Origin: Modestobacter lapidis
Lineage (GTDB): Bacteria > Actinomycetota > Actinomycetes > Mycobacteriales > Geodermatophilaceae
Length of the DNA: 64,000 bases
Direction of reading: 5' to 3'
Assembly (NCBI GenBank): GCA_019779905.1
Contig: JABAKE010000001.1
Span: forward strand, 62,001-126,000
Shown: positions 1 through 64,000 of the stretch, piece by piece
Layout: each line of letters starts with the position of its first letter
Position numbering within the stretch: position 1 is the first letter of the stretch
Program-made: the position numbers and the translations under genes
The notes under the pieces: model-generated
Seen by the model: the letters and a program-made list of their open reading frames with translations, nothing else
Database searches by the model: none
Told to the model about the DNA's origin: nothing

Positions 1-222
1 GATCGTGGGCCAGGCGTCGCCCGCGCCCATGTCGAGCTGGACGCCGGGCCGCACGTCGTGATCGACCACCCGGACGAGCTCGCCGGTGACCCCGTGCGGG
101 GCCAGGGCGCCGAGCACCTGCTCGGCCATCAGGGCGCTGCTCGACTCCGCCGGCGACGGGGTCAGCGTGCAGACCAGGGCGAGGGCGCGCAGGGGTGGAG
201 GCGGGTCGGTGGGAGCGGTCAT
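1..222 (-). CDS. NAD(P)H-dependent FMN reductase / flavodoxin-fold protein (N-terminal part only)
   Basis: The gene starts with ATG at 222 and runs off the left edge of the window, so only about 74 residues are visible. After a short proline-rich start comes a hydrophobic strand (RALALVCTL) followed by a Ser-rich phosphate loop (PSPAESSSA). This strand-loop layout is how flavodoxin-like NADPH:FMN reductases bind the FMN phosphate. The later VDHDVRPG stretch is also typical of this family. It would be a cytosolic flavoprotein reducing quinones or flavins. It diverges from the DODA-type dioxygenase at 332 across a 109-bp gap, a pairing that suggests shared control in aromatic or quinone detoxification (inference). 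The rest of the gene lies outside the window. Confidence 0.7.
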   Translation of the reverse strand, partial: MTAPTDPPPPLRALALVCTLTPSPAESSSALMAEQVLGALAPHGVTGELVRVVDHDVRPGVQLDMGAGDAWPTI

Positions 223-271
223 CCGGAGACCCTGCCCACGGCGGAGTGCGATGACACCCGAACCGGAATGA

Positions 272-291
272 TTGACGGCTCAAGTACCTTG
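272..291. promoter_or_regulatory. Candidate promoter and short inverted repeat between FMN reductase and dioxygenase
   Basis: TTGACG at 272-277 could be a -35 box for the dioxygenase at 332. It is followed by the inverted repeat CAAG-TAC-CTTG at 281-291. A repeat in this position, between two divergent redox genes, is where a MarR- or HxlR-type repressor could sit. No regulator gene is next to it, and no clear -10 box is visible, so this is a weak call. Confidence 0.3.
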
Positions 292-331
292 TTCTCAGCA
301 GGAACGTGAAACTTCATGCAGGGAGCCAGCC

Positions 332-1240
332 ATGACCCCGTCCATCCCGCTCAGCAGCACCGCCGCGGCCGACGCCCGCATCCCCGCCGCGCACCCGTTC
401 GCCGCCCACCTGCGCCGGGTGGCCGCCGCGGGCACGGTGGCCCGGCCGCGGTGGACGCCGGCGGACGGCGCGCTGCCCAGCCTCTTCCTCAGCCACGGCG
501 CGCCGATGCTGTTCGAGATGGCCGACTGGATGACCGAGCTGCACGACTGGGCCCGGGCGCTGCCGACGCCGAAGGCGATCCTGATCGTCAGCGCGCACTG
601 GGAGTCCGCGCCGCTGAGCATCAGCAGCACCCGGCCGGCCGAGCTGGTCTACGACTTCGGCGGGTTCGACCCGATGTACAGCGCGATGCGCTACGACACC
701 CCGGACGCCGCCGACCTGGCGCGGCAGGTCGCTGCGCTGATGCCCGACAGCGAGCCGGTGCACGAGCACCGCAGCCGCGGTCTCGACCACGGTGCCTGGG
801 TGCCGCTGAAGATCATGTACCCGGAGGCCGACGTCCCGGTGCTCCAGCTGAGCATGCCCACCCACGACAGCACCCGGCTGCTGGCCCTCGGCGAGCGGCT
901 CCGGGCTCTCCGTGAGCAGGGCGTGCTGGTGATCGGCTCGGGCTACATGACCCACGGCCTGCCGTTCCTCACCCGCTCGGACTGGACCGGCGCGACCACG
1001 CCCGGCTGGTCCGCGGACTTCGACGCCTGGGCCGCCGACGCGCTGGCCCGCGGCGACGTCGACGAGCTCGCCCGGTTCCGCAGCGCCGCGCCCGGCATGC
1101 CCTACGCGCACCCGACGGTGGAGCACTACACGCCGCTGTTCGTCACGCTCGGTGCCGCGGCCGATCCCACCGCGCCGGTGACCACCACGATCGACGGCTA
1201 CGCCCTCGGCCTGTCCAAACGCTCCTTCCAGGCTGCCTGA
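332..1240 (+). CDS. DODA-type extradiol ring-cleavage dioxygenase (class III, LigB superfamily, YgiD-like)
   Basis: 302 residues. ATG at 332 follows GGGAG at 320-325; an in-frame upstream start at 272 has no ribosome site. The family is a mononuclear metal (Zn/Fe) dioxygenase that opens catechol-type rings such as DOPA. Expected metal or catalytic histidines are visible: SHGAP (His55), SAHWES (His89), LDHGAW, MTHGL and HYTPLF. The core begins near residue 48, so the protein carries about 45 extra N-terminal residues compared with E. coli YgiD. It is divergent from the FMN reductase, and its 3' end overlaps the convergent flippase-like gene by 43 bp. The natural substrate cannot be read from the sequence. 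Confidence 0.85.
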   Translation: MTPSIPLSSTAAADARIPAAHPFAAHLRRVAAAGTVARPRWTPADGALPSLFLSHGAPMLFEMADWMTELHDWARALPTPKAILIVSAHWESAPLSISSTRPAELVYDFGGFDPMYSAMRYDTPDAADLARQVAALMPDSEPVHEHRSRGLDHGAWVPLKIMYPEADVPVLQLSMPTHDSTRLLALGERLRALREQGVLVIGSGYMTHGLPFLTRSDWTGATTPGWSADFDAWAADALARGDVDELARFRSAAPGMPYAHPTVEHYTPLFVTLGAAADPTAPVTTTIDGYALGLSKRSFQAA

Positions 1241-2319
1241 GGCCGGGCCTGCGGCGCACCGGGCACCGGCCCGGCGGCCGGTTCCTGCCCCGCGCCGCGC
1301 TGCCACAGCACCAGTGCCGCCAGCCCCAGCGGGATCGGCAGCAACCAGGTCAGGGCCCGGAACAGCAGGACGGCTCCGGACGCCGTGACCGCGCCGACGC
1401 CCACGGCGGTCAGCCCGGCGACGTAGCTGAGCTCGGCCACGCCCACCGCGCCCGGGGTGATCGGCACCAGGGTCACCAGCCGGGTCAGCGCGAACACGGC
1501 CAGCACCCACGGCCAGCCGACGTCGGCCCCCTGCCCGCCGATGCTGCGCAGCGTGGCGATCAGCAGGATGAAGAGGAGGGTGTGGTTGACCACCGCAGCG
1601 ACGGTCAGCGCCGGCCAGCGCCGGCGCAGCAGTGCCAGCGAGTCGGCCCGGAAGCGGTCGACCCGGGCCTCCCAGCCGCTCGGCTGCCGGCGGCGCAGCC
1701 GCCGGGCGAGCCGGCCGACCAGTCGTTCGGCCGCCCGGGCCAGCGTGATCGCCGCGCCCCGGTGGACCAGCACCGCCACCAGCGCGCCGAGCGCGAGCAC
1801 GAGCACGACGGTGCCCGAGACGGCGGCGACGGCGAGCGCACGGTCGGCGTCGCCGGTGAGCGCCAGGCTGAGCAGGGCCACGACGGGCATCCCCAGCTTG
1901 ACGAAGTTGTTCCAGACGCCGGTGAGCACCACGGCCCGGGTGATGGGGGCCGGGGCGAAGCCGAAGGAGCGGTGCATGGCCGCCGTCGTCCCGACGCCGA
2001 AGGCGAAGCCGACCGGGACCGCGTTCGACACGGCGGTGGACGCGAGGTCGGTGAGCACCGCCCGCCGCCAGCCGAGGCCGGGCAGGGCGACGGCCCAGAC
2101 CGGCGCGTAGGAGACGACGTGCACCGCCGCCAGGCCGGCCAGCAGGGCCGTCTCCAGCCAGGTCATGGCCGTGACCAGCTCCCAGACCTGGGCGTAGTCG
2201 GCGATCCGCGGCAGCACGAAGGCGAAGACCGCCACCACCACGAGGACCGTCAGCACGGCCCGGGCCGCCGGGCCGGTGAGGGCCCGGCGCAGGGGCTGCT
2301 GTGCGGTCTCCACGGTCAC
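1198..2319 (-). CDS. Lysylphosphatidylglycerol-synthase-type (flippase-like) multi-spanning membrane protein
   Basis: 373 residues from GTG at 2319 (an alternative GTG lies two codons further in at 2313). The protein has about eight hydrophobic segments, beginning with VLTVLVVVAVFAFVL. It shows the UPF0104/LPG-synthase membrane-domain hallmarks: a conserved Asn in VWNNFVKL and a small-residue-rich ITPGAVGVAELSYV segment. Members move or anchor lipid-linked substrates in the cytoplasmic membrane; MprF proteins add a soluble aminoacyl-transferase domain that is absent here. It lies 74 bp downstream of the GH13 gene on the same strand, so the two may be co-transcribed. The last 43 bp overlap the convergent dioxygenase gene. 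Confidence 0.75.
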   Translation of the reverse strand: MTVETAQQPLRRALTGPAARAVLTVLVVVAVFAFVLPRIADYAQVWELVTAMTWLETALLAGLAAVHVVSYAPVWAVALPGLGWRRAVLTDLASTAVSNAVPVGFAFGVGTTAAMHRSFGFAPAPITRAVVLTGVWNNFVKLGMPVVALLSLALTGDADRALAVAAVSGTVVLVLALGALVAVLVHRGAAITLARAAERLVGRLARRLRRRQPSGWEARVDRFRADSLALLRRRWPALTVAAVVNHTLLFILLIATLRSIGGQGADVGWPWVLAVFALTRLVTLVPITPGAVGVAELSYVAGLTAVGVGAVTASGAVLLFRALTWLLPIPLGLAALVLWQRGAGQEPAAGPVPGAPQARPQAAWKERLDRPRA

Positions 2320-2320
2320 A

Positions 2321-2360
2321 TGGTGTCCGATGGCCGGCCATGGCGTCCGATGGCCGGTGG
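2321..2360. repeat. 20-bp tandem duplication ahead of the flippase-like gene
   Basis: Positions 2321-2340 and 2341-2360 are two adjacent 20-bp units that share 16 of 20 bases, both with the core GTCCGATGGCCGG. The duplication fills the gap between the GH13 stop and the flippase-like start. It may only reflect local slippage. Confidence 0.6.
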
Positions 2361-2393
2361 CGGGCGGCCGTCCACCGGCCAGGTGCCCGCCGG

Positions 2394-4025
2394 TCAGCTC
2401 TCCACGAGCCAGACCGCGCTGTCCGCCGGCAGGGCGACGCTGCCGGCCGACTGGCGCACGCGCGTGGTGGAAGCCAGGAGCACCGACCCCGGCGAGCCGA
2501 CCAGCACGGTCCCGGAGCCCATGTTCAGCACGCACCGCACGGTCTCGGCACCGCTGACGCAGGTCACGGTCAGGACGTCGTCCTGCGTGCAGACGGTCGC
2601 CTGGCCGGACCCGAGCGCCGGGTGCGCCGCACGCAGGGCGAGCGCCCGCCGGTAGAGGGTCAGCACCGATCCGCCGTCCCGGGCCTGCCGGGAGACCGCG
2701 TACCGGTCCCATCCGGACGGGACCGGCAGCCACGGGTCGGCGGACTCCTCCGGGGAGAAGCCGACCCCGGGGGTGTCGTTCCACGGCATCGGGACGCGGC
2801 AGCCGTCCCGGCCGGCTCGGGCGCCGCCGCTGCGGAAGAAGATCGGGTCGCGCTTGACCTCGTCGGGCACCGTGGCCTGCGGCAGGCCGAGCTCGTCGCC
2901 GGCGTAGACGTAGGGCGAGCCGGGCAGCGCGAGCATCAGCAGCGCCGCGGCACGGGCGCGGGCGGTGCCCAGGGCCCCGCCGCCGAACCGGGTGACCTGA
3001 CGGTCCTTGTCGTGGTTGCCCAGCACCCAGGACACCGGTGCACCGACCCGGCCGAAGGCGTCGAGCGCGCTCTGCACGCCGTCGGCGAAGGCCGCGGTGT
3101 CCCACGGCGACTTCAGCAGCCGGAAGGAGAACGACTGGTGCATCTCGTCGGGCCGTGAGTACAACGCCACCTGCTCCAGGTCGGCCAGGCAGACCTCGCC
3201 GACCAGCATGGTGTCCGGGTACTCGTCGCAGATCGCCCGCCACTGGCGCCAGACGTCGTGCACCTCGGGCTGGTTCCAGGTCATCGCCTGCTCCGGGCCG
3301 TGGCCGAACAGGGTGGGGGAGTAGGAGCCGGGGTTGTCGCGGAGCCCGGCGTCCTTGAACAAGCCGTAGGCGACGTCCACCCGGAAGCCGCTGACGCCGC
3401 GGTCCAGCCAGAACCGCAGGGTCTGCTCGAAGTCGGCTGCGACCGCGGGATCCCGCCAGTTCAGGTCGGGCTGCTCCGGGGCGAACAGGTGCAGGTACCA
3501 GCGGCCGTCCGGGGTGCGCGACCACGCCGGGCCGCCGAACAGCGACTGCCAGTTGTTCGGCGGCTCGTCGGACGGCGGGGCGAAGTGGTAGCGGGCGGCC
3601 TCCGGGGAATCGGCGTCGGCGAGCGCCGCCTGGAACCACCGGTGGCGGTCGGAGGTGTGGTTGGGCACGACGTCCAGGACGACGCGCAGCCCGAGCCGGC
3701 GGGCGTCGGCCACCAGGTCCTCGAGGTCTCCGACGTCGCCGTACTCGGGGTCGACCGCGCGGTAGTCGACGATGTCGTAGCCGCCGTCCGCGCCGCCGGA
3801 GGGGTAGTGCGGATTGATCCACAGCGCGTCGACGCCGAGCCAGGCGAGGTAGGGCAGCCGGGAGCGCAGCCCGGCCAGGTCGCCGACGCCGTCGCCGTTG
3901 CCGTCGGCGAACGAGCGCAGGTAGACCTGGTAGACGACGGCGGTCTGCCACCAGGGCGACGGTGATCGCTCGATCGCGACCGAACGATCGGTCGGGGACC
4001 CTGCAGCGGCGAGGCGGCGTGCCAT
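2394..4025 (-). CDS. GH13 alpha-glucosidase / oligo-1,6-glucosidase family enzyme
   Basis: 543 residues from ATG at 4025. The TIM-barrel begins near residue 25 (WWQTAVVYQVYLRSF). The four GH13 signature regions are present: DVVPNH, GFRVDVA with nucleophile Asp217, VGEVCL with acid/base Glu277, and LGNHD with Asp339. Length and motifs fit cytosolic retaining alpha-glucosidases acting on short malto- or isomalto-oligosaccharides. There is no signal peptide; the first 22 residues are a variable extension. It lies upstream of the flippase-like gene in the same direction. Exact linkage preference cannot be decided from these motifs. Confidence 0.9.
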   Translation of the reverse strand: MARRLAAAGSPTDRSVAIERSPSPWWQTAVVYQVYLRSFADGNGDGVGDLAGLRSRLPYLAWLGVDALWINPHYPSGGADGGYDIVDYRAVDPEYGDVGDLEDLVADARRLGLRVVLDVVPNHTSDRHRWFQAALADADSPEAARYHFAPPSDEPPNNWQSLFGGPAWSRTPDGRWYLHLFAPEQPDLNWRDPAVAADFEQTLRFWLDRGVSGFRVDVAYGLFKDAGLRDNPGSYSPTLFGHGPEQAMTWNQPEVHDVWRQWRAICDEYPDTMLVGEVCLADLEQVALYSRPDEMHQSFSFRLLKSPWDTAAFADGVQSALDAFGRVGAPVSWVLGNHDKDRQVTRFGGGALGTARARAAALLMLALPGSPYVYAGDELGLPQATVPDEVKRDPIFFRSGGARAGRDGCRVPMPWNDTPGVGFSPEESADPWLPVPSGWDRYAVSRQARDGGSVLTLYRRALALRAAHPALGSGQATVCTQDDVLTVTCVSGAETVRCVLNMGSGTVLVGSPGSVLLASTTRVRQSAGSVALPADSAVWLVES

Positions 4026-4121
4026 GGTGGATTCATCGGCAGCCGACGTCCGCTGCGGGTGTGTTCCAGATCACCAATCGTCCCGGGATGTCTGGCGATT
4101 TCCGACAGGACCGGAGCGCCG

Positions 4122-5237
4122 TCAGCGGCGGCCGGACGGCGGCGGCAGGGTGTGCCGGCCGCTCACCGGGTGGCCTGCCGGGCCGAGCAGTGCCGCGCGC
4201 TCGCGGCGAACCGTGCGGTAGCGGTCGTGGAAGGTCACGAGCAGGGTCAGCAGCAGCAGGAAGAAGAGGCTGCTGGCGACGTCGAACGACGCTCCGCGCT
4301 CACCCGGCAGCAGCCGGAGGGTGACGGTGATGCCGGCGTTCACCGCGGCCATCGCCAGGAACTGGGACAGGGTGCTCGTCCAGCTGGTGCCATGGCGGGC
4401 CAGGAGCTGGCTCACCACCGCGTTGGCGGTGATGAAGGTGCTGGTGGACAGCACGATCTGGGTGGCCGTGGCCTCCATGGTCGGCAGCACCTGGGCGAAG
4501 ATCACCACCACGAGCGAGACGAGCAGGGCCTTCTCGCCGACCATGCCCAGGAAGATCCGGCTGCGCAGCGGCACCGCCCGTGCCGGGCCCACCGCCACCG
4601 AGGGCAGGTGCGCATCCACCCGGGTGGTCGACGGCCAGTCGCGCGGCCGCCCGCGATGGAGCCACCAGGTGCAGCCCGCGAGGGTCGCCGCCGCGGCGGC
4701 GGCGAGCCAGGACGCCAGCTGCGGGTGGTCCGCCAGCTGCTCGGTGACGTCCAGCCGGGCGATGTGGATCCACCACTCCTGCGGCAGCTTCACGAACACC
4801 CAGATGCCACCGGCCAGGGCGAGGATGCACCGGCGCGACAGTCGCCGCGGGTCCCGACCGGTGCGGATCACCTCGTAGGCGAGGAAGTAGTACTCGAAGG
4901 TGTTGGGGAACACCAGCAGCAGCGGGCGGGCGCCGGTCAGCTCGAACGCGGCCACCCCGACGAGCCGGTAGTACCAGAGGAACCGCGCGGTCGTGAAGGC
5001 CAGCCCGGGGGGCCAGTTGCGCAGCGTCGACGCGTACGCGATGGCCAGGTAGTAGACGTCGAGGGCCTTGTCGTAGCTCTGGTAGCCGTCGAAGTCCGCG
5101 CCCACCGACTGGAAGACCGTCTGGTCGACGGCGTCGAGCACCAGCGCCGCGAGCAGAGCGGGCACCGGCCGCCGCGGGATGCCCAGCGGAACGATGAAGC
5201 GGGCGGCGATGACCACCACCACCACGGCGAGCCCCAC
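4122..5237 (-). CDS. Polytopic membrane protein of unknown function, coupled to the histidine kinase gene
   Basis: 371 residues with roughly seven to nine membrane segments (for example the N-terminal GLAVVVVVIAARFIV and the C-terminal SSLFFLLLLTLLVTF). Aromatic- and charge-rich loops such as LPQEWWIHIARLD lie between them. The start is GTG at 5237, sharing one base with the kinase stop (TAGTG), so translation should be coupled to the sensor kinase. I do not recognise the family. Co-transcription with a two-component system suggests it is a target, a sensory accessory, or both. The C-terminal tail is basic and probably cytoplasmic. Confidence 0.7.
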   Translation of the reverse strand: MGLAVVVVVIAARFIVPLGIPRRPVPALLAALVLDAVDQTVFQSVGADFDGYQSYDKALDVYYLAIAYASTLRNWPPGLAFTTARFLWYYRLVGVAAFELTGARPLLLVFPNTFEYYFLAYEVIRTGRDPRRLSRRCILALAGGIWVFVKLPQEWWIHIARLDVTEQLADHPQLASWLAAAAAATLAGCTWWLHRGRPRDWPSTTRVDAHLPSVAVGPARAVPLRSRIFLGMVGEKALLVSLVVVIFAQVLPTMEATATQIVLSTSTFITANAVVSQLLARHGTSWTSTLSQFLAMAAVNAGITVTLRLLPGERGASFDVASSLFFLLLLTLLVTFHDRYRTVRRERAALLGPAGHPVSGRHTLPPPSGRR

Positions 5238-6601
5238 TACCCACCCAGCGACAGGGTGACGCGCAGGCCGCCGTCGGCGAGGTTGGCCGCGGTGACCCTG
5301 CCGGAGTGCGCGGTCGCGACGGCGGAGACGATCGCCAGTCCGAGCCCCGCTCCGCCGGGTTCGTGTCGCGCGTCGTCGACCCGGCTGAAGCGGTCGAAGA
5401 GACTGCCCAGCTGTTCGGGCGGCACCCCGGGACCGGTATCGCTCACGGCGATGGTCACTCCCGCCGGGCCGGTCGCGCGGACCTCGACCGTGACGAGGCC
5501 GCCGTCGGGTGCGTGCCGGAGCGCGTTGTCGACGAGGTTCGCCACGGCTCGTTCCAGGCCGGCGGAGTCGCCTCGGACGACAGCCGCTCCGGCGGACTCC
5601 AGCCGCACGCCACGCCGGCCGGCGAGGGTGGCGAACCGGGTGATCACCACGTCGACGAGCTCGCCGACGTCGAGCGGGCGGTGGGTCCCGAGATCACCGG
5701 AGTCGGCCCGGGCGAGCACGAGCAGGTCGTCGACCAGCCCGGACAGCCGGGCGGCTTCCTGCAGGGCGGTGTCGAGCGCCGATCGAACGGCGGGGTCGTC
5801 GGCCCGGTCGAGGGCCAGCTCGATCTCGGCCCGGAGGATGGCCAGGGGGGTGCGCAGCTCATGGCTGGCGTCGGCGGTGAACGCGCGTTCCCGGCCGATC
5901 GCCGCGTCCAGGCGGGCCAGCATCCCGTTCAGCGTGCGCGCGAGGCGGCCGACCTCGTCGAGGCGGGCAGGAGCGGACAGCCGGCGGGACAGGTCCGACC
6001 CGCCGATCACCTCCGCCTCGTCGGTCATCCGGCGGACCGGCGCCAGGCCCCGCCGGGCGATGCCGAAGCCGAGCAGGCCGGCCACGGCGACGCCGAGCAG
6101 CGCCACCGGGCCGTAGACGGCGACCAGCGCCTGCTGCGCGTCCCGCACGTCGTCGAGCTCCGCGGCGAGGACCGCGACCAGTTCCCCGTCGCCGTACGGG
6201 ACGGCCAGCACGCGCAGCGGGTCGTCGTCAGCCGGGCTCTCGGGGAGGGTCCGCAGCACGGCAGCGCCGTCGCGGGCTCTCTCCAGGTCGGCCCGACCGA
6301 GGAGCGGGCGAGCGGCATCGACGTCGTCGCTGGTCACCACCAGCTCGCCTCGCCCGTCCACGAGCTGGACCAGGCGGTCACCGAGCTCCAGCTGGTCGAA
6401 CTCGTCCGCCGCCTCGGCGAATCCCTCCTCCGGCAGGCGCGGCGGCAGCGCCGCGGCGAGGGCGGCGAGCTGCTGGTCGATGCCCGCGCGCAGCCCGGCA
6501 CCGAGCTGGTGGTGGACCACGATGCCCACCAGGGCGAGCAGCGCGCTCAGCGATGCGGCCGTCAGGAAGGCGAGCCGCACGCTGATCGGCAACCGGCGCA
6601 T
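5237..6601 (-). CDS. Two-component sensor histidine kinase
   Basis: 454 residues. One N-terminal membrane segment (about 10-30) and a second (about 163-182) flank an extracytoplasmic sensor region of about 130 residues. An HAMP-like region follows (about 183-235). The HisKA box is ADASHELRTP with phospho-acceptor His247. The ATPase domain shows NLVDNALRHAP (N box), DTGPGVP (G1), FDRFSR (F box) and GGAGLGLAI (G2). It is an OmpR-family partner of the regulator gene six bases upstream and overlaps the membrane-protein gene downstream by one base. The sensor domain is acidic, but its ligand cannot be inferred with confidence. Confidence 0.95.
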   Translation of the reverse strand: MRRLPISVRLAFLTAASLSALLALVGIVVHHQLGAGLRAGIDQQLAALAAALPPRLPEEGFAEAADEFDQLELGDRLVQLVDGRGELVVTSDDVDAARPLLGRADLERARDGAAVLRTLPESPADDDPLRVLAVPYGDGELVAVLAAELDDVRDAQQALVAVYGPVALLGVAVAGLLGFGIARRGLAPVRRMTDEAEVIGGSDLSRRLSAPARLDEVGRLARTLNGMLARLDAAIGRERAFTADASHELRTPLAILRAEIELALDRADDPAVRSALDTALQEAARLSGLVDDLLVLARADSGDLGTHRPLDVGELVDVVITRFATLAGRRGVRLESAGAAVVRGDSAGLERAVANLVDNALRHAPDGGLVTVEVRATGPAGVTIAVSDTGPGVPPEQLGSLFDRFSRVDDARHEPGGAGLGLAIVSAVATAHSGRVTAANLADGGLRVTLSLGG

Positions 6602-6607
6602 CGCGAA

Positions 6608-7291
6608 TCACCGGGCCTGATGCGGACAGGCGAGCCGGTAGCCGGCCCCGCGGACCGTCTGCAGCAGGTCGACGTCGAACCGCCGGTCGATCTTGTCGCG
6701 CAGGTACTTCACGTAGACGTCGACGACGTTGGAGAAGCCGTCGTAGTCGTGGCCCCACACGTGCTCCACGAGCTCGGTCCGGGACAGCACCCGATCCGGG
6801 TTGCGGAGCAGGAACTCCAGCAGCGCGAGCTCGCGTGCGGACAGCTCGACGAGCTCCCCGCGGCACAGGACCACGCGGGTCGCCGGATCCAACGACAGCG
6901 GCCCGCACTGCAGCACGGCGGGCCGCGGCGGGCGGCCGCGCCGCAGCAGCGCGCGGAGCCGCCCGAGGAGCTCGGTGAAGGCGAAGGGCTTGACCAGGTA
7001 GTCGTCCGCGCCGTGGTCGAGCCCACGGACCCGGTCGGCGACCGCGTCCCGGGCGGTGAGCATGATCACCGGCGTCCAGACCGCCCGGTTCCGCAGCGTG
7101 CGGCACACCTCGAACCCGTCCAGGCCCGGCAGCATGACGTCGAGCACGATCGCGTCGTACGTCGTCGACGTGGCACGGGCCAGGCCGGCCGGGCCGTCGG
7201 CGACGGCATCGACGGCGTATCCGGCCTCGGTCAGCCCCCGCCGCAGGACGTCGCGCATCTTGTCGTGGTCCTCGACGACCAGCACGCGCAT
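6608..7291 (-). CDS. OmpR/PhoB-family response regulator
   Basis: 227 residues from ATG at 7291 (MRVLVVEDHD); longer in-frame starts lack family similarity. The receiver domain has acidic pocket Glu/Asp7-9, phospho-acceptor Asp51 in VLDVMLPG, Thr in LTARD and Lys in VKPF. The C-terminal winged-helix domain (about 125-220) contains the usual ELALLEFLLRNP, RTELVEHVWG and NVVDVYVKYLRDK elements. It is first in an operon with the kinase and the membrane protein, and diverges from the PepSY gene across 193 bp. That divergent promoter is the obvious place for auto-regulation and control of the PepSY gene (inference). Confidence 0.95.
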   Translation of the reverse strand: MRVLVVEDHDKMRDVLRRGLTEAGYAVDAVADGPAGLARATSTTYDAIVLDVMLPGLDGFEVCRTLRNRAVWTPVIMLTARDAVADRVRGLDHGADDYLVKPFAFTELLGRLRALLRRGRPPRPAVLQCGPLSLDPATRVVLCRGELVELSARELALLEFLLRNPDRVLSRTELVEHVWGHDYDGFSNVVDVYVKYLRDKIDRRFDVDLLQTVRGAGYRLACPHQAR

Positions 7292-7484
7292 CCGGTGAGC
7301 CTCGCACGCCCCGATGAGGGGGCGATGCGGCGCTCGACCGCACGGCGTGGTCGCGCCGCTGCTGCGCGGCGGCGGGTCGATGAGACGAACTCCCAATCCC
7401 AGCTCATCGATCTCTCATCGACGGTCGGGATCGTGGAGGAAGAGGAACCGGCACCCGGCCGGGCCCTGTGGAGAGGAACGTCTG

Positions 7485-7955
7485 ATGGGCCTTCGCAAGC
7501 GAGTTGTCGTCGTCACCGCCGCCACCGCCGTCGGACTCGCGGCCGCCGGCGGTATCGCCGTCGCAGCCGACGGCAATGGCGGCGACGAGCTGGGCCGGCC
7601 GGGCACGGTTCCCGTGGACGAGTCGACCCTGCCCGAGGACGACGCGGCCGAGCAGACGGCGTTGGCCGACCTGGCGGCCGTCGACGAGGCCGCCGCCGGA
7701 ACCGCGGCGGTCGAGTCGGTCGGCGGCGGGGACGTGGCCGGGAGCGAGTTGGAGGAGGAGGACGGGTTCGTCGTCTGGGAGGTCACCGTCCGGGCGACCG
7801 ACGGCTCGGTCCACGAGGTCACGGTGGATGCCGGCGATGCCGGCGTGCTGAGCACCGAGCGCGAGGACGACGACAGCCAGGACGACGACAGCGAGGACGA
7901 CGACGGTGCGGACGACGACAGCCAGGACGACGACGGTGCGGAGGACGACGACTGA
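7485..7955 (+). CDS. Secreted PepSY-domain protein with Asp-rich C-terminal tail
   Basis: 156 residues from ATG at 7485, with GAGAGGAA 5-14 bases upstream. The N-terminus is a signal peptide or anchor (RKRVVVVTAATAVGLAAAGGIAVAA). A PepSY-like unit occupies about residues 60-125: an ALADLAAVDEAAAG helix followed by FVVWEVTVRATDGSVHEVTVDA strands. The last 30 residues are tandem Asp/Ser/Gln-rich units (DDDSQDDDSEDDDG), strongly acidic and plausibly metal binding. PepSY proteins often sit beside two-component systems and may inhibit proteases or sense envelope conditions. Here it diverges from the response regulator. Binding of Ca2+ or Mg2+ by the tail is inference only. Confidence 0.8.
   Translation: MGLRKRVVVVTAATAVGLAAAGGIAVAADGNGGDELGRPGTVPVDESTLPEDDAAEQTALADLAAVDEAAAGTAAVESVGGGDVAGSELEEEDGFVVWEVTVRATDGSVHEVTVDAGDAGVLSTEREDDDSQDDDSEDDDGADDDSQDDDGAEDDD
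7863..7952 (+). repeat. Short tandem repeat encoding the Asp-rich tail
   Basis: About six degenerate units built on GAGGACGACGAC or CAGGACGACGAC, spaced 15-18 bases apart, make up the 3' end of the PepSY gene. The array stays in frame and encodes DDDS/DDDG blocks, so unit number can change without a frameshift. Confidence 0.8.
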
Positions 7956-8074
7956 GCTCGGGCGCCGTCATGGTGACGGCGAGGTCCGCCTCGTCGTCGG
8001 TGCCGGCCAGCAGACCCGCAGCCCGGCCGGCCGAACCCGGCCATCGGATCGCTCGCCGGCCGACGGATGGTGGG

Positions 8075-9040
8075 TCATGCTGCACGCCCCGCGCGGGCGG
8101 CGATCACGGCGAGGCGGGTGTCCTCGGCGGTGAGGTCGGCATTGATCGCCGCGCCGGCACCCAGCCCGGCCGCGGCCGCACTGATCACCTGGGCCTGCAG
8201 CGTGGTCACGTTCCCGGCCACCCACACGCCGGGAACGGCGGTCGCCCCGGTCGGGTCGGCGGGCACGGCGCTGCCGATGACGGCACCGTGCATCTCCTGC
8301 GGCACCGCCTGAAGCCCGAGGGAGACGAGCACGTCGGACCGGGCGGTGAACCGGGGGGCGACCACCAGGGCCGAGCGCCGGACCACCTCGCCGTCGGCCA
8401 GCCGGACGCCGGACAGCCGACCGCCGGTGGTCTCCAGCCCGGCGACGGGCCCCGGAACGACGACGATGCCCCGGGCGGCCAGCTGCTCGAACTCGTCGCC
8501 CGACGGGGCGGGGGAGGTGTGCTGGAAGAGGACGACATCCGCGCTCCACTGCCGCCAGAGCAGCGACTGGAAGACGGCGAACGGGCCGGTGCCCAGCACG
8601 CCGAGCGGCTGGTCGCGCACCTCCCAGCCGTGGCAGTACGGGCAGTGCAGGACGTCGGAGCCCCACAGCGCGGCCAGGCCGGGCAGGTCGGGCAGCTCGT
8701 CGACCAGCCCGGTCGTCACCAGCAGCCGCCGGGCCCGCACGGCCGGGCCGTCGGCGAGCTCCACCCGGAAGCCAGCGTCGTCCACCCGGCGGGCGGCGAC
8801 CACGGTGCCCGCACGCACCGCGCCGCCGTAGCCGGTGACCTCGGCCTGCCCGGCCGCCAGCAGCTCGGCCGGCGGGGTGCCCTCGCGGGTCAGGTAGTTG
8901 TGCACGTGCCCGGCCGGTGCGTTGCGCGGTGCGCCGGCGTCGACCACCAGGACCGACCGGCGCGCCCGCGACAGGGCGAGGGCGCCGCTCAGGCCGGCGG
9001 CCCCGCCGCCGATGACCACCACGTCGTACTGCTCGTCCAT
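8075..9040 (-). CDS. Thioredoxin-reductase-like FAD/NAD(P) oxidoreductase
   Basis: 321 residues from ATG at 9040. The FAD-binding Rossmann motif GGGAAG is at residues 11-16, and the redox-active pair CPYC (Cys133, Cys136) sits in LHCPYCHGWE. The second dinucleotide fold has an atypical LGTGPFA. The C-terminal VPGVWVAGNVTT carries the flavin-contact Asn where thioredoxin reductases have Asp. This places it in the FAD-dependent pyridine-nucleotide disulphide oxidoreductases related to, but probably distinct from, true TrxB. No thioredoxin gene is adjacent. It diverges from an XRE-cupin regulator with a clear palindrome between them. Confidence 0.9.
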   Translation of the reverse strand: MDEQYDVVVIGGGAAGLSGALALSRARRSVLVVDAGAPRNAPAGHVHNYLTREGTPPAELLAAGQAEVTGYGGAVRAGTVVAARRVDDAGFRVELADGPAVRARRLLVTTGLVDELPDLPGLAALWGSDVLHCPYCHGWEVRDQPLGVLGTGPFAVFQSLLWRQWSADVVLFQHTSPAPSGDEFEQLAARGIVVVPGPVAGLETTGGRLSGVRLADGEVVRRSALVVAPRFTARSDVLVSLGLQAVPQEMHGAVIGSAVPADPTGATAVPGVWVAGNVTTLQAQVISAAAAGLGAGAAINADLTAEDTRLAVIAARAGRAA

Positions 9041-9107
9041 CGGAGTCTCCCGTCCGGGCCACCGGGGAGTGGTGCCTCGGGAAGACCCTGGACCCGGGCC
9101 GGAGGTG

Positions 9108-9135
9108 TTGACAACATCCGTTGCCGGAATGGCAA
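9108..9135. promoter_or_regulatory. Promoter -35 box and palindrome in the oxidoreductase/XRE-cupin intergenic region
   Basis: A consensus TTGACA (9108-9113) precedes the inverted repeat TTGCC-GGAAT-GGCAA (9121-9135), which ends 10 bases before the GTG start at 9146. Its position, overlapping the expected core promoter of the regulator gene, suits autorepression and possibly control of the divergent oxidoreductase. No standard -10 sequence is evident, and the regulator mRNA may be nearly leaderless. Confidence 0.5.
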
Positions 9136-9145
9136 GCTGACCGTC

Positions 9146-9739
9146 GTGGACGACGAGGGCGGCGACCTGGACGGCGTGCTGGACGCAGTGGGACCGCGGC
9201 TGCGTGGCCTGCGCCAGCAGCGCGGCGCGACGCTGGCGCAGCTTTCGGCGCGCACCGGCATCTCGGTGAGCACCCTCTCCCGGCTGGAGTCCGGGCAGCG
9301 CCGGCCCACCCTGGAGCTGCTCCTGCCGCTGGCCCGGGCGCACCAGGTGCCGCTCGACGAGCTCGTCGACGCCCCGCCCACCGGCGACCCCCGGGTCCAC
9401 GCGCGCGCGTTCCAGCGGCACGGCATCACCTTCGTGCCGCTGACCCGCCGCCCCGGCGGGCTGCGCGCCTACAAGCAGGTGTTCCCGCCCGGTCCGCCCG
9501 GAGGCGAGCCGGAGCTCGCGGTGCACGAGGGCTACGAGTGGCTGTACGTGCTGTCCGGCCGGCTGCGCCTGCGGCTCGGGGAGCACGACGTGGTGCTGGT
9601 CCCCGGTGAGGTCGCCGAGTTCGACACGCACGTGCCGCACTGGATGGGCAATCCCGGGCCGGAGCCGGCCGAGGTCCTCTGCCTGTTCGGCCCGCAGGGC
9701 GAGAGGATGCACGTGCGCGCCCGCCCCTCGGCCGGCTGA
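9146..9739 (+). CDS. XRE-family transcriptional regulator with C-terminal cupin domain
   Basis: 197 residues from GTG at 9146. The N-terminal helix-turn-helix (about 15-70) has the canonical RGATLAQLSARTGISVSTLS recognition region followed by RLESGQRRPTLELL. The C-terminal cupin barrel (about 95-190) shows HEGYEWLYVLSGRLRLRLG and ends in VPHWMGNPG. Such regulators sense small ligands with the cupin domain and usually control a neighbouring enzyme, here the divergent thioredoxin-reductase-like gene. No strong Shine-Dalgarno is seen. The stop codon lies in the first copy of a perfect 22-bp tandem duplication. Confidence 0.9.
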   Translation: MDDEGGDLDGVLDAVGPRLRGLRQQRGATLAQLSARTGISVSTLSRLESGQRRPTLELLLPLARAHQVPLDELVDAPPTGDPRVHARAFQRHGITFVPLTRRPGGLRAYKQVFPPGPPGGEPELAVHEGYEWLYVLSGRLRLRLGEHDVVLVPGEVAEFDTHVPHWMGNPGPEPAEVLCLFGPQGERMHVRARPSAG

Positions 9740-9764
9740 GCCCCGCCCCTCGGCCGGCTGAGCC
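9721..9764. repeat. Perfect 22-bp tandem duplication across a stop codon
   Basis: Positions 9721-9742 and 9743-9764 are identical. The first copy encodes the last codons and the TGA stop of the XRE-cupin gene; the second copy lies in the untranslated 3' region. It looks like a recent slippage duplication. Confidence 0.9.
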
Positions 9765-9779
9765 CCGGGGCGGCACCGG

Positions 9780-10751
9780 TTAGCCGCGGGCGGCCTCGAA
9801 TTCGGCCCGCGTCGGGGGGTTGGCCCCGGCCCGGGTGCAGGCCAGCGCGGCGACCAGGGCAGCGTCGTCCAGCAGGGCGGCCAGGTCGTCGTCGGTCAGG
9901 TCGAGCAGCGCCGCGCGGCTGAGCGTGCCGGTGCGGACCAGCCCGGAGAACAACCCGGCCGCCAGGCTGTCACCCGCGCCGACCGTGTCGACCACCGTCA
10001 CCCGCGGCGGTTGCCGGCGCAGCAGGGTGCCGTCGGGGCGGGCCGCGCGCAGCGGCTCGCCGCCGTCGGTCAGCACCACCAGGGCCGGACCCTCCGCGGC
10101 CCAGCGGGCGGCCGCCTCGTCCAGGTCGGCACCCGGCTCCAGCCACTCCAGGTCCTCCGAGCTGACCTTGACGACGTCGGCCGTGCGCCGCAGGTCGTCC
10201 ACCTGCGCCCGGACGGCATCGGGGTCCTCGACCAGGCCGGCCCGGACGTTGGGGTCGAAGCTGACCAGGGCGCTGCCGTCGGCGCGCACCCGGCGCACGA
10301 GGTCGGCGATGTGCCGGGACCCCGGCGGCGTCCAGCTGGAGATCGAGCCCACGTGCACGATCCGGGTGCCGGCCGGCCACGCCTGCTCGAGCTCGGCGGG
10401 GGTCCACTGCCAGTCCGCCGCGCCCCGGGTGTGGAAGGAGTAGCTCGCCGATCCGTCCGTGGCGAGCTCGACGACGGCCAGGCTCACCGGCTCCGGTGCG
10501 GCCAGCATCGCGTCGGTCGCGACCCCCGCCCGGGCGGCGTGGTCGCGGAGCAGGACGCCGAAGGGCCCCGGCCCGACCCGCGACATCAGGTGCACCACGT
10601 TGCCCAGCCGCGCGGCGGCGACGGCCACGTTCAGCGCGTTGCCGCCCGGGAACGCGGCGTACGTCGGCGGCCCGGGAGCGTCGTCGACCGGAGTGTCCCC
10701 GGAGGGGACGGGGATCAGGTCGATCACGAGCTCGCCGCAGACGGTGATCAC
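9780..10751 (-). CDS. PfkB-family carbohydrate kinase (fructokinase-like)
   Basis: 323 residues from GTG at 10751. The first PfkB signature is the N-terminal VCGELVIDLIP with FPGGNALNVAVAAARLG near residue 33. The second signature, DTVGAGDSLAAGLFSGL, supplies the anion hole and catalytic Asp. The overall pattern is closest to bacterial fructokinases and KDG kinases, cytosolic enzymes that use ATP to phosphorylate free ketoses or sugar acids. It stands alone, with no sugar genes directly beside it. Substrate is not certain from sequence. Confidence 0.85.
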   Translation of the reverse strand: MITVCGELVIDLIPVPSGDTPVDDAPGPPTYAAFPGGNALNVAVAAARLGNVVHLMSRVGPGPFGVLLRDHAARAGVATDAMLAAPEPVSLAVVELATDGSASYSFHTRGAADWQWTPAELEQAWPAGTRIVHVGSISSWTPPGSRHIADLVRRVRADGSALVSFDPNVRAGLVEDPDAVRAQVDDLRRTADVVKVSSEDLEWLEPGADLDEAAARWAAEGPALVVLTDGGEPLRAARPDGTLLRRQPPRVTVVDTVGAGDSLAAGLFSGLVRTGTLSRAALLDLTDDDLAALLDDAALVAALACTRAGANPPTRAEFEAARG

Positions 10752-10812
10752 GGGGCGACGGTAGCCAGCGGCGGGCAGGACGGCGCGTCGACCACTGCGC
10801 GGCCGCTGCCCG

Positions 10813-11124
10813 TCAGTCCGGCGGCGCCAGCAGTCGCGGCGCGAAGACCTCGTCGATCGGCCGGGGCCCGACGTACTGCCGGCAGCGGCAGTCCACCCAG
10901 GTCTGCCCGGCCCGGTGACCGGCCCAGTTGAAGGCGTCCCGCGGCACCTCCGCGTGGCAGGTGTGGTCCTTCGGGTCGTGCTGGCTGAGCGAGTGCCCGC
11001 AACCGCACGTGGCGACGGGCAGCTGCGGCGCCCGGGTGCGGGAGGCGCGGCGGGCGCCGAGCCGGCCACCCAGGTAACCGGCGGCGAGCAGCACGCCACC
11101 CACCACCAGGCTCAGGGGATCCAC
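10813..11124 (-). CDS. Small membrane-anchored Cys/His-rich protein, function unknown
   Basis: 103 residues from GTG at 11124. A single membrane segment at the start (LSLVVGGVLLAAGYLGG) is followed by a basic stretch. A Cys/His-rich region then contains CGCGHS, HDPKDHTCH and WVDCRCRQY, a spacing that could bind zinc or an iron-sulphur cluster. I recognise no named family. It is divergent from another small gene at 11249. No function is assigned. Confidence 0.6.
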   Translation of the reverse strand: MDPLSLVVGGVLLAAGYLGGRLGARRASRTRAPQLPVATCGCGHSLSQHDPKDHTCHAEVPRDAFNWAGHRAGQTWVDCRCRQYVGPRPIDEVFAPRLLAPPD

Positions 11125-11248
11125 CGGCGCCTCCTCCGCGTCACGTCCGACGGTAGCGCGGCGGGCGGGGGCCGTGGGGTCGCCCCGCGCCGACGGATCG
11201 TTGCCGCTTCCGGTGGTCGCGGGATGTGTTCCGGGGCACAATGGAGTC

Positions 11249-11503
11249 GTGGGCAATTACGTCGTCGGGTTCGCCCGACCAGACCGTCGGTCCTGGGCTC
11301 AGCCCGTCGACCAGCCGGCCTCCTGGCACGCCGTCGAGGCGCACCGTCCGGCCGACGAGCTGGACGGGGAGGTGGAGCTCGCCGTCTGCGGCGCCATCGT
11401 CCAGGTGTGGGGATCGCTGCGCTGGAACCGGCTCGGCGCCGGTCGCACCGCCTGCGCCGACTGTCGCCGGGTCACCGCGGCGCAGCTCCAGCGCGCGGGC
11501 TGA
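11249..11503 (+). CDS. Small hypothetical protein with a CxxC pair
   Basis: 84 residues from GTG at 11249, the start chosen because it opens the natural MGNYVVGFARPD sequence. It contains AVCGAIVQVWG and a CADCRR pair near the C-terminus, possibly a small metal site. It is probably cytosolic. It faces away from the Cys/His-rich membrane protein across 124 bp and is convergent with the acyl-CoA dehydrogenase gene. It is not recognised as any characterised family. Confidence 0.55.
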   Translation: MGNYVVGFARPDRRSWAQPVDQPASWHAVEAHRPADELDGEVELAVCGAIVQVWGSLRWNRLGAGRTACADCRRVTAAQLQRAG

Positions 11504-11524
11504 ACGCTCGGATCGACCCGCCGC

Positions 11525-12766
11525 TCAGAGCGACTGCGGCGGCTCCGGTGCCGGCTCCGCCGCCCGGACCTTCCGCCGGCCGGTGATCGCCGAGATCCCG
11601 GTGACCTCCCGGCCGACGATGAGCGACTGCACGTGGTCGGTGCCCTCGAAGGTGTAGATCGCCTCGATGTCGGCGTGATGCCGGGCGATGTGGTGCTCCA
11701 GCAGGATCCCGTCGCCGCCGAACAGATCGCGGGCGTCGGCCACGATCTGCCGGGCCTTCCGGCAGTTGTTCATCTTCGCCAACGACGCCATCGCCGCGGT
11801 CATCCGCCCCTGGTCGGCCAGCTTGGACAACCGCCAGCTCAGCAGCTGCATGCTGGTGATCTCGGCGAGCATCCGGGCGAGCTTGTCCTGCACGAGCTGG
11901 TAGCCGGCGATCGGCTGGCCGAACTGCTCGCGCTGCAGCGTGTGGGCCAGCGCGAGCTCGTAGGCGGCCTCCGCGACCCCCAGCGCCCGCCAGGCGACGG
12001 TGTACCGGGTGCGGTCCAGCACGAGGGAGACGTCGGTGAAGGAACGGCAGTGGGCGAGCTTGTTCTCCGCCGGCACCCGGACCCCGTCGAGGGTGATCTC
12101 GGCCTGCCACACCGCGCGCAGCGCGGTCTTGCCGGTCATCCGGGTCGCCGTCCAGCCGGCCGAGCCCCGCGGGACGACGTAGCCGCCGACGTTCCCGTCC
12201 TCGTCGCGCGCCCAGATGAGCACGAGGTCGGCGATCGTGCCGTTGCCGATCCACTTCTTGGCGCCGGTGAGCACCCACTCGTCGCCGTCCCGGCGGGCCC
12301 GGGTCTCCAGCGCGACGGCGTCCGACCCGTGCTGGGGCTCGGTCAGCCCGAAGGCGCCGATGGTCTCCATCCGGGCCATCGCCGGCAGCCAGCGCTCGCG
12401 CTGCTCCTCGCTGCCCAGCATGGCGATCGACTGCATCGCCAGGAAGCTGTGCACTCCGTAGAAGGTGCCCAGGCTGCCGTCGGCGCGCGCCCACTCCGCG
12501 GCCACCAGCCCGGCCGCGACCGCGCTCATGCCCGGTGAGCCGTACCCCTGCACCGTGCCACCGGCGATGCCCAGCCCGGCGATCCCCGGCAGCAGCGGGA
12601 ACGGGAACTCGGCCCGCTCCCAGTAGCCGTTGATCACCGGGGTGACCTCGCGGGCGCAGAAGTCGCGCACCCGGTCCCGGACCTCGATCTCGGCCGGTTC
12701 CAGCAGGTCCTCGAGGGCGTAGAAGTCGACGGCCGGGGCGGTGGGATGGGTGCCAGCAGCGCTCAC
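11525..12766 (-). CDS. Acyl-CoA dehydrogenase, glutaryl-CoA dehydrogenase-like
   Basis: 413 residues from ATG at 12766. Standard ACAD layout: N-terminal helical domain, central FAD/substrate region (AFGLTEPQHGSDA, WVLTGAKKWIGNG) and C-terminal helical domain. The C-terminal IYTFEGTDHVQSLIVGREVTGISAI places the catalytic Glu in the position used by glutaryl-CoA dehydrogenases and plant-type ACX4 oxidases. It likely oxidises a CoA thioester in the cytosol with electrons passed to ETF. No CoA transferase or ETF gene is adjacent, so the exact substrate remains open. Confidence 0.9.
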   Translation of the reverse strand: MSAAGTHPTAPAVDFYALEDLLEPAEIEVRDRVRDFCAREVTPVINGYWERAEFPFPLLPGIAGLGIAGGTVQGYGSPGMSAVAAGLVAAEWARADGSLGTFYGVHSFLAMQSIAMLGSEEQRERWLPAMARMETIGAFGLTEPQHGSDAVALETRARRDGDEWVLTGAKKWIGNGTIADLVLIWARDEDGNVGGYVVPRGSAGWTATRMTGKTALRAVWQAEITLDGVRVPAENKLAHCRSFTDVSLVLDRTRYTVAWRALGVAEAAYELALAHTLQREQFGQPIAGYQLVQDKLARMLAEITSMQLLSWRLSKLADQGRMTAAMASLAKMNNCRKARQIVADARDLFGGDGILLEHHIARHHADIEAIYTFEGTDHVQSLIVGREVTGISAITGRRKVRAAEPAPEPPQSL

Positions 12767-12799
12767 CCGGGCGACGTTACCTGCGGGTAGGCACCGGGG

Positions 12800-13309
12800 T
12801 CAGCGCTGTTCGAGCACCCCGCGCAGGAAGGCCGCCTGACCGGCGTGCTGCAGGTCATCGGTGACCACGCTGACCAGTCGGACGCCCAGGGTGACCGGCG
12901 GGTCCCAGCGGGTGTCGACGACGCGGTCGAGGTCGTCGGTGGTGACCGCGGCGAGGAACTCCGCCGTGCGCCGGTGCACGTCGGCGTGGTACTCGACGAG
13001 CAGCTGCGGATCGTCGACCCGGACGGCGGCGACGTCGGCGCTGCTGGCGCCGTAGCCGGTGGCGCCCGCGTCGAAGGGCAGCGCGAACCGCCCGGTCCAG
13101 CCGGCCGCCGTCCAGGCCTGCTCCTGCCCGGCGACCTCGGCGACGTGGTCGTCCTGCACCCGGGTCAGGTGCCAGACCAGCCAGGCGATCGTGTTGGCCT
13201 CCGGGGCCACCCGGGCGGTGAGCAGGTCGGTATCGATCCCCTCCACCGCGCCCCGGACGGCTTCCTCGACGTTGTCGAAGGCGTTCAGCAGCAGCTCGTG
13301 ACTCTCCAT
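12800..13309 (-). CDS. DinB/DUF664-like four-helix protein (mycothiol-transferase-type fold)
   Basis: 169 residues from ATG at 13309. The three-histidine metal site of the DinB superfamily is visible: WHLTRVQDDH supplies two His and LQHAGQAAFLRG the third. In actinobacteria this fold includes thiol S-transferases using mycothiol and many uncharacterised members. It is cytosolic. It sits just upstream of the acyl-CoA dehydrogenase gene on the same strand (33-bp gap), so co-transcription is possible. Function beyond fold is not assigned. Confidence 0.75.
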   Translation of the reverse strand: MESHELLLNAFDNVEEAVRGAVEGIDTDLLTARVAPEANTIAWLVWHLTRVQDDHVAEVAGQEQAWTAAGWTGRFALPFDAGATGYGASSADVAAVRVDDPQLLVEYHADVHRRTAEFLAAVTTDDLDRVVDTRWDPPVTLGVRLVSVVTDDLQHAGQAAFLRGVLEQR

Positions 13310-13442
13310 GGGACGGCGCTACCCCGGGCCGGCCGGCAGCCAACCGCCGGGCGGCGGGCCGGCACCGACGGCGAACCCTGGATCTTCTGCGTGCGGGCGA
13401 GGACCCTGGAGTCAGCGGGGTACCGATCGAGGAGGTGGCGTC

Positions 13443-14009
13443 ATGACCGACCAGACTCCGCTGGTCGAGGACGAGGACGAGGCCGAGGTCGAGCAGCTGC
13501 ACGGCCCGCGCGTGGTCGTCGGTGTCGACGGCTCGGCGGGCGGCCGGACCGCACTGCTGTTCGCGCTGCACGATGCGGCGCGACGCGGGGTGCCGGTGGA
13601 GGCGGTGGGCGCCTACGCCGATCCCGACCGCTGGATGGACCTGTACGTGCTCGGCGACCACGCGGCGGACCAGGTCGGGGCCGCAGCGGTCGACCGCGTG
13701 CGCGGCTGCGTCGCCGACGTGCTGCCGGAGGGGCCGCAGCCGCCACCGCAGGTGCACCTGCGGGTGGAGCAGGGTTCCGCGGCGGACGCGCTCGTCCGGG
13801 CGTCGCACGATGCGGACCTGCTGGTGGTGGGCAGCCGGGGGCACGGCGGGTTCGCCAGCATGCTGCTGGGCTCGGTGAGCATGCAGTGCGTGCAGCACGC
13901 GACGTGTCCGGTCACCGTCGTGCACTCGCCGGAAGCCCATCACCATCGACTGCACCTGCGCCGTAGCCACCACGAGGAGGCTGGGCAGGCGGACCCGCCG
14001 GTCGGCTGA
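13443..14009 (+). CDS. Universal stress protein (UspA family, ATP-binding type)
   Basis: 188 residues from ATG at 13443, preceded by GAGGAGG. A single Usp domain spans about 20-165. VVVGVDGSAGG starts the first strand, and the ATP-binding consensus G-2x-G-9x-G-S is present in VVGSRGHGGFASMLLGS. The C-terminus is an unusual His/Arg-rich tail (HHHRLHLRRSHHEE) that could bind metal or nucleic acid. It lies 59 bp upstream of the K+ channel gene on the same strand, so the pair may be co-expressed under stress. Confidence 0.9.
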   Translation: MTDQTPLVEDEDEAEVEQLHGPRVVVGVDGSAGGRTALLFALHDAARRGVPVEAVGAYADPDRWMDLYVLGDHAADQVGAAAVDRVRGCVADVLPEGPQPPPQVHLRVEQGSAADALVRASHDADLLVVGSRGHGGFASMLLGSVSMQCVQHATCPVTVVHSPEAHHHRLHLRRSHHEEAGQADPPVG

Positions 14010-14068
14010 GCGTTCCTGCGGCCCGGAGACGGTAGGTTGCCCCGACCGTCGTCCCCGGCAGGAGGCCC

Positions 14069-15103
14069 GTGCTGTTCTTCCTCACCCGGCTGACCCGCCT
14101 GCTGGGCGGCCGGCTCATGGGCTGGCGGCTGCCGCTCGCCGTCATCGTGGGGGTGTTCCTCACCAGCTGGCTGGCCATGGCCCTGGTCGAGCCGGCCGAC
14201 AGCGGGATCGCCGCGCCGGGCAACTACTGGTGGTACTTCGTCGTCACCGCCGCCACGGTCGGCTACGGCGACTTCTTCCCGGTGTCGACGGCCGGCCACG
14301 TGGTCGGCACCTACGTGATCGTCGGTGGCATCGTCACGCTGACGCTGCTGTTCACGCGGCTGGCCGACTACCTGCAGTCGGTCCGTGGCAAGCGCCTGAG
14401 GGGTGTGGTCGGACTGGACCTGGCAGATCACGTCGTCGTCCTGGGGTACACCCCCGGGCGCACCGAGCGGATGCTGGCCGAGCTCGCGGCCGAGGGCCGC
14501 GCCAGCATCGCGTTGTGCGCCTGGGACGGCGACGTCCCCCAGAACCCGGTGCCCGAGCAGCAGGCGGTCTCCTTCGTGCGCGGCGACCTCACCAACGTCG
14601 ACGTCATGACCCGGGCGTCGGTCGCGCGCGCCCGGACGGTCATCGTCGACGGCCGGGACGACAACGAGACGCTCGCGATGGCCGTGGCGGTCGACCACGC
14701 CAACCCCGGCGTCCACATGGTCGCCGCGCTGCGGGACCTCGGCCGCCGGGAGAGCCTCCGCTACGTCAATCCGGGGATCGCCTGCGTGCAGTGGCACATG
14801 CCCAGCCTCATCACCGAGGAGGCGTGCGACCCGGGGCTGACCGAGGTCTACAGCGACCTGATGACCAGCGGCGGGCACGGCAACACCTACTCCCTGCGCC
14901 TGCCCGCCGGCCACCGCTTCGCCACGTTCGGCGCCTGCCAGGTGCACCTGGGGGAAACCTTCGGAGCCACCGTCCTGGCAGTGCGCGACGCCGACGGCCT
15001 GACCGTCAGCCCGCCGTGGGACCGCCCGATGCCGGTCGGGACGACGCTCTACTACGTCGCCGGCCGCCGGATCGAGGCCCGGGAGCTGGCCCCTGCCCGC
15101 TGA
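14069..15103 (+). CDS. Two-transmembrane K+ channel with RCK/TrkA-N regulatory domain
   Basis: 344 residues from GTG at 14069 with AGGAGG four to nine bases upstream. The first membrane helix is about 20-40 and the selectivity filter is TVGYGD (residues 63-68). The second helix is about 77-97. A cytosolic RCK domain starts at HVVVLGYTPGRTE (about 126), a Rossmann NAD/ligand site, followed by a C-terminal RCK-C-like part (about 270-340). This is an MthK-like ligand-gated K+ channel architecture. The gene follows the universal stress gene and is convergent with the GAF gene. Confidence 0.9.
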   Translation: MLFFLTRLTRLLGGRLMGWRLPLAVIVGVFLTSWLAMALVEPADSGIAAPGNYWWYFVVTAATVGYGDFFPVSTAGHVVGTYVIVGGIVTLTLLFTRLADYLQSVRGKRLRGVVGLDLADHVVVLGYTPGRTERMLAELAAEGRASIALCAWDGDVPQNPVPEQQAVSFVRGDLTNVDVMTRASVARARTVIVDGRDDNETLAMAVAVDHANPGVHMVAALRDLGRRESLRYVNPGIACVQWHMPSLITEEACDPGLTEVYSDLMTSGGHGNTYSLRLPAGHRFATFGACQVHLGETFGATVLAVRDADGLTVSPPWDRPMPVGTTLYYVAGRRIEARELAPAR

Positions 15104-15109
15104 CCGCCG

Positions 15110-15610
15110 TCACTCCCCGGGCTGGGCCGGGGTCGCCCGGAGCTGCGGCCCGACCAGCGCGATCAGCGTGCTGAGCATCCGCGCGGTCATCTCGACGACC
15201 GGCAGGTTGCGGGCCAGGCTGCGCGGTTGGGCCCGGGCGGAGACGCCGCACAACGTGCCGAAGACCGTTCCGTCCCGGTCCACCAGCGGCACGCCGACGT
15301 AGGCGGCGACCCGCTCGGCACGCGCGTTGAGCGGCTGGGCGTAGGCGGGGGTGGCGGCGGTGACGGTGGAGACGCGCGGGCCGGTGCCGCTGACCATCTT
15401 GCGACAGAAACTCTGGTCCCAGGGCATGGCGGTGCCCACCGGCACCGCCTCGAACGGGTGGGCGTGCAGCACGATCTGCTGGTCGCCCTGCACGCGGGTG
15501 AGCATCCACACGTCCAGGCCCACCGTGCGGTGCAGGAAGGCGAGGGCGCTGCGGGCGGCCGACGGCCAGTCCTCGAAGGGGACCACGTCGTCCACTGCGG
15601 ACGGAACCAT
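15110..15610 (-). CDS. GAF-domain protein
   Basis: 166 residues from ATG at 15610. One GAF domain covers most of the length: LAFLHRTVGLDVWMLTR, then CRKMVSGTGPRV, and AYVGVPLVDRDGTVFGTLCGVS, the typical GAF end. No output domain is attached, so it may act as a free sensor or partner of another regulator in the cytosol. It ends six bases from the K+ channel stop, in convergent orientation. The ligand is unknown. Confidence 0.8.
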   Translation of the reverse strand: MVPSAVDDVVPFEDWPSAARSALAFLHRTVGLDVWMLTRVQGDQQIVLHAHPFEAVPVGTAMPWDQSFCRKMVSGTGPRVSTVTAATPAYAQPLNARAERVAAYVGVPLVDRDGTVFGTLCGVSARAQPRSLARNLPVVEMTARMLSTLIALVGPQLRATPAQPGE

Positions 15611-15720
15611 GCCGTTTCCTTATGCCGGTAGGGGCCGGGAGTCAACACGAAGGGGCGCCCCGTGGCCGAAGCGTCGCCGGGCCGCTCGCGATCCGACGGG
15701 CGCACTGCGTGGGTGGACGG

Positions 15721-16215
15721 CTACCGGCCGAGCCAGCGCCGCAGGAGATCGTGGTCGCGGCGAGCGACCACCATCGCCAGCTCCCGGACGGCGGCCTCGG
15801 CCTGCCGGCCGATCAGCGGTGCATCGACCGTGGCCTCGCCCGTGACGGTCGAGCGGGTGCCGCCCCCGGAGGGGACGAGCCGGCGTTCCCCGGTGACGCC
15901 GGCCAGCCGCCCGAACACCCGGGCGTGCACCTCGACGACCGCGCGGTGGCCGGTGCCGCCGTCGGTGGACCAGGTCTGCCGGTCGACGACGGCCACCTCC
16001 GCCCCGACGAAGCGGGCGAAGACCGGCGGGATGCCCGCCGTGGGGGTGGTCAGGCGGACGGTGGTCCGGTGCCCACCGTCGACCGGGACGCTCTGCACGT
16101 CCTGCACGCGGGTGCCGAGCGCGTCGGCCCGCTCCCGGAGGAACGTCTCGTCGAGGAGGACGGCGAGCACCTCGTCCGGGCCGGCCGGGTAGGTCGCGCT
16201 GTGGTCGAAGGGCAC
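15721..16215 (-). CDS. DUF2505 (SRPBCC-like) protein
   Basis: 164 residues, GTG start at 16215. The sequence begins with FDHSATYPAGPDEVLAVLLDETFLRERADALG, the N-terminal helix pattern of actinobacterial DUF2505. Alternating strands follow (RVQDVQSVPVDGG, HRTTVRLTTP), ending in a long C-terminal helix. The SRPBCC fold has a deep ligand pocket; the ligand here is unknown. Probably cytosolic, no membrane segments. It follows the secreted protein gene on the same strand with a 51-bp gap. Confidence 0.75.
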   Translation of the reverse strand: MPFDHSATYPAGPDEVLAVLLDETFLRERADALGTRVQDVQSVPVDGGHRTTVRLTTPTAGIPPVFARFVGAEVAVVDRQTWSTDGGTGHRAVVEVHARVFGRLAGVTGERRLVPSGGGTRSTVTGEATVDAPLIGRQAEAAVRELAMVVARRDHDLLRRWLGR

Positions 16216-16266
16216 GTCCCATCCTCGACCGGACCGGCGCTCCTGCGCGCGGCGGGGCGGCGGAGG

Positions 16267-17274
16267 TCAGGCCGCGCAGCGGCCACCGGAGGACAGGGCG
16301 CCGGCCTGGACCGGGAGGCCGGGACCGGGGTCGACGATCACCTCGGTGACGCCGGTGATCGCACCCGCGCAGCGGCCGGACTCCGAGGAGCCGCTGTCCC
16401 GGCCGTCGACCCAGACGTCGAGCCACGTCGAGGCGTTGGACGGGTAGCCGGTGTGGCAGGCGCCGTGCTGGGGTGCGCCGCCGTCGCCGCAGGTGTCCTC
16501 CACGATCAGGTAGCGGCTGAACGCGGGCACGTAGAAGCGGGTGCCGGCCGGCCAGTCGAGCACGCTCCGGCCGCTGGACTTGTCGTGGCCGACGGCCAGG
16601 GTGATCGGGTCCTCGAACGTGCCGGTGCCGCCGGCCGTCTCGTGGATCTGCGGGTGGGAGATCTGCGGGCTGCCGGCGGGGGTGTTGTCGTGCCAGGTGT
16701 ACCCGGTGAGGTAGGCCTGGATCGTCTGCCCGGAGCCTGCCGCGACCTGGGCGGGCACTGCGGCCGGCTTCGGGGCGGGTTTCGGGGCGGGGGCGGGCTT
16801 CGGGGCGGGCTTTGGCTCGGGCGCGGGTTCCGGGGCGGGCGCGGGGGCCGGTTCGGGCGCGGGGGCCGGCGGCTCCAGGGCCTGCGTGGTCTGCGTGGGA
16901 ACCGGGCCCGGTGCCCGGGTGGTCTCGCCGATCGTCGTCGAGGGGGCCGCGGTGCTGGCCTCCGGCATCGTGGTGGGGCTCGGCGAAGGGAGGGCGGGGA
17001 CGCGGTGCACCCGGGAGGCCCGGTCGGTGCCGGCGAGGCTGTTCCGGCCGGCGGCCTGGTCGGCCGTCGCGGCGACCTCCACCGAGGTGGCGGCGGTGTC
17101 GCCGTCCTCCAGCACCAGCGTGCCCAGGGCGGCAGCCATCACCACGACGGACAGGGCGCCGAGGATGCCGGCGTTCCGGGGCCGGCCCCCGACGGCATGC
17201 CGGTGCCGCAGCGAGGTGGTCCGTGTCGCAGTGGTCCGCGTCGAGGTCGTCCGGGCCGATGGGGTGCCGCGCAT
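16267..17274 (-). CDS. Secreted or membrane-anchored protein with Pro-rich linker and double-psi-barrel-like C-terminal domain
   Basis: 335 residues from ATG at 17274. A basic, Thr-rich N-terminus is followed by one hydrophobic segment (ILGALSVVVMAAALGTLVL, about 37-55). A long Ser/Thr then Ala-Pro-Glu/Lys linker runs to about residue 180. The C-terminal 150 residues begin QAYLTGYTWHDNTPAG and contain GGTGTFEDPITLAVG, YVPAFSRYLIVEDTCG and CHTG. This pattern resembles secreted barwin/expansin-like double-psi beta-barrels, which bind or remodel cell-wall polymers. An envelope location is likely; an enzymatic role is not shown. The GARPs-like linker probably spans the wall. Confidence 0.65.
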   Translation of the reverse strand: MRGTPSARTTSTRTTATRTTSLRHRHAVGGRPRNAGILGALSVVVMAAALGTLVLEDGDTAATSVEVAATADQAAGRNSLAGTDRASRVHRVPALPSPSPTTMPEASTAAPSTTIGETTRAPGPVPTQTTQALEPPAPAPEPAPAPAPEPAPEPKPAPKPAPAPKPAPKPAAVPAQVAAGSGQTIQAYLTGYTWHDNTPAGSPQISHPQIHETAGGTGTFEDPITLAVGHDKSSGRSVLDWPAGTRFYVPAFSRYLIVEDTCGDGGAPQHGACHTGYPSNASTWLDVWVDGRDSGSSESGRCAGAITGVTEVIVDPGPGLPVQAGALSSGGRCAA

Positions 17275-17548
17275 GTGGTGGTCCTTTGGTTTGCTGATCG
17301 TGCCCGGTGCTGAGACGTCCGGTTCGCGCACGGGAGGGACCACGCAATGCAGTCGACACGCCGCCGGGCGGGACGAAACTAGCCGGGCTGGTTCGGTGCC
17401 GATAGAGGCATCGCCACATCCGTCACAGGAGTCACACGGCTGTGCTGCTGCGTCGCCGGGCGCCGCGCACGGGGGCCCGCGGAACGCCGCGCGAGCCGCG
17501 CCGACTGCGGGGGCCGTTCTGTCGGTGCCCCGGCCTAACGTCCGGCCC
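17275..17548. promoter_or_regulatory. Divergent leader region between the barrel protein and DUF3263 genes
   Basis: 274 bp with no coding evidence. On the minus strand it ends with AAAGGA about 5-10 bases before the ATG at 17274. It must hold both promoters. The leader of the wall-associated protein could be long; I looked for a c-di-AMP (ydaO) riboswitch but saw no convincing conserved core. Confidence 0.35.
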
Positions 17549-17773
17549 GTGCCCGAGCTGACCGACGACGAACTCGCCCTGCTGGACTTCGAGGACCAGT
17601 GGTGGCGCCATCCGGCTGCCAAGGAGAACTCGATCCGCGGCCAGTTCGGGCTGGCGCCGACCAGGTACTACCAGCGGCTCAACACCCTGGTGAACCGGCC
17701 CGAGGCAGAGGCCGCGCGCCCGGTCGTGGTGCGGCGCCTGCAGCGGCTGCGGGCCACCCGTACCCGGGGCTGA
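17549..17773 (+). CDS. DUF3263 family small protein
   Basis: 74 residues from GTG at 17549. It matches the actinobacterial DUF3263 pattern: LTDDELALLDFEDQWW, then AKENSIRGQFGLAPTRYYQ, a helix-turn-helix-like core, then LNTLVNRPEA and a basic C-terminus. Family members are small cytosolic proteins suspected to bind DNA, but none is well characterised to my knowledge. It is divergent from the secreted barrel protein. The following 196 bp (17774-17969) hold nothing I recognise. Confidence 0.8.
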   Translation: MPELTDDELALLDFEDQWWRHPAAKENSIRGQFGLAPTRYYQRLNTLVNRPEAEAARPVVVRRLQRLRATRTRG

Positions 17774-17969
17774 GACCGCGGGGCGGCCCCACCGGCCCGG
17801 TGCTGGACCGGCGAGGCCTGGGCGCTCCGACCTCCCGGGACACCCGCAGCGCCTGCGGGCCACTGTGCGCCCCTCCGGCAGGCCAGGCCACCGGAGCCGG
17901 CGTCGCGGCGCGCTCGGTCCGGGCCGGCGGCATCCATGACCGGCGCCCCACCGGGCGGGGCGCCGGAGG

Positions 17970-18350
17970 TCAGTGCCGGTCGAAGAGGACGACCCGGGCG
18001 GGCTCGACGGTGAACGGGTTGGCCCACTCCGAGGCGGCGCCGGTGATCGGCTGGGCGTCGGTGACCACTGTGAAGGGCGACCCGGGGTAGATGGCGAGCA
18101 CCCGGGAGGTGGAGGTCAGCGTCTCGATGCGCTCGATCAGCTCACCGCGCCGCAGCTGCCGCGTCGTCCGCTCGCCCCGCAGCTCCTCCCCGACCTCGGC
18201 CACCCACTCCGCGCCGTCCTGGGAAAAGGCGATCGAGCGCACGCGCTCCCCGCGCGGCGCCGGGGCGCCTCCGGCGAACTCGGCGAACGCCTCGTAGAGG
18301 CGCTCGGCCTGGTCGTCGTCGCCGGCGCGCGGAACGAAGAAGGCCACCAT
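17970..18350 (-). CDS. Hypothetical protein of about 126 residues
   Basis: ATG at 18350 (MVAFFVPRAGDDDQAERLYEAF) opens a compact alpha/beta sequence ending with a strand-rich segment (RVLAIYPGSPFTVVTDAQ, VEPARVVLFDRH). The middle shows WVAEVGEELRGERTTRQLRR. No signal peptide or membrane segment is present, so it is likely cytosolic. It follows the FGGY kinase on the same strand with an 85-bp gap. I do not recognise the family; a role linked to the sugar genes is not supported by the sequence itself. Confidence 0.55.
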   Translation of the reverse strand: MVAFFVPRAGDDDQAERLYEAFAEFAGGAPAPRGERVRSIAFSQDGAEWVAEVGEELRGERTTRQLRRGELIERIETLTSTSRVLAIYPGSPFTVVTDAQPITGAASEWANPFTVEPARVVLFDRH

Positions 18351-18435
18351 GCCCGCATTGTCGCCGTCGGTACCGACGGTTGCGCCGGCACCGGCGCCGG
18401 CGAGGTCGCTCGAGCGCCACCGGGGCGCTCGGCAG

Positions 18436-19824
18436 TCAGCCGAACGCGCGGGCGTACTCCTCGCGGCGCGCCGGCGGGATCTCCGGGTCGGCGCTGCGTC
18501 GCGGGACCGGGGGCGGCAGGACACCGGTGACCCCGCGCACGGCCAGCTGCGCGGCGCCCAGCGCCGTGGCCTCCTGGGCGTCGACGAAGGCCGCGGCGCC
18601 CTCACCGATGGCCGTGCGGATCTCCCGCCAGGCCGGTGAGCTCGCGGGCGTGCCCGCAAGCAGGCGCTGGACGATGGCCCGGCCGGCGGTGCGGCTCAGG
18701 TCGCGGGTCATGTCCCGGGACGCCACCGCGGTGGTCTCCATGAGGGCGCGCAGCAGCGTCGCCGGGAGGACGTCGAGCGGCAGGCCCGCCAGGGTGAGCC
18801 GCCGGTCGGCGGAGATCTGCCCGCGCACGCCGCGGCTGCCGACCGGCTCCCCGGCGAGCAGGGTGTCCAGCGGAGTGGCGGGGTCGAGGCCCAGCAGGCG
18901 GGTCCAGGAGAGGTACAGCCCTCCGGAGGGAAGCGCTGCGTGCAGGTAGAACAGCCCGTCGGTGACGAAGCAGCCGACCTCGCTGCCGGCGGTCGCCGCG
19001 GCGTCGAGCGAGTCGGTGACCAGGAGGTGCGCCTCGGAGGTACCGGCCGAGACGAACAGGTCGCCGGGGGAGCGGGCGCCGGCGGCCAGCGCGCCGCAGA
19101 AGTGGTCGTGCCCGCCGGTCACCAGCGGAACGCCGGACGCGATGCCGAGCTCGGCGGCCGGCCCGGCGCCCAGCTCGCCGACGACGGTGCCCGAGGGCAC
19201 CAGCCGGGGCAGGGTCAGGTGACCGGTGCCGACCACGGCCAGACCCTCGGGACGCCAGGACCGGGTCGGGGCGTCGAACAGGCCGGTCCGGGAGGCGTGC
19301 GAGTGGTCCATGACCAGGTCGCCGGGGCCCAGCGAGGACAGCAGCCAGCTGCCCAGGTCGGTGAGCGTCGTGGCCGCCTGCGCCTGCGCCGGACGGGTCC
19401 GGGCCCACCAGGCGAGGGTGTGGACGGTGTACTCCGGGTGCCGCAACCCGGTGACCGGGGCGCGACGGTCGAGGTCGGCGGCGTGCTGCCGGGCCGGGCC
19501 GTGCCCGACGCCGGAGAACCAGGTGGGCACGTCCCCGACCGGGCGGGCCGCGGCGTCGAGCAGCACGGCCTCCTCACCGACCGACGTCACGGCGATGCCG
19601 CCCAGCGCCGCGCGCGCCTCGGGGCCGGCCTCGGCGAGGGCGCGCCGGGCCGCATCCACCGCGACGTCCCGGACCGCCGCGGGGGAGTGGACGGCGACGC
19701 CGTCGGCGTCGCCCTGCGGCGTGGGGGCGGCGGCCGCGGCGAGGACGGTGGAGCCGTCCGGCGCGAGCAGCACCGCCTTGGTGCGCGTCGTGCCGACGTC
19801 GATCCCGAGGAAGGTGGCGGTCAC
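18436..19824 (-). CDS. FGGY-family carbohydrate kinase (xylulokinase-like)
   Basis: 462 residues from GTG at 19824; the GTG overlaps the stop of the upstream PfkB gene (GTGA at 19821-19824). The ATPase fold begins FLGIDVGTTRTKAVLL. The second domain has GGHDHFCGALAAG and the phosphate-binding VSAGTSEAHLL, followed by a C-terminal QEATALGAAQLA helix. FGGY kinases phosphorylate pentuloses, polyols or related sugars in the cytosol. Xylulose would fit the nearby polyol dehydrogenases, but erythritol, ribulose or another substrate is equally possible on motifs alone. It forms an operon with the PfkB kinase. Confidence 0.85.
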   Translation of the reverse strand: MTATFLGIDVGTTRTKAVLLAPDGSTVLAAAAAPTPQGDADGVAVHSPAAVRDVAVDAARRALAEAGPEARAALGGIAVTSVGEEAVLLDAAARPVGDVPTWFSGVGHGPARQHAADLDRRAPVTGLRHPEYTVHTLAWWARTRPAQAQAATTLTDLGSWLLSSLGPGDLVMDHSHASRTGLFDAPTRSWRPEGLAVVGTGHLTLPRLVPSGTVVGELGAGPAAELGIASGVPLVTGGHDHFCGALAAGARSPGDLFVSAGTSEAHLLVTDSLDAAATAGSEVGCFVTDGLFYLHAALPSGGLYLSWTRLLGLDPATPLDTLLAGEPVGSRGVRGQISADRRLTLAGLPLDVLPATLLRALMETTAVASRDMTRDLSRTAGRAIVQRLLAGTPASSPAWREIRTAIGEGAAAFVDAQEATALGAAQLAVRGVTGVLPPPVPRRSADPEIPPARREEYARAFG

Positions 19825-20795
19825 TCGCCCACCCCCGGGACGGCGGTGGCGATCGCCCGGGCCCGGAGCTCGGCGACCTCGGCGGGGCCGCTGAGGTCCG
19901 GTTCGAGCCGGGCGGCGTTGGCAGCGCCGGCGGCGGCGCCGGTGCGCAGCGCCGTCTCCCGGTCCTCGCCGTGCGCCAGGGCCGTGACGAAGCCGGCCAG
20001 CATCATGTCGCCGGACCCGGTGGCGTTGACGACGGACACGGCGGGGCTCGCCACCTCCCACCCCTCGGTCGCCGACCGGTAGGACAGGCCGGCCGCGCCG
20101 CGGGTGACGACGACCGCTCCGACCCCGGCCGCCAGCGCCCGCGCCATGAGGATCGGGAGGTCCGCGTCGCCCTCGGCCGGGTCGGTGAGCCCGGCGTCGG
20201 CACGCAGCTCGTCCTCGTTGACCTTGAGCACGTCCGGGCCGGACCGGATGGCCGGCGCCAGCCCGGGCCCGGAGGTGTCGACCACGGTGAGCACCCCGCG
20301 CCCGCGCAGCGCGGTGACGCACCGGGCGTACAGGTCCGGCTGGGCGCCGCGCGGCAGGCTGCCGGTGCACACGACCAGGTCGCCCGGGCGTACCGCCGCC
20401 AGCAGCCCGTCGACCAGGGCGTCCACGTCCGCGGGGCGCACCTCGGGCCCGGGCTCGTTGACCACGGTGGACGCGCCCGTGGCGCTGTCGACGACGACCG
20501 TGCTCACCCGGGTCTCCCCGGCGATGGGGACGTGCCGGTCCTCGACTCCGAGCTCCCGGCAGCCGGCCGAGATCTGCGCGCCCACCGATCCGCCGACGAA
20601 GCCGTGCAGCGCTGCCCGGCCGCCCAGCCGGACCACGCCGCGGACGACGATCATGCCCTTGCCACCGGGCCGGCTCACCACCTCGGTCGCGCGGTTGACC
20701 TCGCCGACCAGCAGCCGGGGCACCACCTGCAACCGGTCCTGGGCGGGGTTCGGTCCGACGACGTGGACCGTCGGGCCTGCGGGGGGTGCGTGCAC
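19821..20795 (-). CDS. PfkB-family hexose-phosphate kinase, FruK/LacC type (1-phosphofructokinase-like)
   Basis: 324 residues from GTG at 20795 with AGGAGG upstream. The N-terminal GPNPAQDRLQVV and SRPGGKGMIVVRG match the FruK/LacC/PfkB subgroup (normally GGKGINVAR). The C-terminal motif is NATGSGDMMLAG, the GSGD version usual for this subgroup. Members convert fructose-1-phosphate or tagatose-6-phosphate to the bisphosphate. The gene diverges from the class II aldolase gene, whose family would cleave such a bisphosphate. The Ile-Val in place of Asn-Val in the first motif is slightly atypical. Confidence 0.85.
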   Translation of the reverse strand: MHAPPAGPTVHVVGPNPAQDRLQVVPRLLVGEVNRATEVVSRPGGKGMIVVRGVVRLGGRAALHGFVGGSVGAQISAGCRELGVEDRHVPIAGETRVSTVVVDSATGASTVVNEPGPEVRPADVDALVDGLLAAVRPGDLVVCTGSLPRGAQPDLYARCVTALRGRGVLTVVDTSGPGLAPAIRSGPDVLKVNEDELRADAGLTDPAEGDADLPILMARALAAGVGAVVVTRGAAGLSYRSATEGWEVASPAVSVVNATGSGDMMLAGFVTALAHGEDRETALRTGAAAGAANAARLEPDLSGPAEVAELRARAIATAVPGVGE

Positions 20796-20924
20796 GTGTC
20801 CTCCTGGTCCGGCCGGTGCTCGCTCCGCAGGCTAGAGGGATGCTGCTGCTACTTTCGCCGCCGGGCCGGGGTCGACCCTGATCCCCGGACGGTCCCGGCG
20901 ACATGCCGACCCGAGGAGCACGCC

Positions 20925-21758
20925 GTGCCACGCACAGCACTGACCGACGTCCTGTCCGGGGCGCAGCGGGGGCGCGCCGGGCTGGGCGCCTTCAACGTCA
21001 TCCAGCTCGAGCACGCCGAGGCGATCGTCGCCGGGGCCGAGGCCGCCGGCCGGCCCACCGTGCTGCAGCTGAGCGAGAACGCCGTCCGCTACCACGGCGC
21101 GCTGGCGCCGGTCGGGCGGGCGATGCTCGAGATCGCCGACGCGGCCGACGTGCCGGTGGTGGTGCACCTGGACCACGCCACCGACGTCGAGCTGGTGGCG
21201 CAGGCGCTGGCGCTGGGGTTCACCTCGGTGATGTTCGACGGCTCCACCCTGGCGGTCGAGGAGAACCTGGCCGCCACCCGCGGCGTCGTCGAGCGGGCGC
21301 ATGCCCTCGGCGTCTCGGTGGAGGCCGAGATCGGCGAGATCGGCGGCAAGGACGGCGTGCACGCCCCCGGTGTGCGCACCCGGCCGGAGGATGCCGCACG
21401 GTTCGTGGCGGCGACGGGCATCGACGCGGTCGCGGTGGCGGTGGGCAGCTCCCATGCCATGACGACGCGCACGGCGCAGCTCGACCTGGACCTGATCAGC
21501 GCCATCCGGGATGCCGTGCCGGTGCCGCTGGTGCTGCACGGTTCCTCCGGTGTCCCGGACGACCACCTGCGGGAGGCGGTCGCGGCCGGCATGACGAAGA
21601 TCAACATCTCCACGCACCTGAACGGCACCTTCACCGACCGGGTGCGGCAGGTGCTGGCCGCCGACCCGGCGCTGGTGGACCCGCGCAAGTACCTGGGCGC
21701 GGCGCGGACGGCGACCGCGCAGGAGGTCGAGCGGCTGGTCCGCCTCCTCGCGGACTGA
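20925..21758 (+). CDS. Class II ketose-bisphosphate aldolase (FbaA/GatY/KbaY family)
   Basis: 277 residues from GTG at 20925 with GAGGAG nine bases upstream. Zinc ligands and active-site signatures are present: VVVHLDHATD, SVMFDGSTLAVEENL, VEAEIGEIGG (Glu/Asp), VAVAVGSSHAM and LVLHGSSGVP. It cleaves fructose- or tagatose-bisphosphate to dihydroxyacetone phosphate and glyceraldehyde 3-phosphate. It is divergent from the FruK-like kinase, so the two probably work in sequence, and convergent with the AGE isomerase nine bases away. Choice between FBP, TBP or a sulfo-analogue cannot be made here. Confidence 0.9.
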   Translation: MPRTALTDVLSGAQRGRAGLGAFNVIQLEHAEAIVAGAEAAGRPTVLQLSENAVRYHGALAPVGRAMLEIADAADVPVVVHLDHATDVELVAQALALGFTSVMFDGSTLAVEENLAATRGVVERAHALGVSVEAEIGEIGGKDGVHAPGVRTRPEDAARFVAATGIDAVAVAVGSSHAMTTRTAQLDLDLISAIRDAVPVPLVLHGSSGVPDDHLREAVAAGMTKINISTHLNGTFTDRVRQVLAADPALVDPRKYLGAARTATAQEVERLVRLLAD

Positions 21759-21767
21759 CCGGTCGGG

Positions 21768-23021
21768 TCAGGCGCCGCCCAGCTCCTGGCGGAGGGCGGC
21801 GGCGAGCACCGGGGCCAGCGGGAGCTGGGGGAGCAGCGTCGCCTGGTAGGCGTGGTAGACGTCCGGCTTGCCCGACCAGACGGACTCCGCGTCGCCGACC
21901 GGCAGCTCGTGCACCCAGCTGCCGCGCTCCCGGTCGAGGAAGCGGGTGGCGGCCTCGTCCCAGAAGGTGCGGTACCAGCGCTCGTAGCCGGCATCGCCGG
22001 TCCGCCGGACGAGCGCGGCCGCCGCGCCGATGGCCTCGGTGAGCACCCAGTGCAACCGGGAGGCGACGACGGGCCGGTCCGCCCAGTCCAGGGTGTAGAC
22101 GAAGCCGGGCTCGCCGTCGGGTGCCCAGCCGACCTCCACGGCGGCGTCGAACAGGCTGCGGGCGTCGGGCAGCAGCCAACCGGGGGCGTCGGCACCCAGC
22201 GCGGCTTCCAGGTGGAGCAGCAGCCGCGACCACTCCAGCCAGTGCCCGGGGGTGGAGCCATAGGGGCGGAACTTGTCGTTCTTGCGGTCGGCGTTGTAGT
22301 CGGGAAGCGGCTGCCACTGCGGATCGAAATGCTCGGGCATGCGCCAGCCGTTCGCCCGGGTCGCATGGTGCACCAGCCGCTCGGCGATGCTCAGGGCCCG
22401 GGTGAGCCACCGGTCCTCGCCGGTGACGGCCGCTGCGGTGAGGAAGGCCTCGACCGTGTGCATGTTGCTGTTCGCGCCGCGGTAGGGCTCCAGCTCCGTC
22501 CAGGTCCGGTCCCAGCTCTCCACGCTGCGGCCCTCCTCGGCCGACCAGAAGTGCTCCTCGACCACGGCGAGCGCCTCCTGCAGCAGCTCCGCGGCGCCCG
22601 GTCGCCCTGCCGCGGTCGCGCTGGCGGCGGCCAGCACGACGAAGGCGTGGTCGTAGGCGGACTTGCCCGTGGCGGCAGGCGCACCCTCGGCGGTCAGCGA
22701 CGAGTACCAGCCGCCGTGCTCGGCGTCCCGGAAGGGGCCGGTCAGCGCGGCCAGCCCGGAGTCGACCAGCGGCCCGGCGCCGGGCCGCCCGCGCAGGTGG
22801 GCCAGGGCGAAGACGTGGGTCATCCGGGCGGTGATCCACAGCTGGGGTGCCTGACCCGGGTCGGGGCGGCCGTCGTCGTCGAGCCAGGCGAAGCCCGTCG
22901 TGCCGCCGCCGGCGGCCTCGGCGAAGGCGAGCAGCCGCTGTCCCTCACGCTCCAGCCAGGCGCGGTGGCCCGGCAGCGTGGTCCAGGAGCCGGACTGCGG
23001 GGAGTCACCGGTCGTGGGCAT
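21768..23021 (-). CDS. AGE/N-acylglucosamine 2-epimerase superfamily isomerase (YihS/mannose-isomerase-like)
   Basis: 417 residues from ATG at 23021 with GGAGGA upstream. The sequence is an (alpha/alpha)6 barrel with repeated aromatic and His motifs: YDHAFVVLAAAS, ANSNMHTVEAFL, GSTPGHWLEWSRLLLHLEA and the C-terminal KPDVYHAYQATLLP. The GHWLEWSRLL and VYHAYQ elements match aldose-ketose isomerases of the YihS type better than ManNAc epimerases. Possible reactions are mannose/fructose or sulfoquinovose/sulfofructose interconversion. It is convergent with the aldolase and divergent from the first LacI gene, whose promoter region carries palindromes. Confidence 0.8.
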   Translation of the reverse strand: MPTTGDSPQSGSWTTLPGHRAWLEREGQRLLAFAEAAGGGTTGFAWLDDDGRPDPGQAPQLWITARMTHVFALAHLRGRPGAGPLVDSGLAALTGPFRDAEHGGWYSSLTAEGAPAATGKSAYDHAFVVLAAASATAAGRPGAAELLQEALAVVEEHFWSAEEGRSVESWDRTWTELEPYRGANSNMHTVEAFLTAAAVTGEDRWLTRALSIAERLVHHATRANGWRMPEHFDPQWQPLPDYNADRKNDKFRPYGSTPGHWLEWSRLLLHLEAALGADAPGWLLPDARSLFDAAVEVGWAPDGEPGFVYTLDWADRPVVASRLHWVLTEAIGAAAALVRRTGDAGYERWYRTFWDEAATRFLDRERGSWVHELPVGDAESVWSGKPDVYHAYQATLLPQLPLAPVLAAALRQELGGA

Positions 23022-23121
23022 GGGTCCTCCTCGGGGGGTGGCCGTCCGGGGCCGGCCGGAGCGGTCGGTGCAGGGACATTAGCTGTCTGCGACGGCTGTG
23101 TCTCAGCCAGATATCGGTTGC

Positions 23122-23172
23122 TTGACATCGATGACAACGCGGTTGTTCGATGACCCAGGTCACCCGGTGACC
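23122..23172. promoter_or_regulatory. Promoter and two palindromes between the AGE isomerase and LacI genes
   Basis: TTGACA at 23122-23127 overlaps a dyad: ACAAC-GCG-GTTGT at 23134-23146, flanked by further partial symmetry (CATCGA on both sides). Fifteen bases downstream is a perfect odd palindrome, GGTCACC-C-GGTGACC (23158-23172). Such dyads are typical LacI-family operators. Their location fits control of the isomerase, the LacI gene and the downstream importer. The GTCACC half-site recurs in the 24-bp palindrome at 28176. Confidence 0.6.
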
Positions 23173-23272
23173 GCTCATCGACCCGCAAAGGTGCGTGCCG
23201 TGCCCGTTCCCGCTCCGGCTGCCCGTCCGCTGGACGGCGGCGGTCCTGCGGCGGTGCCGGAGGGCGGCGGTC

Positions 23273-24412
23273 GTGCCTGAGCGCGTCACGCTGCGTGACG
23301 TTGCGCGCATCGCGGCGGTGAGCGCGAAGACCGTCTCCCGGGTGGTCAACGGCGACGCGCACGTCACCCCCAGCACCCGGGCCCGGGTGCAGCAGGCGAT
23401 CGCCGACCTCGGCTTCCAGCCCAACCTGGTGGCCCGGTCGCTGCGCGTGGGCCGCACCGACGTGGTCGGTCTCGTGGTCGAGAGCCTCGCCGACCCGTTC
23501 TTCGCCCGGCTCACCAGCGCCGTCGAGCAGGCGGCCCACGAGCGGGGGCTGGCGGTGATGGTCTCCAGCGTCGGCAACCGGGCGCCGGAGCGGGAGTCGG
23601 TGATCGTGGAGAGCCTGCTCGTCCGCCAGGTCGCCGGCCTCATCGTCGCCCCGATGGCGCAGAACTCGGCCTACCTCGCCGGCGCGGGCCGGCGGACGCC
23701 GATCGTGTTCGTGGACCGGCTCCCCGAGGGGATCGTCAGCGACGCCGTCCTGGTCGACGACCTCGCCGCCGGGGAGATGGCGACCCGCCACCTCCTCGAC
23801 CACGGCCACCGCCGGATCGCCTTCCTGGGCTCCGAGCTGCGCAACCCGACGACGCGGCTGCGGCTGGCCGGCTACCGCCGGGCGCTGGCCGCGCGCGGGC
23901 TACCCGACGACGGGTCGCTGGTGGCCGTGGGTGCCGGATCGGCCCGCGAGGCCGGCGCGGCGGCCGAGGAGCTGCTCGCCGGCTCCCGGCCCCCCACGGC
24001 GATCTTCTCCTCGAACATGCGCTGCTCGCTGGGGCTGGTGCCGCTGCTGCACGGCCGCGGGCGCACCGACGTGGCGGTGGTCAGCTTCGACGACTTCCCG
24101 ATGGCCGACTCGCTCGTGCCGGCGGTCACGGTCATCGACCACGACCCCGAGGTCATCGGCCGCGCCGCCGCGGAGCGGCTGTTCCGCCGGCTCGAGGACC
24201 TGGACGCCCCCGCGCAGACGGTTCTGGTGCCGTTTCGCCTGGTGCCGCGGGGCTCCGGCGAGCTGCCGCCGCCGGCGGGGCACGTCCAGACCCGGCACCA
24301 AGCCCAGGACCGTCGCTTCGAGCAGGACAGGGAGCAGGACATGGTGCACCACGCAGGAGAAGGGAGGGCGTCGACCATGACGTCGCCGCACGCACAGGAG
24401 GGGGCACGGTGA
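23273..24412 (+). CDS. LacI-family transcriptional regulator (first of two paralogues)
   Basis: 379 residues from GTG at 23273. The DNA-binding head is TLRDVARIAAVSAKTVSRVVNG, followed by the hinge region LVARSLRVGRTDVVGLV. A periplasmic-binding-protein-like ligand domain follows to about residue 325 (VLVPFRLVPRGSG). Unusually, about 55 more residues of low-complexity sequence continue to a stop that overlaps the ABC ATPase start (GTGA, 24409-24412). It probably represses the importer operon and the divergent isomerase in response to the sugar. Its recognition helix is identical to that of the LacI at 29046. Confidence 0.9.
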   Translation: MPERVTLRDVARIAAVSAKTVSRVVNGDAHVTPSTRARVQQAIADLGFQPNLVARSLRVGRTDVVGLVVESLADPFFARLTSAVEQAAHERGLAVMVSSVGNRAPERESVIVESLLVRQVAGLIVAPMAQNSAYLAGAGRRTPIVFVDRLPEGIVSDAVLVDDLAAGEMATRHLLDHGHRRIAFLGSELRNPTTRLRLAGYRRALAARGLPDDGSLVAVGAGSAREAGAAAEELLAGSRPPTAIFSSNMRCSLGLVPLLHGRGRTDVAVVSFDDFPMADSLVPAVTVIDHDPEVIGRAAAERLFRRLEDLDAPAQTVLVPFRLVPRGSGELPPPAGHVQTRHQAQDRRFEQDREQDMVHHAGEGRASTMTSPHAQEGAR

Positions 24413-25167
24413 CCCCCGCCCTCGAGGCACGGGGCCTCCGTCGCGAGTTCGGGCACGTGCGTGCCCTCGACGGTGCCGACTTCGACGTCGACCCCGGTGA
24501 GGTGGTCGCCCTCATCGGCGACAACGGTGCCGGGAAGAGTACCCTGGTCAAGGCGTTGTCGGGCTCGCTCGCGGTCGACTCCGGCGAGCTGTACAGCGAC
24601 GGTCAGCGGGTCGCGATCGACACCCCGGCCGCCGCGCGCTCGCTGGGCATCGAGACCGTCTACCAGGACCTCGCGCTCGCCCCGCACCTCGACCCGGTGC
24701 AGAACATGTACCTGGGCCGGGAGGTCATGCGGTCCGGCCTGCTCGGTCACCTGGGGTTCATGGACCACGTCGAGATGAAGGAGAACACCCGCCGGGCGTT
24801 CGCCGACCTCGGAGCGACGGTGCGCGACTTCGCCGCACCCGTGGGCTCGATGTCCGGCGGTCAGCGGCAGCAGATCGCCGTCGCGCGCGCCGCCGCGTGG
24901 GCCAGCCGGGTGATCTTCCTCGACGAGCCCACCGCGGCCCTCGGCGTCGTGCAGACCCGCAACGTGCTCGACCTGATCCGGCGGGTACGCGACCGCGGCA
25001 TCGCCGTGGTGCTCATCAGCCACTCGATGCCCCACGTCATCGAGGTGGCCGACCGCATCCAGGTGCTGCGGCTGGGCCGGCGGGTGGCGACCTACGACGC
25101 GAAGAAGACCTCGATGGAGGAACTGGTGGGGGCCATGACCGGCGCGATTAGCCAGGGGGCGACGTGA
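24409..25167 (+). CDS. Sugar ABC transporter ATP-binding protein (single-NBD, FrcA-like)
   Basis: 252 residues from GTG at 24409, overlapping the LacI stop by 4 bp. Walker A is GDNGAGKST, the Q-loop is VYQDLALAP, the signature is MSGGQRQQ, Walker B is VIFLDEPT and the switch is ISHSM. It has one nucleotide-binding domain, unlike RbsA/AraG which have two; single-domain versions are found in FrcBCA-type fructose importers. It acts at the cytoplasmic face with the permease at 25241 and the binding lipoprotein at 26338. Confidence 0.92.
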   Translation: MTPALEARGLRREFGHVRALDGADFDVDPGEVVALIGDNGAGKSTLVKALSGSLAVDSGELYSDGQRVAIDTPAAARSLGIETVYQDLALAPHLDPVQNMYLGREVMRSGLLGHLGFMDHVEMKENTRRAFADLGATVRDFAAPVGSMSGGQRQQIAVARAAAWASRVIFLDEPTAALGVVQTRNVLDLIRRVRDRGIAVVLISHSMPHVIEVADRIQVLRLGRRVATYDAKKTSMEELVGAMTGAISQGAT

Positions 25168-25180
25168 GCGAGCTTGCGAG
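25168..25180. repeat. GCGAGCTTGCGAG motif, also at 46242-46254
   Basis: A 13-base sequence that recurs exactly in the fabF-acpM gap. Here it sits in the 73-bp gap between the ABC ATPase and permease genes, together with other GAGCG-rich sequence. It could be part of a dispersed short repeat of this genome, but two copies are thin evidence. Confidence 0.3.
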
Positions 25181-25240
25181 TTCACGCATGAGCACAGCAG
25201 CTCCGCGAACGCGGTTGACGAGCGCCAGCGAGGAGGACGC

Positions 25241-26337
<1,097 letters not shown>

Positions 26338-26341
<4 letters not shown>

Positions 26342-27321
26342 ACAGAAGCACCACTGCGAAGATGGCCGCCATCTCGGCGCTGGCCCTCGGCCTCACCGCG
26401 TGCGGCGGTGACGACGCCGGCGGCGGCGGGGCCGCTGCAGGCGGCGAGGAGGCCTACGAGGTGGCTTTCGTGCAGGGCGTCGCCGGCGACGAGTTCTACA
26501 TCACGATGCAGTGCGGCATCGAGGAGGCGGCCGAGGAGCTCGGCGTCGAGGTCACCACCCAGGGCGCGCAGCAGTTCGACCCCGCGCTGCAGACCCCGAT
26601 CGTCGACAGCGTCGTGGCCAGCTCGCCGGACGGGCTGCTCATCGCCCCGACCGACGTGAGCGCGATGTACCGCCCGATCAAGGCGGCCGCGGACGCCGGC
26701 ATCACCGTCGGCCTGGTCGACACCACCCTGGAAGACCCGTCGATGGCCGTCACCCAGGTCGCCTCGGACAACGAGGGTGGTGGGGCCGCGGCGTTCCAGG
26801 CGATCCAGGAGGCCAACCCCGACGGCGGCAAGGTGCTCGTCGTCGGGCACGAGCCCGGCATCAGCACCAACGAGTTGCGGATCAAGGGCTTCCTGGACGC
26901 CCTGGCCGAGGACCCGAAGTTCACCGCGCTGCCCACGCAGTACGCGCAGAACGAGGTCGCCGAGGGGGCCCGCATCGTCACTTCCACGCTGCAGGCCCAC
27001 CCCGACCTGATCGGGATCTTCGGCACGAACCTGTTCGCCGCGGAGGGCGCCGCGACCGGGCTGCGCCAGGCCAATGCCGCCGACCGGGTCACCGTCGTCG
27101 GCTTCGACGCCGGCCCGGCCCAGGTGGAGGCGCTGGAGAACGGCACCGTGCAGGCCCTCGTCGCCCAGCAGCCGGCCGAGATCGGCAAGCAGGGCCTGGA
27201 GCAGGTCGTCGCCGCGCTGAACGGTGAGGAGCCCGAGGCCGAGATCCAGACCGGGTTCACGATCCTCACCCAGGAGAACCTGGCCGACAACCAGGACGCG
27301 GTGTACCGCTCCGACTGCTGA
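26338..27321 (+). CDS. Sugar ABC transporter substrate-binding lipoprotein (FrcB/RbsB-like)
   Basis: 327 residues from GTG at 26338 (GTGA overlap with the permease stop; AAAGGAA upstream). Signal peptide with lipobox LTACGG at about residues 18-23, so the mature protein is a lipoprotein on the outer face of the membrane. The type I periplasmic-binding fold follows: YEVAFVQGVAGDEFYITMQCGIEEAAEELG, then PDGLLIAPTDVSAM, ASDNEGGGAAAF and VTVVGFDAGPAQVEAL. Affinity for ketohexoses or polyols is inferred from gene neighbours only. A strong hairpin terminator follows. Confidence 0.93.
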
Positions 27322-27333
27322 TCCACCGGCGAT

Positions 27334-27375
27334 GCACGGCGCCCCGTCCCTCTCGCGAGGGGCGGGGCGTCGTGC
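27334..27375. terminator. Rho-independent-like hairpin after the importer operon
   Basis: GCACG..CGCCCCG pairs with CGGGGCG..CGTGC around a CCTCTCGCGAGG tip. It lies between the convergent importer operon and kinase gene, so it can terminate in both directions. No long T-run follows, as is common in high-GC actinobacteria. Confidence 0.65.
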
Positions 27376-27389
27376 GTCCGGGCCGGGCG

Positions 27390-28076
27390 TCAGCCGGGGA
27401 CGCCGTTCCCGGGCGCCTCCGGGACGTCCAGGTGGACGACGAGGTCGGCGCGCGACCGCGAGGGCTCCACCGTGCGGGCGTTGCGGCCGTCGACGCGGCG
27501 GACCCAGTCCTCGGCCGCCTCCGCCTCGTGGCCGTAGGACCGCCGCCGGCGGAGCAGGCGCTGCTCGCGCACCCCCGGCGGGACGTCGAGGTACCAGACC
27601 TCGTCCAGGCAGGCGCGCACCGCCGACCAGCCGTGCTCCTCCAGCAGCAGGTAGTTCCCCTCGGTGAGGACCAGGGGCGTGGCCGGGGCGACCGGGACGG
27701 CGCTGCCGATGGGCTCCTCGAGGGCACGGTCGAACACCGGCGCGTAGACCGGCACCGCGGGCGGCGTCCGCAACCGGGTGAGCAGGGCGACGTAGCCGTC
27801 GACGTCGAAGGTGTCCGGCGCGCCCTTGCGGTCCCGGCGCTGCAGGCGTCGCAGCTCGACGTCGGCGAAGTGGAACCCGTCCATCCCCACCAGGGCCGCC
27901 TGCTCGCCGAGCGAGCCGAGCAGCGCCGCGCACAGCGTCGACTTGCCCGCTCCCGGGGCACCGGTGATGCCGAGGATGCGCCGGGCGCCGGACCGGGCGA
28001 GGCCGGCCGCCCGCTCGGCGAGTTCCGCCGGCGTGGCACGGACCACCGGAGGATCGCCGGAGGTTGGTCGGGGCAC
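27390..28076 (-). CDS. P-loop sugar/nucleoside kinase (uridine-kinase/phosphoribulokinase fold, FrcK-like)
   Basis: 228 residues from GTG at 28076, chosen because TCCTTCCT on the plus strand (AGGAAGGA in sense) lies nine bases upstream; a longer reading frame to 28181 exists but is low complexity. Walker A is GAPGAGKST. The fold signature VGMDGFHFADVELRR and the LVLTEGNYLLLE strand match the UdK/PRK/PanK group that includes FrcK of rhizobial fructose operons. It is probably cytosolic and phosphorylates the imported sugar or a related nucleoside. It is convergent with the importer and divergent from the SDR gene across a perfect 24-bp palindrome. Confidence 0.8.
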   Translation of the reverse strand: MPRPTSGDPPVVRATPAELAERAAGLARSGARRILGITGAPGAGKSTLCAALLGSLGEQAALVGMDGFHFADVELRRLQRRDRKGAPDTFDVDGYVALLTRLRTPPAVPVYAPVFDRALEEPIGSAVPVAPATPLVLTEGNYLLLEEHGWSAVRACLDEVWYLDVPPGVREQRLLRRRRSYGHEAEAAEDWVRRVDGRNARTVEPSRSRADLVVHLDVPEAPGNGVPG

Positions 28077-28175
28077 GGGTGCACGTCCTTCCTGGCGGGC
28101 CGGGCCGGCACCTGCGGCCGGGTGCGCCGGGGCCCGGCTGGCGTCCGACCGCGATGTCCGGGTCGGCGACAGGCT

Positions 28176-28199
28176 ACCCATGTCACCGGTGACATGGGT
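28176..28199. promoter_or_regulatory. Perfect 24-bp palindromic operator between the kinase and SDR genes
   Basis: ACCCATGTCACC and its exact reverse complement abut with no spacer, giving a 24-bp palindrome with the central CACCGGTG expected of LacI-family operators. It lies midway between the two divergent starts (28076 and 28286). The likely binder is one of the two nearby LacI paralogues. Confidence 0.75.
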
Positions 28200-28285
28200 G
28201 CCGGTCGTGTGGTTGCATCGCCTGCGTACCCACCGTCCACCGGCGGTGCGCGACCACGCTGGACCTGCTGAGGAGATGCGCTCGC

Positions 28286-29014
28286 ATGACGGACTTCAAC
28301 GGCCGCACCGTGCTGGTCACCGGGGCCACCGGGGGCATCGGCGGGGCCACGGTCCGCCACCTCGTCGCCGCCGGCGCCGACGTTCTCGCCAGCGGCCGGT
28401 CGGCCGAGGGGCTGGCGGCGATCGCCGCCGAGACGGGCTGTCGCACGCTGGCGTTCGACCTGACCGCCGAGGACAGCGTCCGCTCCGCGCTGGAGGGGCT
28501 GGACCTGTGGGGCGTGGTGAACTGCGGCGGGTTCGGCGGCGAGATCGCCACCCCGATGGACACCGACATCGCCGTCTTCGACAAGGTCATCAGCATCAAC
28601 GCCCGCGGCGCGCTGCTGGTGACGAAGTACGCCTCCGCCTCGATGATCCGGCTCGGTCAGGGCGGATCGATCGTGAACGTCTCCAGCCAGGCGAGCCTGG
28701 TGGCGTTGTCCGGCCACATCTCCTACGGCTCGTCGAAGGCGGCGCTGGACAACATCACCCGGGTCTCGTCCCTCGAGCTGGGCAGGTACGGCATCCGGGT
28801 CAACAGCGTGAACCCGACCGTGGTGATGACCGAGATGTCGGCGTTCTACTGGGGGCGCCCGGAGATCGAGGGGCCCTTCCTCGACCAGATGCCGCTGGGC
28901 CGGTGGGCGACCGAGGACGAGATCGCCGCGCCGATCGTGTTCCTGCTCAGCGACGGCGCATCGATGATCTCCGGGGTGTCGCTGCCCATCGACGGCGGCT
29001 ACACCGCCCGCTGA
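28286..29014 (+). CDS. SDR-family sugar/polyol dehydrogenase (L-xylulose-reductase / DCXR-like)
   Basis: 242 residues from ATG at 28286 (GAGGAG upstream). Classical SDR features: TGATGGIGG cofactor loop, short second strand ASGRSAEGL, NCGG, catalytic Ser in NVSSQASL, and YGSSK (Tyr-X3-Lys). The ending IDGGYTA fits the classical family. The pattern resembles dicarbonyl/L-xylulose reductases and polyol dehydrogenases (xylitol, threitol, sorbitol). It heads an apparent operon with the second LacI gene (31-bp gap) and the mannitol-type dehydrogenase. Substrate is inferred only broadly as a polyol or ketose. Confidence 0.88.
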   Translation: MTDFNGRTVLVTGATGGIGGATVRHLVAAGADVLASGRSAEGLAAIAAETGCRTLAFDLTAEDSVRSALEGLDLWGVVNCGGFGGEIATPMDTDIAVFDKVISINARGALLVTKYASASMIRLGQGGSIVNVSSQASLVALSGHISYGSSKAALDNITRVSSLELGRYGIRVNSVNPTVVMTEMSAFYWGRPEIEGPFLDQMPLGRWATEDEIAAPIVFLLSDGASMISGVSLPIDGGYTAR

Positions 29015-29045
29015 CGGCCGCCTTCCCGGCCACCAGGCGACAGCG

Positions 29046-30113
29046 ATGACGACGATGCGGGACGTCGCCGCCCGCGCCCGGGTCAGCGCCAAGACGGTCT
29101 CCCGGGTGTTCAACGACGACCCGCACGTGCTGCCGGAGACCCGGGCGCGGGTGACCGAGGCGCTGCGCGAACTCGGGTACCTCCCCAACTCGCTGGCCCG
29201 CACCTTCCGCACCGGTCGGCCGCCGGTGCTGGGCGTGGCCGTGCCCGATCTCGCCGACCCCTTCTTCGCCGTGCTCGCCACAGCGGTGGAGCAGGTGGCC
29301 GCCCGGGCCGACATGGCCGTCGTGGTCAGCAGCCTCGGCTACGACCCGGCCCGGGAGGCGGTAGCGCTGGAGTCGCTGCTGCGCCGCTCGCTCAGCGGGC
29401 TGGTGGTCGCGCCGACGTCACAGGACCAGGGCCACCTGGGCACCTGGGCCGCCCGGCTGCCCGTCGTCTTCGTCGACCGCCCGCCCCGCGGGCTGACCGC
29501 CGACGCCTTCACCGGCGACGACCACGAAGGTGGCCGGCTCGCCACCGCGCACCTGATCGCGCACGGCCACCGGGACATCGCCTTCGTCGGGGACAGCCCG
29601 GCGATGACCACCACCGGCGAGCGTCTCGCCGGCCACCGGTCGGCGCTGGCCGACGCCGGGCTGCGGCCGAGGGACGAACTGGTCGCGTTCGGTGCCGGCG
29701 ACCGGGGGAGCGCCGAGCGGGTGGTGGGCCGGCTCCGGTCGGCTGTTCCGCCACCGACGGCGCTGGTCAGCGGCGACGCCCGGACGACGATGACGCTCGT
29801 CCCGGCGCTGGCCGGCAGCAGCTGGGCCGTCGTCGGCTTCGGTGACTTCCCGATGGCGCACATGCTCTCGCCGGCGGTGACCGTCGTCGACCAGGACCCG
29901 GCCGCCCTCGGGCGGCTGGCCGCCGAGCGGGTGGTCGAGCGGCTGGGGGCGCCCGAGCGCCGGTTCCGCCGGCACACGGTCCTCCCGGTCCGCCTCGTGG
30001 AGCGCCGGTCCTGCTGGTCGCCGGCGGACGCGTCGGCCCTGTTCCCGTCCTCGTGCCCGCGGGCCGTCGTCGCGGCCAGCCCACCGCCACTCGCAGAGGA
30101 GCCTCCGCCGTGA
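29046..30113 (+). CDS. LacI-family transcriptional regulator (second paralogue)
   Basis: 355 residues from ATG at 29046. The head domain MRDVAARARVSAKTVSRVFNDDPHV shares the VSAKTVSRV recognition helix with the LacI at 23273, and the two align along the whole length (DLADPFFA, VVFVDR, GHRDIAFVGD, SPAVTVVDQDP). A C-terminal tail of about 35 Pro/Ala-rich residues follows the normal domain end and runs into the next gene, overlapping its GTG start by 4 bp. It likely regulates the SDR-dehydrogenase operon and perhaps the importer. Confidence 0.9.
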   Translation: MTTMRDVAARARVSAKTVSRVFNDDPHVLPETRARVTEALRELGYLPNSLARTFRTGRPPVLGVAVPDLADPFFAVLATAVEQVAARADMAVVVSSLGYDPAREAVALESLLRRSLSGLVVAPTSQDQGHLGTWAARLPVVFVDRPPRGLTADAFTGDDHEGGRLATAHLIAHGHRDIAFVGDSPAMTTTGERLAGHRSALADAGLRPRDELVAFGAGDRGSAERVVGRLRSAVPPPTALVSGDARTTMTLVPALAGSSWAVVGFGDFPMAHMLSPAVTVVDQDPAALGRLAAERVVERLGAPERRFRRHTVLPVRLVERRSCWSPADASALFPSSCPRAVVAASPPPLAEEPPP

Positions 30114-31594
30114 CCGCCACCCCGCTGAGCGAGACGACCCTGGCCGTGCTGCCCGAGGCGGTGCGGCGGCCGGCCTACGACCGCACCGCGGCCGGCAGCG
30201 GCGTCGTCCACCTGGGCGTCGGGAGCTTCCACCGGTCGCACCAGGCGGTCTACTTCGACCGGCTGCTGGCCCGCGGGCACGCGGGCTGGGGGATCACCGG
30301 CGTCGGGGTGCTCGCCGCCGACCGCCCGCTGCACGCCGCGCTGCGGGCCCAGGACGGGCTCTACACGCTGGTGCTGAAGGCCCCGGACGGGTCGATCGAG
30401 CCGTCCGTGATCGGCTCGCTGCTGGAGCTCCTGCTGCTGGACGACGACCCCGAGGCGGTGCTGGCGGCGATGGCCGCGCCGGCGACCCGGCTGATCACGC
30501 TGACCATCACCGAGGGCGGTTACAGCACCGACAAGTCCACCGGCCGCTTCCGGCTGGACGACGCGCTGGCCGCCGACCTCACCGGCCCGCGTCCCCGCAC
30601 CGCGTTCGGGCTGCTCACCGAGGCGCTGCGCCGGCGGCGCGCGGCCGGGACGCCGCCGTTCACCGTCGTCTCCTGCGACAACGTGGAGAGCAACGGTGAC
30701 CTCGCGCGCCAGACGCTGCTGGAGTTCGCCCGGCTGCAGGAGGCGCGCACTGGTGACGGGCTGGCCGGCTGGATCGCCGCCTCCGTCGCCTTTCCGAACT
30801 CGATGGTCGACCGGATCACCCCGGCCACCACCGACGGGGACCGCCGGCGGCTGACGGCCGAGACCGGCGTGGCCGACCGGTGGCCGGTGGTCGCCGAGCC
30901 GTACCTGCAGTGGGTGCTGGAGGACCGGTTCAGCGATGCGCGCCCGCCGCTGGCGGAGGTCGGTGTCCAGCTGGTGGATGACGTGCGCCCGTACGAGCTG
31001 ATGAAGCTGCGGCTGCTCAACGCCAGCCACCAGGTGATGTCCTACCTGGGGTACCTGGCCGGGCACCGGCGGGTCGACGAGGTGCTGGCCGACCCGATCT
31101 TCGCCGAGCTGATCGAGCGGTACATGCGGGACGAGGCCACGCCCACGCTGCCGCCGGTGCCGGGCACCGATCTCGCGGCGTACCGGCGCACCCTGCTCGA
31201 GCGCTTCGCGAATCCCGCCGTCAGCGACACGCTGGCCCGCAACTGCGCGGAGGGATCGGAGCGGATCGCCACGTTCGTGCTGCCGGTGATCCGCGAGCAG
31301 CTGGCCTCCGGCGGCGCGGTCGACCTGGCGGTGCTCGCCGTGGCCGCCTGGGCGCGGTACGCCATCGGTACCGACGAGGCCGGCGAGCCGATCCCGGTGG
31401 TGGACGCCCGGCAGGACCGGCTGGCCCCGCTGCTCGCCCGCTGGGCCGAGGACCCGCTCGCCGTGCTGTCGGTCGGGGAGGTGTTCGGCGACCTCGTCGG
31501 CGACGAGCGCTTCCGCGCCGCCTACCGGCGGGCCGCCGGGCTGCTGGCCCGCTACGGTGCCCGCGGCGCCGTAGCGCACGTGCTCGGCTCCTGA
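30110..31594 (+). CDS. Mannitol dehydrogenase family polyol dehydrogenase
   Basis: 494 residues from GTG at 30110 (overlaps LacI stop as GTGA). Long-chain mannitol/fructuronate dehydrogenase family: N-terminal NAD domain with VHLGVGSFHRSHQAVYFD, central TITEGGYSTDK, SCDNVESNGD, and the signature FPNSMVDRITPAT. The catalytic Lys lies in ELMKLRLLNASHQVMSYLGYLAG. Length equals the family norm. The enzyme oxidises mannitol, arabitol or a similar polyol to the ketose with NAD+ in the cytosol. It is the last gene before the tRNA-Met island. Confidence 0.93.
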   Translation: MTATPLSETTLAVLPEAVRRPAYDRTAAGSGVVHLGVGSFHRSHQAVYFDRLLARGHAGWGITGVGVLAADRPLHAALRAQDGLYTLVLKAPDGSIEPSVIGSLLELLLLDDDPEAVLAAMAAPATRLITLTITEGGYSTDKSTGRFRLDDALAADLTGPRPRTAFGLLTEALRRRRAAGTPPFTVVSCDNVESNGDLARQTLLEFARLQEARTGDGLAGWIAASVAFPNSMVDRITPATTDGDRRRLTAETGVADRWPVVAEPYLQWVLEDRFSDARPPLAEVGVQLVDDVRPYELMKLRLLNASHQVMSYLGYLAGHRRVDEVLADPIFAELIERYMRDEATPTLPPVPGTDLAAYRRTLLERFANPAVSDTLARNCAEGSERIATFVLPVIREQLASGGAVDLAVLAVAAWARYAIGTDEAGEPIPVVDARQDRLAPLLARWAEDPLAVLSVGEVFGDLVGDERFRAAYRRAAGLLARYGARGAVAHVLGS

Positions 31595-31649
31595 GATCGG
31601 GCGTTCGCCGGCCCGGCAAGCCGCTGGCCTGGTGATTCGCGGTGGGGCG

Positions 31650-31694
31650 GGTGGGGCGGGTGGGGCTCGAACCCACGACCCAGGGACTATGAGT
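31650..31694. repeat. attL-like direct repeat: copy of the tRNA-Met 3' half
   Basis: 45 bp matching 36552-36596 with a single mismatch (C at 31687 versus T at 36589). It reproduces the tRNA-Met sequence from its 3' end through the anticodon loop, then diverges abruptly at 31695. This is what integration into a tRNA 3' end leaves at the distal boundary. Confidence 0.85.
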
Positions 31695-31820
31695 TTTCTC
31701 CGCTCGTCCGCGTCACCTCGCCGTTTCCGTTCCGGGTGGGCGTCTTGCGGGCATGGTGCGGGCACGGTGGGCGTGTCCTGCGGGGATGCCCTCGGGTAGC
31801 TGAGCGGCCCGCGAAACGAC

Positions 31821-31862
31821 AGAAGGCCCCGCCCTCTCCGAAGGGGGAGGACGGGGCCTTCT
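31821..31862. terminator. Strong hairpin terminator inside the island's left end
   Basis: AGAAGGCCCCG pairs with CGGGGCCTTCT, with an inner CCTC/GAGG-rich stem and a GAAG-type tip. It follows the lipoprotein gene (minus strand stop at 31877), which it probably terminates. The 171 bp between this hairpin and the left repeat's edge (roughly 31695-31820) carry no gene I recognise. Confidence 0.75.
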
Positions 31863-31876
31863 TGTCGCTCGGGCGC

Positions 31877-32302
31877 TTACAGCCCGTTGAGGACCTGCTC
31901 GTACTGCGGCCGGGCCTGCTCCGGCGTCCGGGCCGCCGTGTAGGACAGCACGACAAGGCCCCGGCGGTAGGCGCCGGTGTACTCCTCAGCGACGGTCTGT
32001 GATTCTGCCTCCGTAGCGAAGCGGATGACCGTGATGTGCTCGGTCGTCACCTGCTGTCCACATCCGGGCAGGCTCGTGCAGCTCCCGCCGGTGGTATCGC
32101 GGGAGTCGGTCACCGGAAGCCCGGCCGCCGCGAACGCATCCACAACGGCCTGAGCATCAGTAGTGAAGACGTCGGCAGGAGCGGCGGCGTCGGCCGACGT
32201 AGACGTAGGCGGGGACGAGGCCGCATCCTCGGTCCCCGAGTCCCCGCAGGCGGTCAGCGCCAGTGAGGCGGCGGCGAGTAGTGCGAAGGTCGTCTTGCGC
32301 AT
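31877..32302 (-). CDS. Island-encoded lipoprotein, function unknown
   Basis: 141 residues from ATG at 32302. Signal peptide MRKTTFALLAAASLALTACG with lipobox LTAC, so it is a lipid-anchored surface protein. A Ser/Thr/Ala linker (about 22-45) leads to a small domain with one cysteine pair (GGSCTSLPGCG) and a two-strand/helix ending (ITVIRFATEAESQTVAEEYTG, GLVVLSYTA). A disulphide between the two Cys is likely. No named family is recognised. It is a single-gene unit ended by the hairpin at 31821. Confidence 0.7.
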   Translation of the reverse strand: MRKTTFALLAAASLALTACGDSGTEDAASSPPTSTSADAAAPADVFTTDAQAVVDAFAAAGLPVTDSRDTTGGSCTSLPGCGQQVTTEHITVIRFATEAESQTVAEEYTGAYRRGLVVLSYTAARTPEQARPQYEQVLNGL

Positions 32303-32767
32303 GAAGTCCCCGCGAGTCGTTGGTTGGGCCCGGACCTGTCTACCGACCAGCCGCAGACCGCTCGCTCAGGTTCTTCGGCGTGTTCATGAGCGGGTCGTCT
32401 CGTCAGTCACAGGGAGACCATGAGACGCGGAGGACCGGTCAGGGGGCCGATGAGTCAGGCCCGGCGGGCAGCCCTCCGGGGAGCCTCCTCGCGGCCAGCG
32501 GCAGCGGAGGAGGCCGGGGCGGGCTTCCTCGGCGTTGTCACGGGCGGCGGCCGGGGCGCCGCCGGTGCCGGTGCCCTTCGGGTAGCGGGCACGGGCGGCG
32601 ACGCCGTCGGCCCAGCCGAAGCGGCGAGGGCGGCCCTCGGCGGAGATCCTTCGGGCCTCCTGACCGGCCATCTCGTCAGCGAGCTTGGTGCGGAGCTGAG
32701 GGCATGTGCTGCTTCGTTCGTGTAGGTATGGGAAGGGGCTCCAAATCGCCGCGAAGGGAAGTGCTCG
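32303..32767. other. 465-bp stretch with no confident gene
   Basis: Lies between two divergent island genes and must contain their promoters. A minus-strand frame at about 32384-32671 starts MAGQEARRISAEGRPRR and could be a gene remnant, but it ends in low-complexity sequence and has no family match that I recognise. Competing plus-strand frames are no better. Confidence 0.3.
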
Positions 32768-33382
32768 GTGAGTGGAAGTAGCCGGGTTGCTGAGAGCGCA
32801 TCTCATCGGGCGGGCAAGCTCGTCAGACAGGCCTGGCGGGCCACGGGAAGGCAGTCGGCAAGCGCGTCACTCGTCATTGCTCTCGTGGCGCTGGTTTTGG
32901 CGTGGGCCGCCTGGAAGCGGCCCTATCCGACGGATCCGACGCAGATCCCAACTTGGGGCTTCTCCGATGAGGAGGAGCGGACTATTGACGGACCCAAGGA
33001 TGCAATGGATTTCATCGGGTGGATCGAAGCGAACGCTGGCCGCAAGGTGCGCATACAGGCGTTTCTTGGCCCGTACTTTGATACCGCCAACGAAGGGGCG
33101 GCTTTCGAGACAGAGGAAACGGGCTTCTGGACGCCCGTGGACGAGTGTGGCGACGCCTCCTTGGCGGAGCTGTCTCGAACGTTCTTTACGGGTCCGGTCG
33201 ATTGCCCAGGCATGGTGCAGTTGCGTCTGGACAATGTTGGTCCAGAGCGGCCGGGGATGTCTCGTGATAGTCGGGGCTGGCAGCTCAATGGCTACTTTGC
33301 GGACATCGGCTATCTAGGTATGCAGATGGGGCAGAGTGTGTACTCGGTTACGCCGCTTACCGCAGTAGAAGCGGTCAGTTGA
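32768..33382 (+). CDS. Island-encoded single-pass membrane protein, function unknown
   Basis: 204 residues from GTG at 32768. A basic cytoplasmic N-terminus (about 1-32) precedes one membrane helix (SLVIALVALVLAWAAW, about 34-50). An extracytoplasmic domain follows with strands such as VRIQAFLGPYF and a region WQLNGYFADIGYLGM. It has two Cys (DECGD, VDCPG) that may pair. Codon use is less GC-biased than in neighbouring chromosomal genes, supporting foreign origin. No family is recognised. Confidence 0.6.
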   Translation: MSGSSRVAESASHRAGKLVRQAWRATGRQSASASLVIALVALVLAWAAWKRPYPTDPTQIPTWGFSDEEERTIDGPKDAMDFIGWIEANAGRKVRIQAFLGPYFDTANEGAAFETEETGFWTPVDECGDASLAELSRTFFTGPVDCPGMVQLRLDNVGPERPGMSRDSRGWQLNGYFADIGYLGMQMGQSVYSVTPLTAVEAVS

Positions 33383-33461
33383 GCGATCACCGGAGCGTTT
33401 GACCCGCCCGACCCGACTCCCGAGCGCCCCGTGATCGAGCGTGCGGCAGCCAGTACCAGCC

Positions 33462-33605
33462 TGTGAAGCGACCAGGAGACCGCCCGGCTGTTGCGTCCCC
33501 TGCGGGGTTCCATTGGTGTACCGACATCGATGTATGGCTCGGAGCTCCGCCCCGTGCCCGCTCGCCGCGATGTACGAATCGACCATCCGGTTGTCGTCCG
33601 GCCCT
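33462..33605. repeat. 144-bp direct repeat, left copy (IS1634 target duplication)
   Basis: Identical over 144 bp to 35374-35517 and abutting the left terminal inverted repeat of the insertion sequence at 33606. It has no recognisable coding function. The offset between copies is exactly 1912 bp. Confidence 0.9.
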
Positions 33606-33619
33606 CCTGAGTTCGGTCA
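33606..33619. repeat. Left terminal inverted repeat of the IS
   Basis: CCTGAGTTCGGTCA matches the reverse complement of 35360-35373 (CCTGAGTTTGGTCA) at 13 of 14 bases. The inner three bases form the TGA stop codon of the transposase on the minus strand. Confidence 0.85.
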
Positions 33620-35263
33620 TTTCGTTAGTGCCTGAGGTTCCGGGCCGGTGAGTGCGTCGATGATCGCCTGGCGGTCGCGATCGATCTGGGGCGGGAGCGT
33701 GGCGGTGGTGCCGTTGATCGCGATGGTCGCTGAGCGCAGGGGCCGGAGCTGACGGATCACGTTGCGGACCGCCAGACCGGTGCGGTTCTGCACGGTGCGG
33801 GCCACGGCAAGAGCGGTGAACACGATGGTCAGGTGCGCTTCGATCGCGTCCCTGGTGCGCACGAACATGGGCCGGGCGGCCAGGTCGGTCTTGCTCATCC
33901 GGAAGGACTGCTCCACGTGCCACAGGTCGTGGTAGGAGCTGATGACCTCGCTCCGGGCCATGATCGAGGCCGGGATGTTGGTGACGTAGCCCTTGAGCCC
34001 GACCAGTCGCCGGGCGCGGTCCAGGGCCGCCTGGTCCATGCGATGCCCGTCGCCTGTGGCCTTGACGAACCGCGGGGTCCGCGCGGCCTTCTGGCCGTCG
34101 ATGACCGCACGGGCCCGGTCCTCCTGGGCGGTGAGCGTCCGGTTGTCCCGCGCCGCTCGCTTGGCCGAGTAGGCCCACACCGCCCGCCACGAGCCCGTGT
34201 GCTGGTCAGGGTTCCAGACCGGTTCGGCGCGCAGCGCCTGGTCGTTGTCGCGGTTGCGTCCGGTTCTGGGGGTGAGGGTGTCGATGATCTGTCCGTCGGC
34301 GAAGGCGTCCCCGTGCCAATGGAAGTGGGATTCCAGGTCGATCGGGGCTTTCGTCACCCGGGACCCGACGATGAAGCGCAGGTTCGCCTCGTCCAGCTCG
34401 CGCAGGTTCTTCGCCGAGAGCATGCCGGCGTCGGCGACGATGACCATGTCGGCCAGACCGTGACGGGTCTGGAACTGCTTCACGATCGGGACGATGGTGG
34501 CCGTTTCGGCCTGGTTTCCTTCGAAGCAGCCGATCTCCAGCGGAAAGCCATGGCGGTCCACCAGTAGGCCGACGACGATCTGCGGGTCGACCCGGCGTTC
34601 CTTGGAGTAGCCGACCTTGCGCAGGTCGTCTTCCTTCTCGGCCTCGAAGTACAACGTGGTCACGTCGTAGAGGCACAGCGAGACGTCTCCGCTGCTCGAC
34701 GCGTGGTCGAAGCACAAGGCGGCGACCTTGTCGCGGTAGGTGCCCTGGTGCGCGCGGGTCAGGGTGCGGCGCATCGTCCTCTCACTCGCCGGCTTGCCCC
34801 CGAGATCGGTGAGCACCCGGCCGGTGTCCAGGATCGAGGTCGGCTCCACCAGCCGGGCGATCATCAGGTCCTGGAAGACCTCGTCGGCCAGCGCGTCGAA
34901 TCCCAGGCTGGTGAACACTCCGGCGAGCACGTCGTAGAGCACTCGCGAGGCCGTCGCCACGACTCGCGGCGCAGCGACCACCGGGCGCTCCCGCGTCGGG
35001 AGAGCTGGCTCCTCGAAGAGGGCCGCCTCGACGGCTGGGCCGATCAGCGACGCCTGCACAGTCATCGGCTCGACGCCGAGGTCGAGCTCACCCTGCCCAG
35101 GATCGGCCAACAGTTCGCGCGCCCGTTCCATCAGCAGGCCGAGCTCGGCCTCGGTGTGCGCCGAGCCCACATGCGCGACGATCCGCCGCCGGCCCTTCAC
35201 CGACTCGGCGATCTGTACGGCCGTCGCCCCCGACGCCGTCCGCACCCGCCGAATCCAGGCCAC
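33617..35263 (-). CDS. IS1634-family DDE transposase
   Basis: 548 residues from ATG at 35263, apparently full length. The N-terminal DNA-binding region starts MAWIRRVRTASGATAVQIAES. The catalytic core has the first Asp in LYDVTTLYFEAE, the second Asp in MVIVADAGMLSA and the Glu in LWHVEQSFRMSKTDL, the IS4-superfamily arrangement with a long insertion before Glu. It mobilises the 1768-bp element. The stop codon lies inside the left inverted repeat. No frameshift or premature stop is seen, so it may still be active. Confidence 0.93.
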   Translation of the reverse strand: MAWIRRVRTASGATAVQIAESVKGRRRIVAHVGSAHTEAELGLLMERARELLADPGQGELDLGVEPMTVQASLIGPAVEAALFEEPALPTRERPVVAAPRVVATASRVLYDVLAGVFTSLGFDALADEVFQDLMIARLVEPTSILDTGRVLTDLGGKPASERTMRRTLTRAHQGTYRDKVAALCFDHASSSGDVSLCLYDVTTLYFEAEKEDDLRKVGYSKERRVDPQIVVGLLVDRHGFPLEIGCFEGNQAETATIVPIVKQFQTRHGLADMVIVADAGMLSAKNLRELDEANLRFIVGSRVTKAPIDLESHFHWHGDAFADGQIIDTLTPRTGRNRDNDQALRAEPVWNPDQHTGSWRAVWAYSAKRAARDNRTLTAQEDRARAVIDGQKAARTPRFVKATGDGHRMDQAALDRARRLVGLKGYVTNIPASIMARSEVISSYHDLWHVEQSFRMSKTDLAARPMFVRTRDAIEAHLTIVFTALAVARTVQNRTGLAVRNVIRQLRPLRSATIAINGTTATLPPQIDRDRQAIIDALTGPEPQALTK

Positions 35264-35359
35264 CCGTCAACCGTAGGCCCCGATTAGTGCCTCAGAAGCG
35301 CCTGCCCCGAACCCATCACCCCAGGTCAGCGCGCTGCCACTCACCGATCCGCGAGGCAG

Positions 35360-35373
35360 TGACCAAACTCAGG
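35360..35373. repeat. Right terminal inverted repeat of the IS
   Basis: TGACCAAACTCAGG, the imperfect complement of the left end (one mismatch in 14). It abuts the right copy of the 144-bp repeat. Confidence 0.85.
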
Positions 35374-35517
35374 TGTGAAGCGACCAGGAGACCGCCCGGC
35401 TGTTGCGTCCCCTGCGGGGTTCCATTGGTGTACCGACATCGATGTATGGCTCGGAGCTCCGCCCCGTGCCCGCTCGCCGCGATGTACGAATCGACCATCC
35501 GGTTGTCGTCCGGCCCT
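35374..35517. repeat. 144-bp direct repeat, right copy
   Basis: Identical to 33462-33605 and directly adjacent to the right inverted repeat. One of the two copies would have been present before insertion. Confidence 0.9.
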
Positions 35518-35559
35518 TATCTCGTTCCAGACCGCCGCTGTATGGCGCTCACCCTCGAC

Positions 35560-35874
35560 TCAGCCGATGTCGTCCAATAGCGGCGCCAACTGGTTATTGA
35601 CGATGTCGCGGATCATGTCCGCGTTGACGCGAAAGTATTCGTGGACAACTACGTTGCGGAGACCAGCGATCGAGTTCCAAGGCGTGTCCGCGTGCTTCCG
35701 CTTGAAGTCTTCGGGCAGGGACTTCACTGCCTCACCGACAACCGCAAGGTTGCGAAGTACGGCGTCATAGGCCATCGAGCCGAGTTCCGCCGAGTCGAGA
35801 TAGTCGCGGTAGGCGATACAACGCCCGATGGCGATCCGGATGTCCGCCAGGCGCTCCGCGTCCGAGCGGCTCAC
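35560..35874 (-). CDS. HepT-like HEPN-domain toxin (DUF86)
   Basis: 104 residues from GTG at 35874, overlapping the antitoxin stop (GTGA, 35871-35874). Four-helix HEPN fold with the catalytic RNase motif R-X4-H-X-Y: Arg73, His78 and Tyr80 in GLRNVVVHEYF. HepT toxins are ribonucleases controlled by MntA, which in characterised pairs modifies the HepT tyrosine with AMP. Here the conserved Tyr is present, so the same mechanism is possible. It is located near the right end of the island, where it may stabilise it. Confidence 0.88.
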   Translation of the reverse strand: MSRSDAERLADIRIAIGRCIAYRDYLDSAELGSMAYDAVLRNLAVVGEAVKSLPEDFKRKHADTPWNSIAGLRNVVVHEYFRVNADMIRDIVNNQLAPLLDDIG

Positions 35875-36194
35875 ACTGCCACCGCGTCTGCGAAGGCGGT
35901 GGCCGAGACCTCGTCGCGCATGAGCGTTGCCGCCACGACATCGACTCGGACGCCCAGGAGCGCGCTCAGTTCCTCGGCGAGCCCGGCTACACGCAGAAGC
36001 TCGTTCCCGGCTCCTGGAGCCAAGTCGACCAGAAGATCCAGATCGCTGTCTTCGTGAGCGTCGCCTCGGGCCACTGATCCAAACAGGCGTGGGTTGCTGG
36101 CGCCGTACCGCCCCAGCATCTCCGCAACGCGACTCCGCTGCCCCGTAAGGACAGCACGAAGCCGCAGCGTCGCGGCGGTCGGCTCGCTCCCCAT
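35871..36194 (-). CDS. MntA-like minimal nucleotidyltransferase antitoxin
   Basis: 107 residues from ATG at 36194. The nucleotidyltransferase motif G-S-X10-D-X-D is complete: Gly39-Ser40 in FGSVARGDAHEDSDLD with Asp51 and Asp53. A third acidic residue lies in RVDVVAATL. It is upstream of, and overlaps, the HEPN toxin gene by 4 bp, the standard order for MntA-HepT type VII modules in which the antitoxin inactivates the toxin by AMPylation. The longer upstream reading frame has no family support. Confidence 0.88.
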   Translation of the reverse strand: MGSEPTAATLRLRAVLTGQRSRVAEMLGRYGASNPRLFGSVARGDAHEDSDLDLLVDLAPGAGNELLRVAGLAEELSALLGVRVDVVAATLMRDEVSATAFADAVAV

Positions 36195-36550
36195 AGCTCA
36201 AGGGTACGAGAGCCGCGCGGCACCGCTCTTGTCGAGATCCGCAGCTGGGTCGTCCAGGGCAGCGACTCGGCAGGCTCTGTGCTGGTCGGGCACTGCAGGA
36301 CGAGATGCGCATAGGGCGCCGCGAAGTGGCCAATGGCCGTCTCCGGACAGCGAGGCCGGCCGGCTCGTGGCGGCGCTGCTCACCGGCCAACTCGGCGGAC
36401 AAGCGCCACGGCGCTCCTCGCGGCGGGCGACCCGCGCCGCCTCGGCGGTCGCTTGATGGCCGGGCAGGTCGGTACGACCGATATCAGTCCCACCCTGTAC
36501 GAGAGCTGTGCCAAACTCCTCGTGCGGGCCCCTTCCGGCATATGGCCTGG
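36195..36550. other. 356-bp right end of the island with no recognised gene
   Basis: No frame here gives a sequence I recognise. It presumably carries the promoter of the mntA-hepT pair (minus strand, upstream of 36194). There is no integrase or excisionase, which would be usual next to a tRNA attachment site. Confidence 0.5.
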
Positions 36551-36627
36551 TGGTGGGGCGGGTGGGGCTCGAACCCACGACCCAGGGATTATGAGTCCCA
36601 TGCTCTGACCGGCTGAGCTACCGCCCC
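36551..36627 (-). tRNA. tRNA-Met (CAT), probably elongator
   Basis: 77 nt with an encoded CCA (36551-36553). Acceptor GGGGCGG (36621-36627) pairs with CCGCCCC (36555-36561). The D arm is GCTC/GAGC, and the anticodon loop CTCATAA gives anticodon CAT. T arm is GTGGG/CCCAC with loop TTCGAGC. The CTCATAA loop is found in both elongator Met and lysidine-type Ile2 tRNAs; overall sequence suits elongator Met better. Its 3' half is the integration site of the island. Confidence 0.9.
36552..36596. repeat. attR-like direct repeat within the intact tRNA-Met
   Basis: Partner of 31650-31694 (44 of 45 bases identical). The tRNA is kept functional because the island end restores its 3' half. Confidence 0.85.
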
Positions 36628-36793
36628 GAACGCCTCCGACCGGGCGTCGGCGCGCCCGGTCCCGAGGCCACCCCGGGTGCTCCCGGCGTGCCCGCACAGC
36701 CTGCCATGCGGGGTCCCGGACGGTCCGGTCAGGAGGGTGGGCCGACCCTCCGGACGGGCCCCGGCATGCCGACGCTCGGTCGTCGCTCTCTGC

Positions 36794-36814
36794 GACCGTG
36801 TGGGTGACACGGTC
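36794..36814. promoter_or_regulatory. Inverted repeat in the 379-bp leader of the large secreted protein gene
   Basis: GACCGTGT and ACACGGTC are separated by 5 bases. It lies about 190 bp upstream of the ATG at 37007, and 65 bases before a possible -35 TTGACT at 36879. The rest of 36628-37006 contains another short hairpin (GGAGGGT/ACCCTCC near 36731-36752) and no gene. Confidence 0.4.
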
Positions 36815-37006
36815 ACTCCCGGACCGGCCTCCAACGGGTGAATCTCAGCTCACAGACGCCGTTTGGTCACCCTGCGTCTTGACTCCTCCTCACGTTCCGT
36901 AGACGTTCTGCGCCGACCGACCTGCCGGACGGAGCCGACGCCACGCGTCGGAGCCGCCGTGACGTCGGCATTCGACAGCGGCGTCACGTCATCGGGAGAC
37001 CACGGC

Positions 37007-40000
37007 ATGGACCAGAACTCAACTACTCGGAAGAGCGCGTGCCGGAAGGCCGGCTCGGCCTCCATGGCCGGGCTCCTGACCGTGGGGGTCATCGCCTTCG
37101 GCGTGGCCGCCCCGGGGACGGCGGCCGCCGATACCCGGCCGGACGCCGGCACCCCCGCGACCGTCTCCGCCGACGCCCTGGGCACCGTCCAGGTCAACGG
37201 CGTCGTCTGGTCGATGGTCACCGTCGGCAACACGGTCTACGCGACCGGCAGCTTCACCAACGCCCGCCCGGCCGGCGCTCCCGCGGGCACGCAGACCACG
37301 CCCCGCGCCAACCTGGTCGCCTTCGACATCCGCACCGGTGAGCTGGTGACCGGCTTCGACCACACCCTCAACGGGCAGGGCCGCACGATCACCGCCTCGC
37401 CCGACGGCACCCGCATCTACGTCGGCGGCGACTTCACCACCGTCGACGGCGTCGCCCGCGGGCACGTCGCCGCCTTCGACGTCGCCACCGGCGCGCTGGT
37501 GCCCGGCTTCGCCCCGACCCTGAACCGCGCCGTCTACTCGCTGACGGCCACGGACTCCCTGGTCTACGCGGGCGGCAACTTCACCAGCGCCGGCGGCCAG
37601 AGCCGAACCCGGCTGGCCGCCTTCGACGCCGGCAACGGGTCGGTCACCCCCTGGGCGCCCACCGCCAACAACACCGTCCGCGGCATGGTGATCGACCCGA
37701 CCGGGACCCGCGTCGTCTTCGGCGGCCAGTTCGACCAGGTCAACGGCGCGACGGCGATCGCCCTGGCGTCGGTCGACCTGTCCGGCGGGAACATGGACAC
37801 CTGGGACTACGGCATCACCAACGCCGGTGACAACGGTGGCGTCTACAGCCTCAAGACCGACGGCGTGAACGCCTACGCGAACGTCTACGGCTTCGCCGTC
37901 GGCAACATCGAGGGCACGGTCGCGCTCAACCCGACGAACCTCGACCTCGTCTGGATGAACGACTGCCACGGCGACCCGTACGACACGTTCACCACCGGCG
38001 GGATCGTCTACCAGGCCGGGCACGCGCACGACTGCGAGACCTCCGGCAACTTCCCGGACCCCAACCCGCGCACGTGGAAGCGTGCGATCGCCATGACCGT
38101 GGAGACCACCGGCCTGCTCAAGGCGACCACGGACGTGCCGCGCTACGGCAGCTGGGAGGGGCGGCCGCACCCGTCGGTGCTGAACTGGTGGCCGACCATC
38201 CCGACCGGCAACGTCACCGGGCAGTACCAGGGCTCCTGGTCGGTCACCGGGGGTGGTGACTACGTCGTCTACGGCGGTGAGTTCAACTCGGTCAACGGTG
38301 GCGCGCAGCAGGGCCTCGTCCGCTTCGCCAACCCCGCGATCGCCCCCAACAAGCGCGGCCCGGAGTCGTCGGCGGGCGAGATGCGGCCCAACGCCACCTC
38401 CACCGTGGCCGGCCAGGTCACCGTTCGCTGGCAGTCGTCCTGGGACATGGACAACGAGAACCTGACCTACCGGGTCTTCCGCGGCAACGAGACCACCGCC
38501 GTCCACACGGTCACGGCCAAGTCGCAGTGGTGGGACCGCCCGCTGCTGGGCTTCACCGACACCCGTCCCGGCGGCTCCACCGCCACCTACCGCGTCGAGG
38601 TCAGCGACCCGCACGGGAACAAGGTCACCAGTTCCGCGTCCGGCGCGGTCACCGTCGCAGCCGAGACCAGCGCCTACGCCGACCGGGTGCTCACCGACGG
38701 CCCGTCGCAGTACTGGCGGCTGGGGGAGACCTCGGGCGCCACCGCCTACGACCACGTCGGGACGACGAACCTCACCGAGGGCGCCGGCATCTCCCGGGGC
38801 ACCGCCGGTGCGGTCACCGGGGATGCCGCCGTCACCGCCGACGGCACCGCCGCAGGGCTGGCGGCGACCAGCGCCACCCTGTCGACCTCCGGCACCGCTT
38901 TCTCCGTCGAGGCTTGGGTGCGGACGGCGTCCACGGCGGGTGGCGTGATCGCCCAGTACGGGGAGTCACTGGCCGCGGACAACGTCGCGAACACCGACCG
39001 GGCGCTCTACGTCGACGCCGCCGGGCAGGTCTCTTTCGGCCTCTCCGCCCGCGGCGCGGACCGGGCGACCCGCTACACGACCGTGCGCAGTGCTGCACCG
39101 GTCAACGACGGGGAGTGGCACCACCTGGTGGCCACCGTCGGTGAGGGGGGCACCACCCTCTACGTGGACGGCGCCCAGGTCGCCACCGACGCCACGATGA
39201 CGCGGGCCAACACCCGGGTGGGTCCGGCCTACTGGATGGTGGGCAGCGGCACCCTGGCCGGCGTCCCCGACGCCCCGGCGAGCTCGTCGCTGGCCGGTGC
39301 GATCGACGAGGTCGCCGTCTACCCGGCGACGCTCACCGCGGAGCAGGTGGCCGCGCACCACGCCGCCGCGAACGAGGTGGCACCGCCGCCGGTGAACGTG
39401 GCGCCCACCGCCGCCTTCACCGCCGCGGCCAGCGGGCTGGACGTCACCGTCGACGGGGCCTCCTCGGCCGACCCCGACGGCACCGTGGCCGCCCACTCCT
39501 GGAACTGGGGTGACGGCTCGCCCGCGGCGACCGGGGCGACCGCCACGCACACCTACGCCGAGGCCGGCACCTACACCGTCGAGCTGACGGTCACCGACGA
39601 CGACGGGACGACGGCGACCACCGAGCAGGAGGTCACCGTGACCGCCCCGCCGACCGGCGTGCTGGCCAGCGACGCCTTCGACCGCACGGTCGCCGGCGGG
39701 CTGGGCGCCGCCGACGTGGGCGGCAGCTGGACGGTGGCCGCCGGTGGGTCGCGCCAGTCGGTGACCTCGGGCGTGGCCGAGCTGTCCCTGCCGCGGAGCG
39801 GGAACAACACCGGGTCCTACCTGGCCGACGTCTCGTCGACCAGCGCCGACATCCGGACGTCGTTCTCGCTGAGCTCGATGCCTACTGGCGCCGGCACCTA
39901 CGTCTACGTGAACGGTCGCCGCGTCGGCGCCGGCGACGAGTACAAGGTGCGTGTCCGGGTGCTGGCCGACGGTCAGGTCGCCCTGGCCCTCGAGCGGCTG

Positions 40001-41788
40001 TCGGGCGGGGCGGAGGCCTGGCCGGGCGGTGAGGTGTTCGTGCCCGGGCTGACCTACACGCCGGGGAGCACGCTGAACATGCGGGTGCAGGTCTCCGGCG
40101 AGGGCACCACCGAGATCACCGGGAAGGTCTGGGCCGGGGACGCCGAGCCGGCCGACCCGCAGCTGGTCCGCACCGACACCACCGCCGGCCTGCAGGTGGC
40201 CGGCAGCGTGGGCCTGGCGGCCTACCGGCCCGGCAGCGCCACGGAGGCGACCGCCGTCCGGTTCGACGCCGTCAGCGTCGCCGCGGTGATGGCGACCGAG
40301 CCGGAGCCGCCGGTCGAGGAGCCGCCGGTGGAGGAGCCGCCGGTGGAGGAGCCGCCGGTGGAGGAGCCGCCGGCGGAGGCGGGCCAGCTGGCCCGGGACG
40401 CCTTCGACCGGACGGTGACCGACGGGCTGGGGGTCGCCGACGTCGGCGGTGAGTGGAGCGTGACCGCCGGTGCGAGCCGGCAGTCGGTGACCTCGGGCGT
40501 GGCCGAGCTGGCCCTGCCGCGCAGCGGAAACAACACCGGCTCGTACCTGGCCGGGGTGGCCTCCACCAGCACCGACATCCGGACGTCCTTCGCGCTCAGC
40601 GCGATGCCCGACGGCAACGGCACCTACGTCTACGTGAACGGTCGCCGCGTCGGCGCCGGCGACGAGTACAAGGTGCGCGTCCGGGTGTTGGCCGACGGCC
40701 AGGTGGCACTGGCCTTCGAGCGGCTGTCGGGCGGGGCGGAGGCCTGGCCGGGCGGTGAGGTGTTCGTGCCCGGGCTGACCTACACGGCGGGTGACACGCT
40801 CAACGTGCGGGTGCAGGTCTCCGGCGAGGGCACCACCGAGATCACCGGGAAGGTGTGGACCGGGGACGCCGAGCCGGCCGACCCGCAGCTGGTCCGCACC
40901 GACACCACCGAAGGGCTGCAGGCGCCGGGTGCGGTGGGCCTGTCCGCCTACCGTCCCAGCAGCGTCACCACGGCCAACGTCGTCCGGATCGGCGGCTTCA
41001 CCGTCGCCGAGGTGGCGGCCGGCGAGGAGCCGCCGGTCGAGGAGCCCCCGGTCGAGGAGCCCCCGGTCGAGGAGCCCCCGGTCGAGGAGCCGCCGGTCGA
41101 GGAGCCTCAGGTGGAGGAGCCCCCGGCCGAGCAGCCGCCGGCCGAGGAGGGCCAGCTGGCCCGGGACGCCTTCGACCGGACGGTGACCGACGGGCTGGGC
41201 GTCGCCGACGTCGGCGGTGAGTGGAGCGTGGCCGCCGGTGCGAGCCGGCAGTCGGTGACCTCGGGCGTGGCCGAGCTGGCCCTGCCGCGGACGGGGAACA
41301 ACACCGGCTCGTACCTGGCCGGGGTGTCCTCGAGCAACACCGACGTGCGGACGTCGTTCTCGCTGAGCGAGATGCCGACCGGTGCGGGCACCTACGTGTA
41401 CGTCTCCGGCCGCCGGGTGAGCGACGGCAACGAGTACCGGGTGCGGGTCCGGGTGCTGGCCGACGGCCAGGTCGCCCTGACGCTGTCCCGCCTGGCGGAC
41501 GGGGCGGAGGCCTGGCCCGGGGGTGAGCTGATCGTGCCCGGACTGACCTACACGGCGGGCGGCACGCTCAACGTCCGGGTGCAGGTCTCCGGCGAGGGCA
41601 CCACCGAGATCACCGGGAAGGTGTGGACCGGGGACGCCGAGCCGGCCGACCCGCAGCTGGTCCGCACCGACACCACCGCCGGCCTGCAGGCAGCCGGTGG
41701 CGTGGGGCTGGCGGCCTACCGGCCGGGCAGCAACACCGTCGCCACCGCCGTCCGGTTCACCGCCTTCGACGTCCGGACCGGCGCGTGA
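37007..41788 (+). CDS. Large secreted modular protein: beta-propeller, LamG, PKD and three C-terminal repeat domains
   Basis: 1593 residues from ATG at 37007 (GGGAGA upstream). The signal peptide ends near GTAAA (about 40). Residues about 50-455 form delta-60/propeller-like repeats (IYVGGDFTTVDG, VYAGGNFTSAGG). An Fn3-like module follows (about 460-555), then a LamG/concanavalin-like domain (about 556-768). A PKD domain is at about 798-880 (DGASSADPDG, WNWGDGSP). Three homologous units of about 205 residues (DAFDRTV...GGFTV) start near 888, 1131 and 1387, separated by (EPPVE)n linkers. There is no LPXTG motif. It is presumably an exported surface or matrix protein. The stop overlaps the next gene's GTG, so the partner membrane protein is translationally coupled. 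Confidence 0.8.
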   Translation: MDQNSTTRKSACRKAGSASMAGLLTVGVIAFGVAAPGTAAADTRPDAGTPATVSADALGTVQVNGVVWSMVTVGNTVYATGSFTNARPAGAPAGTQTTPRANLVAFDIRTGELVTGFDHTLNGQGRTITASPDGTRIYVGGDFTTVDGVARGHVAAFDVATGALVPGFAPTLNRAVYSLTATDSLVYAGGNFTSAGGQSRTRLAAFDAGNGSVTPWAPTANNTVRGMVIDPTGTRVVFGGQFDQVNGATAIALASVDLSGGNMDTWDYGITNAGDNGGVYSLKTDGVNAYANVYGFAVGNIEGTVALNPTNLDLVWMNDCHGDPYDTFTTGGIVYQAGHAHDCETSGNFPDPNPRTWKRAIAMTVETTGLLKATTDVPRYGSWEGRPHPSVLNWWPTIPTGNVTGQYQGSWSVTGGGDYVVYGGEFNSVNGGAQQGLVRFANPAIAPNKRGPESSAGEMRPNATSTVAGQVTVRWQSSWDMDNENLTYRVFRGNETTAVHTVTAKSQWWDRPLLGFTDTRPGGSTATYRVEVSDPHGNKVTSSASGAVTVAAETSAYADRVLTDGPSQYWRLGETSGATAYDHVGTTNLTEGAGISRGTAGAVTGDAAVTADGTAAGLAATSATLSTSGTAFSVEAWVRTASTAGGVIAQYGESLAADNVANTDRALYVDAAGQVSFGLSARGADRATRYTTVRSAAPVNDGEWHHLVATVGEGGTTLYVDGAQVATDATMTRANTRVGPAYWMVGSGTLAGVPDAPASSSLAGAIDEVAVYPATLTAEQVAAHHAAANEVAPPPVNVAPTAAFTAAASGLDVTVDGASSADPDGTVAAHSWNWGDGSPAATGATATHTYAEAGTYTVELTVTDDDGTTATTEQEVTVTAPPTGVLASDAFDRTVAGGLGAADVGGSWTVAAGGSRQSVTSGVAELSLPRSGNNTGSYLADVSSTSADIRTSFSLSSMPTGAGTYVYVNGRRVGAGDEYKVRVRVLADGQVALALERLSGGAEAWPGGEVFVPGLTYTPGSTLNMRVQVSGEGTTEITGKVWAGDAEPADPQLVRTDTTAGLQVAGSVGLAAYRPGSATEATAVRFDAVSVAAVMATEPEPPVEEPPVEEPPVEEPPVEEPPAEAGQLARDAFDRTVTDGLGVADVGGEWSVTAGASRQSVTSGVAELALPRSGNNTGSYLAGVASTSTDIRTSFALSAMPDGNGTYVYVNGRRVGAGDEYKVRVRVLADGQVALAFERLSGGAEAWPGGEVFVPGLTYTAGDTLNVRVQVSGEGTTEITGKVWTGDAEPADPQLVRTDTTEGLQAPGAVGLSAYRPSSVTTANVVRIGGFTVAEVAAGEEPPVEEPPVEEPPVEEPPVEEPPVEEPQVEEPPAEQPPAEEGQLARDAFDRTVTDGLGVADVGGEWSVAAGASRQSVTSGVAELALPRTGNNTGSYLAGVSSSNTDVRTSFSLSEMPTGAGTYVYVSGRRVSDGNEYRVRVRVLADGQVALTLSRLADGAEAWPGGELIVPGLTYTAGGTLNVRVQVSGEGTTEITGKVWTGDAEPADPQLVRTDTTAGLQAAGGVGLAAYRPGSNTVATAVRFTAFDVRTGA
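39658..41785 (+). repeat. Three large in-gene direct repeats with EPPVE minisatellite linkers
   Basis: Units begin near 39658, 40381 and 41145 and share long near-identical DNA blocks (for example around 39897 and 40621). Linkers at about 40303-40380 and 41023-41148 are tandem 15-bp units coding EPPVE. High DNA identity between units suggests recent duplication or gene conversion. Confidence 0.85.
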
Positions 41789-42495
41789 GCCGCCCGGAGG
41801 GGCCCCGGCGGAGCCGCTCGACGCTGCTCCGCCGGGGGGTCCCGGCGCTGGTCGCGCTGCTGCTGGCCGCCCTGCTGGTCCTGGTCCTCGACCTGGGCGG
41901 GGACGACGGCGAGCGCGGTGCGACGGCCGCCCCGGCCACCGCGACGGCACCCGCCACCGCACCGGCCGAGGACCCCTCGGGGGCGGGGGAGGCGGAGGCC
42001 ACACCGACCGAGCCGCCCGCGCCGGCCACCGAGCTGCTCGCGGCGCCGGTGGTGGTGCGGGAAGGCGTGCCCTCCTCGGCGCGCACGGTGTCGGTCGCCC
42101 CGGCGGCGTTCACCGCTCCGGCCGCGTGGTCCGACGGTGCCTCGGTCCGGGTCACCGAGGCCCGCCAGCAGGTCAGCGGCGGGCAGGGCCCGGGCGCCCT
42201 GGCCGGGCAGCCGCAGACGGTGTTCACGCTGGAGGTCACCAACGGTTCCACGGCGCCGCTGGACCTCAACGGCGTGGTGGTGCAGGCGACCTACGGCGCG
42301 GGGACGACGCAGGCCAGCCCGCTCTACGACGGCGGGACGACGGACTTCAGCGGCACCCTCGAGCCCGGTGCCACCGCCACCGCCGTCTACTCCTTCGCCA
42401 TCCCCGCCGACGAGCTGGGAGAGGTGAGCCTGTCGGTGGACGTCGACGGCCTCCGCTTCCCGGCCGCCTTCACCGGCAGCGTCCCGGCGAACTGA
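41785..42495 (+). CDS. Membrane-anchored DUF4352-like protein coupled to the large secreted protein
   Basis: 236 residues from GTG at 41785, which overlaps the upstream stop (GTGA). A basic start (RPEGPRRSRSTLLRR) is followed by one membrane helix (VPALVALLLAALLVLVLDL). An Ala/Thr/Pro/Glu linker leads to an immunoglobulin-like beta domain (TVFTLEVTNGSTAPLDLNGVVVQATYG, FSGTLEPGATATAVYSFAIP). That domain resembles DUF4352/telomere-repeat-like secreted modules. A role as anchor or partner of the preceding protein is inferred from coupling. Two strong hairpins follow. Confidence 0.7.
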   Translation: MSRPEGPRRSRSTLLRRGVPALVALLLAALLVLVLDLGGDDGERGATAAPATATAPATAPAEDPSGAGEAEATPTEPPAPATELLAAPVVVREGVPSSARTVSVAPAAFTAPAAWSDGASVRVTEARQQVSGGQGPGALAGQPQTVFTLEVTNGSTAPLDLNGVVVQATYGAGTTQASPLYDGGTTDFSGTLEPGATATAVYSFAIPADELGEVSLSVDVDGLRFPAAFTGSVPAN

Positions 42496-42503
42496 ACCAG
42501 GGC

Positions 42504-42535
42504 CCGTGTCCGCCCGCTGACCCGGGCGGACACGG
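42504..42535. terminator. Hairpin terminator after the surface-protein operon
   Basis: Stem CCGTGTCCGCCCG / CGGGCGGACACGG, 13 base pairs, short loop. It lies nine bases after the DUF4352-like stop. Confidence 0.8.
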
Positions 42536-42546
42536 AACCCGCGAGA

Positions 42547-42603
42547 ACGGCCCCCGGTCGGCGGGCGCTCCCTTCGGGGAGCGTCCCGCCGGCCGGGGGC
42601 CGT
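42547..42603. terminator. Second, longer GC hairpin after the surface-protein operon
   Basis: ACGGCCCCCGG..CGGGCGCTCCC pairs with GGGAGCG..CCGGGGGCCGT around a TTCG tetraloop. It backs up the preceding hairpin. From here to 42894 (about 290 bp) no gene is evident; the region holds the promoter of the DUF3145 gene. Confidence 0.75.
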
Positions 42604-42894
42604 CGGCGTCGGGAGGGTCGGTGCCGGCGGCTTCGGAACGGTGCACCGACCTGCAGGGACCCGAAGATTGGACGTTCCGGGTGGGCGATGACCAACGCGG
42701 GCGGCGGACCTGCGAGATCATCCGGCATCGCTGGACGACTCGGGTCCCAGGCGTCCCATCTGCACCGTTCCGCACTGGCGCGACGCCGGACCGGTCGGGC
42801 AGACTGGTGCGCGGTACCAGAGCAAGCGAGACACGCCACCGCACGACAGGTCCGTTGGGGAAGACGAGACCAGTCGAGTCGATGGAGGTGCCCC

Positions 42895-43395
42895 GTGCAG
42901 CGACGGTCTACCCAGGGTGTGGTCTTCGTGCACGCATGCCCGAAGGCCCTCTGCCAGCACGTCGAATGGGCGCTCGAGCGCGTCGTCGGCGGGCCGGTTT
43001 CTTTGACGTGGACGGAACAGTCCGCAGCGCACGGTTCCTACCGTGCGGAGGTGGCGTGGACCGGTGTTCCCGGTACCGGTGCCAAGCTCGTTGCTGCCCT
43101 CAAGGCGTGGCCGATGCTGCGCTTCGAGGTCACCGAGGAGCCCAGCCAGGGCGCCGACGGCGAGCGCATGGCCTACGTTCCCGGCCACGGCGTCTTCCGT
43201 GCTGCCACGAGCGCGAACGGCGACCTCATCGTCACCGAGCAGCAGTTGCGGCACCTGGCGGCCACGGCCACCTCGCCGGAGGCGTTCCGGCACGGCGTCG
43301 ACGTCCTGCTCGGGGCGCCCTGGGACGCCGACCTCGAGGCCTACCGGTACGCCGGCGACAGCACGCCGGCCACCTGGCTGCACCAGGTGGTGTGA
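42895..43395 (+). CDS. DUF3145 family protein
   Basis: 166 residues from GTG at 42895 with GGAGGTG upstream; the longer reading frame upstream is not family-like. Sequence follows the actinobacterial DUF3145 pattern: GVVFVHACPKALCQHVEWALERVVGG, WTEQSAAHGSYRAEV, LRFEVTEEPS and a C-terminal APWDADLEAYRYAGD. It is cytosolic, and its function is unknown in the family. It is convergent with the accD gene, with a hairpin between. Confidence 0.85.
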   Translation: MQRRSTQGVVFVHACPKALCQHVEWALERVVGGPVSLTWTEQSAAHGSYRAEVAWTGVPGTGAKLVAALKAWPMLRFEVTEEPSQGADGERMAYVPGHGVFRAATSANGDLIVTEQQLRHLAATATSPEAFRHGVDVLLGAPWDADLEAYRYAGDSTPATWLHQVV

Positions 43396-43417
43396 GCCCC
43401 AGGACGGGGTTCTCCAA

Positions 43418-43448
43418 CGGCCCGGCATCCCGAGAGGGTGCCGGGCCG
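43418..43448. terminator. Bidirectional hairpin between the DUF3145 gene and accD
   Basis: CGGCCCGGCATCCC pairs with GGGTGCCGGGCCG around GAGA. Convergent genes share it. Confidence 0.75.
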
Positions 43449-43460
43449 CTGGGTGTCTCC

Positions 43461-44882
43461 CTAGAGCGGGATGTTGCCGTGCGCTCCCCGTCCGGACGGC
43501 GCCTCGGCCAGGGCGGCCACCAGCCGCCGCTTGGTCTCCTGCGGGGTCACGACGTCGTCGACGACGCCGATCTCCCGCGCCCGGTTCACCCCGCCGGCGA
43601 TCCGCTCGTGTTCCGCGGCCAGCTCCGCGTGCAGCGCCTCCCGCTCACCGGGCGGGGCGGCGGCCAGCTTCTTGCGGTGCAGGATGCCGACGGCGGCCTT
43701 GGCGCCCATGACCGCGACCTCGGCGCCGGGCCAGGCGAACACCGCCGTGGCGCCCAGTGAACGGGAGTTCATCGCGATGTAGGCCCCGCCGTAGGACTTG
43801 CGGGTCACCAGCGTCACTCGCGGCACGACGGCCTCCGCGAAGGCGTGCAGGAGTTTGGCGCCGCGCCGCACCACGCCGTCCCACTCCTGCCCGACGCCGG
43901 GAAGGTATCCGGGCACGTCGACCAGCACGACCAGCGGCACCCCGAAGGCGTCGCACATGCGCACGAACCGGGCCGCCTTCTCCGCCGACGCGGAGTCCAG
44001 GCAGCCCCCCAGCCGCAGCGGGTTGTTGGCGACCACCCCGACGGTGCGGCCGGAGAGCCGCCCCAGCGTGGTGACCACGTTCGGCGCGAAACGCGGGTGC
44101 ATCTCCAGGCCCGGCTGGTCGAGCAGGGCGGCGACCAGCGGCTTGACGTCGTAGGCCCGGTTCGGCCGCTCGGGCATCAGCGCCTCGAGGTCGACGTCCG
44201 GGGTGTCGTCCGGTGCGGCGAGGGTGCCCTGCGCGGCGAGCAGGTCGACCGCCTGGCGAGCGGTGGCGAGCGCATCGGCCTCGCTGTCGGTGACCACGTG
44301 GACGACGCCGGAGCGGCGGCCGTGGGTGTCGGGGCCGCCGAGGCTCTCCATGTCGACGTTCTCACCGGTCACCGACCGGACGACGTCGGGACCGGTGACG
44401 AAGACCCGGCCGGCCGGGCTCATGATCACCAGGTCGGTGAGCGCCGGGCCGTAGGCCGCGCCGCCGGCGGCCGGGCCCAGGACGACGGAGATCTGCGGGA
44501 TCCGCCCGGAGGCGCGCACCATCGCGGCGAAGACCTCGCCGACCGCGTGCAGGGCGGTGACGCCCTCGGCGAGCCGGGCGCCGCCGGAGTGCCAGATGCC
44601 CACGACGGGGACCCGCTCGCGCAGCGCGACGTCCATGGCGTCGACGATGTGCCGGCAGCCGTCGACCCCCATCGCACCACCCATGACCGTGGCGTCGGTG
44701 CAGAAGGCCACCGCGGACGAGCCGGCGACCGTGCCCCGCCCGGCGAGCACGCCGGAGGTGTCCCGGGCGGCCAGCAGCTGCAGCGAGCCGGGGTCGAAGA
44801 ACGCCGCCAGCCGGGCCTCGGGGTCCCGGGGGTCGGCCGTCGGCGTGGTGGGGGGCGCGGCATGGAGCGTCGTCACGGGCAT
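43461..44882 (-). CDS. accD: Acyl-CoA carboxylase carboxyltransferase beta subunit (AccD6-like)
   Basis: 473 residues from ATG at 44882. Two crotonase-like carboxyltransferase halves: the first has the oxyanion signatures VVGIWHSGGARLAEG and VLGPAAGGAAYGPALTD. The second has RLGGCLDSASAEKAARF, VVLVDVPGYLPG and RKSYGGAYIAM. It transfers CO2 from biotin to acetyl- or propionyl-CoA, making malonyl-CoA for the adjacent FAS-II genes. Terminal position in the fab operon mirrors mycobacterial accD6. The biotinylated alpha subunit must be encoded elsewhere. Confidence 0.92.
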   Translation of the reverse strand: MPVTTLHAAPPTTPTADPRDPEARLAAFFDPGSLQLLAARDTSGVLAGRGTVAGSSAVAFCTDATVMGGAMGVDGCRHIVDAMDVALRERVPVVGIWHSGGARLAEGVTALHAVGEVFAAMVRASGRIPQISVVLGPAAGGAAYGPALTDLVIMSPAGRVFVTGPDVVRSVTGENVDMESLGGPDTHGRRSGVVHVVTDSEADALATARQAVDLLAAQGTLAAPDDTPDVDLEALMPERPNRAYDVKPLVAALLDQPGLEMHPRFAPNVVTTLGRLSGRTVGVVANNPLRLGGCLDSASAEKAARFVRMCDAFGVPLVVLVDVPGYLPGVGQEWDGVVRRGAKLLHAFAEAVVPRVTLVTRKSYGGAYIAMNSRSLGATAVFAWPGAEVAVMGAKAAVGILHRKKLAAAPPGEREALHAELAAEHERIAGGVNRAREIGVVDDVVTPQETKRRLVAALAEAPSGRGAHGNIPL

Positions 44883-44924
44883 CTCCGTCTTCGGGGCTCC
44901 GGCGGGATGCGGGAGCCGGCTGCC

Positions 44925-46166
44925 TCAAGCAGTGGTGAACACCAGGGCCATGTTGTGGCCGCCGAAGCCGAAGGAGTCGTTCAGCGCGGCGGAGAAGGAC
45001 GCCTTCCGCGGTTCGCGGCGGACGATGTCGAGGGCCTGGACGGCGGCATGGTCGTCGGGGTCGTCGAGGTTGGCGGTGGCCGGCACCAGCTGGTCGCGCA
45101 GCGCCAGGATGGTGAAGACCGACTCGAGGGCGCCGGCGGCGCCGAGCAGGTGCCCGGTCGACCCCTTGGTGGCGGTGACCAGGGTGTGCTCGCCGATGGT
45201 GCCGTGGATGGCCATGGCCTCGGCGGTGTCACCGATCGGGGTGGAGGTGGCGTGCGCATTGACGTGGCCGATGTCGGCGGGGGTGAGCCCGGCGTCGCGG
45301 ATCGCGGCGACCATCGCCCGGGCACCGCCGGCACCCTCGGGGTGCGGGGCGACCAGGTCGTAGCCGTCGGCGGTGGCCCCGGCGCCGGCGAGCCGGGCGT
45401 GGACCTTCGCACCCCGGGCCCGCGCGGAGTCGGCGCGTTCCAGCACCAGACAGGCCGCCCCCTCGGCCAGCACGAACCCGTCCCGGCCCTTGTCGAACGG
45501 GCGGGAGGCGCGCTGGGGCTCGTCGTTACGGGTGCTCATCGCACGCATCGCGGCGAAACCGGCCATCGGCAGCGGGTGGACGCAGGCCTCGGTGCCCCCG
45601 ACCAGCACCATGTCGGCGCGGTCGAGGCGGAGCAGATCCAGGCCCCAGCGGATCGCCTCGGCGCCCGACGCGCAGGCGCTGACCGGGGCGTGGACGCCGG
45701 CACGGGCGCCGACGGCCAGCCCGACCGCGGCGGCCGGACCGTTCGGCATGAGCATCGGGATGGTGTGCGGGGAGACCCGCCGGGGCCCCTTGGCCTCGAG
45801 GATGTCGTCCTGGTCGAGCAGGGTGAGCGCCCCGCCGATGCCGGTGCCGACGACGACGGCGACACGCTCGGGGTCGACCCCCGCATCGGCACCCCCGGCG
45901 TCCCGCCAGGCCTCCTCCGCGGCGATCACCGCGACCTGCTGGCTGCGGTCCAGCCGGCGGGCTCGCACCCGGTCGATCTGCTCGGCCGGGTCGACGGCCA
46001 ACCGGGCGACCAGCTGGGCCGGGAATTCCTGGGCCCAGTCGTCGGTGAGGCGGCTCACCCCGGACCGGCCGGCCAGCAGCGCCTCCCAGGTGGAGGCGAC
46101 GTCGCCACCGAGGGGCGTGGTGGCGCCCATCCCGGTGACGACGACGTCGGCGGTGGACGTGCTCAT
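44925..46166 (-). CDS. fabF: 3-oxoacyl-ACP synthase II (FabF/KasA)
   Basis: 413 residues from ATG at 46166. The thiolase-fold condensing enzyme has active-site Cys165 in PVSACASGAE, His305 in NAHATSTPIGD, Lys334 in TATKGSTGHL and His339. It elongates acyl-ACP with malonyl-ACP in the cytosol. It is fourth in the fabD-fabH-acpM-fabF-accD order, separated from acpM by a 117-bp gap and from accD by 42 bp. Length and motifs are normal. A short repeated GCGAGCTTGCGAG sequence lies in the acpM gap. Confidence 0.95.
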   Translation of the reverse strand: MSTSTADVVVTGMGATTPLGGDVASTWEALLAGRSGVSRLTDDWAQEFPAQLVARLAVDPAEQIDRVRARRLDRSQQVAVIAAEEAWRDAGGADAGVDPERVAVVVGTGIGGALTLLDQDDILEAKGPRRVSPHTIPMLMPNGPAAAVGLAVGARAGVHAPVSACASGAEAIRWGLDLLRLDRADMVLVGGTEACVHPLPMAGFAAMRAMSTRNDEPQRASRPFDKGRDGFVLAEGAACLVLERADSARARGAKVHARLAGAGATADGYDLVAPHPEGAGGARAMVAAIRDAGLTPADIGHVNAHATSTPIGDTAEAMAIHGTIGEHTLVTATKGSTGHLLGAAGALESVFTILALRDQLVPATANLDDPDDHAAVQALDIVRREPRKASFSAALNDSFGFGGHNMALVFTTA

Positions 46167-46283
46167 GGACGTTCCTCCTGGGATTGACTGGCCGGACGGC
46201 CGGGGGGACTTACCGGAACGGCCCCGCTGCAGGGTCCCGCTGCGAGCTTGCGAGCGGTGGGGAGCAGTGGGGTCCTTCTACTG

Positions 46284-46526
46284 TTACTGGTTCTTCTCGA
46301 TGTAGGAGATGGCGTCACCGACGGTCTTGATGTTGCCGAGCTCGTCGTCGGGGATGGCGACACCGAACTTGTCCTCGACGGCGGTGGCGATCTCGACCAT
46401 CGACAGCGAGTCGACGTCGAGGTCGTCGGTGAAGGACTTCTCGGGGGAGACGTCGGCGGGGGCGACCCCGGCGACCTCCTCGAGGATCTCGGCCACGCCG
46501 GTCTGGATCTCCTGGGTGCTGCTCAC
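46284..46526 (-). CDS. acpM: Meromycolate-type / FAS-II acyl carrier protein
   Basis: 80 residues from ATG at 46526. The phosphopantetheine site is DVDSLSMVEI with Ser40. The domain is a standard four-helix acidic ACP; there is no C-terminal extension as in mycobacterial AcpM, so the name rests on operon context and sequence style. It carries growing acyl chains between FabD, FabH and FabF. Upstream 97 bp separate it from fabH. Confidence 0.93.
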   Translation of the reverse strand: MSSTQEIQTGVAEILEEVAGVAPADVSPEKSFTDDLDVDSLSMVEIATAVEDKFGVAIPDDELGNIKTVGDAISYIEKNQ

Positions 46527-46623
46527 GGGCGGTCCTCTCTCGAAGGCGATGCAGCGGGCCGGGTCGGCCCACCGCGTCGTCCGGGACGTTCGTCCCGGCG
46601 GTATGGGTCGTGCGGTGGTGCGG

Positions 46624-47592
46624 TCAGGGCAGTTGCAGGACCTGGCCGGCGAAGGTGAGCCCGGCGCCGTAGCCGAGCACCAGTGCGGTGTCGCCGCTCT
46701 TCGCTTCGCCGGACTCGATCAGCGCGGTCAGCGCCAGCGGTACGGAGGCCGCCGACGTGTTGCCGGACTGGACGATGTCCCGGGCGATGACCGTCGATTC
46801 GGGGAGACCGAGCTTCTTGGCCATCGACTCGATGATCCGGAGGTTGGCCTGGTGCGGGGCGAAGACGTCGATGTCCTGCGGTCCGACGCCGGCCCGTTCC
46901 ATCGCGGCGAACAGCGTCTCGGTGAGCTTCGTGGTCGCCCAGCGGTAGACCGCCTGGCCGGCCATGGTCATGTGCGGCAGACCCTCGGGGATGGAGATGG
47001 CGGTGTGCTGGTCGCCGTCGCTGCCCCACACCACCGGGCCGATGCCCGGCTCGTCGGAGGCGCCGATGACCATCGCCCCGGCTCCGTCGGCGAAGATCAC
47101 GGCGGTGCCGCGATCGGTCAGGTCGGTGACGTCGGTGAGCCGCTCGACGCCGATGATCAACGCGTTGACCGCGGAGCCGGCCCGGATGGCGTCGACGGCC
47201 ACCCCGAGGGCGTAGCAGAAGCCGGCGCACCCGGCGTTGAGGTCGAAGGCGCCGGGGCGGTTCACGCCGAGCCGGTGGGCGACCAGCGGACCCATGCCGG
47301 GGATCGGCTTGCGCAGGCTGGCGCTGGCCACGATCACCAGGTCGACGGCGTCGGGGGCCAGCCCGCTGGCGGCCAGCGCCTTGCCACCGGCGGCCACGGC
47401 CATCTCGACGAGCGTCTCGTCGGGCTCGGCCCAGCGGCGCTCGGCGATGCCGACCCGGCTCTGGATCCATTCGTCGTTGGTGTCCATCGTCTGGGCCAGC
47501 TCGTCGTTGGTGACCCGCCGGCGCGGGCGGTATGCCCCCAGGCCGAGGACACGGGCGCCCGCGGCGCCCTGCTGGATGCGTAGCGAAGTCAC
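46624..47592 (-). CDS. fabH: 3-oxoacyl-ACP synthase III (FabH)
   Basis: 322 residues from GTG at 47592, overlapping fabD by 4 bp (GTGA). KAS III features: substrate-binding TNDEWIQSRVGIAERR, active-site Cys in NAGCAGFCYAL, His in FAPHQANLRII and Asn in QSGNTSAASVP. It condenses an acyl-CoA primer with malonyl-ACP to start fatty-acid synthesis. It is the second gene in the operon. Normal length for the family; primer preference (acetyl or branched) cannot be read. Confidence 0.95.
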   Translation of the reverse strand: MTSLRIQQGAAGARVLGLGAYRPRRRVTNDELAQTMDTNDEWIQSRVGIAERRWAEPDETLVEMAVAAGGKALAASGLAPDAVDLVIVASASLRKPIPGMGPLVAHRLGVNRPGAFDLNAGCAGFCYALGVAVDAIRAGSAVNALIIGVERLTDVTDLTDRGTAVIFADGAGAMVIGASDEPGIGPVVWGSDGDQHTAISIPEGLPHMTMAGQAVYRWATTKLTETLFAAMERAGVGPQDIDVFAPHQANLRIIESMAKKLGLPESTVIARDIVQSGNTSAASVPLALTALIESGEAKSGDTALVLGYGAGLTFAGQVLQLP

Positions 47593-48791
47593 GCGGAGAC
47601 CTCCGGGTAGAGACGGGCCAGTGGATCACCGGCATCGACGAGATCGCCCTCGTGCACCAGCCACTCGGCGAGCACGCCGTCGTAGCCGGCGGAGACGTTG
47701 ACCTCCTCGCGGCGGCTGCGGACGCAGCCCAGCGGGGTGCCGGCGGGCAGGTGGGTGCCCTCGGCGACCTCGGCGGGGCTGACGGTGCCGCGCACGGGAG
47801 AGACGACCACGCGCCAGTCGGGCTGGTGCTCGGCCTCCGACCGGCTGCGCTCGGCGGTGATGAGCTCGCGGGCACGGTCGAGGTCGGCGGGGCCGGCCAG
47901 GGCCAGCAGTTCGATGTCGGAGCCCTTCCACTCGCGCTTGGCCAGCCCGGCCAGCGCGCCGGCCGGCGGCAGCTCGAGCACTGCGGTCACGCCGAGGTCG
48001 CGCAGGGTGGCCAGGCAGGCGTCGAAGCGGACCGGGTTGGTGACCTGGCTGACCAGCCGGGACAGCACCTCGGTGCCGGTGTCGACCGCGGCGCCGTCGG
48101 CGTTGGACAGCAGCAGCCGGCTGGGGTCGGCCGGGTGCAACCCGTCGACCAGGGCTTCCAGCTCGGCCCGGGCGGTGGCCATGTACTCGGTGTGGAAGGC
48201 GCCGGCCACCGACAGCGGCATGATCCGTGCCTTGGCCGGCGGGTCGGCCTTGAGCGCGGCCAGCGCGTCGAGTGCCCCGGCGGCGACGACCTGCCCGCCG
48301 CCGTTCCGGTTGGCCGGGACCAGCCCGTGGCGCTCGATCGCGGCCAGCACCTCGTCGGGGTCACCGCCCAGGACGGCGGACATCCCGGTAGGCGTCCGTT
48401 CGCAGGAGCGGGCCATCGCCCGGCCGCGGACGGCGGTGAGCGCGATCGCCGCCTCCACCGACAGCACCCCGGCCAGCGCAGCGGCGGTGAGCTCGCCGAC
48501 GCTGTGGCCGGCGATGACGACGTCGCGGCCGGCGTGCGGGCTGTGCGCGACGGGGCCGGGTAGGCCACCCAGCTCCCGCGCGATGAACAGGCTCATCGCG
48601 ACGACGAGTGGCTGGGTGACCGCGGTGTCCTTGATGGCCTCCGCGTCACCGGCCGTGCCGAGTTCGAGGAGATCGGCGTCGGCGATGGCGCCGGCCCAGC
48701 GGAAGAAGGGCTCGGCGCCGGGCAGCTCCAGCCAGGGGGTCAGCATTCCGGGCTTCTGGGCACCCTGTCCGGGGGCGAGGACGGCCAGCAC
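47589..48791 (-). CDS. fabD: Malonyl-CoA:ACP transacylase (FabD) with C-terminal biotinyl/lipoyl-like domain
   Basis: 400 residues from ATG at 48791. Residues 1-315 are a normal FabD: APGQGAQ, nucleophile Ser97 in GHSVGE, catalytic His200 in GAFHTEYM and LELPPAGALAGLAKR. Residues about 327-396 (WRVVVSPVRGTV...DAGDPLARLYP) fold-match a biotinyl/lipoyl hammerhead. The hairpin where BCCP carries AMKM instead reads SRREEV, so Arg361 replaces the acceptor Lys. The tail is therefore probably structural or for protein docking. First gene of the fab operon, downstream of fasR. A biotinyl tail is not found in E. coli FabD. Confidence 0.93.
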   Translation of the reverse strand: MLAVLAPGQGAQKPGMLTPWLELPGAEPFFRWAGAIADADLLELGTAGDAEAIKDTAVTQPLVVAMSLFIARELGGLPGPVAHSPHAGRDVVIAGHSVGELTAAALAGVLSVEAAIALTAVRGRAMARSCERTPTGMSAVLGGDPDEVLAAIERHGLVPANRNGGGQVVAAGALDALAALKADPPAKARIMPLSVAGAFHTEYMATARAELEALVDGLHPADPSRLLLSNADGAAVDTGTEVLSRLVSQVTNPVRFDACLATLRDLGVTAVLELPPAGALAGLAKREWKGSDIELLALAGPADLDRARELITAERSRSEAEHQPDWRVVVSPVRGTVSPAEVAEGTHLPAGTPLGCVRSRREEVNVSAGYDGVLAEWLVHEGDLVDAGDPLARLYPEVSA

Positions 48792-48999
48792 TCGTTCACC
48801 GTGCCAGTCCCGGCCGGGTTCCGCGCCGCAGACGGGAACGAAAGATCAGCACACCTTTTTGGAGGATCCCTCTAAAGCGAGGCCAGTCAACCGGAGATCC
48901 GGCCGCGTGTCGGTGGCGGAGCCCACAACGACCGGGCGTGGGAACCCACAATGACACCCACACATGGCACCCGGCCGTTGCGGGCCCGCCGGGTGCCGG
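48792..48999 (-). promoter_or_regulatory. Promoter region of the fab operon with TTGTGGG repeats (likely FasR site)
   Basis: Reading the minus strand there are three similar heptamers (GTGTGGG at 48957-48963, TTGTGGG at 48945-48951 and at 48922-48928). There is also an inverted repeat GTGGG-AA-CCCAC at 48938-48949. A possible -35 TTGACT lies at 48885-48890, but its -10 is weak. Since fasR sits immediately upstream and FasR controls this operon in Streptomyces, these repeats are a reasonable operator candidate. Confidence 0.5.
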
Positions 49000-50166
49000 T
49001 CAGTGCCACAGCGACCGGTCGACCTCCAGTTCGGTGAGGGCCAGCGCGAGCTGCAGGGTCCAGCTGCCGCGAGGGTCGGTCAGGGAGTAGCCGGTCAGCT
49101 CGGTGACGCGCTTGAGCCGGTACCGAACGGTGTTGGTGTGCACGAACAGCGCCCGGGCGCTGGCCTCGAGGTTGCCGCCGTTGCCCAGCACCACCCGCAC
49201 CGTCTCCAGCACCTCGGCCCCCGCCGACTGCAGTGGCACGGCGACGCGCTCGGTGAGCGCGGTGCGCGCCGCCGGGTCGCCGGCCAGGGCGCGCTCGGGC
49301 AGCAGGTCGTCGGCGGCGACCGGGCGGGGCGCCTCGGGCCAGGCGGCGGCCGCGCGCAGGCCGGCCAGGGCGGCGGTCGCCGACTCGCCGGCCTGGGCGA
49401 GCGACTCCACCCGGGGACCGCGCACCACCGGGCCCGGGCCGAACTCGCGGCTCACCCGGTCGGCGACCTCCTCCAGCCCGGTCACCCCGCCCAGGACGAC
49501 GACGAGCTTGTCGGCGTGCACCCCGACGAGCACCTCGCTGCGCTGCGACCGGGCGGCACGGCGGACGGCGGCGCGCTGGTCGTCCACCCCGGCCGGGGCC
49601 GCGCCGACCAGCACGAGTACCGGGCCGGTGGTCGCCCAGCCCAGCGCCGCGGCCCGCCCGGGGAGCTCGTCGGACCGCTCACCACGGACGAGCGCGTCGA
49701 CGACGAGGGCCTCCAGTCGGGCGTCCCAGGCGCCCCGGCTCTCGGCGAAGCTGGCGTAGACGTGCGCGGTGGCGAACGCGACCTCTCGGCTGTACTGCAG
49801 CACCGCCAGCCGCAGCTGCTCGGCGTCGCCGGGTTCGGCGACCTGCTCCACCCGGTCCTCGACCACCTCGACGGTGACCTTGATGAGGTCGACGGTCTGC
49901 TTGAGCGGAACGGCGCGCACCAGCTCGCGGGGGGCTGCGCCGAACACCTCGCCGGTGAGCCGCGGCGGGCGGCCGGGGTTGCGGCACCACTCGACCATCG
50001 AGGCGACGCCGGCCTGCGCCACGAGCGTCACCCACGAGCGCTGCGCGGCGGGCATGGCGCGGAACCACGGCAGCTCCTCGTCCATCCGGGCGACCGCCTG
50101 GGTGGCCAGTGCGCTGGAGGCGCGCTCGAGCCGGCTCAGCGTGGCCGCCGAGGGCTGTGCCCTCAC
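49000..50166 (-). CDS. fasR: PucR-family regulator of fatty-acid synthesis (FasR-like)
   Basis: 388 residues from GTG at 50166; the longer frame to 51273 overlaps the next genes and is not family-like. The N-terminal two-thirds is an all-helical region followed by a GGDEF-like/PucR central domain. The C-terminal HTH_30 is VLGNGGNLEASARALFVHTNTVRYRLKRVTELTGY, ending LALALTELEVDRSLWH. In Streptomyces the FasR gene precedes fabD-fabH-acpP-fabF and activates them; position and sequence match here. It is divergent from the pirin-like cupin gene. Confidence 0.88.
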   Translation of the reverse strand: MRAQPSAATLSRLERASSALATQAVARMDEELPWFRAMPAAQRSWVTLVAQAGVASMVEWCRNPGRPPRLTGEVFGAAPRELVRAVPLKQTVDLIKVTVEVVEDRVEQVAEPGDAEQLRLAVLQYSREVAFATAHVYASFAESRGAWDARLEALVVDALVRGERSDELPGRAAALGWATTGPVLVLVGAAPAGVDDQRAAVRRAARSQRSEVLVGVHADKLVVVLGGVTGLEEVADRVSREFGPGPVVRGPRVESLAQAGESATAALAGLRAAAAWPEAPRPVAADDLLPERALAGDPAARTALTERVAVPLQSAGAEVLETVRVVLGNGGNLEASARALFVHTNTVRYRLKRVTELTGYSLTDPRGSWTLQLALALTELEVDRSLWH

Positions 50167-50280
50167 CGGCCGTCTCCCGCGGTCTCCACGCGCCCAGCGT
50201 GTCACGCGGGCCGGGGTCGGGGATGGTGGAGCGGTGTCCGCACCCCGACCCGCCGCCGCACCGGCGCAGGAGGTGACGCA

Positions 50281-50823
50281 GTGATACCTCCCGACTCCCG
50301 GCTCCTGCTCGAGCCCGTCGACGGCTCGGCGGGCCCGCTGCTGAGACTGGCCGACGACCGGCTGACCCCGGGTCAGGGCTACGGCGGGCACGCCCACCGC
50401 GACGTCGATGTCGTCGCCCTCGTGCTGCGCGGCTCGCTCACCCACCGCTGGCAGCGGGGCGCGGTGCTGGGGGCCGGCGACGTGGGCGTGCTGCGTGCCG
50501 GGGCCGGGCTGGCCCACGACGAGGTCGCCGGGGACGACGGGGCGCACGTCGTCCAGGCGTACCTGCGGGCCGCCGATCCCGGCGCGCCGCCGGCATACGA
50601 CGTCCGCGCGGCCCCGGCGGGCTGGGTGGACCTCGGCCGGGCCGACGCGCGGCTGTGGCTGGCCGTCCTGGGCGCGGCGGAGGAGGTCACCCCGCCGCCG
50701 GGGCTGTGGGTGGTCTGCCGCGAGGGTGCGGTCACCGCCGGACCCGGCGACGGGTCGGTCACCGGGCCGGCCACGGTCTGCGTGTGGCAGCTCGACCCGG
50801 CCCGCCCGGCCTGGGCAGACTGA
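50281..50823 (+). CDS. Pirin-like cupin protein (short form)
   Basis: 180 residues from GTG at 50281, with AGGAGGTGA just upstream. A pirin N-terminal cupin is recognisable: GHAHRDVDVVALVLRGSLTHRW with metal-site His residues, and GDVGVLRAGAGLAHDE. The C-terminal half is short and lacks the complete second barrel of full-length pirins (about 230-290 residues). Possible quercetinase or regulatory roles are known for the family; none can be chosen. It is divergent from fasR and ends 43 bp before the M20 gene. Confidence 0.75.
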   Translation: MIPPDSRLLLEPVDGSAGPLLRLADDRLTPGQGYGGHAHRDVDVVALVLRGSLTHRWQRGAVLGAGDVGVLRAGAGLAHDEVAGDDGAHVVQAYLRAADPGAPPAYDVRAAPAGWVDLGRADARLWLAVLGAAEEVTPPPGLWVVCREGAVTAGPGDGSVTGPATVCVWQLDPARPAWAD

Positions 50824-50866
50824 CCGGCTCCTGTCGCGGTGCTGAGCACTGCTACAGACTGGTCGC

Positions 50867-52072
50867 ATGCCGAACGCTGTCGCTGAGCTTCTCGCCGCTG
50901 CCCGTGCCGATGCTGATCGGACCGTCGACCTGCGGCGCCGGCTGCACCGCTTCCCGGAGATCGGGCTGCAGCTGCCGCGTACGCAGGCCACCGTGCTGGA
51001 GGCCCTGGCCGAGCTGCCGATCGAGGTGGCCACCGGCACGAGCACGACCTCGGTGGTCGGTGTGCTGCGCGGTGGCCGCCCCGGGCCGACGTACCTGCTG
51101 CGCGCCGACATGGACGGCCTGCCGGTGCACGAGGACACCGGGCTGCCGTTCGCCTCGGAGGTCCCCGGCGCGATGCACGCCTGTGGGCACGACACCCACG
51201 TGGCCATGCTCGTCGGCGCCGCCCGACTGCTCGCCGAGCGCCGCGACTCCCTGGCGGGCCAGGTCGTGTTCATGCTGCAGCCGGGTGAGGAGGGCTTCCA
51301 CGGCGCCCGCTACATGCTCGAGGAGGGGCTGCTCGACGCCGTCCCGGAGGCCCCGGTGAGCGGCGCGTTCGCGCTGCACATCTCCACGATGTGGCGCACC
51401 GGCACGATCAACGTCCGGCCCGGGCCGATGATGGCCGCGGGTGACATCTTCCGGATCACGCTGCGCGGCCGGGGCGGGCACGCCTCCACGCCGCACCTGG
51501 CCGCGGACCCGGTGCCGGTCGCCGCCGAGATCGTGCTGGCCCTGCAGTCGATGGTGACCCGCCGGGTGGGCGTCTTCGACCCGGCGGTGGTCACGGTCGG
51601 GCACATCACCGCGGGGACGACGAACAACATCATCCCGGAGACCGCCGTCCTGGAGGGCACCATCCGCACCCTGTCGGCGCAGCAGCGGGCCGCGACCATG
51701 GATTCCGTCGAGCGGGTGGCGACCCATGTCGCCGCCGCGCACGAGCTCACCGTCGAGTTCACCCGCGAGGAGGGCTACCCGGTGACGGTCAACGACCCGG
51801 CGGTCGCGGCCCAGGTGTCCGCGACCGCGGCGACGCTGCTGGGCGAGGAGGCCAGTGCCGTGATGCCCGAGCCGCTGATGGGCGCCGAGGACTTCTCCTA
51901 CGTGCTGGAGCGGGTGCCCGGGGCGATGGCGTTCCTGGGCGCCTGCCCGCCGGACCTGGACCCAGGGGCCGCGCCGGGCAACCACTCCAACCTCGTCGTG
52001 TTCGACGAGGCCGCGCTGCCGGCCGGAGTGGCCCTCTACACCCGGATGGCGCTGCAGGCCCTCGCCGGCTGA
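50867..52072 (+). CDS. M20-family amidohydrolase (N-acyl-amino-acid / IAA-amino-acid hydrolase type)
   Basis: 401 residues from ATG at 50867. Starts with the typical LRRRLHRFPEIG. Metal-site motifs are RADMDGLPVHE, HACGHDTHVAMLVGAA, LQPGEEGFHGARYM and AFALHIS, and the dimerisation domain shows GGHASTPHLAADPV. The final metal ligand lies in MGAEDFSYVLERVPG. It hydrolyses the amide of an N-acyl amino acid; the acyl group is not predictable. It ends before a strong hairpin convergent with aceE. Confidence 0.92.
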   Translation: MPNAVAELLAAARADADRTVDLRRRLHRFPEIGLQLPRTQATVLEALAELPIEVATGTSTTSVVGVLRGGRPGPTYLLRADMDGLPVHEDTGLPFASEVPGAMHACGHDTHVAMLVGAARLLAERRDSLAGQVVFMLQPGEEGFHGARYMLEEGLLDAVPEAPVSGAFALHISTMWRTGTINVRPGPMMAAGDIFRITLRGRGGHASTPHLAADPVPVAAEIVLALQSMVTRRVGVFDPAVVTVGHITAGTTNNIIPETAVLEGTIRTLSAQQRAATMDSVERVATHVAAAHELTVEFTREEGYPVTVNDPAVAAQVSATAATLLGEEASAVMPEPLMGAEDFSYVLERVPGAMAFLGACPPDLDPGAAPGNHSNLVVFDEAALPAGVALYTRMALQALAG

Positions 52073-52080
52073 ACGCGGAA

Positions 52081-52110
52081 CGGCCCGTCTCCCCGAGGGG
52101 AGACGGGCCG
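52081..52110. terminator. Perfect hairpin between the M20 hydrolase and aceE
   Basis: CGGCCCGTCTCCCC and GGGGAGACGGGCCG, 14 base pairs around a GA tip, placed between convergent stops. Confidence 0.9.
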
Positions 52111-52124
52111 CTGGTTCCGGACGG

Positions 52125-54938
52125 CTAGGCCGCCGGCTGCTGGTCCGGGTCGGTGGTGGTGTCCTCCGGGGCCGCCTGGACGCTCGCGATCTGGTACTTC
52201 TCCACGGCGTCGCGGACGACGGAGCGCTCGACCTCCCCGCGGTTGGCCAGCTGCGCCAGCGTCTTGACGACGATCGACTCGGCGTCGATCCGGAAGTGCC
52301 GCCGCAGCGCAGGGCGGGTGTCGGACAGGCCGAACCCGTCGGTGCCCAGCGACGCGAGGCCGCCGGGGACGTAGGGCGCGAGCAGGTCGGGGACCGCCTT
52401 CATCCAGTCCGACACGGCGACCACCGGGCCGGGAGCGTCCTGGAGCGACTGGGTGACGTAGGGCACCTTCTGCTCCTCTGCCGGGTTCAGCAGGTTCCAC
52501 TCGTCGGCCTCGACGGCCTCCCGGCGCAGCTCGGTCCACGAGGTCACCGACCAGACGTCCGCCGACACCCCCCAGTCCTGGGCGAGCAGCTCCTGCGCCC
52601 GCAGCGCCCACGGCACCGCGACACCCGACGCCAGCACCTGCGCCTTGTGGCCACCCTCGACCGCGGGGCCCTGGGCGTAGCGGTACATCCCGGCGAGCAG
52701 CCCGGCCACGTCGAGGCCCTCGGGCTCGGCCGGCTGCACGTAGGGCTCGTTGTAGATCGTCAGGTAGTACATGACGTCGGCGCTCCGGTGCCCGCCGAGC
52801 GGGGCACCCGGGTCCTCGCCGTACATCCGGCGCAGGGCGTCCTTGGTGATGTGCCCGACCTCGAAGGAGAACGCCGGGTCGTAGGCCACCACGGCCGGGT
52901 TGGTCGCGGCCAGCAGCAGCGAGTGGCCGTCCTCGTGCTGCAGCCCTTCGCCGTTGAGGGTGGTGCGGCCGGCGGTCGCCCCCAGCAGGAACCCGCGGGT
53001 CATCTGGTCGGCGGCGGCCCAGAAGGAGTCACCGGTCCGCTGGAAGCCGAACATCGAGTAGAAGATGTAGATCGGGATCATGGCCTCGCCGTGGGTGGCG
53101 TAGGACGTGCCCGCCGCGATGAACGACGCCGCGGAGCCGGCCTCGTTGATCCCCTCGTGCAGGATCTGGCCGCTCTCGGACTCCTTGTAGGTGAGCATCA
53201 GCTCGCGGTCGACCGACGTGTACTTCTGGCCGGCCGGGTTGTAGATCTTCTTCGTCGGGAAGAGGGAGTCCAGCCCGAAGGTGCGGGCCTCGTCCGGAAT
53301 GATCGGTACGAAGCGCGGGCTGAGCTCCTCGTCCTTCATCAGCTCCTTGAGCAGCCGGACGAACGCCATCGTGGTGGCGACCTCCTGCTTGCCCGAGCCC
53401 CGGCGCAGCACCTCGAACGCCTTGTCGTCGGGGGTCTTGAGCGGCTTGGCCGCCACCCGCCGCCGGGGGATGGGGCCACCCAGCTGACGCCGCCGCTCGA
53501 GCATGTACTGCATCTCGTCGGAGTCCTGGGCGGGCTTGTAGTACGGCGGGAGGGTCTTGTCCAGCTCCTCGTCCGGGATCGGGATGTAGAGCCGGTCGCG
53601 GAACGTCGCCAGGTCCTCGGCGGTCAGCTTCTTCATCTGGTGCGTGGAGTTGCGGCCCTCGAAGTGGCTGCCCAACGTCCAGCCCTTGATGGTCTTGGCG
53701 AGGATGACCGTCGGCTGACCCTTGTGCTCCTGGGCGGCCTTGAACGCCGCGTAGACCTTGCGGTAGTCGTGCCCGCCGCGCTGGAGGTCCCAGACCTCCT
53801 TGTCGCTCATCCCCTCGACGAGCTTGCGGGTGCGCGGATCGCGGCCGAAGAAGTGCTCGCGGACGTAGGCGCCGTCCTCGGCCTTGTAGGTCTGGTAGTC
53901 CCCGTCGGGGGTCTGGTTCATCAGGTTGACCAGGGCGCCGTCCCGGTCGGCGGCCAGCAGCCTGTCCCAGCCGCGGCCCCAGACGACCTTGATGACGTTC
54001 CAGCCCGCGCCGCGGAAGATCGACTCCATCTCCTGGATGATCTTGCCGTTGCCCCGGACCGGGCCGTCGAGGCGCTGCAGGTTGCAGTTGATGACGAAGG
54101 TGAGGTTGTCCAGCTCCTCGCGGGCCGCCAGACCGATCGGCCCGATCGACTCGGGCTCGTCCATCTCGCCGTCGCCGAGGAACGCCCAGACGTGCTGGTC
54201 GGAGGTGTCGGCGATGCCACGGGCGTGCAGGTAGCGGTTGAACCGCGCCTGGTAGATCGCGTTCATCGGGCCCAGGCCCATGGAGACGGTCGGGAACTCC
54301 CAGAAGTCCGGCATCAGCCGGGGGTGGGGGTAGGACGACAGCCCGCCACCGGGGTGGCTGACCTCCTGGCGGAACCCGTCGAGCTGGTGCTCGTCGAGCC
54401 GGCCCTCGAGGTAGGCGCGGGCGTAGATGCCGGGGGAGGCGTGCCCCTGGAAGTAGATCTGGTCGCCGCCGCCGGGGTGGTCCTTGCCGCGGAAGAAGTG
54501 GTTGAAGCCGACCTCGTAGAGGGAGGCGGAGGACGCGTAGGAGGAGATGTGGCCGCCGACCGCGATGCCCGGGCGCTGCGCCCGGTGGACCATGATCGCG
54601 GCGTTCCAGCGGATGTAGGCCCGGATCCGGCGCTCGACGTCCTCGTCACCGGGGAACCACGGCTCCCGCTCCGGCGGGATCGTGTTGAGGTAGTCGGTGC
54701 TGCGCAGCGCGGGGACGCCGACCTGCTGCTCCCGGCTGCGCTCCAGCATCCGCAGCATCAGGTAGCGCGCCCGGTCCCGGCCGGCGTGATCGACGACCGC
54801 GTCGAGCGATTCGAGCCACTCGTGGGTCTCGTCGGGGTCGATGTCGGGCAGTTGACTCGGCAGGCCGTCGGTGATGACCGCGCGGGGGGTGCCTGTGTTG
54901 CGGGCGGGGTCGCCGTCCGACTGCTGCGTTGCGCTCAT
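52125..54938 (-). CDS. aceE: Pyruvate dehydrogenase E1 component, homodimeric type (AceE)
   Basis: 937 residues from ATG at 54938; upstream in-frame sequence is not conserved-looking. The TPP-binding motif is [12 protein letters not shown]...[15 protein letters not shown]. Other AceE hallmarks: [77 protein letters not shown] and GLQHEDGHS. It decarboxylates pyruvate and feeds acetyl groups to dihydrolipoyl transacetylase. Actinobacteria use this single-chain E1 with E2 and E3 encoded elsewhere. It provides acetyl-CoA for the neighbouring FAS-II genes. Confidence 0.96.
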
Positions 54939-55320
54939 GACCACATCGTCTCGCGAACAGGCCCCGTCCGTCACCTGACCCCGCCGTCCCGCCCCGAGGA
55001 CCGTGGTGATCAGGCGTTCCCGGGGCGGTGGGACCGCGGCCGGGCGGCCGGTTCCCCGGCGTCCGCGGCGGCTGGGCCGGCCTTGCGCCACGCCCGTGAT
55101 GCCCTACGCTCCGCACCTACGGCGGCCCGGCCAGGCGCCCGCGCGGGTCCCCGGCAACCGGGCCCGACGAGTCCGCCAGGTCGACCGGCGTGCAGCTCCT
55201 GCACCTCGTGCGGGATCCTGTGACGGTGTTGGAGCAAGCGACCCCGCCAGGGACAGGGCACCATCCGTACCGATCACGTGTCGAACAGCAGGGCACCGAC
55301 TCCATGGAGGAACAGCAGGG
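54939..55320. promoter_or_regulatory. 382-bp divergent intergenic region between aceE and the DUF3052 gene
   Basis: No gene is supported here. Both promoters must lie within it. A possible plus-strand -35/-10 pair is TTGCGC and TACGCT near 55083-55110, which is weak. A redox- or pyruvate-responsive regulator could act here, but I see no convincing palindrome. Confidence 0.35.
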
Positions 55321-55746
55321 ATGAGCGTCGACTCGGGCAGCACCAGCATGGCTGCCCGGCTGGGGATCAAGCCGGGCATGGTCGTGCAGGAGCTCGGCTG
55401 GGACGAGGACGCCGACGAGGACCTGCGCGACTCCGTCGTGGAGCTCTCCGGCGGTGAGATGGTCGACGAGGACTCCGACGAGGTCGCCGACGTCGTCCTG
55501 CTGTGGTGGCGCGAGGAGGACGGCGACTTGATCGACGCCCTCGTCGACTCGATCGCCTCCCTGGCCGAGGACGGGGTGGTGTGGCTGCTGGTCCCCAAGT
55601 CCGGGCGGCCGGGCCACGTCGAGCCGGGCGAGGTCACCGAGGCCGCGCCGACGGCGGGGCTGCAGCAGACCTCGAGCATCTCGGCGGCCAAGGACTGGTC
55701 GGGCATCCGGCTGGTCACGCCGAAGGCGGCCCGGTCCCGGCGCTGA
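55321..55746 (+). CDS. DUF3052 family protein
   Basis: 141 residues from ATG at 55321 (AGCAGGG upstream). Matches the actinobacterial DUF3052 pattern: AARLGIKPGMVVQELGWDEDADEDLR, DVVLLWWREEDGDLIDALVD and GVVWLLVPKSGRPGHV. It is cytosolic; its function is unknown. It lies between aceE and the peroxiredoxin gene, an order I recall from Streptomyces as well. Confidence 0.87.
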   Translation: MSVDSGSTSMAARLGIKPGMVVQELGWDEDADEDLRDSVVELSGGEMVDEDSDEVADVVLLWWREEDGDLIDALVDSIASLAEDGVVWLLVPKSGRPGHVEPGEVTEAAPTAGLQQTSSISAAKDWSGIRLVTPKAARSRR

Positions 55747-55798
55747 CAGCGGAGGGCCACCTGGATCGGCTCGCGGCACGTGCGGCACGATCGGGATC

Positions 55799-56260
55799 AT
55801 GAGTCTCTCCGTCGGCGACACCGCGCCCGAGTTCAGCCTTCCCGACCAGGACAAGCAGGTCGTATCCCTCGAGGGTCTGCGGGGCGCCCCCGTGCTGGTC
55901 GTCTTCTACCCCTTCGCCTTCTCCGGCATCTGTACCGGTGAGCTGTGCCAGCTCCGCGACGAGCTGGCCACCTACACCGAGGCCGGTGTGCAGGTGGTCG
56001 CGATCTCCACCGACCCGGTGTTCAGCCTCAAGGCCTTCCGGGCGCAGGAGGGCTTCGACTTCCCGCTGCTGTCGGACTTCTGGCCGCACGGCGCCACCGC
56101 CCAGACCTACGGCGTGTTCAACGACAAGGCCGGCATGGCGCTGCGGGGCACCTTCCTGGTCGACGCCGGTGGGACGATCGTCTTCACCGAGGTCAACCAG
56201 CCCGGTGACGCCCGGGCCCAAGCCGGCTGGAAGGATGCAGTCGGCCGGCTCGCCGCCTGA
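55799..56260 (+). CDS. ahpE: AhpE-type peroxiredoxin
   Basis: 153 residues from ATG at 55799. Thioredoxin fold with peroxidatic Cys45 in PFAFSGICTGELC, conserved Thr/Arg positions and the usual VVAISTDPVFSLKAFRAQEGF. An additional Cys50 occurs in the same helix; Mycobacterium tuberculosis AhpE is a 1-Cys enzyme, so Cys50 might act as a nearby thiol. It reduces hydroperoxides in the cytosol, in actinobacteria using mycothiol/mycoredoxin. It is followed by tRNA-Val. Confidence 0.92.
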   Translation: MSLSVGDTAPEFSLPDQDKQVVSLEGLRGAPVLVVFYPFAFSGICTGELCQLRDELATYTEAGVQVVAISTDPVFSLKAFRAQEGFDFPLLSDFWPHGATAQTYGVFNDKAGMALRGTFLVDAGGTIVFTEVNQPGDARAQAGWKDAVGRLAA

Positions 56261-56306
56261 GGAAGGACCCCCTCGGCAGGCCCAGGCCACGTCCGGAGGG
56301 GGCCAC

Positions 56307-56378
56307 GGGCGCGTAGCTCAGCGGGAGAGCTCTCGCCTTACAAGCGAGCGGTCGCAGGTTCGATCCCTGCCGCGCCCA
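56307..56378 (+). tRNA. tRNA-Val (TAC)
   Basis: 72 nt without encoded CCA. Acceptor GGGCGCG pairs with CGCGCCC (56371-56377); D arm GCTC/GAGC; anticodon loop CTTACAA flanked by CTCGC/GCGAG gives TAC (valine). The T arm GCAGG..CCTGC carries TTCGATC. A 14-bp tandem duplication covers its 3' end. Confidence 0.95.
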
Positions 56379-56394
56379 CCCTGCCGCGCCCACC
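56367..56394. repeat. 14-bp tandem duplication of the tRNA-Val 3' end
   Basis: CTGCCGCGCCCACC occurs at 56367-56380 and again at 56381-56394. The first copy is the tRNA 3' acceptor strand. Such partial duplication next to a tRNA can be a scar of integration or simple slippage. Confidence 0.85.
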
Positions 56395-56397
56395 CGT

Positions 56398-58371
56398 TCA
56401 ACGCTGGTCGGTCTCCTCGGTGCCGGCCCGGCGGGCCGGTGTGGTCTGCCGGACCAGCCGCCGGGCGGTGTCCACCTCGCGGGCCACCGGCGCCAGCACC
56501 CCGTCGGCGTAGATCTCCGCGTCGTCGGGCGCCCGGTGCGCCCGCAGGTCCTCCTCCAGTTGCCGGACCGCCTTGCGCAGCACTCTCACGTGGGCCGGGT
56601 CGGGGGCGGGCTCGCCGGAGCGCATGGCGATCACCGCCTCGGTCACCGCGTCCGAGGTGCGCTCCAGTTGCACGATCACCGGGTACCAGGCCGCCGCCCG
56701 GGTGCTGATCGGCGGCGGCTCCGCCAGCCGGCGCTGCAGTTGGGTCTGCAGCTCGGTCAGGGCGCGGTAGCTGGCCCGCCGGGCCCGCCGGATGTCCTCC
56801 GGCGAGCCGGTGAAGGCCACGTCGACGAACCGGTCGAGGGCCAGCGTCGCGGCCCGCAGCGCGTCGTCGAGGGGAGCGCGCCAGGTCTGCGGCCACAGCA
56901 GGTAGCCGATGACCAGCACGATCCCGCAGCCGATCAGGGTGTCGACCAGCCGGGCGGTGACCAGGCCGACACCGCCGGGTTCGGCGAGCTCGAGCAGCAG
57001 GATGATCAGCGGCGTCTGGAAGACCGAGAACAGGCCGAAGTTGGCCGCCCGCGCCCACGGCAGCGCCCCGGCTGCCAGGGCCATCGTCAGCAGCACCCAC
57101 CAGCCGTCGTCGCGGGGCAGGAACGACAGCAGCAGCGAGCCGAGCAGGACGCCCAGCAGCGTGCCGGCACCCCGCTGGACGGCGCGGGTGAACACCGACC
57201 CGAAGTCGGGCTTGAGCACGATGGCGACGGTGAGCAGCACCCAGTAGGGGCGGTCGAGGGGAAGCGTCTGGCGGGCCACCTCCGCGGCGGTCATGCACAG
57301 CACCAGGCGGACGACGAACGCGCGGGAGTCGGCGTTGCCCACGGTCCGGTCCACCAGGTCGCGGGCCCGCACCCGCCAGTCGGTCTCGGCCCGGGGCACC
57401 GCGGCACCGGCCAGCTCCTCCGGGTCACCGACCACGTTCCACACCAGCCGGATGCCGTGCCGCACCGCCCGGCGCGGCGCGGGTCCGTCGTCCACCGGCG
57501 GCGGGCGCTCGCCCCGCAGCGGCTGTCCCGTGGTGATCGCGATGGTCAGCGCCGCGGTCGCGGCGAGGTCCCGGGTGCCGACGGCCGCCCCCCTGCGGGC
57601 GCCGGCGACGGCGGCCTCCACCAGGGGGGCCGCGGCGTTGAGCACGCCGGCCAGCTCGGCGAGCTCCTTGCTCCGCCCGGCCGACCGGCTGCGCGTGTGG
57701 ATCACCCGGTCGTAGCCGGTGTTGAGCGCCTCGGTCAGCTTCCGGCGGGCGTCCTCGACCCGTTCGGTGCCGATCGCGGCGAGCAGGTCGCCGATCCGCG
57801 CGAACACCGTGCCGACGGCGAGGCGGTCGGGATCCAGCGGCTCGGCGCGGGACTGGACCAGCACCGCCAGGCACGCCCAGAGCGCACCGGCAGCGAAGAA
57901 GCCCACCTCCTGGACGAGCGGCAACGGCGTCGCCAGCCCGGCGGCCAGCGCGGTGTAGATGAGCAGCTGCAGCCCGCCCAGCGACAGCGCGGCGCTGATC
58001 GAGCTGATCAGCGCCGCGCACGCCGACAGCACGGCGATCACCAGCACCGGCAGCCATCCCTCGCCGCTGACCACCTGGCCGGCGGCCAGCCCGACGGCGC
58101 CCAGCGAGACCGCGGCGGCGACCCGCCGGAGCCGGGCGCGCAGCGGTCCCGACTGGGGAGCCAACGTCGCGGCCAGCGCGCCCGTGGTGGCGAAGATGCC
58201 GGCGCCGAGCACGGGCCCGGTGGCCACCCCACCGGCCGCGCCGATGGCCACGGCCAACGGCGCCGGGACGACGACGGCGAAGCGGGCGACGTCCCGCCAG
58301 GGCACCGCCGGCGGGCTGGTGCGGACCAGCTCCTCGAGCCAGGCCGGCGCCCGCAACCCCCGATCCGCCAC
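56398..58371 (-). CDS. FUSC-family (aromatic-acid-exporter-like) membrane protein
   Basis: 657 residues, ATG at 58371. Two blocks of membrane helices (about 28-185 and about 350-495) flank a cytoplasmic helical region, and a long C-terminal helical domain follows. The FUSC signature is visible twice in weak form, most clearly RPYWVLLTVAIVLKPDFGSVFTRAVQRGAGTLLG. Related proteins (AaeB/YccS/YqjA-type) export aromatic acids or act in envelope stress. It may be a two-block fused form. It is divergent from the ABC exporter gene at 58587. Confidence 0.85.
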   Translation of the reverse strand: MADRGLRAPAWLEELVRTSPPAVPWRDVARFAVVVPAPLAVAIGAAGGVATGPVLGAGIFATTGALAATLAPQSGPLRARLRRVAAAVSLGAVGLAAGQVVSGEGWLPVLVIAVLSACAALISSISAALSLGGLQLLIYTALAAGLATPLPLVQEVGFFAAGALWACLAVLVQSRAEPLDPDRLAVGTVFARIGDLLAAIGTERVEDARRKLTEALNTGYDRVIHTRSRSAGRSKELAELAGVLNAAAPLVEAAVAGARRGAAVGTRDLAATAALTIAITTGQPLRGERPPPVDDGPAPRRAVRHGIRLVWNVVGDPEELAGAAVPRAETDWRVRARDLVDRTVGNADSRAFVVRLVLCMTAAEVARQTLPLDRPYWVLLTVAIVLKPDFGSVFTRAVQRGAGTLLGVLLGSLLLSFLPRDDGWWVLLTMALAAGALPWARAANFGLFSVFQTPLIILLLELAEPGGVGLVTARLVDTLIGCGIVLVIGYLLWPQTWRAPLDDALRAATLALDRFVDVAFTGSPEDIRRARRASYRALTELQTQLQRRLAEPPPISTRAAAWYPVIVQLERTSDAVTEAVIAMRSGEPAPDPAHVRVLRKAVRQLEEDLRAHRAPDDAEIYADGVLAPVAREVDTARRLVRQTTPARRAGTEETDQR

Positions 58372-58586
58372 GGGCGCAGCCTCCCATCCTCACGGGGGCT
58401 CGGGCGCCCCCGCGGCGGTGGCACGTCGGCGACCCGGTGGCGGCGCGGCCGCCGGTGGCGACGCACACTGGACGGCGTGCCGTGCCTGACGACAGCCTCG
58501 GGAGCATCGACCGAGGCCTGCGAGGGAGGAGCGGACCGGGGCGCGGAGTCAGGCCGGTCTGCCAGCCTGCCCGTCGTCCGCCGCGG

Positions 58587-61500
58587 GTGACCGCCACCGC
58601 CGAGCAGGTCGCTCGCCCGTCCGCCCCGGTCGCCGAGGCACCCGTGCCCGACGGGGGCTGGCTGCGGCGGCTGGCCGGCTACTGCCTGCGCCACCGGTTC
58701 GACCTGTTCGGTGCGTTCGGGGCCGCCCTGGTCGGGTCGGTGATCGCCGCATCGGTGCCGCTGCTCACCCGCGCCGTCGTCGACCGGGTGGTCGCCGCCG
58801 ACGCGGCCGACACCACCGCGACGGTCACGCCGTTCGTCATCGCACTGGTCGCCGCGGGGGTGCTGCGCTTCGGCGCCGGCTTCGTCCGCCGGTACCTCGC
58901 CGGCCGGCTGTCGCTGGACGTGCAGATGGACATGCGCAACGACGTCGCCGCGGCGCTGTCCCGGCTCGACGGCCCCGGTCAGGACCGGCTGCAGACCGGC
59001 CAGGCGGTCAGCCGGTCGATCAGCGACGTCACGCTGGTGCAGGGCCTGCTGGCCTTCGTCCCCAACCTCACCGGCAACGCGCTGCTGTTCGTCGTCTCGG
59101 TGGCGGTGATGGCCTGGCTGTCGCCGCTGCTGACCGTGGTGGCGCTCGCGGTCGGGCCGGCGCTGTGGTGGCTGGCCCTGCGGTCCCGCCGTGACCTGTT
59201 CCCGGCGAACTGGGCGGCACAGCAGCAGGCCGGCGTGGTGGTCGGCGACGTGGAGGCCGCCGTCACCGGCGTACGGGTTGTCAAGGGCTTCGGCCAGGAG
59301 GACCGCGAGCTCGACCGGATCGACCGCGGCGCCCGGTCGCTCTTCGGGGCGCGGATGCGGGTCGTCCGCTTCACCGCCCGGTACAACCCGGCGCTGCAGG
59401 CCGTTCCTGCGCTGGGGCAGGTGGGCGTGCTCGCCCTGGGCGGATGGCTGGCGCTGCGCGGCTCGATCTCGCTGGGCACCTTCCTGGCGTTCGCCACCTA
59501 CCTGGCCGCACTCGTCTCCCCGGTGCGGCAGCTGGCCGCGCTGCTCACCATCGGGCAGCAGGCCCGGGCCGGCATCGAGCGGGTGCTGGAGGTCATCGAC
59601 GCCCGGCCCACGCTGGCCGACGGCGCGGACGAGCTGCCCGAGGGGCCGCTGACCGTCGAGCTGGACGACGTGACCTTCGGCCACTCCGCCGACCGGCCGG
59701 TGCTGCGCGGGGTCTCGCTGCGGGTCGAGCCGGGGGAGACGCTGGCGCTGATCGGCACGGCCGGGGCGGGGAAGTCCAGCGTGGTGACGCTGCTGCCACG
59801 CTTCTACGACCCGGTGTCCGGGGTGGTGCGGGTCGGTGGGCGCGACGTCCGCACGCTGCGCACCGGGTCGCTGCGGTCGGCGATGGGCGTGGTGTTCGAG
59901 GACAGCTTCCTGTTCTCGGACACGGTGCGGGCCAACATCGCCTTCGGCCGCCCGGACGCCACCGACGCCGAGGTGCGGGCCGCGGCGCGGGCGGCACAGG
60001 CCGACGGATTCATCAGGGCGCTGCCGCAGGGCTACGACTCCGTCGTCGGGGAGCAGGGGCTCACTCTCTCCGGCGGCCAGCGGCAGCGGGTCGCGCTGGC
60101 CCGCGCGCTGCTCCTCGACCCCCGGGTGCTGGTGCTGGACGACGCCACCTCGGCGGTGGACACCGCGGTCGAGGCACGGATCCACGCGGCACTGCGCACC
60201 GAGCTGCTGGGTGCCGGTGGGCGCAGCCGGACGACGTTGCTGGTGGCGCACCGACGCTCCACCCTGGCGCTGGCCGACCGGGTCGCCGTGCTGGACGCCG
60301 GCCGGGTGGTCGACGTCGGCACCGCCGCCGAGCTGGAGGCGCGCAGCCCGCTGTACCGGCTGCTGCTGTCCGGGCTTCCCCCGGCCGACGCCGACGACGC
60401 TGCCCTGGCCGCGCCGGCCCCGGCCGGTGGCGTGACCCCGGCGGCCTGGCCCGAGGTCGGGCCGCCGGCCGAGGACGGCGACCACCCGCAGCCCGACGCC
60501 GCGGCAAGCATCGGCGGGCGGGGGACGGCGCTGGCCGCGGCCGCGCCGACGGCCGCCCTGCGCGAGCTGGTCGACCGGCTGCCCCCGACCGTCGACGAGC
60601 CCCACGTTCCCGCCGGGCGGGCCCGCGCGGCCGACCGCGACTTCACGCTGCGGCGGCTGATCCGGCCGTTCCGCCGGCCGCTCGCCGCCGCGCTCGTCCT
60701 CGTCGCGCTGTCGGCGATGGCCGCGCTGGCCATTCCGGCGCTGGTCCGTCGAGGTGTCGACGGCGGTATCGCGTCGGGCTCGCTGGGGGTGCTGCTCGGC
60801 GTCTCCGGGATCGCGCTGGCCGTGGTCGTCGCCGACTGGCTGGTCACCACCGGGTCGACCTGGCTGACCGGCCGCACCGGCGAGCGGCTGCTGTACACGC
60901 TGCGGGTCAAGACGTTCGCCCAGCTGCAGCGGCTGGGCCTGGACTACTACGAGCGCGAGCTGGCGGGAAGGATCATGACCCGGATGACGACGGACGTCGA
61001 CGCGCTGTCGGCGTTCCTGCAGACCGGGCTCACCACGGCCGTGGTCAGCCTGCTGACCCTGGTCGGCGTGCTGGTGGCACTGCTGCTGCTGGATGCATCC
61101 CTCGCTCTGGTCCTGATCGCCATGCTGCCGGTGCTCGTCGTCGCCACGGTGTGGTTCCGGTCGCGTTCGGTGCCGGCGTACACCGAGGCCCGCGAGCGGG
61201 TCAGCGCGGTCAACGCCCGGCTGCAGGAGGACGTCGCCGGCCTGCGGGTCACCCAGGCGTTCGACCGGTCGCAGCACTCCACCGAGGTGTTCCGCGGGTA
61301 CGCCCGGACCTACCGCGACGTCCGGCTGCGGGCCCAGCGCTACATCGCCACCTACTTCCCCTTCGTCGAGTTCCTCTCCGAGGTGGCGGCCGCCGCGGTG
61401 CTCGCCGTCGGCGCCGCGCGGCTGTCGGGGGGCACGCTGACCGCCGGTGTCCTGATCGCCTTCCTGCTGTACGTCGACACCTTCTTCGCCCCGGTGCAGC

Positions 61501-62378
61501 AGCTCTCGCAGGTGTTCGACAGCTACCAGCAGGCCTCGGTGGGGCTCCGCCGGCTGCGCGACCTGCTGCGCCTGCCCACGTCCACCCCGGCCGCCGCCGC
61601 ACCCCGCCCCGTGGGCCGGCTGCGTGGGGAGGTGCGGTTGGCCGCCGTCACGTTCACCTACACCGGGGCGCCGGCCCCGGCGCTGCACGACGTCTCGCTG
61701 ACCGTCGCGCCGGGGGAGACGGTCGCGCTGGTGGGGGAGACCGGCGCAGGCAAGTCGACCGTGGTCAAGCTGGTCGCCCGGTTCTACGACCCGACGGCCG
61801 GCACGGTCCGGGTGGACGGCGCCGATCTGCGCTCCCTCGACCTGCTGCAGTACCGCGGCCGGCTCGGCGTCGTCCCGCAGGAGGCGTTCCTGTTCCAGGG
61901 CACGGTGCGCGATGCCATCGCCTACGGCCGGCCTGCTGCGTCGGACTCCGAGGTGGAGGCCGCCGCCCGCGCCGTCGGCGCGCACGACATGGTCGCGGCG
62001 CTGCCGCAGGGTTACCGGACCCGGGTCGGGGAGCGCGGCCGGGCGCTGTCGGCCGGCCAGCGGCAGTTGCTGGCGCTGGCCCGCGCCGAGCTCGTCGACC
62101 CCGACGTGCTGCTGTTCGACGAGGCGACCGCATCGCTGGACCTGGCCACCGAGGCGGCCGTCACCCGGGCCGCGGATGCGATCGCCCACCGGCGGACGAC
62201 GCTGGTGGTCGCGCACCGGCTGACCACCGCCGCGCGCGCCGACCGGGTGGTCGTGCTCGACGGCGGCCGGATCGTGGAGACCGGCACCCACCAGGAGCTG
62301 CTGCGCGCCGGCGGGGCGTACGCCGCCCTGTGGGCGGCCTACACCGCCGACGAGGACGCCGATCCGCTGATGGCGTAA
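58587..62378 (+). CDS. Fused two-half ABC multidrug-type exporter (TMD-NBD-TMD-NBD)
   Basis: 1263 residues from GTG at 58587. The first half has six membrane helices (about 35-320) and NBD1 with Walker A GTAGAGKSS (about 390), signature LSGGQRQR (494) and Walker B VLVLDD (514-519). The second half has six helices (about 690-960) and NBD2 with Walker A GETGAGKST, signature LSAGQRQL (1154) and Walker B VLLFDE (1174-1179). Catalytic Glu is replaced by Asp519 in NBD1, and the NBD2 signature has Ala for Gly. Both changes fall in the same composite ATP site, as in heterodimeric exporters. Similar in layout to mycobacterial Rv0194. Substrate is unknown. Confidence 0.92.
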   Translation: MTATAEQVARPSAPVAEAPVPDGGWLRRLAGYCLRHRFDLFGAFGAALVGSVIAASVPLLTRAVVDRVVAADAADTTATVTPFVIALVAAGVLRFGAGFVRRYLAGRLSLDVQMDMRNDVAAALSRLDGPGQDRLQTGQAVSRSISDVTLVQGLLAFVPNLTGNALLFVVSVAVMAWLSPLLTVVALAVGPALWWLALRSRRDLFPANWAAQQQAGVVVGDVEAAVTGVRVVKGFGQEDRELDRIDRGARSLFGARMRVVRFTARYNPALQAVPALGQVGVLALGGWLALRGSISLGTFLAFATYLAALVSPVRQLAALLTIGQQARAGIERVLEVIDARPTLADGADELPEGPLTVELDDVTFGHSADRPVLRGVSLRVEPGETLALIGTAGAGKSSVVTLLPRFYDPVSGVVRVGGRDVRTLRTGSLRSAMGVVFEDSFLFSDTVRANIAFGRPDATDAEVRAAARAAQADGFIRALPQGYDSVVGEQGLTLSGGQRQRVALARALLLDPRVLVLDDATSAVDTAVEARIHAALRTELLGAGGRSRTTLLVAHRRSTLALADRVAVLDAGRVVDVGTAAELEARSPLYRLLLSGLPPADADDAALAAPAPAGGVTPAAWPEVGPPAEDGDHPQPDAAASIGGRGTALAAAAPTAALRELVDRLPPTVDEPHVPAGRARAADRDFTLRRLIRPFRRPLAAALVLVALSAMAALAIPALVRRGVDGGIASGSLGVLLGVSGIALAVVVADWLVTTGSTWLTGRTGERLLYTLRVKTFAQLQRLGLDYYERELAGRIMTRMTTDVDALSAFLQTGLTTAVVSLLTLVGVLVALLLLDASLALVLIAMLPVLVVATVWFRSRSVPAYTEARERVSAVNARLQEDVAGLRVTQAFDRSQHSTEVFRGYARTYRDVRLRAQRYIATYFPFVEFLSEVAAAAVLAVGAARLSGGTLTAGVLIAFLLYVDTFFAPVQQLSQVFDSYQQASVGLRRLRDLLRLPTSTPAAAAPRPVGRLRGEVRLAAVTFTYTGAPAPALHDVSLTVAPGETVALVGETGAGKSTVVKLVARFYDPTAGTVRVDGADLRSLDLLQYRGRLGVVPQEAFLFQGTVRDAIAYGRPAASDSEVEAAARAVGAHDMVAALPQGYRTRVGERGRALSAGQRQLLALARAELVDPDVLLFDEATASLDLATEAAVTRAADAIAHRRTTLVVAHRLTTAARADRVVVLDGGRIVETGTHQELLRAGGAYAALWAAYTADEDADPLMA

Positions 62379-62540
62379 GGACCTCGCTGCCCCCCACCGC
62401 TCCTGGCAGGACCCCGTCCTCCTCACCCTTCGCAGGCTCAGGGCGAGCCTCTGGACGCGGCCGTGGAGCGGCGGGCCCTGCAGCGGGGCCGGTGCTGCTG
62501 ATTTGCCGTTTTCGTCGTACCCCCTGGCTAGGTTCGGGGT
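62379..62540. other. Intergenic region before the DUF222/HNH gene
   Basis: 162 bp without a gene. It ends in a T-rich patch and TAGGTT (62529-62534), a possible -10 box only a few bases before the GTG at 62541, which implies a leaderless or near-leaderless transcript. Confidence 0.35.
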
Positions 62541-64000
62541 GTGTTCGAGGCCGGTGGGTTCGGGGTGGCGGTGACGGTGGCACTGCCTGAGCCGGTGCCT
62601 GCGTCGCGGCGGCGGGCGCGGTTGGTCGATGTGCTGGATCCGGCGGGGTTCGATGATGCCGGGCTGGTGGGGGAGCTGGGGTCGGTCGCGGATCTGCGGG
62701 CGCAGTTGGCGGCGTACGAGGCGGGGCTGGTGGCGGAGCTGGCGGCCCGCCGGCCGGCGCAGTCGGATCTGGCCGAGGGCGAGCCGGGTGCCGGGGTGGA
62801 GGGCTGGCTGCCGGATCGGGCGCCGGTGGGGGTGAGTGAGTTCCTCGCCGACGAGCTGGCACTGGTGACGCGGTCGTCGCGGGCGGCGGCGGTGACGTTG
62901 GCGGAGCGGTCGGTGGCGTTGGTGCACGAGTTGCCGGCCACCTGGGGCGCGCTGGCGGACGGGTTGGTCGACCTGTCGCGGGCGAACGCGATCGTGCGGG
63001 CGCTGGCCGGGCAGTCGACGGCGGCGGGTGGTCCGGTGGACCCGGGCGTCATCGCCGAGGTGGAGGCGCAGGCGCTGGGCTGGGCGGTGGCGGGGGAGTC
63101 GCCGAGACGGCTGCAGGAGCGGGTGGCGGCGGCGCTGATCGCGGTCGACGAGGGCGCCGCGGACCGGCGGCGCAAGCGGGCGGAGCGGCTGGCGGATGTG
63201 ACGGTGCGGTCGTTGCCGGACGGTCTGGCGCAGCTGGTGGCCGAGCTGCCGGCGCCGATGGCGGCGGCGTGCCGGGAAACCGTTGACGTGTATGCCCGGA
63301 TGCTGAAGGACGACGGTGACGCGCGGCCGATCGGTCAGCTGCGGGCGCTGGTGCTCACCGATCTGGTGCTGCGCCCGTGGGATGTCTCCCGCCCGCCGGT
63401 GACCGCGCAGGTGACCGTGCTGGCCCCGCTGCCGGTGTTCCGCAACGGCCCCGATCCTGCCGGGGGGCCGGCCCCGGTGCGGGCCGACGCTGCTGTGCCG
63501 ACCGACGCCGACGCCGCGTCGGTCGACGGGGCACCGATCACCGGCGGGCAGCTGCGGGAGCTGCTCGGGCAGCTGGACGCGCTGTGCTCCGGCGGGCTGC
63601 AGGCCCCGGCCGGCGGCATCCTGGACATCGCGCTGACCGACCCGCTCACCGGGGCGTTGCGCGCGACGGTGACCCGGGGTGAGCTGGCCCGGCGAGCCCG
63701 CCGCGGCTGCCCGCGGCACGCCCCTGGCGCGGGCTGTTCGTGCCCGGTGCTGGACCGGCCACCCAGGGTGGATCGGTACACGCCGACGCCGGCGCAGCGC
63801 CGGTACGTGCGGGCCCGGGACCGCACCTGCCGCCATCCCGGCTGCCGCCGACCGGCCGCGCGCACCGACCTGGACCACGTCGTGCCCCACGGGGCGGGCG
63901 GGCCGACCGACTGCGCGAATCTCTGCTGCCTGTGCCGCCGCCATCACCGGCTCAAGACCCACGCACCCGGCTGGCGGTTCACCATGACTCCCGACGGAAT
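62541..64000 (+). CDS. DUF222 / HNH endonuclease family protein (13E12-type), truncated by window end
   Basis: GTG at 62541; 486 codons visible with no stop, so the 3' end lies beyond the window. The N-terminal DUF222 region spans about 40-320 (VDLSRANAIVRALAG, RRKRAERLADVTVRSLPDGL). The C-terminal HNH domain shows paired Cys (CRHPGC), the DHVVPHGAGGPTD motif (Asp-His), and CANLCCLCRRHHRLK with the conserved Asn and His. These multicopy actinobacterial genes resemble the REP13E12 proteins and are probably DNA endonucleases of mobile or selfish origin. Function of the DUF222 part is unknown. Confidence 0.9.
   Translation, partial: MFEAGGFGVAVTVALPEPVPASRRRARLVDVLDPAGFDDAGLVGELGSVADLRAQLAAYEAGLVAELAARRPAQSDLAEGEPGAGVEGWLPDRAPVGVSEFLADELALVTRSSRAAAVTLAERSVALVHELPATWGALADGLVDLSRANAIVRALAGQSTAAGGPVDPGVIAEVEAQALGWAVAGESPRRLQERVAAALIAVDEGAADRRRKRAERLADVTVRSLPDGLAQLVAELPAPMAAACRETVDVYARMLKDDGDARPIGQLRALVLTDLVLRPWDVSRPPVTAQVTVLAPLPVFRNGPDPAGGPAPVRADAAVPTDADAASVDGAPITGGQLRELLGQLDALCSGGLQAPAGGILDIALTDPLTGALRATVTRGELARRARRGCPRHAPGAGCSCPVLDRPPRVDRYTPTPAQRRYVRARDRTCRHPGCRRPAARTDLDHVVPHGAGGPTDCANLCCLCRRHHRLKTHAPGWRFTMTPDG

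Follow-up and report, generated by a model that had tools for sequence, protein, structure and literature searches.

The window, a 64,000-nucleotide stretch of the Modestobacter lapidis genome, contains an IS1634-family insertion sequence (IS) located beside a MntA/HepT-like gene pair, and the best explanation of its surroundings is that this IS probably duplicated a 144-bp target by combining one canonical strand transfer with one displaced strand transfer. Most DDE elements generate a short target duplication of fixed length (2-14 bp by the figure of the first-pass annotation), as their two ends are attached to the target in a single concerted reaction. A comparison of landing sites across many relatives suggests that, in these elements, the two IS ends may join the target in two different ways.

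The element spans 1768 bp (33606..35373, minus strand) and is bounded by terminal inverted repeats that agree at 13 of 14 positions, namely CCTGAGTTCGGTCA at 33606..33619 on the transposase 3' side, and 35360..35373, with the reverse complement CCTGAGTTTGGTCA, on the transposase 5' side. Directly abutting these ends are two copies of a 144-bp sequence, one at 33462..33605 on the transposase 3' side and the other at 35374..35517 on the transposase 5' side, which are 100% identical and lie at a spacing of 1912 bp; an exact match of this length far exceeds chance. The transposase (33617..35263, minus strand) is intact, comprises 548 residues with a GTG start, and matches the NCBIfam model NF033559 "IS1634 family transposase" with an E-value of 2.1e-119 (399.7 bits against a cut-off of 100), in addition to the Pfam model DDE_Tnp_1 (PF01609; E-value 8e-13). 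In an alignment of relatives, D200 is conserved in 135 of 135 rows, and D278 and E451 in 135 of 136 rows each; we assign these three residues as a candidate DDE triad, further Asp/Glu columns being conserved as well. The exact repeats, the element with its inverted ends and the full IS1634-type transposase had all been reported in the first-pass annotation, and all were reproduced. Typical members of the family measure 1500-2000 bp and end in C-----YT (PMC2266710), which agrees with the size of the present element and with CCTGAGTT at both of its ends. The element is apparently an intact IS1634-family (IS1549-like) copy inserted beside the MntA/HepT-like pair, and it is one more case of an already known kind of IS.

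A query composed of the left flank and the repeat was searched against 23 genomes of the genus, among them that of the window. In its own genome, the query matched both copies on C90 and a third place on contig 138 (locus L087); the other genomes gave only two 33-bp matches, in two genomes. L087 is an IS-free paralogous site with one 144-bp copy that continues into both flanks. For the empty-site test, the two flanks were joined around one repeat copy and aligned to the candidate site. Positions 936-1824 of this joined query matched L087 in one unbroken run from 33436 into the MntA/HepT-like genes, with 801 of 894 columns identical, and cutting the flanks to 500 bp per side left a match of 672 columns at 90.0%. 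The shared sequence includes 26 bp of left flank (33436..33461, where joined-query position 936 equals window position 33436) and a right flank that holds the MntA/HepT-like pair (35518..36236). The empty site identified for the window is a paralogue, not an empty allele; it is 90% identical and has just these 26 bp of left flank in common. Among plasmid relatives, L222 with its 147-bp repeat has a one-copy empty site on pDF02 (96.0% over 1148 columns), and L224 with its 102-bp repeat has one-copy empty sites on two plasmids (99.4% over 1056 columns and 90.3% over 831 columns). Because each empty site holds one copy, the long repeat is duplicated target in all three cases; for the window, this identity of long direct repeat and duplicated target, which marks the IS1549/IS1634 type, is given by the single-copy paralogous site.

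A search of the own genome with the 144 bp returned only C90 (twice) and contig 138. We found no IS-free site with two 144-bp copies, L087 holding one, nor were the 144 bp always part of the IS, as a relative in the same genome (L002, 72% protein identity) lacks them. The long target duplication proposed in the first-pass annotation is supported by the single-copy paralogue together with the other repeat lengths of the relatives, and since these lengths differ (11-738 bp), a long and variable target duplication is the right reading. The sole basis for calling the insertion recent is the zero divergence between the 144-bp copies, which gene conversion could likewise keep alike. For other long copies, no empty site was taken among the matches listed (12 of 19, 12 of 63, 10 of 17 and 5 of 5 records); partial leads on such sites comprise a two-piece match (H90) and partial matches H104, H105 and H107.

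L002 is the one further assembled relative in this genome of 4.78 Mb and 383 contigs, and has no flanking repeat. A search for IS relatives in the 22 other genomes of the genus gave no match. The genus search around L002 found no empty site, and dispersed repeats adjoin this copy: a 59-bp repeat on one side (L002 1427-1485) recurs at scattered places in several of the genus genomes, and a repeat of ~234 bp on the other side (L002 3284-3517) is matched 13 times in genome G020. Near the start of contigs C164, C248 and C383, stretches of 60-67 bp match the IS ends and suggest further IS copies, probably lost in assembly. The HepT-like/MntA-like pair (35560-36194, minus strand) matches PF01934 and PF01909, with scores under the NCBIfam cut-offs, and has a second copy on contig 138 (L087) at ~90% DNA identity. 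In addition, a 45-nt repeat (98%) at 31650-31694 and 36552-36596 is part of one tRNA-Met gene end (36551-36627), and its two copies bracket the IS and the MntA/HepT-like region, resembling the attachment sites of a small island. A near-identical tRNA-Met-end sequence lies beside the paralogue (L087 1722-1767), and ARAGORN found no tRNA gene in L087.

Relatives were collected from four sources: the best 80 of 252 loci from a genome-collection scan; class and order samples of 394, 397 and 396 genomes, with up to three candidates scored per genome; copies in 16, 18 and 16 selected genomes, up to 30 loci each, plus chosen stretches; and plasmids, where 118 records matched, 21 regions were taken and further copies were drawn from ten of those records. 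E-value thresholds varied by search from 1e-20 to 1e-100, and many of the source sequences are draft assemblies. One relative turned up in viral contigs. The start set consisted of 338 copies that covered 330 aa or more of the query; 150 of them were unique and usable, both ends being recognisable and the flank measuring 30 bp or more. Of the 188 copies dropped, 93 were duplicates as judged by 25+25-bp flanks, 73 lacked convincing paired ends, 15 had a flank under 30 bp and 7 had weak ends and no repeat. Since copies lacking an end were excluded, imprecise joining is under-sampled. Duplicated IS ends seen in L055 (5552-5690) and L058 (3769-3906) were rejected as scaffold joins on account of an N and an overlap of 135 bp; both loci were retained as 5-bp copies, using the outer end.

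End-less copies flanked by 60 bp or more on each side were re-checked (65 lines, in which some copies recur), and 42 showed an end-like pattern on one side only. Abutting or near-abutting repeats were present in L042 (29 bp), L158 (39 bp), L249 (29 bp) and L040 (105 bp, with extra DNA on one side), and also in Mycoplasmopsis copies and in loci overlapping the G633 cluster and L064; none of the repeats from this re-check entered the counts. At L299 (G633 C1:1849500-1858700), three IS1634-family copies lie within ~5 kb, one of which has a 91-bp repeat. On a Mycoplasmopsis gallopavonis replicon, L190 (the same copy as L209), a relative 23% identical in its aligned part, has an abutting repeat of 341 bp if exact and 398 bp with one mismatch, and a further IS1634-family copy, L217, has an abutting repeat of 109 bp; both stand outside the counts.

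Repeats abutting both ends measured at least 9 bp in 80 of the 150 copies and 5-8 bp in 25 (exactly 5 bp in 22), and were absent from 45, so that 80 of the 105 copies with a duplication have one of at least 9 bp. The 80 long duplications range from 11 to 738 bp, with a median of 92 and quartiles of 51 and 146, and just one length falls between 9 and 19 bp. The long lengths agree with a lognormal distribution (KS p 0.96) and do not reject a shifted exponential (p 0.45); no helical periodicity was detected for periods of 10-11 among lengths below 260 (Rayleigh p 0.61-0.99). An earlier set of 93 usable copies gave the same picture.

Further comparison of near-identical copies revealed both modes within one element. 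Clusters at ≥97% nucleotide identity, some of which span genomes, mix lengths of 5, 5, 72, 85 and 96 bp plus one copy without repeat; 5, 64, 128 and 365; 5, 5 and 322; 5, 172 and 629; 6, 75 and 239; and 5 and 94. Even identical transposases are found with different outcomes, such as 322 bp at L054 versus 5 bp at L055, and 72 bp at L305 versus 5 bp at L304. Repeat length thus varies among the copies of several relatives, the window element itself being represented by one assembled copy only. Because the same elements also give ordinary 5-bp duplications, the long duplication is one of two outcomes; the long duplication described in the first-pass annotation recurs in the relatives, but the reading given there has to be amended to that extent. 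On a FastTree tree of 136 of the 150 transposases (14 with fewer than 430 aa left out; the program gave long-branch warnings), the short and long states need 16 changes by raw count. One transposase clade has only 5-bp duplications, in 7 of 7 copies (L229, L355, L335, L336, L337, L339 and L340).

The 22 duplications of exactly 5 bp resemble TCNGA: all 22 carry C at the second position, and 20 each carry a pyrimidine (T or C) at the first, G at the fourth and a purine (A or G) at the fifth. We scored the five bases adjoining each IS end against this motif as matches out of four. Among the 80 long copies, at least 3/4 was reached by 19 left joints (24%) and 22 right joints (27.5%), compared to ~5% at shifted positions. 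Either joint reached this score in 39 copies and both joints in 2, which is marginally low against the 5.2 expected (P = 0.049). The left and right scores are anticorrelated (r = -0.49), with none of 20000 permutations as low (P < 5e-5), and remain so with one copy per IS sequence (r = -0.48, n=66). Controls shifted by 1-10 bases gave r from -0.29 to +0.09, so that one of the ten, at shift 7, was negative as well (-0.29). Only 1 of the 80 long copies has G as the second base on both sides, where ~11 would be expected (Fisher P = 1.6e-7). When two joint types were modelled, one of each kind per insertion, the fit was better than for all 300 re-pairings; the type other than the TCNGA-like one carries G at position 2 in ~74%. 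In long duplications, the two joints differ in sequence.

The window's own copy alone departs from this asymmetry in its strongest form, being the one long copy with G at position 2 on both sides: its left joint, TGTGA (3/4), is the outward reading on the transposase 5' side, and its right joint is AGGGC (1/4). No preference for either IS end was apparent: among the 76 copies whose context sufficed, the model called the left joint specific in 32 and the right one in 43, and repeat lengths are similar whichever joint is called specific. The G+C content of the duplicated DNA gave no signal and is like that of the flanks.

We propose, reading all steps from finished products, that the transposase complex would pick a TCNGA-like site, to which one IS end would be joined as usual. 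For the second IS end, the partner position 5 nt off would be passed over in favour of a different, less selective position, often with G at the second base, lying tens to hundreds of bp further on the opposite strand and on the duplicating side. The DNA between the joints would be opened. Displacement synthesis may do this, starting at the target 3'-OH that the first joining releases and that points into the duplicating side; filling in of both single strands would then produce the long repeat. The more specific form of this proposal, that integration is asymmetric, with one canonical TCNGA-like joint and one G-at-second-base joint 11-738 bp away and always on the duplicating side, and that the same transposase switches to a concerted 5-bp mode, has in our judgement about an even chance of being right. 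Deletion, recombination between copies and decay are candidate causes of the 45 no-repeat copies.

These 45 copies bear most directly on an alternative in which the excised element undergoes two fully uncoupled strand transfers that may lie in either direction and yield duplications or deletions, the no-repeat copies then being the deletions. Their share of the 150 usable copies and their frequent TCNGA-like joints (left 38%, right 44%) speak for such a scheme. Their joint scores, however, are not anticorrelated (r = +0.12 versus -0.49 in the long copies; 3 of 45 have G as the second base on both sides), which makes them unlike the same events with opposite sign, and recombination between copies accounts for them equally well. 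Plasmid empty sites for three no-repeat copies (L191, L188 and L187) were absent among the matches listed (12 of 14, 12 of 28 and 10 of 33 records). We regard uncoupled transfer as unlikely, and give still less credit to the idea that the second end is captured in lagging-strand single-stranded gaps at replication forks, which would set the repeat length. Lengths of tens to hundreds of nt without helical periodicity would suit such gaps, but the direction of the repeat relative to the fork splits into 9 and 16 when called by the model (25 of 27 copies, P ~0.23) and into 10 and 12 when called by the simple score (22 of 27), neither far from even. In this comparison, which covered 11 chromosomes, dnaA was used as the origin and the terminus was assumed to lie opposite, and the repeat direction was taken from the TCNGA-like joint.

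A transposase-like motif at one joint and its absence from the other would also be expected if the transposase inserted one end and host end joining or template switching joined the other. This is very improbable in view of the exact IS ends, a point weakened by the selection of copies with two intact ends, of the rarity of microhomology of at least 2 bases in long copies (9 and 6 of 79 joints), and of the other joint's own preference for G at position 2. Flanking repeats would likewise arise if the 144 bp were a pre-existing tandem duplication with the IS exactly between its copies, or part of a compound element. The single-copy empty sites of the three tested cases, that of the window being a paralogue, rule this out for practical purposes; copies of one IS differ in repeat length, and both L002 and the own-genome search with the 144 bp argue against it as well, so that we give it hardly any credence.

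In the accessible part of its text, De Palmenaer et al. 2008 (PMC2266710) list the IS1634 family with AT-rich duplications of 5-6 bp, set IS1549 and IS1634 together with long variable duplications of 8-514 bp, and state that a mechanistic model for the latter had not yet been proposed. The window with its 144 bp departs from the typical length, as do the relatives, exactly 5 bp being found in 22 of 150, and the 5-bp duplications of our survey resemble TCNGA, in contrast to the AT-rich ones listed. We do not treat a 5-6 bp duplication as family-defining, because the same source exempts IS1634 and IS1549. IS1549 of Mycobacterium smegmatis, like the window element, is actinobacterial and of the same family with long variable direct repeats (PMC2266710); the long target duplication of the actinobacterial example claimed in the first-pass annotation holds, but it is not the first such case. 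A phage-resistance study (PMC10066036), as far as its text is accessible, describes a spontaneous laboratory insertion of IS1549 with a 13-bp duplication, which differs from the window element set beside it by description, falls between the short and long modes, and counts against the two-mode picture. IS1634 of Mycoplasma mycoides subsp. mycoides, the family namesake, shares the long variable duplications (PMC2266710), but comes from a distant host and was compared by description. The accessible parts of PMC1798306, PMC11004492, PMC12274833, PMC12338722 and PMC8115904 give no duplication lengths. No later mechanistic model or report of joint asymmetry was found in open-access papers, most subscription papers lying outside the search.

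Altogether, the survey reveals long duplication in many actinobacterial relatives, alternating with 5 bp within one element and accompanied by two kinds of joint. At tens to hundreds of bp, such a duplication can also include a promoter or the end of a gene. The asymmetry of the joints provides a lead on an open mechanistic question, and gives a concrete prediction that can be tested.
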